Virus record (IMG/VR): IMGVR_UViG_3300043464_001224
Location: 1-22,175 of that record
DNA length: 22,175 nucleotides
Reading direction: 5' to 3' (one strand)
Origin: a virus
The notes under the pieces are model-generated. The model saw nothing but the letters and a program-made list of their open reading frames with translations. It did no database searches and was not told the origin of the DNA. Shown here one piece after another: positions 1 to 22,175 of this stretch. Both the position numbers and the translations under genes were made by a program. Numbering within the stretch: the first letter of the stretch is position 1; every line of letters begins with the position of its first letter.

Positions 1-100
1 AATTCTGTTTTAGTGATTGCCGTATAGAAAGTTCGGCTGGTTCACGCTCAACAGTAACCTCGGTGTCTGCTACATTAGATTCTTGGTTATTATCTTCCAT
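1..100 (-). CDS. 5' end of a gene cut by the window edge; possible scaffold or head-assembly protein
   Basis: An ATG at 100 opens a frame that stays open to position 1, so only the first 33 codons are visible. The visible N-terminus begins MEDNNQES and is strongly acidic and polar, with many D, E, Q and N. The start overlaps the end of the preceding gene by 11 bases (ATGGAAGATAA), so the two are translationally coupled. The gene is next in the packaging/head block after the small head-region proteins. In many podoviruses the scaffold and then the major capsid protein follow there, and acidic scaffold proteins are common. That role is inference from position and composition only. Confidence 0.6.
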   Translation of the reverse strand, partial: MEDNNQESNVADTEVTVEREPAELSIRQSLKQN

Positions 101-413
101 TTCTATACCTGTCTATTAGACGTTCTTTCATATTGCTGATTAGCTTTCGTTCGGATGCGCCAGACTCATGGTCTGGGATGTACCCTTTATCGTAAGCATC
201 ACCAACCTCAACAGCCCCAGCAGCGCGGTACGCCTCCCTGAGCTTTGATTTACTGGTATAGATTTGTTTAGGGTTAAGCGGATTGCGTGTTGGTTCCATC
301 TCGTCTTGTATAAACAAGTCACGAGCATTGGATTGCACACGGCGCTGAACCTCTGCTATTGGAACAACTTTTTGAGCTACTGGGCAGTATTGAAATAACT
401 GGTATTTGCTCAT
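90..413 (-). CDS. small conserved phage head-region protein
   Basis: This frame encodes 107 residues. The ATG at 413 overlaps the TGA of the upstream coiled-coil gene as ATGA, so I prefer it to an in-frame start 21 bases earlier at 434. The N-terminus has a short YQLFQYCP segment. The middle contains IYTSKSKLREAYRAAGAVEVG, split here by my reading as IYTSKSKLREAYRAAG followed by AVEVGD. This pattern recurs in small phage proteins encoded between portal and capsid genes, whose function is not established as far as I know. The C-terminus is basic. It may be a minor head-assembly or scaffold-associated factor. The coding call is firm and the role is unknown. Confidence 0.75.
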   Translation of the reverse strand: MSKYQLFQYCPVAQKVVPIAEVQRRVQSNARDLFIQDEMEPTRNPLNPKQIYTSKSKLREAYRAAGAVEVGDAYDKGYIPDHESGASERKLISNMKERLIDRYRNGR

Positions 414-1051
414 ATATCCAACTTTGCTAACCACATAAGAGCTTTAAGTCTCTTAATACGATTATTACGCTTGCGTGTAAACTCTTGTGCTTTTTGCTCT
501 GCTTCCCGCAACTGAGCAAATGCCTCATTCTGCAAATCTTCGGCTATCTTCATAGCCATAGAATGGCGCGCCATTACTTGCTCTTGTAAAGCCTGTATAG
601 CTGTTACCGCTTGTCTTTGCTGCTCTAGTCTAGCAGATATTTCGCTTTCTAGCTTAACAGATTGCAGTGCCGCTTCTTGCATCTTTAGCTTAGTTTGAGC
701 CATGCGTAGCTCAATCTCTGCTCGTTTGGCGGCCTTACGCTCTTCTATTTCAGCTAGAATAGCAGCAACAACTTCTGGTGAATCAGTTTGAATTGGAGGC
801 GGTTCAATAGCCTCAAGTTCCTCAAGAGTTTGAGCGCCATGAATAGCCTTGTAAATTAGTCGTTTCCAATCAACTAATTTGCGCTGTTCTTTCGTAATTG
901 CAGTACGTTTTTGTCGCGCTTTTAATAATTGCGCCGCTATTGCTTCTTCTTCTTTTGTTTCCGATTTACTCTTTCTAAACCGATCAAGAATATCAGATGT
1001 GTCTAGTTCACCCGGCTTTAACCCTTGCGGTGCAAATATGGTAGTAAGCAT
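410..1051 (-). CDS. coiled-coil head-region protein, function unknown
   Basis: The product has 213 residues and starts at an ATG. Residues about 30-75 are charged and helical. Residues about 90-200 are a long Ala/Glu/Gln/Lys/Arg-rich stretch with heptad-like spacing, typical of an extended coiled coil, and the last 20 residues are basic (RKRNNRIKRLK). There are no cysteines or transmembrane segments. It lies between the repeat-containing structural gene with its small companion and the small conserved head-region gene, with which it shares an ATGA overlap. A scaffold-like or internal head role would suit the composition and place, but no sequence family is recognised. Function is inference. 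Confidence 0.75.
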   Translation of the reverse strand: MLTTIFAPQGLKPGELDTSDILDRFRKSKSETKEEEAIAAQLLKARQKRTAITKEQRKLVDWKRLIYKAIHGAQTLEELEAIEPPPIQTDSPEVVAAILAEIEERKAAKRAEIELRMAQTKLKMQEAALQSVKLESEISARLEQQRQAVTAIQALQEQVMARHSMAMKIAEDLQNEAFAQLREAEQKAQEFTRKRNNRIKRLKALMWLAKLDI

Positions 1052-1076
1052 GTGTTACACTCTACCATGCCAATTA

Positions 1077-1247
1077 TTAAACACTTAGAGAGTGCTTTAA
1101 TTGTGCAATAAGCGTTTCTGTTTCTAACTGCTGTTTTTCTATATCTGTAAGCAATGCCACATCACCAGTACTGATAGCGCTGGTTTTGAGTTGCATTAGA
1201 TAAGCAAGCTTATTTTCAAACAAAGCAATTAAGTTTTCTATGGTCAT
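1077..1247 (-). CDS. small helical structural-region protein
   Basis: The product has 56 residues starting MTIENLIALFENK, from an ATG four bases after the stop of the large repeat-containing gene. A longer in-frame start at 1286 would overlap that gene by 35 bases and adds an unlikely N-terminus, so I reject it. The sequence looks like a two-helix hairpin: a first amphipathic helix, a short turn around STGDVA, then a Gln/Glu/Leu-rich helix ending in LKHSLSV. Proteins of this size and shape are frequent in phage head-to-tail gene clusters, usually without a known function. It probably works with its structural neighbours. Confidence 0.6.
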   Translation of the reverse strand: MTIENLIALFENKLAYLMQLKTSAISTGDVALLTDIEKQQLETETLIAQLKHSLSV

Positions 1248-1251
1248 AAGC

Positions 1252-3888
1252 TTACCAGAACAATAAACATCTATAGCATTCTGCAAAGGATGCGCGATTT
1301 AACCAAAGATATCTCAAGCCATCTTTAGTTGTAAAAATCTCCATGCGATTACCCAAGACTGCAGTTGGAGCCACATACGGATATTCAGATCCGCCATTTA
1401 TGTTAGCAGTAACTACATTTAACGAATAAACACGTTTGGTAACATCTTTATGAAAGTAGATACGATCCTTGCCATCGTATGCAGTCATAGTGCCAGTTGT
1501 TAGTGTTTCGCTATTTGGGGATGTCGCCATTAAGTTAAATCTATCGGTTGTAATATCCCAACGATCAAATCCAGCTACAGCACCTCCACGGGTACAGTAC
1601 ATGTATTTACCGCGATAATTTTCGTCAGACGTTCCAAAAGCCCAGTTAACATTTGCTCCTAAGCCTTTTGCTGTTTGCTCTAAAATTACATACCCAGTAA
1701 CTGCGGTTACTGGTGCTGTGCCAGCGGCGAAAGTTAGCGTGTTGGATGTATTGCTAGTAATTGCTATTTCTTGAGGCGAACCAGTACCAGCGATCATTCG
1801 CACACGCTTACCTGCCCAAATATTTACGGCCCAAGATTTTGTTGTATCTTGTAAGGTTGTTGTTGACTGCGTGCCAGTAGCAATTCCAAAGTCAGCTGCT
1901 CCGATCGCTGCTGATGTGCAAATTGAATACCTGCTTACTCCGTTTGTTGGCGCTGTGGCAGCAGCTACAAAGGTTAAGGTGGTTGCTGTGTTACTTGCAA
2001 TTCGCACCATTTGCCCAGTAGCTAAACCGCTTGCTGCGGTTACTGCTGATGCGTACATATACAAAGTACGCCCTGCATGTTCGTTTACCGTCCAGGTTTT
2101 TGATGCATCTGTTAAGGTACTTGTGCTTTGTGAGCCAACAATAGTTGTAGATGCTGGCGTTCCTGCCATTGTGTAAGTAAATGTTGTTGCCGACGGTACT
2201 GTCGCAATCGCCACATTAGTTACGTTGAAATTAGCATCTGTAGCGCCACGCACCGTGACTAACTCACCTACTCTAAACTGATGTGGATGCGTTGTTGTAA
2301 TTGTTGCCGTTGTTGTTGCATTGGCTAAAGTAGTTATTGCAATCGGTTGATACCCGCCGACAGTTGCTGATGCGTTACGAGCTATTCCAAAATCTTGTTG
2401 CCGTCCATATGTTTGAACTTGCGATTCGAAGTTAATTATTGGTACTGCTGCAATACCACCTGCAAAAATGTACCCCTTGTCCGGATCGCCTTGAATGGAA
2501 TAAACGGAGGTATTGTCAGGTGTAGTTTGCCACGTTCCAACAACTGTCAACGCAGTAGCTGTATTTGAAGCGATTGGCCTAACTTGTCCTGCTCCTGTTC
2601 CAGCTAAAATACGAACGGCATAATTAGCCCATCTATTCGTCGCCCAACTTTTGGTACTGTCGGTCAATGTTGAAGTTGCACCAGAAGTTGCTGTGCCTGC
2701 ATCAAAACCGATAATCATGTAACGGCTAGTGGATGTTGGTGCTGTTCCGGCTGTTGTCCAAGTTAAAGTGTTGCCTGTATTACTAACTATTTGTCTAATT
2801 TGACCTTCGCCAGTGCCAGAATAAATATAAACCCAATAGTTAGCCCATTCGTTTGTTGTCCACTCTGCTCGTTCTGTTCCTAAGTTAGTGTCTACTAGCG
2901 TAGTTGTGGTTCCACCCGTAGCGCAACCGTTTGCCCAGATACTAGCATTTTCAGACATGCGCTCTAAGCTTATATCCGTAACAGCTGCGGCCAAGATATT
3001 TGTCATGGTTGGCATGACATACCAAGTGTCGGTCAAAATGTCGTATATTTGTGTTGTATAAAATGGCGCTGTGGCAGTTGCTGCATTAGGCGATACAAGC
3101 ATGATCATGCCAGATTGAATACGAAACACTGACGTAGAATCAGGTGTAACCGCCCAAGCTGAATCAAGCGTTATATCTTGTGATTCAATAGCATACGCAG
3201 ATTGTGCGCCAGCAGTTGCTGCAATAGCGGGTGCAAATATGGCTGGATTATTGAACGTCATATTCATCTGCGTTGTATCGCCAACCGTTAAAACAGTTGC
3301 TGCATTTGAGAGAATACGTCGGTATTGTCCTACACCGGAGTTACCAGTAATTCGCACTGTATATCCAGCGTATTGATTGACTGTCCATGCTTTAAGGGTG
3401 TCTGTGAGAGTAATACCGCCTAAAGCATTTGCAACAGCAGTAACAACACCACTGTCGTGAACTGTTGGTTCTGCAACCGCAGTAATTTTCCTGCGCTGCC
3501 CTGCTCCAGTACCAGAAATGATCACAATGTCGTATCCCAACATTGCTTCCATAGAAATAGCAGGAATGCGTAATGTTGTGGATGTTGCTGAAATTACTTT
3601 ACCTTGTGGCCCGTATGCTCCAGCAAACTTCATAGCCGATACGTTAAATGGCGAAACGGCTGGTGAAGACAAAACTTGGTACATATCTGTCCAAGTGTCA
3701 TAACGAACAAAGTTTGCAGCTGCAATTAAGTAATAAATATAACGTCCGTGTTCTGTCTGTAAAAAGTCAGGATTATCAGGGGAGCAAGTTGACGATACAG
3801 CTGACGAAACAACAGGAGCGAAACGGCACCATTCCCATGTAGGCAAATCAACTTGGCGTGTCAAAGTGTTTTTATTAAGTGCTGGCAT
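1252..3888 (-). CDS. large repeat-containing virion structural protein
   Basis: The product has 878 residues and an ATG start. About six imperfect repeats of 55-70 residues run through residues about 100-740. Each has a first half like TLTDxxKxWxxNxWAGYxVRI, then a glycine loop GTGAGQxRxI, then SNTATxLTV and a closing xxPDxTSxYxI strand. These look like small all-beta modules. Between them are kelch-like segments (YDTWTDMY, YDILTDTWYVM, FDRWDITTDRF), suggesting a propeller-like core. It is rich in Thr, Ala, Val and Asn and poor in charged residues, as many exposed phage proteins are. It follows portal and a small structural gene. It could be a tail hub or nozzle, a vertex protein or a fibre. 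The structural assignment is firm and the exact role is open. Confidence 0.75.
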   Translation of the reverse strand: MPALNKNTLTRQVDLPTWEWCRFAPVVSSAVSSTCSPDNPDFLQTEHGRYIYYLIAAANFVRYDTWTDMYQVLSSPAVSPFNVSAMKFAGAYGPQGKVISATSTTLRIPAISMEAMLGYDIVIISGTGAGQRRKITAVAEPTVHDSGVVTAVANALGGITLTDTLKAWTVNQYAGYTVRITGNSGVGQYRRILSNAATVLTVGDTTQMNMTFNNPAIFAPAIAATAGAQSAYAIESQDITLDSAWAVTPDSTSVFRIQSGMIMLVSPNAATATAPFYTTQIYDILTDTWYVMPTMTNILAAAVTDISLERMSENASIWANGCATGGTTTTLVDTNLGTERAEWTTNEWANYWVYIYSGTGEGQIRQIVSNTGNTLTWTTAGTAPTSTSRYMIIGFDAGTATSGATSTLTDSTKSWATNRWANYAVRILAGTGAGQVRPIASNTATALTVVGTWQTTPDNTSVYSIQGDPDKGYIFAGGIAAVPIINFESQVQTYGRQQDFGIARNASATVGGYQPIAITTLANATTTATITTTHPHQFRVGELVTVRGATDANFNVTNVAIATVPSATTFTYTMAGTPASTTIVGSQSTSTLTDASKTWTVNEHAGRTLYMYASAVTAASGLATGQMVRIASNTATTLTFVAAATAPTNGVSRYSICTSAAIGAADFGIATGTQSTTTLQDTTKSWAVNIWAGKRVRMIAGTGSPQEIAITSNTSNTLTFAAGTAPVTAVTGYVILEQTAKGLGANVNWAFGTSDENYRGKYMYCTRGGAVAGFDRWDITTDRFNLMATSPNSETLTTGTMTAYDGKDRIYFHKDVTKRVYSLNVVTANINGGSEYPYVAPTAVLGNRMEIFTTKDGLRYLWLNRASFAECYRCLLFW

Positions 3889-3897
3889 AACTATTCC

Positions 3898-4368
3898 TTA
3901 GACAAATTCAAGTCGGCTTCTAATTGATTGTGCGTATGTTTGTTTTGCAATGTTTATGTATTGTTCTCGATCCATACCTGCATTACTTACCATGTTAGTT
4001 ACAGCCGTGACTGTTGCCACTGTTGCCACTGTTGTAACAGCTGGGAGCGTACCTGCATCAATAGTAACACGTTGTCGCTGTTGACCATCCACTACTGCAT
4101 TTGATTCAAGTAGTTTAACGATACGCGACAGCATTGTAAGCAAATTATCGGTTTGTGCGGCTGTAATAGGAACTGGCGCTGATGCTGATGCTGTGACTGG
4201 AATAGCTACAGATGCCGAAATAGGTATTGGATTAGAGGCTGAAATAGTGCCGCCATCAACGCCGTCATCACCCAAAGTGATTTTTACCCGCTGGTGGTGC
4301 GCTCCAGCAATCTCATCAGTCGATATTATCGCACCAGATCCGGGGGTATATCCTACATTATCTGCCAT
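3898..4368 (-). CDS. small virion structural protein
   Basis: The product has 156 residues from an ATG six bases after the portal stop. The N-terminal half contains the signature SGAIISTDEIAGAHHQRVKI followed by TLGDDGVDGG, a pattern I recognise from small phage structural proteins encoded near portal or tail genes. A Ser/Ala/Pro/Val-rich linker follows, then a short leucine-rich helix (LLTMLSRIVKLLES, residues about 75-88) that could trimerise, then a Thr/Val repeat (TVATVATVTAV) produced by a short DNA repeat around 4010-4030. The C-terminal 35 residues look like a second helix. It is probably a trimeric fibre-like or decoration protein. Family membership is from memory and the role is inference. 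Confidence 0.7.
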   Translation of the reverse strand: MADNVGYTPGSGAIISTDEIAGAHHQRVKITLGDDGVDGGTISASNPIPISASVAIPVTASASAPVPITAAQTDNLLTMLSRIVKLLESNAVVDGQQRQRVTIDAGTLPAVTTVATVATVTAVTNMVSNAGMDREQYINIAKQTYAQSIRSRLEFV

Positions 4369-4374
4369 GCGTCA

Positions 4375-6987
4375 TTACTCAAGCTCAATGCCAGCTGGAT
4401 TGCCGTCATCGTCTAACCAAATCTTTTTTACACTAACTTCTGGCTTTTCAACAGGCTCTTCTCGTATCTCAATGCCTGTGGGGTTGCCGTTTTCATCAGC
4501 TATTATCTTACCTGACTTTTTACGCCCAAACGGGTTACCACCGCCCAAAGCTACAACTTGCGGGCCTTTGTTGATACTATCCATTTGCATACGAATGCGT
4601 TCTAGCTGGTTCTCGCTAGCCAATCGCCGCTCTTCCATCAGCTTTTCAGACTCAGATAGGCGTATACGCATTTGCTCAAGCTCAAGCTTTTGAATCTCAA
4701 GGATATGCTGCATCTGACTTGATTCTTGCTTAATGAGAGCCTTGTCAGCTTCGGTTTGAGCATTAGACTGTACTTTAAGCATATCAACCTGGACAGATTG
4801 TGCTTTTATTTGCACCTCTTGTTGGTCAATACCTAGCTTTTGTTGCTCTATAAACTCCTTAAACTGCTGGTCTTGAACCTTAAGCTGAGCATCAAGCTGG
4901 TCACGCTGCATCTTAAGCTGCTGCTCTTGCATGGTGATTTGATTTTTAACTGCGCGGTCTTGAGCCTCCATTTGCGCTTGTTGCATTCTAGCTTGAGCTT
5001 CTATTTGCGCGATTTGCAGCCTACCTTGCACTTCTTGCATGACAGGATCCGGCGGAGGCGGTTGCTTAGCTGCTTCTTCTTTCGCAACAGCAATTTCACC
5101 AATTTGTTGAAGGGCTTTGGTAAATATGCCATCTAACTCTTTGCCTCCCTTAAACCGCTTAATCATGTTTTGAAATAGCGAAATGCTAAAGTCGATAAGA
5201 GGCGGGTACTGCTCTACAAGGCCGCGCATTTGATCAAAGAATTGCCCTGCTGTCTGAATAAGCTGGCTACCTTCTTGGGCTTGCTGTGCCTGATCGATAG
5301 CAACCATTGAGTCTGTAGCAATTTCAATGCGGTAAGAGCGTTGTTTGTTATCCCGTAGGATACCCATGATTTGCTCTTTTACCTGGTCAATTTGCTGTAG
5401 TGGGTCAGGCATTGGAGGCGGCATTGGCGGCATACCCATGTCACCTGGCGGCATACCTTCTTGACCCATTTCTGGCATTGGTGGTGCTGGCGGCGGCTGA
5501 GGATTAAAGATAGTTGGCTCTATAAGAGCGTCAGCATCGCCTACATCAAAGATGGTCTCTGGCTCAAACTGCTCCGCAATAATTGTGCCGAGGTTTGCAA
5601 CAGAATCAGAGATAAACTTGGCAAACATGTTTTGGCGAACGATTAAGCCAAGAGATGACCACTGCGATTCTAGCCTGTTTGCGGTTGCTGACTTGTACTG
5701 CTCTGAAGTACCACGAAGCAGGTCAGACACCTTTAAAGTCTCGTAAAGCTGCTGTAGTGCTGTTTGTCTAGCGCCCTGGAGTACGTTAAGGGCGTTGATA
5801 TATGGCTCAATGTTGAGGCTTTCAATGCCGTTAGCGAGGCCACCACGCTGCTTGTAGCTAGGCCAGTTAGTAACTGGGATAACTTTAAGGTCACCAGTGT
5901 AGAGCTGTTCTACCTGATTACCCAAAGTTGCGTCATAAAGCTGGTTAGTGCGAATAGCTTGGGTAACGGCGTGGATACGGGTTGTGAGGCGCTCAACCTC
6001 TAGGATTTGGTCTTTAACGTGAGCGTAATCTGAGACTGGGACTACAGAGTCTGGGTCTGCTGTTTGGCGAATAACTGAGCAGGGATAAAATTTGTCAAAC
6101 TTGGTAGGTGGGTCTGATGTTTCAATGACTGATTTATCACCACCTTTTTGCATCCAATAAACTTTACCAGTAGCTTGGCACCAAACCTCGTATAGCTCTG
6201 CTTTGCCCTCAAACTTGTCATCTTTACGAGCAATATCTTTTTTTATAACTTCTGGATAGCTATCGTATTTAAGGTCTTTAGCTACTTCTTTACCAAACTT
6301 CTCCTCTGCTTGCGCCCGATCCAAGAAGGCACGACGCGATTGCCACTCAATTTCTTGCTCGTTTCGTGCGTCGGAGCAGTCATAGTCAGAATACTGAACA
6401 ACCTCAAGAATTGCTTTTTCTTCAGCTTTTCGCTCAACTTCAAGGCTACTGAGCATAATACCGCCAGGGCCACTGCGAAGATTGCTCGTATCCCCATCAT
6501 AAGGCTTACCCTCTCCATCTAGTATTGCGCCTGTAGGGTCTTTAATAAGTGCAATTTCTTGTAAAACAGTCTCAAACTTAGCGATATATCGCGCCCAAAG
6601 GACTGATTGACCAGTAAGCAAAAGCTGTAAAGCAGCATTAAGACCAACTAAGTGAAAGTCAAAGTGACAATCCATAGCGTACTGAATGTTACGCTCTAGG
6701 ATGACGCTACCCAGTTGGTAAGGTATGCCGCCTGTACGTTTACGGGTATTAACCTCTGCGCGGGGAGTAGAGCTAAAATAGGCGGGTAATAAGGTTTGGT
6801 TACAGTACCACCAGACGTTAAGACGACGCTCAACATCGTTAAGCATCCCGACTTGCTTTTGAGCGTTATAAACCCTGATTGACTCTTCTGCGTATTCTAT
6901 GAACTTTTTGCGACGTTCTGCCGAATCTGTAAGCTGACTTTTCCACCACCTTGGGCTGTACTTTTGTGAGAGTGGTGCAATCTTCAT
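4375..6987 (-). CDS. portal protein
   Basis: The product has 870 residues and its ATG overlaps the TerL stop as ATGA. The N-terminal ~480 residues have the pattern of large podoviral portals: an early helical region with NVWWYCNQTLLPAYF (residues about 50-65), ERNIQYAMDCHFDFHLVG, an acidic alpha/beta middle, and a helical region near ARQTALQQLYETLKVSDLL. A proline/methionine-rich linker follows at about 490-530. From about 640 to 800 there is a Gln/Met/Lys/Glu-rich coiled coil that would fit a long C-terminal barrel extending into the capsid. The tail carries two similar motifs, ADENGNPTGIEI and LDDDGNPAGIEL. The portal is the dodecameric ring through which DNA is packaged and ejected. The call rests on position directly after TerL, length and fold-like pattern. 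Confidence 0.88.
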   Translation of the reverse strand: MKIAPLSQKYSPRWWKSQLTDSAERRKKFIEYAEESIRVYNAQKQVGMLNDVERRLNVWWYCNQTLLPAYFSSTPRAEVNTRKRTGGIPYQLGSVILERNIQYAMDCHFDFHLVGLNAALQLLLTGQSVLWARYIAKFETVLQEIALIKDPTGAILDGEGKPYDGDTSNLRSGPGGIMLSSLEVERKAEEKAILEVVQYSDYDCSDARNEQEIEWQSRRAFLDRAQAEEKFGKEVAKDLKYDSYPEVIKKDIARKDDKFEGKAELYEVWCQATGKVYWMQKGGDKSVIETSDPPTKFDKFYPCSVIRQTADPDSVVPVSDYAHVKDQILEVERLTTRIHAVTQAIRTNQLYDATLGNQVEQLYTGDLKVIPVTNWPSYKQRGGLANGIESLNIEPYINALNVLQGARQTALQQLYETLKVSDLLRGTSEQYKSATANRLESQWSSLGLIVRQNMFAKFISDSVANLGTIIAEQFEPETIFDVGDADALIEPTIFNPQPPPAPPMPEMGQEGMPPGDMGMPPMPPPMPDPLQQIDQVKEQIMGILRDNKQRSYRIEIATDSMVAIDQAQQAQEGSQLIQTAGQFFDQMRGLVEQYPPLIDFSISLFQNMIKRFKGGKELDGIFTKALQQIGEIAVAKEEAAKQPPPPDPVMQEVQGRLQIAQIEAQARMQQAQMEAQDRAVKNQITMQEQQLKMQRDQLDAQLKVQDQQFKEFIEQQKLGIDQQEVQIKAQSVQVDMLKVQSNAQTEADKALIKQESSQMQHILEIQKLELEQMRIRLSESEKLMEERRLASENQLERIRMQMDSINKGPQVVALGGGNPFGRKKSGKIIADENGNPTGIEIREEPVEKPEVSVKKIWLDDDGNPAGIELE

Positions 6988-8408
6988 ATTCTAGCTCTAC
7001 CCTGTTGTGACCTGACGCTTGCTATATAACTTTGTAGTTTAATTAGACCTTTGTTGAATACTTCTGCTGGTTGCTCCCACTTTGAGTCAATTAACCTAGC
7101 TTTACAGAGGTAGCGTAAAGCATCCACTGCGTGATCATTGCCGCTAGTGTCTAAGTCCTCTGGCTTGCGCTTGTCTATCGACATTGATGGTAAAGTTTCT
7201 AAAAGGTATGGGCAAGTAGCGAAAATGTAAAGCAAAGGCGGATTAGACACTAACCTTTGACGTATTTGCGACCAGCCTGATAAGCGATCATTATCCGCTG
7301 CTCTAAACGCGGGATGTTTGTACTTGGCAAAAACAGCGGTGAATTGGTCGTTAATGCTTGGGCCACCCTCATGGCTGAATATGCTAGGGTCAGCAACAGC
7401 TATTGGATTTTCTCCCACGGAAATGCTTGCGATTCGATTGGCTTGCTCGACGTTATCAACTCCTTTTCCCCACATTTCCCTATAGATGACAATACTTCCT
7501 TTTGGATACGGTACTTCGTTACCTCTGTCATCACGTCCAGAACTAACAGCACCCCAGACAGCAGCAAAAGGGCTACGATAACCCCAGTCATAGCCCAAAT
7601 AACGGGGCCAATGTTTAGGGACGTTAAAAGGAGCAATGATATGTTTAGAGCTAAACTCAGGAAAGTAACTACCTTCATGTATTTCAAAATCTCCCTCTAG
7701 CCAAGCTCGCACCAGCTCTGGACTACCTACCATGTGCAAGCGGTTAATGTACTCTGGGTCACGGGCTAACAGTATCTGGTTGTCGTGTACCCTACTTGGT
7801 ATGTAAATGTAATCAAAACCAGAACCGTTAGGTAGCTTCTTTTCTAAAACCTTCATCCCTTTAGGCGCTGGCTTAATAAACAACTCTTTAAGCCAACTAT
7901 GACCTATACCACCAGGGTTAAACGTAAGAATAACCTGACCGCCTCCCTTGCCTCGTAGCGCTCCAAATAGCTTCCAGATACAGCTTGGGTCAGCATAGTT
8001 ACCAGCTTCTTCTATAGCGCAATCTGAGAGGTTCTGGCCCTGATATTTCTCAGCATCAGCATCATTAGCTAAAGGTCTAAAACGTAGGCGACCACCCTTA
8101 AGGAAGGTAAACTGCTTTTTCTGGTCTTGCCAGTGCGCTTTAAGCGGCAAATATATCTGTTTTGCTCGCTCAATAAGGTCATCAGCTTGAGGTAATTCTT
8201 TACGAAAAAAGATAGCATTAAAGTCTGGCCCTAATTGTTCCTGCTTGATAGCAAACTTGCCTAGTACGCCGTCAGTTTTACCACCACCACGCGCACCACC
8301 ATAGCCAACTAGCGTAATAGGACAGGCTACTAAAGCCTCTTGTGGGCCAGCTTGAGGTGCCCAAACTATCTGCTCATCAGTCCTATGCTCAGAAAACCTA
8401 TCTTCCAC
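6984..8408 (-). CDS. terL: terminase large subunit (packaging ATPase and nuclease)
   Basis: The product has 474 residues. The Walker A motif GGARGGGKT is at residues 37-45, the acidic Walker B-like segment SDCAIEEAG near 126-134, and the coupling-type segment ILTFNPGG near 160. The C-terminal RNase H-like nuclease shows YLGYDWGYRSPFA near 270, VADPSIF near 340 and a late acidic motif NDHAVDALRYL near 433. Together these define a terminase large subunit, which cuts concatemers and drives DNA into the prohead. Translation appears to start at GTG 8408, overlapping the upstream zinc-ribbon gene by 11 bases; no other start precedes the ATPase motif. Length is normal for the family. It is followed by portal with an ATGA overlap. 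Confidence 0.96.
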   Translation of the reverse strand: MEDRFSEHRTDEQIVWAPQAGPQEALVACPITLVGYGGARGGGKTDGVLGKFAIKQEQLGPDFNAIFFRKELPQADDLIERAKQIYLPLKAHWQDQKKQFTFLKGGRLRFRPLANDADAEKYQGQNLSDCAIEEAGNYADPSCIWKLFGALRGKGGGQVILTFNPGGIGHSWLKELFIKPAPKGMKVLEKKLPNGSGFDYIYIPSRVHDNQILLARDPEYINRLHMVGSPELVRAWLEGDFEIHEGSYFPEFSSKHIIAPFNVPKHWPRYLGYDWGYRSPFAAVWGAVSSGRDDRGNEVPYPKGSIVIYREMWGKGVDNVEQANRIASISVGENPIAVADPSIFSHEGGPSINDQFTAVFAKYKHPAFRAADNDRLSGWSQIRQRLVSNPPLLYIFATCPYLLETLPSMSIDKRKPEDLDTSGNDHAVDALRYLCKARLIDSKWEQPAEVFNKGLIKLQSYIASVRSQQGRARI

Positions 8409-8607
8409 TCACCATCACCGCGTTAGTGCCATAAATCCGCTCTACACTACACTTAGGGTTTTGACAGGCAAAATAATCACCAGTAGGCCCAGCAGATAAA
8501 CCTACAAACTTACACCCATCCTCAACCTTAAGCGTACTAACATGCCCACAAACAGGGCAACGACACGTCTCACTCACCTCTTTTGGCTCGCTATGCTCAA
8601 TCCCCAT
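8398..8607 (-). CDS. small zinc-ribbon protein between TerS and TerL
   Basis: The product has 69 residues from an ATG preceded by AGAGG. Two cysteine pairs, CPVCG near residue 18 and CQNPKC near residue 48, are separated by about 28 residues, which fits a zinc ribbon. The region between has a GLSAGPTGDYFAC segment typical of a beta hairpin that supports the second metal knuckle. It overlaps the preceding zinc-ribbon gene by 34 bases and the TerL start by 11 bases. It may assist packaging or regulate late genes; neither is shown by the sequence. Confidence 0.72.
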   Translation of the reverse strand: MGIEHSEPKEVSETCRCPVCGHVSTLKVEDGCKFVGLSAGPTGDYFACQNPKCSVERIYGTNAVMVSGR

Positions 8608-8816
8608 AACCTCTCATACTCTTGCTTAGTTATGCTTACCTCATTCAAGTGTAAGTAAGCCCTACACCTGTAAATATCACAATTAAACCAATTCTGGTTA
8701 GTAACAATCGCACCAGCTAACCCACACTCAGGACAACGGTAGTAATCAATCGCCTGTTTGGTCGGTAAGATACCTCTGTATGAACTCCTCTTTCGTAAGC
8801 GGCTTGGCACTGACAA
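8574..8816 (-). CDS. small zinc-ribbon protein, start uncertain
   Basis: The frame encodes up to 80 residues. It contains YYRCPECGLAGAI and then NCDIYRCRAYLHL, a zinc-ribbon arrangement in which CxxC is followed by a second pair spaced CxxxxC. The first 22 codons overlap the end of the TerS-like gene in another frame and begin with TTG, with an in-frame GTG two codons on; there is no ATG. Translation may start at one of these or closer to the CPEC motif by reinitiation after the TerS stop at 8746. The C-terminal 20 residues (TKQEYERLWGLSIASQKR) look helical. It and its neighbour form a tandem pair of metal-binding proteins. Confidence 0.6.
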   Translation of the reverse strand: MSVPSRLRKRSSYRGILPTKQAIDYYRCPECGLAGAIVTNQNWFNCDIYRCRAYLHLNEVSITKQEYERLWGLSIASQKR

Positions 8817-9231
8817 CGCTTCTTACCTCCCCGCTAATCTCAATTTGATGCTGCTCACTCCAACCTAGCTTAGTCTTTAGCAGATGAAGCAAGATAGGCG
8901 TATTACCATTCATAGCCTCAGCTATAGCAACACTTGCTAACCCTTTTTGCATCTCAGCCTGACCCTCTAAAAACTCCTCTAGGTAATACTTCTCTAAGAT
9001 ATACGTACTCACCCTAGCCGTTAGCGCTGTAGAACTCTTAGACAAGCCATGCCTAGCTAAATCCCGTATCTGTAACCCTAACTGTTCATCCTTCTGATGG
9101 TCTCTCGTCTGCGGAATAACCCGCATAATCGGTGGAAGTATTTCTACAACCGTGTTTTGCTCTACTTCAGCCTCGGATATTTTAGCCAACTCGCTCAAAT
9201 CCTCGCCCCGTTTCAAATCGTCTTCAGTCAT
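8746..9231 (-). CDS. terS: terminase small subunit-like protein
   Basis: The product has 161 residues and an ATG start. The N-terminal ~45 residues are acidic and probably disordered. The central region (residues about 50-130) is helical, and its LLHLLKTKLGWSEQHQIEISG segment (read as LLHLLKTKLGWSE then QHQIEISGEV) resembles the end of the oligomerisation region of many small terminases, where a helix ending in LGW is followed by an ISG beta segment. TerS proteins form a ring that recognises the packaging site and stimulates TerL. Position, separated from TerL only by two tiny genes, supports the call. The DNA-binding helix-turn-helix is less clear than usual. Confidence 0.72.
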   Translation of the reverse strand: MTEDDLKRGEDLSELAKISEAEVEQNTVVEILPPIMRVIPQTRDHQKDEQLGLQIRDLARHGLSKSSTALTARVSTYILEKYYLEEFLEGQAEMQKGLASVAIAEAMNGNTPILLHLLKTKLGWSEQHQIEISGEVRSVVSAKPLTKEEFIQRYLTDQTGD

Positions 9232-9453
9232 AAAAAACTTAGCCTAATAGGTAGAACAATGGTTGGATAATGATAGGGGAAATTTATATGGGAGGTTGGA
9301 TGTACAGGTACCGGTACCCTCGCCGTTTTCAAAAAGTTTTGGAAAATGAAAAGCTCTAATAGGCCTTTTCGCTTGTAACCCCTTGGAATAATTCAGGAAA
9401 GTCATATACCTAACTAGTATTCTATTTCTCGTTAGCTAACCAAGGCAAGGCAA
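9232..9453. other. non-coding stretch upstream of terS; candidate packaging or late-control site
   Basis: No convincing gene lies here. It holds two direct copies of GGTTGGAT at 9261-9268 and 9294-9301, 33 bases apart, a perfect 12-base palindrome GGTACCGGTACC at 9307-9318, and AT-rich homopolymer runs at about 9325-9352. It forms the leader of the TerS gene. Small-terminase recognition sites often lie in or next to terS, so a pac or cos site is possible. A late-gene control site is the alternative. Both are inference. Confidence 0.35.
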
Positions 9454-9762
9454 CTACGCGATATCATTAAGTAACTTACCATAATCATCCCAGCTCATAC
9501 CGCTTGCAACGAACAACGCCATGACTTCGCAGAGATGGTATGTGCGCTTCACCCGCTCGCGATAGCGTAACTGATACTCTGATATCTTAATGAGCTTCGC
9601 AAACGAGCTGCGTGGCATCCCTGTCACCTTACGCACGGCCTGATATAGGTTACCTCTTGGCAGTGGCATGGTGTGATAATGCCCGACTGGTATGCGAGCG
9701 CTAGTCGTACGTTTACCCAACCACCGTTTGCTATCTTCCACTTGGTTTACATGTAGCCACAC
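9454..9762 (-). CDS. small helix-turn-helix protein, first gene of the leftward block
   Basis: The frame encodes 102 residues from GTG 9762. An internal ATG at 9669 would give 71 residues and removes a basic leader, so the start is not certain. Residues about 36-100 look like a compact helical DNA-binding domain: LYQAVRKVTG, then MPRSSFAKLIKISEYQLRYRE as a likely helix-turn-helix (two helices with a turn at KISEYQ), then LCEVMALFVASGMSWDDYG. It is the first leftward gene, lies opposite the first early operator region, and precedes the terS leader. It may therefore regulate early operators or late expression. No specific family is recognised. Confidence 0.65.
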   Translation of the reverse strand: MWLHVNQVEDSKRWLGKRTTSARIPVGHYHTMPLPRGNLYQAVRKVTGMPRSSFAKLIKISEYQLRYRERVKRTYHLCEVMALFVASGMSWDDYGKLLNDIA

Positions 9763-9950
9763 AATAATCAGAGTGCCTGATCCAATCCCTAAAGTACAAT
9801 CCCCTTTATGCCGTATATATTCCTAAGGCTAGTAACTGAGAGAGTTAAGTATGTACGAGTTGGGGCGGGATTGTTGGTATGGGCTGGTAGCTTTTACATG
9901 TTTTTATGCTGGTATAGCTTGTCTATTCGGGCAGTTATAAAATACTTGCA

Positions 9951-9986
9951 TATAATTGTTTACAAGCATCATCATATTGTGTACAG
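9951..9986 (+). promoter_or_regulatory. early promoter/operator 1
   Basis: A perfect TATAAT is at 9951-9956. It is followed by TTGTTTACAA at 9956-9965 and TTGTGTACAG at 9977-9986, whose starts are 21 bases (two helical turns) apart. The two boxes share TTGTKTACAR and have palindromic ends (TTGT...ACAA). An alternative promoter reading uses TTTACA (9959-9964) as the -35 with TACAGT 17 bases later. The same boxes recur at 11410 and 13293. The pattern suggests that a phage DNA-binding protein controls this promoter of the first early unit. Promoter activity itself is inference. Confidence 0.55.
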
Positions 9987-10020
9987 TATAGATATAGCAG
10001 TTAACTAACTAGGGAGATAT

Positions 10021-10170
10021 ATGAAACCTTATAAACATAAATTATATCTGACAGAAAATATGTACTTAGCCTATGTAAATGATTTTCTAACGGTAGGTCG
10101 CTGCGCTGAATGGTTTGGGATAACCGAATCAAGTATGCGTAGAATTATAAACTACTATCGCAACAAATAA
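10021..10170 (+). CDS. 49-residue helix-turn-helix protein
   Basis: ATG 10021 follows the ribosome-binding sequence CTAGGGAG by a short spacer, and the frame ends at TAA 10170. The product starts MKPYKHKLYLTENMYLAYV. Its C-terminal half, FLTVGRCAEWFGITESSMRR, is a strong helix-turn-helix pattern: a small-residue first helix (CAEWFG), a turn at IT, then a recognition helix ESSMRRIINYY. It is the first gene after operator region 1, as a Cro- or excisionase-type regulator would be. It is a good candidate to bind the repeated early operators. It was found by reading the sequence, as it is very short. Confidence 0.72.
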   Translation: MKPYKHKLYLTENMYLAYVNDFLTVGRCAEWFGITESSMRRIINYYRNK

Positions 10171-10196
10171 CCACTAACTAACTACGGAGTAATAGT

Positions 10197-10424
10197 ATGA
10201 AATTTGATTGTGATATTTATTTAAATGATTGTTTATATGCTGCGATAACCGTTGAGCAGGGTACTTTTGATCAAATAGCTAGGCATATCGAAGATATGTT
10301 TGAGCTATCTGTCGATGAATTGAAAGAAAACAATTTAGTGTTTAAGTTGTTTAGAAAAGACAACGGTTTAACAACTGAACTGGGTACGGGCTACTACCGT
10401 ACTAGACAATGGGTTTCAGCATGA
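10197..10424 (+). CDS. small early protein, unknown
   Basis: The product has 75 residues. ATG 10197 follows ACTAACTACGGAG with a normal ribosome-binding spacing; this leader nearly repeats the one before the 49-residue gene. The sequence is mildly acidic. A beta-like start (KFDCDIYLNDCLYAAITVE) is followed by a helix (TFDQIARHIEDMFEL) and a closing segment. It has two cysteines and no membrane segment. No family is recognised. Its place near the front of the first early unit suggests a role soon after infection, perhaps host take-over, but nothing in the sequence shows this. Confidence 0.68.
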   Translation: MKFDCDIYLNDCLYAAITVEQGTFDQIARHIEDMFELSVDELKENNLVFKLFRKDNGLTTELGTGYYRTRQWVSA

Positions 10425-10687
10425 AAGAACTAAGAAAAGGCATCATGCCGATAAACGATGTAAAACGAATTTTTGTGCAAGTACAAAAGGGCGGTGAGAG
10501 AATTACTGGTTGGGTTCGCCTGCCGAGTCGGGAATGGTTAAATGCATTGACCGATCCAGTTACAATCAGCACGCATAATTTGATTAGCGGCGAGATTGTA
10601 AACGTTACTGGAAAACTTGTTTGGGTTATTCCTGAAGAACAAGAACCTTACTGGATAACCTGGTTCAAAACCATGCTTGGGCACTAA
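10421..10687 (+). CDS. small early protein, unknown
   Basis: The product has 88 residues from an ATG that overlaps the upstream TGA as ATGA; an in-frame ATG four codons earlier is possible. The chain is predicted mainly beta, with several hydrophobic strands (RIFVQVQKGG, ITGWVRLP, KLVWVIPEEQ) and a Trp-rich end (YWITWFKTMLGH). It resembles many small phage early proteins of beta-barrel type, but I cannot name a family. It ends the first early unit and is followed by an imperfect hairpin at 10698. Confidence 0.68.
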   Translation: MKELRKGIMPINDVKRIFVQVQKGGERITGWVRLPSREWLNALTDPVTISTHNLISGEIVNVTGKLVWVIPEEQEPYWITWFKTMLGH

Positions 10688-10697
10688 CCCCCACAAC

Positions 10698-10731
10698 CCC
10701 CTAGAATCGATTTTACCTATCGACCTAGGGG
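10698..10731. terminator. hairpin between convergent genes, possible terminator
   Basis: CCCCTAG (10698-10704) pairs with CTAGGGG (10725-10731), and TCGAT pairs with ATCGA inside, leaving a seven-base loop and a small internal mismatch. The hairpin sits between the convergent ends of the rightward early gene (10687) and the leftward initiator gene (10781). There is no T-run on either side, so if it terminates transcription it does so weakly or with help. Confidence 0.45.
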
Positions 10732-10780
10732 TATCCCTACCCTCACCCATTATCTCTTAACCTTGGCCATCCTAGAGGCT

Positions 10781-11287
10781 TTAAGGGGCTACCTTACGCC
10801 TCACCATAGCTTGCTTGGTATCATCCCACACTAGCTTATAAGTATATTTAGTATGTTTGATCTGGTTATTTGATCTAGTTAAGTTGATCTGGTTAATTGA
10901 TCTGGTTAGTGTATCAACTTGATACAGATCAGACCCCTGTTTTGATACAGATTGAGTATCAACCTGATACAGATCAGCACCTTGACTTGTATCAACTTGA
11001 TACAGATTAGGCTTCTGTGGATAACCTGTGGATAAGTACCGTTTGCGACCTTGCCTGGTAGCCTTGATATAGCCTTCAGAGATTAGCAGTTGTAGCGACC
11101 GTTCTGCTGTGGCTTCCGACTCATTTATACGCTTGGCTAACTCGGCCCTGGAGATAAAGCAGGGTGTTTTGTTTGTCTCGAATTCTGCCACGATGCCATA
11201 GATGAGCACCTCTCTGGCTGTGAGTTTGCCGTGTAGCAGGTCGGTAAATGACTTGATGAAATAGCGAGGTGGTGGTACTTTACCCAT
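10781..11287 (-). CDS. winged-helix replication initiator (λ O-like) with embedded origin
   Basis: The product has 168 residues. ATG 11287 follows TAGGAACTGAT. Residues about 12-90 form a winged helix: FTDLLHGKLTAREVLIYGIV, then ISRAELAKRINESEATAERS as helix-turn-helix, then LQLLISEGYIKATRQGRKRY as recognition end and wing. This is typical of helix-turn-helix initiators in phages and plasmids. Residues about 92-150 are three NLYQVDT/DLYQVDT repeats and two TRSNNQI-type repeats that simply translate origin iterons and AT-rich repeats lying inside the gene. The conserved-looking end is LVWDDTKQAMVRRKVAP. λ O and P22 gp18 genes likewise contain their origins. It should bind its own iterons and recruit host helicase; no helicase loader is visible nearby. 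Confidence 0.82.
   Translation of the reverse strand: MGKVPPPRYFIKSFTDLLHGKLTAREVLIYGIVAEFETNKTPCFISRAELAKRINESEATAERSLQLLISEGYIKATRQGRKRYLSTGYPQKPNLYQVDTSQGADLYQVDTQSVSKQGSDLYQVDTLTRSINQINLTRSNNQIKHTKYTYKLVWDDTKQAMVRRKVAP
10857..10910 (+). repeat. four AT-rich 13/14-base repeats (likely DNA-unwinding element)
   Basis: Four tandem copies of TTGATCTGGTTAT-like units start at 10857, 10870, 10884 and 10897, at steps of 13, 14 and 13 bases. Every copy contains GATC. The GATCT core resembles the 13-mers of E. coli oriC (GATCTNTTNTTTT); the first copy read from 10859 agrees at 9 of 11 defined positions. Because the steps are not multiples of three, the coding frame changes between copies, so the repeat is kept as DNA and not for the protein. 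Confidence 0.82.
10911..11010 (+). repeat. palindromic iterons (three plus a half copy)
   Basis: The core GTATCAACTTGATAC, a perfect 7-base inverted repeat around one base, is at 10911-10925 and 10989-11003. A one-mismatch copy (GTATCAACCTGATAC) is at 10956-10970. Each continues as AGATCAG or AGATTAG. A half copy, TTGATACAGATTGA, is at 10942-10955. Full copies start 45 and 33 bases apart. They are the probable binding sites of the initiator protein encoded across them. Confidence 0.88.
11016..11035 (-). other. two perfect DnaA boxes
   Basis: TGTGGATAA occurs at 11016-11024 and 11027-11035, separated by CC. Each is the exact complement of the DnaA consensus TTATCCACA, and their starts are 11 bases apart, about one helical turn. 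In the initiator protein they are read as LSTGYPQK. Their position directly next to the iterons supports host DnaA taking part in origin opening. Confidence 0.85.
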
Positions 11288-11304
11288 ATCAGTTCCTATA
11301 AAAG

Positions 11305-11339
11305 CCCCGTTTTACTTTTGCAGGTGAACGGGGTTTTTT
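11305..11339 (+). terminator. intrinsic terminator, rightward
   Basis: CCCCGTT (11305-11311) pairs with AACGGGG (11327-11333) and is followed directly by six T residues (11334-11339) on the plus strand. It lies in the leader of the leftward initiator gene, so it acts against rightward readthrough antisense to that gene and insulates the next early unit. On the minus strand the T-run is short (CTTTTA), so some attenuation of initiator transcription is possible. Confidence 0.75.
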
Positions 11340-11409
11340 GTTATCTCAGCTAGTTATACTCTCCCAAAACTAATCCCTCAAGTATTTTTACAAATATCCG
11401 AAAAGAATA

Positions 11410-11454
11410 CTGTACACAATAGCATCATACTGGTACTATTGAGGTGTACACAAT
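11410..11454 (+). promoter_or_regulatory. early promoter/operator 2
   Basis: CTGTACACAA is at 11410-11419, the exact reverse complement of the 9977 box. GTGTACACAA is at 11444-11453. The 10-base TGTACACAAT repeats directly at 11411 and 11445. TGTACA (11411-11416) and TACTAT (11434-11439) are 17 bases apart and could be -35 and -10, each matching consensus at 4 of 6 positions. The second box would then lie over the start of transcription. It heads the unit beginning at 11482. Confidence 0.55.
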
Positions 11455-11481
11455 GTTGTGTGACTAACTAGGAAAATAAAT

Positions 11482-11868
11482 ATGGAAACAAACAAAGAAC
11501 GCATCGAAAAAGTACTCACACGTAAATCAGATAAAACCATGCTTAGACGTTATACAGATGTGTTGAACATTCAGGCATCTGGCACTGTGTCATCTACTGA
11601 TCAGGAACGTTTACTTAATCACGCTACCGATATTGAAAAGGGTTTGTGCATGATGATTGAGGGCATTGAATACTATTGCCGTGGAACTACAAAAGATTGG
11701 GGCGATCAAGCAATTGGTGAAGATTATGTGCTTGCACCTGAAATTGGTAGCATTATAAATGGCTTAATTGGTCTATTAAACGGTCCTGGCCATTTTGACG
11801 GTGGTAGCTGTGACGGTGCTTTACGTGCCATAGCCAAATTATACAAAATTGAAGACGTAGAGGTGTAA
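11482..11868 (+). CDS. early protein, unknown
   Basis: The product has 128 residues. ATG 11482 follows ACTAACTAGGAAAATAAAT. It is the first gene after operator region 2. Residues 1-30 are basic and helical (NKERIEKVLTRKSDKTMLRR). The rest is mixed and mildly acidic, with helices around LLNHATDIEKGLCMMIEGIEYY, split here as LLNHATDIEKG and LCMMIEGIEYY, and a glycine-rich segment GLLNGPGHFDGGSCDG near 95-110. There is no membrane segment or recognised catalytic motif. Function unknown. Confidence 0.72.
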   Translation: METNKERIEKVLTRKSDKTMLRRYTDVLNIQASGTVSSTDQERLLNHATDIEKGLCMMIEGIEYYCRGTTKDWGDQAIGEDYVLAPEIGSIINGLIGLLNGPGHFDGGSCDGALRAIAKLYKIEDVEV

Positions 11869-11870
11869 CC

Positions 11871-12059
11871 GTGAACACGAAACAACTTATTCAGGCTATA
11901 GCCGCAAACATGGAAGCGGGAGCGACCCTGACCGACGCCATGGAAGCCGCTATGGGCTGTGAGCAGTATGATAGAATGGTGGCAGTCTTACTCAGAGCAA
12001 TCCAACAGGGCCGCGATAAAGTAACATTTAACGAAATAATGGAGAATGTATGCGAATAG
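11871..12059 (+). CDS. small helical early protein, unknown
   Basis: The product has 62 residues from GTG 11871, two bases after the upstream stop and preceded by TAGAGGTG as a ribosome-binding site. The sequence (NTKQLIQAIAANMEAGATLT, then DAMEAAMGCEQYDRMVAVLL) is almost wholly alpha-helical and alanine-rich. It overlaps the start of the exported-protein gene by 10 bases, so the two are translationally coupled. A small adaptor or regulatory protein is possible. No family is recognised. Confidence 0.68.
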   Translation: MNTKQLIQAIAANMEAGATLTDAMEAAMGCEQYDRMVAVLLRAIQQGRDKVTFNEIMENVCE

Positions 12060-12379
12060 TATTAAGTCTAATATTAGCAATGCCAATAATGGCAACAGCA
12101 CAAGAATGCGACTCAGTTTGCCAGGTATACCGACAGCACTTTGGGCTACCCGAAACCAATTCACAACCTGCACCATCCTATGGGCTACCTGTTCAACCCG
12201 TATTGCCTGTCCCGCAAGATCGTGGGCCATGGGGGACTGGTTACAGCGTAGTGACTACCACACGGCCTAAAACTAACTTGTTTGACCGTGACATGGTGGG
12301 TTCTGAAACAGTGCAACGGGTGGTTCCGAATGATGGTTTGGGGCAACCAATGCGCGGGCTAGACTTACAAGGTTGGTAA
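12050..12379 (+). CDS. exported small protein with Sec signal peptide
   Basis: The product has 109 residues. MRIVLSLILAMPIMATAQ is a typical Sec signal peptide with likely cleavage after ATA or AQ. The mature part starts with a CDSVC pair, then a proline/glutamine-rich linker (about residues 38-60), and ends in a polar segment without further cysteines. It should be periplasmic. It opens a run of four envelope-directed genes reaching to 13291, ahead of a lipoprotein, a membrane protein and an anchored transglycosylase. The role is unknown; cell-envelope modification or superinfection exclusion would fit an early export cassette. Confidence 0.7.
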   Translation: MRIVLSLILAMPIMATAQECDSVCQVYRQHFGLPETNSQPAPSYGLPVQPVLPVPQDRGPWGTGYSVVTTTRPKTNLFDRDMVGSETVQRVVPNDGLGQPMRGLDLQGW

Positions 12380-12449
12380 AGCACAGTGGGGCGTGGAGGC
12401 GCTCTACGATGCTTAACCAATAATGGGAAGCAACTAGGAGACTAACTAT

Positions 12450-12653
12450 ATGAAAAGTACATGGTATTTGGCGTATATCGCCACCGTTGTCGCTGTCGTA
12501 GCTAATTTGGTCGGTTGTACGGGTATCGAGGCTGGGGGTAAACTGTGGATAACTCGCGTCGATGAACGCCAAGAGTCACAGAGAACGCACAACGTGCCTC
12601 TAAAATGTTACCTGTGGAGCGATTGCACGAAGTCTGTAGAGCAAGGGAGCTAA
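12450..12653 (+). CDS. small lipoprotein
   Basis: The product has 67 residues. A basic start and hydrophobic core (YLAYIATVVAVVANLVGC) end in the lipobox LVGC at residues 20-23, so the protein should be lipidated at Cys23 and cut by signal peptidase II. The mature chain is 45 residues with two more cysteines (KCYLWSDC). The ATG follows CAACTAGGAGACTAACTAT, a variant of the phage leader sequence. An Rz1-like spanin outer-membrane partner is possible by size but the proline content is low; an exclusion lipoprotein is the other option. Confidence 0.68.
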   Translation: MKSTWYLAYIATVVAVVANLVGCTGIEAGGKLWITRVDERQESQRTHNVPLKCYLWSDCTKSVEQGS

Positions 12654-12656
12654 GCC

Positions 12657-12821
12657 ATGATCGATAACATCAAACAATTATTATTTACCCCGACTGGTAT
12701 CATTGTCACGTTGCTCCACGTTGCATTTTTCGTGGGCTTTGTGACCTGTACCATAGGTTTCAAGGTTTACGTGCTTGGCGAGGATCCTGCGGCTATTACA
12801 GCGCCGGTAAAACGACGATGA
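12657..12821 (+). CDS. small membrane protein (possible pinholin)
   Basis: ATG 12657 to TGA 12821 encodes 54 residues, too short to be noticed easily. It begins MIDNIKQLLFTPTG and has one strong transmembrane helix, IIVTLLHVAFFVGFVTCTIG (residues about 15-34), then a short basic tail ending VKRR. Its stop overlaps the start of the anchored transglycosylase as ATGA, so both are probably made together. Single-helix proteins next to signal-anchored endolysins are often holins, but a plain membrane partner of the transglycosylase is equally possible. Confidence 0.65.
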   Translation: MIDNIKQLLFTPTGIIVTLLHVAFFVGFVTCTIGFKVYVLGEDPAAITAPVKRR

Positions 12822-13291
12822 GCCAGGGCTGGATCGTAGCTGGCTTAGTTGCGCTCGCTTGGTATGTCTCAGTGCCCGAAACCGTGGTTTATCACGGGAG
12901 TAGAGTAGCTAGGCGACCAGTCGAGCCAACTAGGACGGTACTAGAGGCTGAAATAGACCGCGCTGCTGATGCCTACGGGCTAAGGCGGGCGGTTTTAAGG
13001 GCCCTGGTGCGCGTAGAATCAGCATTTAATCCAAAAGCAGTGTCACCAGTTGGGGCGCGTGGTGTAGCGCAAATAATGCCGTTTAATGCGTCTCGGTGTG
13101 GTTTGCCGGACGCTAGTAAACTGTGGGACGCCACCTATAACTTACGTTGCGGGGCTAAAATCCTGCGCGAAGAGTTAGATCAGCACGGCGATCTGCATAA
13201 GGCACTAACGGTGTATAACTGCGGTAAGGTTAAATGTGCGGAAGGGCAAAGGTACGCCGCTAAGGTAATATCTTTGTCGAAATTGTACTAA
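12818..13291 (+). CDS. membrane-anchored lytic transglycosylase
   Basis: The product has 157 residues. Residues about 5-19 (WIVAGLVALAWYVSV) form one membrane segment with no clear signal-peptidase site, so the domain is probably tethered in the periplasm or released as in SAR endolysins. Residues 44-157 are a soluble-lytic-transglycosylase domain: catalytic Glu67 in ALVRVESAFNPKAVS, the GVAQIMPFN motif at 82-90, and a YNCGKVKC variant (133-140) of the usual YNAG segment. It cleaves the MurNAc-GlcNAc bond of peptidoglycan. Four cysteines (94, 111, 135, 140) could form disulfides. It closes the envelope cassette in an early operon, which is unusual for a pure lysis enzyme. Confidence 0.85.
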   Translation: MSQGWIVAGLVALAWYVSVPETVVYHGSRVARRPVEPTRTVLEAEIDRAADAYGLRRAVLRALVRVESAFNPKAVSPVGARGVAQIMPFNASRCGLPDASKLWDATYNLRCGAKILREELDQHGDLHKALTVYNCGKVKCAEGQRYAAKVISLSKLY

Positions 13292-13292
13292 A

Positions 13293-13325
13293 TTGTTTAC
13301 AACTGTTTACACTGGTTGTATACAG
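13293..13325 (+). promoter_or_regulatory. early promoter/operator 3
   Basis: TTGTTTACAA (13293-13302) is identical to the first box at 9956. CTGTTTACAC (13303-13312) follows directly, and TTGTATACAG (13316-13325) differs at one base from the 9977 box. TTTACA (13296-13301) and TATACA (13319-13324) are 17 bases apart and can serve as -35 (5 of 6) and -10 (4 of 6). It precedes the recombination and nucleotide-processing unit starting at 13359. Confidence 0.6.
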
Positions 13326-13358
13326 GTAAGCAATCTCTTTAACTAGGAGGAAAATAAA

Positions 13359-13589
13359 ATGACATTACTAGAATCAACCCCCGACATGTTGCATTTTGTG
13401 CTTGAACACAAAGGCTTCAAATTTGAGGTGAAAGGCGTCTATTTAGGCGATGGTCGGCTAATACTTGATCCGGTTATTGGCTGGAACGAATTGGCCGTAT
13501 CAGTGAACCAAGACATCGAATCGTTGTACGAAGATCTAGACGAGACAATTTACAACGCTATGCCAGAACTTTACGAGGTAAACAAATGA
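13359..13589 (+). CDS. small early protein, unknown
   Basis: The product has 76 residues, and its ATG follows AACTAGGAGG by 8 bases, the strongest ribosome-binding site in the window. It is acidic, with a beta-like first half (MLHFVLEHKGFKFEVKGVYL) and a C-terminal helix rich in Asp and Glu (NQDIESLYEDLDETIY). It overlaps the recombinase gene as ATGA, so the two are coupled. It may be an accessory factor to Bet, for example a nuclease inhibitor in the manner of λ Gam, but nothing in the sequence shows that. Confidence 0.68.
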   Translation: MTLLESTPDMLHFVLEHKGFKFEVKGVYLGDGRLILDPVIGWNELAVSVNQDIESLYEDLDETIYNAMPELYEVNK

Positions 13590-14440
13590 GTAACGACATA
13601 ACAACACAAACAAACAATATGGAGATGCTTCAGGCATTGCGCAACACCGTAGCACCTGGCTTGACTGAGCCTGAGTTTCGCCTGTTTGCTGAGATGTGCA
13701 GAGCTACAGGGTTGAACCCAGCTACCAAGGAGATTTGGGCTATCAAGGCTGGTGGACGCTTGCAACTAATGACTGGGATTAACGGATTTTTGCGGATTGC
13801 AAACTCTCATCCGCAATTTGACGGTATGGAAGTGTCATTTGAGTGGGACGGAAAGCAACTTGTATCGTGTACTGTTAAGGTACACCGCAAGGATAGAAAG
13901 TTTCCAAGCGTAGCAACGGCGTACTGGAGCGAATACAGCAAGCCAAGTCCGGTGTGGAAGCAAATGCCGACGGTGATGCTCTCGAAGTGCGCGAAAAGTC
14001 TGGCCATCCGTGAAGCTTTTATTCAGGAGCTAGGCGGCTTTTACACTGCTGAGGAAATGCCAAGCAGCTTTGCAGCGCCTACTCCACAAGCCCCAGAAGG
14101 TATGGAGACGGTAGTTAGCTCTAAGACCGGCGAAGTGCTTGGGTATAAAGGCAAGGACGTAACCTTGGACGGCGTAGAGGGTGTAGAGGTTATTGAGGAG
14201 GAAGGCCTTGAAGTTGCGCCAGAAGCAGCAGAGGAGCCTAACAGGCCAAGAAAGGCTATGCCAACTTTTTATGACGTACGCAAGTTGACAGGTAAACAGC
14301 TAGAAAAGGCCGTTGATTATTTAGAGAGCTGTAACGCAAAACTAATTATTACAGGCGTGTACCGCGCTCCAATTCGGCTGGAAAAACTAACGCAATGCAT
14401 CACGGAGGATATTAAAGATGAAAGCAAAGCTACGGCATAA
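13586..14440 (+). CDS. bet: Bet/RecT-family single-strand annealing recombinase
   Basis: The product has 284 residues. The core (about 20-170) matches phage recombination protein Bet: LTEPEFRLFAEMCRATGLNP (25-44), ATKEIWAIKAGGRLQLMTGI, NGFLRIANSHPQFDGMEVSF, then MPTVMLSKCAKSLAIREAFI and LGGFYTAEEM. Redβ proteins pair complementary single strands and anneal them during recombination and concatemer formation. Residues after about 170 form an acidic linker and a helical C-terminal domain (LTGKQLEKAVDYLESCNAKL) where partner and SSB binding usually lies. No λ-exo or RecE gene is adjacent; nuclease candidates occur further along the operon. Confidence 0.9.
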   Translation: MSNDITTQTNNMEMLQALRNTVAPGLTEPEFRLFAEMCRATGLNPATKEIWAIKAGGRLQLMTGINGFLRIANSHPQFDGMEVSFEWDGKQLVSCTVKVHRKDRKFPSVATAYWSEYSKPSPVWKQMPTVMLSKCAKSLAIREAFIQELGGFYTAEEMPSSFAAPTPQAPEGMETVVSSKTGEVLGYKGKDVTLDGVEGVEVIEEEGLEVAPEAAEEPNRPRKAMPTFYDVRKLTGKQLEKAVDYLESCNAKLIITGVYRAPIRLEKLTQCITEDIKDESKATA

Positions 14441-14472
14441 GCTGTTATTAACAAGAGTGAGGAGTATCATCA

Positions 14473-14697
14473 ATGAAAGTAGAGAAAAAAACGACAAGGC
14501 CTCGCAAAAAACGGGAGACTTGGGAGAGAGAACCAGAAACCAGCGTTCGCGTAGGATGGCAACGGTGGACAACTTATTACAAGAAAGACTCTCTAGCTTA
14601 TTTGCGCGCACTTTCAGACAAGAGGTGTGTATACGTTATGGATCTTTTAGAGGAAGTAATCAGTGAGTACAGAAAGAGACATAAAGGCGCTGATTAA
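14473..14697 (+). CDS. small basic protein, unknown
   Basis: The product has 74 residues, and its ATG follows GTGAGGAGTATCATCA. The first 20 residues are highly basic (KKTTRPRKKRETWERE), followed by an aromatic segment VRVGWQRWTTYYKKD and a helix ending in a basic tail. The charge suggests nucleic-acid binding. An alternative frame starting at 14418 overlaps the gene; I prefer this one because of the ribosome-binding site and the helix-like C-terminus. It lies between bet and an SSB-like gene. Confidence 0.6.
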   Translation: MKVEKKTTRPRKKRETWEREPETSVRVGWQRWTTYYKKDSLAYLRALSDKRCVYVMDLLEEVISEYRKRHKGAD

Positions 14698-14812
14698 AGT
14701 GCTGGAACGAATAATAGCCAGTTTTAAATCAGAGGAGGTTTTATCTGATTTTGAACGCGGTCAACTTGACGGACTTAGATGGGCTGTGCAGTTAGCTCAA
14801 GAGGTAGAATAA
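14663..14812 (+). CDS. 49-residue acidic helical protein
   Basis: GTG 14663 follows AGAGGAAGTAATCA and the frame ends at TAA 14812. The product starts MSTERDIKALIKVLERIIAS and continues as a second helix (FERGQLDGLRWAVQLAQEVE), so it is probably a helical hairpin, with net negative charge. It overlaps the preceding basic-protein gene by 35 bases. The pairing of a basic and an acidic small protein is notable but its meaning is unknown. Confidence 0.6.
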   Translation: MSTERDIKALIKVLERIIASFKSEEVLSDFERGQLDGLRWAVQLAQEVE

Positions 14813-14844
14813 AAAACCCCGCCAGCGCGTCTACACTGACGGGG
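14811..14844 (-). terminator. intrinsic terminator facing leftward within the rightward early block
   Basis: On the minus strand CCCCGTCAG (14844-14836) pairs with CTGGCGGGG (14825-14817) through all nine positions if one U-G pair is allowed, and is followed by six T residues (14816-14811). On the plus strand the same stem has a C-A mismatch and no T-run. It is therefore a leftward terminator, probably limiting late readthrough into the early operon. Confidence 0.7.
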
Positions 14845-14882
14845 CCTAACTAGGAGGCTATACGAAATAGCTTACTGTTAGG
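14845..14882 (+). promoter_or_regulatory. leader hairpin with a sequestered AGGAGG
   Basis: CCTAAC (14845-14850) pairs with GTTAGG (14877-14882), and GCTAT (14857-14861) pairs with ATAGC (14867-14871) around loop ACGAA. The phage leader motif AACTAGGAGG (14848-14857) lies within the fold but no start codon follows at a proper distance. The next gene uses a separate AAAGGGG site about 10 bases before GTG 14903. It may be a relic or a translational switch. Confidence 0.4.
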
Positions 14883-14902
14883 ATAACAAAAAGGGGCTAA
14901 CG

Positions 14903-15268
14903 GTGTCTAGGAACATTGTTAAGATTGACCAAGTAATTAACGCAGTAACAACTAAACTAAGAAAAAGTATGAACAAACCAATACAAGATTTTAAGAACAA
15001 GGGCGTATCAGTAGCAGTGTGGAACGCTAAAAACGGAGGCTATTCGTTTAGTTTACAGAAGCGGTACAAGGATAAGCAAAGTGGCGAATGGAAAGAGTCG
15101 CGCTACTACTATAAAGATGAATTAGAGGCACTCATAGAGCTACTAAAAGAAGCTGTAACGTACGCAAGCAATAGAGCAGAACACGAATCGCAGGGCAGTC
15201 AAAGTGGGCCAGGGCAGAACGTGGCCCGCGAACTCACACAAGAAGAACTAGACGATCTACCCTTTTAG
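14903..15268 (+). CDS. single-stranded-DNA-binding-like protein
   Basis: The product has 121 residues from GTG 14903, preceded by AAAGGGG. The N-terminal 30 residues are basic. The core VSVAVWNAKNGGYSFSLQKR (35-54), then YKDKQSGEWKESRYYYKDEL and a helix ALIELLKEAV, resembles small phage ssDNA-binding proteins of the PC4-like or related beta-sheet kind. After a Gln/Ser/Gly linker the chain ends in EELDDLPF, which strongly resembles the DDDIPF tip by which SSB recruits partner proteins. It sits downstream of Bet, as phage SSBs often do. The tip and context are seen; the fold class is inference. Confidence 0.78.
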   Translation: MSRNIVKIDQVINAVTTKLRKSMNKPIQDFKNKGVSVAVWNAKNGGYSFSLQKRYKDKQSGEWKESRYYYKDELEALIELLKEAVTYASNRAEHESQGSQSGPGQNVARELTQEELDDLPF

Positions 15269-15270
15269 CT

Positions 15271-15759
15271 ATGTATAGCATTAGCATCCCATTATCGGCC
15301 ATTGAAATGTACCAGGCTGGCTGCGCTGGCATGATGCGCCGACTTGAAGCAATTAAAAAAGGACGCAACAGACTGTTTACACCAAACGCTGTCTGGGACG
15401 TAGATATTGAGGCTGCTGGTGCGGAAATGGTTGTAGCTAAATGGTTAGGTCGTTACTGGCACGCGCTGGCTGACGATCCAACCGTTTTAGAGGGCGATGT
15501 AGGAAAGTATCAAGTGCGTCACACTCGGCACGAAAACGGATGTTTGGTTATATATGAAAAAGACAGGAACGATGCAGTTTTTGTTTTAGTTGTAGGGGGC
15601 TATCCAAATTACACTATAAAAGGATGGTTACCTGGCGATAGAGCAAAACAAAACCAATACTGGCGCGATAATGCACAGCACCCAGCTTATTTTGTGCCGC
15701 AAGATGCTTTACTTGACCCAATAGAATTAGAAATGTGCGTAAGGAGTAGAGAGTTATGA
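15271..15759 (+). CDS. conserved phage protein, PD-(D/E)XK-like nuclease candidate
   Basis: The product has 162 residues; ATG 15271 is two bases after the upstream stop. Residues 43-62 (DVDIEAAGAEMVVAKWLGRY) form a helix with Glu52, then GDVGKYQVRHT (75-85) offers Asp76 and a strand, then a strand ending VFVLVVGGYPNYTIKGWL. The order helix-Glu, Asp, beta hairpin, core strand is that of restriction-endonuclease-like folds, though the usual ExK is replaced by QVR. I recognise the pattern as a common phage protein without assigned function. A nuclease role in recombination or DNA processing is inference. Confidence 0.7.
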   Translation: MYSISIPLSAIEMYQAGCAGMMRRLEAIKKGRNRLFTPNAVWDVDIEAAGAEMVVAKWLGRYWHALADDPTVLEGDVGKYQVRHTRHENGCLVIYEKDRNDAVFVLVVGGYPNYTIKGWLPGDRAKQNQYWRDNAQHPAYFVPQDALLDPIELEMCVRSREL

Positions 15760-16100
15760 GCAAAACACCTGAAGAGATGGCGATTAGGTATTCCGATTTA
15801 AGAGAGTTTACGGATCGTCGCTTAGACTACAAGGCAAAAATGCTATTAGAGCAAGGCTTCCTCGCTGGCTACAAAGCGGCGCAGGATCAGGTTGCTGACG
15901 TCAGCAAGGTGATGCTTCAATGGATTAGCGTTTCCGATAGGCTGCCGGAGAATGATCGAGAAGTTCTTGTAGTGCTTAATGGCGAATCTTACAAAGATGT
16001 TCATGTAAGTTGGCATGATGGAGAAGAATTCGGTTGGGCCACAACAGGCTATGTATCCCACTGGATGGAGCTACCAGCACCGCCGAAGGAGGAGAAGTGA
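15756..16100 (+). CDS. DUF551-containing protein
   Basis: The product has 114 residues, and its ATG overlaps the preceding TGA as ATGA. Residues 1-50 are helical (RRLDYKAKMLLEQGFLAGYK). From residue about 55 the DUF551 pattern is clear: MLQWISVSDRLPENDREVLV, an alternating beta segment, then the typical end VSHWMELPAPPKEEK. DUF551 is common in phages and prophages; its function is unknown to me. It belongs to the same coupled run as its neighbours. Confidence 0.82.
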   Translation: MSKTPEEMAIRYSDLREFTDRRLDYKAKMLLEQGFLAGYKAAQDQVADVSKVMLQWISVSDRLPENDREVLVVLNGESYKDVHVSWHDGEEFGWATTGYVSHWMELPAPPKEEK

Positions 16101-16702
16101 ACGCAGACATACCACCGCTGAAAGTCTGGATACAATCAACTTACCTGGGAGGCAAAGAAGGTTATGAACACGGTTACGCTTTTGCTATACAAAGCTATAA
16201 AGCACGCGCCCTACAGTTTCATGTACTGCTTGAAAGCGGCGCTCACTTTCGTCATATTCCTATTCATTGGCTTTTGCACGATGTTGGGTGCGGCAACAGT
16301 GCTTCATTTTGCCTTAGCTTATTACAGCTCTGGGATTGTTTCAGTTACCGCCCCGTAGTGACGGTTTTTGACTTGCTCAAAAGCTACCAGTGCGATTGCA
16401 TTCTCAAAGATGAAAGCGTGCAGCAAGGTACTTACTGGTTTACCGTGGATTGGCTACCCGATAGCGAGTCTGAGTCTGGCTTTCTACTTCAACCCGACCA
16501 GAACAAGTGTGCTCACGTCATTATGTTGGATAATGGTCAAGTCGCGGCTTTGCCCACAAACCGCATTCTTTGGAAGGACGCCTACTTTATCGGTAACAAG
16601 CCTAATGCCATTAGCAAACGATATAGGACTGGCGACACAATTCACCAGGCAGAAGATTGCGAGCGTTGGTCAGTAGCTAACACAGACGAAACCTATTACT
16701 AG
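16097..16702 (+). CDS. conserved phage protein, unknown
   Basis: The product has 201 residues from GTG 16097, which overlaps the DUF551 gene stop as GTGA. An in-frame ATG at 16034 would overlap that gene by 67 bases and is less likely. The first 30 residues (IQSTYLGGKEGYEHGYAFA) may be an attached helical leader. The core ALQFHVLLESGAHFRHIPIH, LQLWDCFSY, GTYWFTVDWLPDSESES, QNKCAHVIMLDNGQVAALPT and NRILWKDAYFIGN matches a phage protein family I remember without a known function. It is probably a compact alpha/beta protein with an aromatic-rich core. Confidence 0.72.
   Translation: MNADIPPLKVWIQSTYLGGKEGYEHGYAFAIQSYKARALQFHVLLESGAHFRHIPIHWLLHDVGCGNSASFCLSLLQLWDCFSYRPVVTVFDLLKSYQCDCILKDESVQQGTYWFTVDWLPDSESESGFLLQPDQNKCAHVIMLDNGQVAALPTNRILWKDAYFIGNKPNAISKRYRTGDTIHQAEDCERWSVANTDETYY
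16164..16358 (+). CDS. possible nested membrane protein in another frame
   Basis: ATG 16164 is preceded by GGGAGGCAAAGAAGGTT and opens a 64-residue frame lying wholly inside the conserved-protein gene. It contains a long hydrophobic stretch, ALTFVIFLFIGFCTMLGAAT followed by VLHFALAYYSSGIVSV. That is enough for one or two membrane helices. The outer gene is clearly more conserved, so this could be chance. The ribosome-binding site and hydrophobicity make it worth keeping as a candidate. Confidence 0.28.
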   Translation: MNTVTLLLYKAIKHAPYSFMYCLKAALTFVIFLFIGFCTMLGAATVLHFALAYYSSGIVSVTAP

Positions 16703-16738
16703 CTTGCACAACCTTTAGCCACGCCCCACACTACTGGT

Positions 16739-17242
16739 ATGCGTGACCGTCGGAACCTACCGAGCATACCCGACCGCCCTATTCAATTTGCGTCCCATGC
16801 CGAATATGCCGCTGGCGTATTACTAGAACGCTATATCGACCAATTTGAGTTAAAGACTGGTGCTACGTTTCAAGTGCCAATAGGGCATAATAAAACCTGC
16901 GACTTTTACGTTAATGGCGTATTCGTAGAGTACCATCCCTGCAACCTAAACCATGAGTTTGATGATAGACAGGCTCTACGGCGCTTTTGGGAAGCCACAA
17001 AACACGTTAAACAACCATTTCGCGATCATATTGTTGCTGCCGTAACAGATGAATTAAGCGAAAAGTACTACCGTCGCCGCAAGTTTTTAATTAGTATGCA
17101 TGGGGGTAAAGATTCTGAGCTGATAGTATGCCGTACCCCGCAAGACCTTTACCGCTACGTTATTAAACGCTTTTCAAGTGCACCACCCAGGGAAGCGGTA
17201 TTTGTGCAAGAGTTTCAAAAGCTAGCTAATGAGAGATTTTAG
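16739..17242 (+). CDS. PD-(D/E)XK-like endonuclease candidate
   Basis: The product has 167 residues. ATG 16739 begins 36 bases after the preceding stop; no strong ribosome-binding site is seen. Residues 22-34 (EYAAGVLLERYID) form a helix with Glu22 and Glu30, then VPIGHNKTCDFYVNGVFVEY (47-66) presents Asp55 and Glu64 followed by His66. This resembles the D-x(n)-ExK core of very-short-patch and phage nucleases, with His in place of Lys. The rest is helical and basic (YYRRRKFLI). Together with the next gene it could supply the nuclease activity missing next to Bet. Activity is inference. Confidence 0.68.
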   Translation: MRDRRNLPSIPDRPIQFASHAEYAAGVLLERYIDQFELKTGATFQVPIGHNKTCDFYVNGVFVEYHPCNLNHEFDDRQALRRFWEATKHVKQPFRDHIVAAVTDELSEKYYRRRKFLISMHGGKDSELIVCRTPQDLYRYVIKRFSSAPPREAVFVQEFQKLANERF

Positions 17243-17244
17243 GC

Positions 17245-17553
17245 ATGGTTAATAGTAGGGCCAAAGGCGCGGTGGGAGAGCGAGAACTAGCCAACAAGCT
17301 AAAAGAATACGGCTATCAGGCTAGGCGCACGCAACAGTTCTGCGGTAAGGCTGGAGACTCAGACGTAACCTGCACCGAATTGAGCGAATTTCACATCGAA
17401 TGTAAACGAGTACAAAACCTAAATGTCGATAAAGCTATCGACCAAGCTACAGCAGACTGCCACGATAAAACACCCGTCGTAATTCATAGGAAAAACAACC
17501 GCCCGTGGCTAGTGACAATGTTCTTGGAAGATTGGCTAAAACTGGTCAAATGA
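17245..17553 (+). CDS. Holliday-junction-resolvase-like nuclease
   Basis: The product has 102 residues. It shows the archaeal Hjc-type PD-(D/E)XK pattern: KGAVGERELANKLKEYGYQA (7-26) with Glu12, then GDSDVTC (37-43) with Asp40, then FHIECKRVQN (49-58) giving Glu52-x-Lys54, then a helix DKAIDQATAD and a strand TPVVIHRKNNRPWLVT. Such enzymes cut branched DNA, which would resolve recombination and replication intermediates before packaging. The length is at the short end for resolvases. It lies two bases after the preceding nuclease-like gene and overlaps the next as ATGA. Confidence 0.82.
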   Translation: MVNSRAKGAVGERELANKLKEYGYQARRTQQFCGKAGDSDVTCTELSEFHIECKRVQNLNVDKAIDQATADCHDKTPVVIHRKNNRPWLVTMFLEDWLKLVK

Positions 17554-17861
17554 CGCTTGAGGATTTATTCCCACCAAATCACTTTGCAATGCCGGAGCAA
17601 ATACTCTGGCTTGCGGTGATAGAAAGAGCGCTAATGGATGTGATAGCTCCTACTATGGACATGACAGTAAAACACCGTCTTAGTCTTAATTGGTTTTTTT
17701 TCTCAAAAGCACCAAGGCCGTTTAATTTAGAGTATATATGCGAAATACTTTTTGATTATCCTGACGCTGCAAACGTAGTCAGAAAGCGGTTGCAAGAATT
17801 GCAAAATGACCCTGAGCAAATAGAATTTGCTAGGTCTAAAAGATATCGAGGTTGGTACTAA
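17550..17861 (+). CDS. last early gene; possible HTH-like regulator
   Basis: The product has 103 residues. ATG 17550 overlaps the resolvase stop as ATGA; an earlier in-frame GTG at 17505 is less likely. The chain (PEQILWLAVIERALMDVIAP, WFFFSKAPRPFNLEYICEIL, DYPDAANVVRKRLQEL) looks like a helical protein whose second half has a helix-turn-helix-like pair (LEYICEILFDYPDAANVVRK). Similar small proteins often end phage early operons. A late-transcription activator would fit the place, but that is inference. Its TAA overlaps the TAG of the converging holin-like gene by two bases, with no terminator between. Confidence 0.68.
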   Translation: MTLEDLFPPNHFAMPEQILWLAVIERALMDVIAPTMDMTVKHRLSLNWFFFSKAPRPFNLEYICEILFDYPDAANVVRKRLQELQNDPEQIEFARSKRYRGWY

Positions 17862-18043
17862 CGCTTCTTCTTCTTGTCAACTAGCGACCAAACCTGAGCG
17901 CCACCGTAAAGCAATGCACCAGCAACAACAGGCTCGGCAGCCTTTACAAGACCCTCTGCAGCCTCTTCAGTAACACCGATAGTAAGCAAACTACCTGCAG
18001 CTAGAGTGAGCAAATGTCGGACAATGGAGAGAATGATTGGCAT
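17858..18043 (-). CDS. holin-like small membrane protein
   Basis: The product has 61 residues. Two hydrophobic segments, IILSIVRHLLTLAAGSLLTIGV (split here as IILSIVRHLLTLAAG and SLLTIGV) and VVAGALLYGGAQVWSLV, are joined by a short polar loop (TEEAAEGLVKAAEP). The end is strongly basic (DKKKKR). The RHLLT start and the GGAQVWSLVDKKK finish match the Pam3-gp28-type phage holins as I remember them. Holins form the inner-membrane lesion that starts lysis. It overlaps the cysteine-rich exported-protein gene by 43 bases and is the last gene of the leftward late block. Confidence 0.75.
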   Translation of the reverse strand: MPIILSIVRHLLTLAAGSLLTIGVTEEAAEGLVKAAEPVVAGALLYGGAQVWSLVDKKKKR

Positions 18044-18810
18044 ATTCTGTACCTGGTTGAATCAAATAGGCTTTGTCTATAACGACAATTACGCTGCCGT
18101 GGGTCTATAAACTCCCCGCGTATGCAGTTCATCCATAGCTCCCAATAAAATTGTAGGTCACAGTGCTTGTAATCAGCAACCCATTTATTTAGGTCTACTA
18201 ACTGCCCATCCACCCCGTCTAAATCAACTATACACGGTGCAGATATAATTGGATTTGTTCCGTGTTTTTCACAGGTGTACCCTCGCAAACAGCGTCGCCG
18301 GTATGGATTGTCCACAATGTTGCAATTAGGCAAAGTAGCAGATACAAGATTGGCAAGCTCTCTTCTAGCTGGTTCATAAAGGTCACACTCCAAACAAGGC
18401 GATACATAGCAAGTAAGTTCCTTACCCTCTATGCGGCGCTTAAACTGCTCCAGTATTACTGCAAACCTACGCCTTAACCGACTTTCGGGTTTTAGTGCCG
18501 CTCGACTAGCCGATGCTGCTGTATAGCCCCACAAGGCCTCATAACGCCCGCAGCGCTTGTTTCTCATACACGGGCTTTGTATCAGGTGCGCCCGTATTAT
18601 CTTTGGCCTAGCATCGTTTAAAAGCGGTTCTAGGCACTTGCATTCAGTTCCGAAGGTATTCTCTAGCCAGCTAAGAATAACCTTATCCTGCCCATCGTAG
18701 AGGCTTTTAATGCGGTCACAGTTAAACCCAGGGTGACATATACCTAATAGGCTAGGGGCTTGTGCTTGTACTGTAGCAGTCAATGCTAACAGCACCAAAA
18801 GCACTCTCAT
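18001..18810 (-). CDS. cysteine-rich exported protein, possible lysis glycoside hydrolase
   Basis: The product has 269 residues, and its ATG overlaps the preceding TGA as ATGA. MRVLLVLLALTATVQAQA is a Sec signal peptide with a clear AQA cleavage site. The mature chain has 18 cysteines spread along its length, so it probably folds with many disulfides in the periplasm. Alternating strands and helices (KIIRAHLIQSPCMRNKRCGR, then ELTCYVSPCLECDLYEPARR, then NCNIVDNPY and IVDLDGVDG) suggest a TIM-barrel-like fold with a possible catalytic Glu141 in PCLECDL. I recall related phage proteins without proof of function. Its place directly before the holin suggests a lysis or wall-degrading enzyme. Confidence 0.68.
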   Translation of the reverse strand: MRVLLVLLALTATVQAQAPSLLGICHPGFNCDRIKSLYDGQDKVILSWLENTFGTECKCLEPLLNDARPKIIRAHLIQSPCMRNKRCGRYEALWGYTAASASRAALKPESRLRRRFAVILEQFKRRIEGKELTCYVSPCLECDLYEPARRELANLVSATLPNCNIVDNPYRRRCLRGYTCEKHGTNPIISAPCIVDLDGVDGQLVDLNKWVADYKHCDLQFYWELWMNCIRGEFIDPRQRNCRYRQSLFDSTRYRICQSFSPLSDICSL

Positions 18811-19046
18811 TTTGACAGCGCTCTGTCGAGCTTACCCTCTATCCTATCGAGCCGAATCTTGATGTTATTTAGCTCGCTCTGTAGTACTTGCACCTCTACA
18901 CTCATCCGGTAGCGATTGTCCTGCAACTCCTGCAAGCTGTTTTTTACGCTCCTGTAGTCTAACCCAATAATCGATACAAGCACGCCGATAGCCATCTTGA
19001 TAGCTATGTCTATCCAGTATCGTAATTCTGTAACATCGCCCGTCAT
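18807..19046 (-). CDS. membrane-anchored coiled-coil protein
   Basis: The product has 79 residues. A single membrane helix (YWIDIAIKMAIGVLVSIIGL, residues 10-29) is followed by a 50-residue charged coiled coil (SLQELQDNRYRMSVEVQVLQ, then SELNNIKIRLDRIEGKLDRA). This topology is widespread in phage lysis regions, where such proteins are compared with hemolysin XhlA or with spanin and holin accessory proteins. The start and the upstream stop share one base (TGATG), and its stop overlaps the next start. It is probably part of the lysis set. Confidence 0.75.
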   Translation of the reverse strand: MTGDVTELRYWIDIAIKMAIGVLVSIIGLDYRSVKNSLQELQDNRYRMSVEVQVLQSELNNIKIRLDRIEGKLDRALSK

Positions 19047-19465
19047 CAGTGGACACGCCCCCCTCCGTAAGAATCAATAACAACTAATTCTGCTTCGGGA
19101 GTACCTGCCATTAAATCAAGAAAGCGATTAAACGCTGACCTGCTGGCTAAGATAGCCGATTCACTTCCAACCCTTCCAAACTGCATACCTAACAGAATAC
19201 AACCGTGCGTATCCTTGTGCGTGTTACCAGCGTGAAACAAAATATGGTCACGCTCAGGTACATTCTCTACCTGGTAGGTTCTGCCAAACTTAGGGCTATT
19301 TCTGGGAGCTACCTTATACCTACCAACTGGTATGCAACTAATCTGACGCTCGTTATCACGCCAAGCATCTTCAAGCGTAACAAACTCAGGCATGTCATCG
19401 ACACAGAGAACGCCTAACGTAGCGCCGTTATACTCTGATACTCTGATTAGCCTAAGACGCTTCAT
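19046..19465 (-). CDS. DUF5675 family protein
   Basis: The product has 139 residues. The family pattern is clear: a beta start (MKRLRLIRVSEYNGATLGVL), then TLEDAWRDNERQISCIPVGR, YKVAPRNSPKFGRTYQVENV, then RDHILFHAGNTHKDTHGCIL and LG near residues 80-95. The HAGN..DT.GCILLG segment recalls the SHGC-type active site of L,D-transpeptidases (His then Cys), so a peptidoglycan-related enzyme is possible, but the function of DUF5675 is not established to my knowledge. Its ATG overlaps the chaperone gene stop as ATGA. Confidence 0.85.
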   Translation of the reverse strand: MKRLRLIRVSEYNGATLGVLCVDDMPEFVTLEDAWRDNERQISCIPVGRYKVAPRNSPKFGRTYQVENVPERDHILFHAGNTHKDTHGCILLGMQFGRVGSESAILASRSAFNRFLDLMAGTPEAELVVIDSYGGGRVH

Positions 19466-19704
19466 TTCGGCGGCTCTGGAAATACAATTAGCTTGGGGTC
19501 GTCGTTTTGCTTAAGCATGTCGCGCAACTCTTGGCGGTATTGCCTCCAGGCTTCTACCTTCTCGTTACTAAGAGTAACGTCGGAAAGCTGGGTCCAATCG
19601 GAGGCGGTAAGCTCTCTGTTACGCCATGCACGAATAGATTGAAAAAGCAAATTGTCAGAAGCCTCTTCAACAGTCATCCCAAACGGGAGCAATGTTTCTA
19701 ACAT
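19462..19704 (-). CDS. phage tail assembly chaperone-like protein
   Basis: The product has 80 residues. The middle RAWRNRELTASDWTQLSDVT followed by EAWRQYRQELRDM, with a proline-rich end LIVFPEPPK, is the typical pattern of small phage tail-fibre assembly chaperones, in which the RxxRxxxL..TDWTQ..D and WxxYRQxLR motifs recur. It follows directly after the tail fibre gene, the usual place, and probably helps fold or trimerise that fibre. The start ATG is two bases after the fibre stop. Confidence 0.85.
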   Translation of the reverse strand: MLETLLPFGMTVEEASDNLLFQSIRAWRNRELTASDWTQLSDVTLSNEKVEAWRQYRQELRDMLKQNDDPKLIVFPEPPK

Positions 19705-19706
19705 AA

Positions 19707-20612
19707 CTACACAGCCTCATAAGTGGTATTGATATACATCTCGGAACCCGTATTTGTTCCCCAGGTTCCACCTGTTAAATCTCTATAACAACCAAATACG
19801 GAAGTAGAATTATTGGTAATAAATCCCGCTACGTTAGCGCTACTGTAATTCATTGTAATCTGATTGAAATGACCGGCAGTTATATTAAAATTGACTGGTG
19901 CGGTTACGTTAATGTTAATTCCAACGCCGGTAGTGTTAAAAGTTAGACGGAGCGAAACATGCACGGTTTTAAAATGTTTGCGATAAGCTGCCCTAACAAT
20001 AGATAGGCTGGAAATACTTCCACCGTTAGGCGTGAGAGATGGAGTATATGTTGTCCATCCACCAGGATCATTAACAATGACAAAATTTGTGCCGTCATAA
20101 ACGACTTCCATTATTGCCCCAACCACCCATGTACCTGCGGTTGGGTTAGTACCGTCTTGGTTCACGATATTTTTAGGGCCACTGATGCCGTTAATTTGCA
20201 AAGTATGAGCGGTCGGCGTTGTGCCAGTGGAAAATCCCGCCCCAATTTTCATCCTGAATTTTTGTCCAGCTTTGTACGCACTAATCGCAGGGGTAGCGCT
20301 TGCAGTTTGAGCTGTAGGTGTACCGCCTGTAGTGCCTAGCCAGATAAAGTCGCCATCTTGAATTTGATCTACTCTAGCAAGCTCTGTTCGTGCTGTAGCT
20401 AGTCCGGCGTTGGTATATTTAAATCCACCGAGGTTAAGATTACCCGTAGCGGAATTACTACCATCTTTGTTTAAGCACTGGTTAATACCGTCTTTAAAAT
20501 CAGTATCAACTAAGTCATGCTCTCCAGCTTCAATGCCAATGCCTAAACTTGCATCGTCTGCCCAACCAGTATTACCGTTTAATCTTGTAAAACTTCCACC
20601 CGCCCAAGGCAT
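19707..20612 (-). CDS. tail fibre protein
   Basis: The product has 301 residues. The N-terminal ~85 residues (MPWAGGSFTRLNGNTGWADD, IEAGEHDLVDTDFKDGINQC, LNKDGSNSATGNLNLGGFKY) are a recognisable phage fibre attachment region in which DGINQCL.KDG and GNLNLGGF repeat-like signatures are common. The middle carries an alternating beta stretch with FRMKIGAGFSTGTTPTAHTL. The C-terminal ~110 residues (TYTPSLTPNGGSISSLSIVR, FNTTGVGININVTAPVNF) look like a receptor-binding all-beta tip rich in Asn and Thr. It should decide host binding. Chaperone and virion-protein neighbours agree. Confidence 0.88.
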   Translation of the reverse strand: MPWAGGSFTRLNGNTGWADDASLGIGIEAGEHDLVDTDFKDGINQCLNKDGSNSATGNLNLGGFKYTNAGLATARTELARVDQIQDGDFIWLGTTGGTPTAQTASATPAISAYKAGQKFRMKIGAGFSTGTTPTAHTLQINGISGPKNIVNQDGTNPTAGTWVVGAIMEVVYDGTNFVIVNDPGGWTTYTPSLTPNGGSISSLSIVRAAYRKHFKTVHVSLRLTFNTTGVGININVTAPVNFNITAGHFNQITMNYSSANVAGFITNNSTSVFGCYRDLTGGTWGTNTGSEMYINTTYEAV

Positions 20613-20620
20613 AAACGCTC

Positions 20621-22175
20621 CTATGCTTTTACTTGCTTACTTAATACTTTATTAACGTATAACCTAGTTTCCTGCGGTACTTTCACCGCTTGCATAATGT
20701 TTGCCCAGGTTACACGCTTACCATCTGCTTTAACTTGTTTGATAGCCTTATCGATATTACCTGGCCCCCAGTTATACGCTGCCAGTGCTATGTCAGTCTT
20801 ACCGTACTTATCGAGCATCTGCTGCAAGTAACGGCTACCACCCTCTACATTCTGTTCAGGGTCAAACCTATCTGCAACCCCTAATTGCTTGGCTGTAGCT
20901 GGCATAAGCTGCATCAATCCACCAGCACCTTTAGGGCTAACAGCTTCAGGCTTACCAGCAGACTCAACCTGGATAACAGCTTTAACTAGCGAAGGAGGTG
21001 CATACTTCTCGCCTGTAGGTATGCTTACGTTTTGCTTGCCTACCTTAACGGCTTCAGGTTGTGGGGTAGGCTGTGCAGGAGGCTCGTAACTTTGTATTTG
21101 CTTGAACAAATCTTCAAGCTCAGGAGCAGCCGTAGACTTTGTTGGTGCTGCTATCGTAGGTGCCTCTACATCTTCTGCGCCTGTTGCAGCTATAGCCCCT
21201 CGTTGCAGTGCGCCACCAACATCAAGTTCAGCGCCGCCTAATGCTTCTGCTAATGAAGCAGTGCCACGCAACCCACGACCTGTAATGTTTTGCCCTCTAG
21301 GAGTAGCTAGTCCGCGTAAAGCTAATGCTGAAAGCGCTCCTACCCCTGCGCCTTCTTTTGCGTCAGAACCAGTTAAAGCTCCAATTCCTGCTCCTAAAAT
21401 AGCTCCGCCAGCTAATCCAGCACCGCCAGTAGTGTTAAACAATCTTTGCAGTGCGCCTATATCGTAATCAGCACCAGATGCCTTAAAGTTACGAGTAACA
21501 ACGGGTTCAGCAAGGATTAGCTTTTGTTTTTCTTTGTTTAAGTCTTTTACCTCTGGTGCATACTTTTCAATGTGACGCTTTACATCGCCGTAAATAGTAC
21601 GCCAAAACCCTGGGTCAGACTGCGGGGAGTTTTTCCAATTTTCACCAATAATCTTTTTCTGCTGGTTAAGATAAGTAAGGCTACCTTGTCCTTCTCGACG
21701 CAGCGCATCTTGAAACTCAATTACGTTGTTAACGTATTTATCAACCTGATCCGCTGCTATGTTTTTAGAAATGTAATCAATTGTTTTATCAAAGTTAGGT
21801 GGAGGCACTGGCCCAATCTTAGTTTCAGCAGCTTTGAGAGTGGCTTGTATTGCATCCTCTGTAGCGCTTTTAGCCCCTTGCAGTTCAGCAAACATGGCAC
21901 CTGGATCAAGGCTAGTACCAAGCGTTTTGTTTTTGATTAAATCATCCCAGCTTTCTTTTAACTGCGTACTAAACTCACCGTCTACTGTTTCAATTACCGC
22001 ATTTTTAGCGTTTTTGTAATCAGCTTTAGTTAAGTTTCGCGCTCTACGTTGCAATCCTAATCCCGCTTCTTCCAAGGCAGGAGCAGCAGCGCCAGCAAGT
22101 TTACCTGCGGTTGTAGCTAAACCAGGCCCAACTAATGCGCCTACTAATCCAGTATATTGCGATTCAGGCCCATAT
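20621..22175 (-). CDS. internal virion (ejection) protein with C-terminal transglycosylase, cut by the right edge
   Basis: The frame stays open to the right edge, adding about 33 codons upstream of an internal TTG at 22075, so the true start lies outside the window. The visible ~517 residues have an alanine-rich helical part, a glycine-rich hydrophobic segment (GGAGLAGGAILGAGIGALTG) that could insert in a membrane, a proline/alanine linker, and a C-terminal lytic-transglycosylase domain: LVKAVIQVESAGKPEAVSPK with the catalytic Glu, GLMQLMPATAKQLG, and ALAAYNWGPGNIDKAI. Podovirus ejection proteins carry such domains to pass the cell wall during DNA entry. It precedes the tail fibre gene by 8 bases. 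Confidence 0.85.
   Translation of the reverse strand, partial: YGPESQYTGLVGALVGPGLATTAGKLAGAAAPALEEAGLGLQRRARNLTKADYKNAKNAVIETVDGEFSTQLKESWDDLIKNKTLGTSLDPGAMFAELQGAKSATEDAIQATLKAAETKIGPVPPPNFDKTIDYISKNIAADQVDKYVNNVIEFQDALRREGQGSLTYLNQQKKIIGENWKNSPQSDPGFWRTIYGDVKRHIEKYAPEVKDLNKEKQKLILAEPVVTRNFKASGADYDIGALQRLFNTTGGAGLAGGAILGAGIGALTGSDAKEGAGVGALSALALRGLATPRGQNITGRGLRGTASLAEALGGAELDVGGALQRGAIAATGAEDVEAPTIAAPTKSTAAPELEDLFKQIQSYEPPAQPTPQPEAVKVGKQNVSIPTGEKYAPPSLVKAVIQVESAGKPEAVSPKGAGGLMQLMPATAKQLGVADRFDPEQNVEGGSRYLQQMLDKYGKTDIALAAYNWGPGNIDKAIKQVKADGKRVTWANIMQAVKVPQETRLYVNKVLSKQVKA

Follow-up and report, generated by a model that had tools for sequence, protein, structure and literature searches.

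The window analysed here is 22,175 bases long, comes from an IMG/VR virus record and is probably a viral genome fragment; its nearest isolates differ widely and point to no particular host. The minus strand carries terminase, portal and other late-type genes in the left part of the window, and tail fibre, an ejection-type protein and lysis genes in the right part. Between these two late blocks, the plus strand encodes a RecT-family annealing protein (13586..14440, +), identified by family match and taken as an early marker, a resolvase-like nuclease and four consecutive small open reading frames. As the initial annotation had proposed, all four are directed to the envelope: an exported proline-rich protein of 109 aa (SP; 12050..12379, +), a lipoprotein of 67 aa (LIPO; 12450..12653, +), a membrane protein of 54 aa with one span predicted by hydropathy (TM; 12657..12821, +) and an N-terminally anchored lytic transglycosylase of 157 aa (SLT; 12818..13291, +). 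The signal peptide of SP and the lipobox of LIPO were read from the sequence, while hydropathy segments were computed. TM and SLT share a 4-base ATGA overlap, so that the coupling noted earlier is confirmed, and this overlap is retained in 18 of 20 inspected relatives. Comparison with relatives revealed purifying selection on all four genes; since dN (0.04–0.41) is far below dS (above 1 or saturated), they are real genes and not chance reading frames.

The placement on an early-type strand likewise held up, as the cassette shares the strand of RecT, the resolvase-like nuclease and further genes of early type, with terminase, portal and the late block opposite. This gene neighbourhood suggests that the cassette is expressed early. 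A promoter scan gave no signal exceeding the shuffled background, and tRNA and Rfam scans of the window gave no match. A 62-aa gene overlapping the start of SP (11871..12059, +) is kept in some relatives (L011, L034 and L040) and provides context only, and a 76-aa gene (13359..13589, +) marks the downstream edge of the cassette.

Features of the four proteins

SLT matches PF01464 with an E-value of 3.6e-21 (75 bits versus a cut-off of 21.3). Its motifs are invariant or nearly so, including E67-S68 with the catalytic glutamate of the ES pair, G79-A80-R81-G82 (GARG) and Q85 for the GxxGLxQ-like motif, M87-P88, and Y133-N134-C135-G136 for the YNxG motif, and its AlphaFold model (pLDDT 88) finds the structures of Slt, MltC and MltE in Foldseek. 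Judged by sequence, SLT is a genuine SLT-domain transglycosylase with an intact domain and putative peptidoglycan-cleaving activity, and it would be held in the inner membrane, its catalytic domain directed towards the wall. More distant matches (L049–L056, 26–37% identity) turned out to be other proteins, and the neighbourhoods of L050 and L053 are devoid of LIPO, TM and SLT. A further SLT domain, recognised by domain match, forms the C-terminus of a large late-block protein (20621..22174, −) and is 40% identical to the cassette SLT across 80 residues; this product probably acts in ejection, as the transglycosylase that the phage itself uses for entry.

LIPO is the most conserved of the four proteins. 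Its lipobox cysteine (LVGC, followed by T) starts a mature part of 45 aa at Cys23, in which 15 of the 45 positions are invariant among 38 sequences. The mature part, CTG[IM]ExGGKLWxxRVDERQESQxTHNVPLKCYLWxDC, is nearly invariant in the two phage groups described below, which suggests a conserved partner or target. In E. coli, the Lol rule holds that residue +2 determines lipoprotein sorting (Asp versus other); because this residue is Thr rather than Asp, LIPO is presumably sorted to the outer membrane. Modelling mature LIPO with AlphaFold gave too poor a structure (pLDDT 50) for interpretation, and a PDB search gave chance matches only. LIPO has no match in GenBank phages, and a pattern scan of GTDB genomes found no relative.

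TM, whose invariant residues are K6, T11, G14, H21, G27, T30 and P44, is predicted to lie in the inner membrane. It has no usable match in GenBank phages and no relative in the pattern scan of GTDB genomes. A match in S-SM2 was discarded as chance, since it falls inside a 302-aa protein, and homology to T4 Imm, an 83-aa two-span protein, was likewise rejected (hhalign probability 0.4%, one column aligned). SP is characterized by a conserved core, QPVLPVPQDxGPWGTGYS...VQRVVPND.LGQPM, and a search of GenBank phages with it returned nothing usable. For SP, LIPO and TM, no family rose above background in PHROGs, Pfam, NCBIfam or PADLOC, and the PADLOC HMMs for defence and exclusion families matched neither the four window proteins nor their homologues in T4-like phages. 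The kinds of parts combined in LIPO, TM and SLT are familiar, but their arrangement is new and has no counterpart in the isolate phages or family libraries searched.

Inheritance and transfer of LIPO, TM and SLT

A scan seeded with the window SLT recovered 54 loci, 46 of them close relatives (at least 62% identity), and the order SP–LIPO–TM–SLT is preserved in nearly all close relatives having enough flanking sequence. The order was found in more than 40 related freshwater contigs, and using LIPO or TM as the seed instead led to the same result. A RecT-seeded scan provided a sample independent of the cassette: among 17 contigs with SP upstream of RecT, LIPO, TM and SLT were all present in seven and all missing in ten, with no partial set, while SP was found in every one. 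Because this sample is all-or-none and SP occurs in both classes, LIPO, TM and SLT (hereafter the trio) form a unit, and SP is a gene of the lineage. The expectation that the four neighbours would be co-conserved was accordingly borne out for the tightly co-inherited trio but not for SP as an equal partner, since SP is found without the other three. The trio is accessory in the window lineage; SP, which is lineage-wide, is probably its partner or neighbour in the periplasm, specific to this lineage.

At the empty site of L064, SP is followed by a homologue of the 76-aa gene and then by RecT. In L073, another genome devoid of the cassette, an unrelated 76-aa membrane protein occupies the slot between SP and RecT (L073:7626-7856), and envelope genes may be gained here particularly often. 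Four carriers (L019, L026, L029 and L100) have an extra stretch between LIPO and TM. In contig L042, the reading frame of the terminase large subunit (L042:2384-4666) contains a long internal insertion with the appearance of an intein (CLTGDT...VVSHN).

The trio is also present, in the same order and without SP, in T4-like contigs (L043, L048, L193, L271 and L272; the L193 contig stops inside TM) that encode family B DNA polymerase, UvsX/RecA and a DnaB-like helicase, and whose closest isolates by UvsX are Methylophilales phage Melnitz and Pelagibacter phage HTVC008M. There it lies directly downstream of polB and upstream of uvsX, and its neighbourhood is one of early and replication genes in both phage groups. 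The three T4-like rows of the SLT tree group together as a single clade (support 98/89) beside L041, L045 and L046 of the window lineage, the latter placement having weaker support (90/78) and the root being uncertain. Since the trio sits in two otherwise unrelated phage groups and the T4-like SLT sequences form a clade, the sequences indicate that the cassette has been horizontally exchanged between these groups. The exchange, in either direction, probably happened once here.

The position of the trio in the T4-like carriers is the one taken in phage T4 by imm.1 and imm, directly after gene 43. Melnitz and HTVC008M hold other, unrelated genes after polB and are devoid of the trio there. The site is therefore best regarded as an accessory slot, and the T4 imm parallel as merely suggestive.

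Several further observations concern the T4-like contigs. In L272 (1979-5685), L043 (277-3043) and L193 (1369-3934), two genes encode the halves of the family B DNA polymerase; between them lies a dCMP deaminase gene in L043, an IMPDH/GMP-reductase-like gene in L272 and no gene in L193. The uvsX gene of L043 (5446-7618) is broken by an intein-like insert with a homing-endonuclease-like reading frame, and that of L048 is uninterrupted. The cassette is followed by a gene resembling SAM hydroxide adenosyltransferases (L048:2219-3046, L043 and L271:2077-2877), the match to PF20257 being weak and below the cut-off.

Lysis genes and possible roles in the envelope

The late lysis locus of the window (17858..19465, −) encodes a holin of the Pam3 gp28 family (17858-18043, −), an exported Cys-rich protein of 269 aa (18001-18810, −), a 79-aa TM protein and a DUF5675 protein. 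The Cys-rich protein, located between the holin and the 79-aa protein, is lineage-wide, has no family match and is a candidate signal-peptide endolysin. No classical endolysin domain was recognised in the locus, and the endolysin role would have to be played by the 269-aa protein or the DUF5675 protein, or by an endolysin encoded beyond the fragment. The late locus is kept in relatives with the cassette and, where the late region is visible, in those without it (L064, L065, L068, L073, L074 and L075). Among the T4-like carriers, L272 and L193 encode a Phage_lysozyme apart from the cassette. Because both phage groups possess separate lysis genes and relatives without the trio keep the late locus, the trio is not an obligatory lysis cassette; such a cassette would hardly be missing from 10 of 17 RecT-seeded relatives. 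The separate lysis set recognised by the initial annotation is thus real, and ordinary late lysis does not account for the trio.

The trio might still be an auxiliary or lysis-timing cassette, possibly used under special conditions, with TM acting as a pinholin-like protein, SLT as a SAR or otherwise anchored endolysin and LIPO as a spanin-like lipoprotein of the outer membrane. A small membrane protein adjoining an anchored muralytic enzyme and a lipoprotein is indeed the composition of holin/SAR-endolysin/spanin cassettes, the anchors of SLT in the window lineage are short, with only moderate hydrophobicity (KD 1.3–2.2), and a classical endolysin domain is not recognised in the late locus. 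However, the trio lies on the early strand, in a replication neighbourhood in both phage groups, and is dispensable beside a late holin locus that is conserved without it; moreover, LIPO does not resemble Rz1 and has no i-spanin beside it. SAR endolysins have a weakly hydrophobic, Gly/Ala-rich signal-anchor able to leave the membrane. In the T4-like L043 and L048 the SLT anchor is strongly hydrophobic and poor in Gly and Ala, which, together with the separate T4-like lysozyme and the persistence of the late locus, disfavours the SAR-endolysin/pinholin system considered earlier. We therefore regard an auxiliary role in lysis as unlikely.

Whereas the sequences establish the anatomy, co-inheritance, mobility and separation from lysis of the trio, the function proposed here is inferred. 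For a set that is presumably early, accessory, transferable and located in the envelope, superinfection exclusion or early envelope modification fits best, and we tentatively favour the view that phages acquire the trio horizontally as an accessory trans-envelope module, express it early and most likely use it for one of these purposes. With TM and SLT in the inner membrane, LIPO in the outer membrane and the enzyme acting on the wall between, the three proteins would together form a trans-envelope assembly. This assembly would locally open or remodel peptidoglycan and alter the envelope soon after infection, so that delivery of a second phage's DNA, or its adsorption, would fail.

Small early envelope proteins acting as exclusion factors are known, such as Spackle and Imm of T4 (PMC7677548) and Llp of T5 (PMC9586334). 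The position of imm after gene 43 adds a weak, suggestive parallel for exclusion. The trio has no sequence similarity to the T4 factors, TM being dissimilar to Imm and without a PADLOC match, and it combines an active-looking transglycosylase with a lipoprotein, whereas the T4 factors are a two-span membrane protein and a lysozyme inhibitor. LIPO, in turn, resembles Llp and Cor-type proteins in being a small, presumably early, phage-encoded lipoprotein that would reside in the outer membrane. However, known receptor-blocking exclusion lipoproteins bind the receptor and are encoded beside the receptor-binding protein (PMC9586334), whereas LIPO is encoded in the replication region, is unusually conserved, hardly varying across two phage groups, and is invariably inherited along with TM and SLT. 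A further point against exclusion is that the literature search, in which co-mentions in titles and abstracts were incidental, found no described exclusion system with an active transglycosylase. More specifically, the trio may be an undescribed mobile exclusion (or anti-defence) module in which the wall-cutting enzyme is active and essential in complex with its inner-membrane partner and LIPO, a proposal that we consider doubtful though worth stating.

Alternatively, early wall remodelling may support the virocell or counter a host envelope defence or stress, with no effect on superinfection. The trio is accessory, mobile and presumably early, like anti-defence genes, and LIPO is so strongly conserved that its target in the host may be conserved too, but similarity to known anti-defence or defence families was not detected with PADLOC and no specific pointer exists, which makes this explanation rather improbable. 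The trio could also form a conduit or anchor spanning the envelope, for use in export, uptake or attachment while the infection proceeds and not for exclusion, by a logic akin to that of VirB1 and VirB7. Lytic transglycosylases are commonly encoded with trans-envelope machines. VirB1-type and specialised enzymes share with SLT a small SLT fold adjoining a small lipoprotein and a small membrane protein; the weak NCBIfam matches include the type III secretion transglycosylase IagB, the PDB matches include EtgA, and a proline-rich exported protein, SP, adjoins. Yet no secretion machine is encoded near the trio, neither channel nor ATPase nor secretin-like component, and the similarity of SLT is that of a generic domain, so that we hold a conduit to be quite improbable. 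The related SLT domain of the late-block protein brings to mind early-made components of the virion or of ejection; this reading is nevertheless highly improbable, given that the signal of LIPO and the membrane anchors direct these proteins to the host envelope, that the genes lie away from the late operon and that the other SLT protein, kept in relatives without the cassette, already fills this role.

The trio represents a compact envelope module, common to phages of freshwater metagenomes, which moves from one unrelated genome to another and is apparently not a lysis set. If it excludes competing phages, exclusion would here depend on an enzyme instead of a blocker, and environmental phages would be trading early envelope takeover among themselves. 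The mature part of LIPO, 45 residues long and nearly invariant, hints at a conserved target that experiments could identify. A weak case from one contig concerns a third, unrelated phage (L281), in which a different lipoprotein lies beside an anchored SLT, 42% identical to the SLT of L271, on the early-type strand, with Phage_lysozyme opposite.
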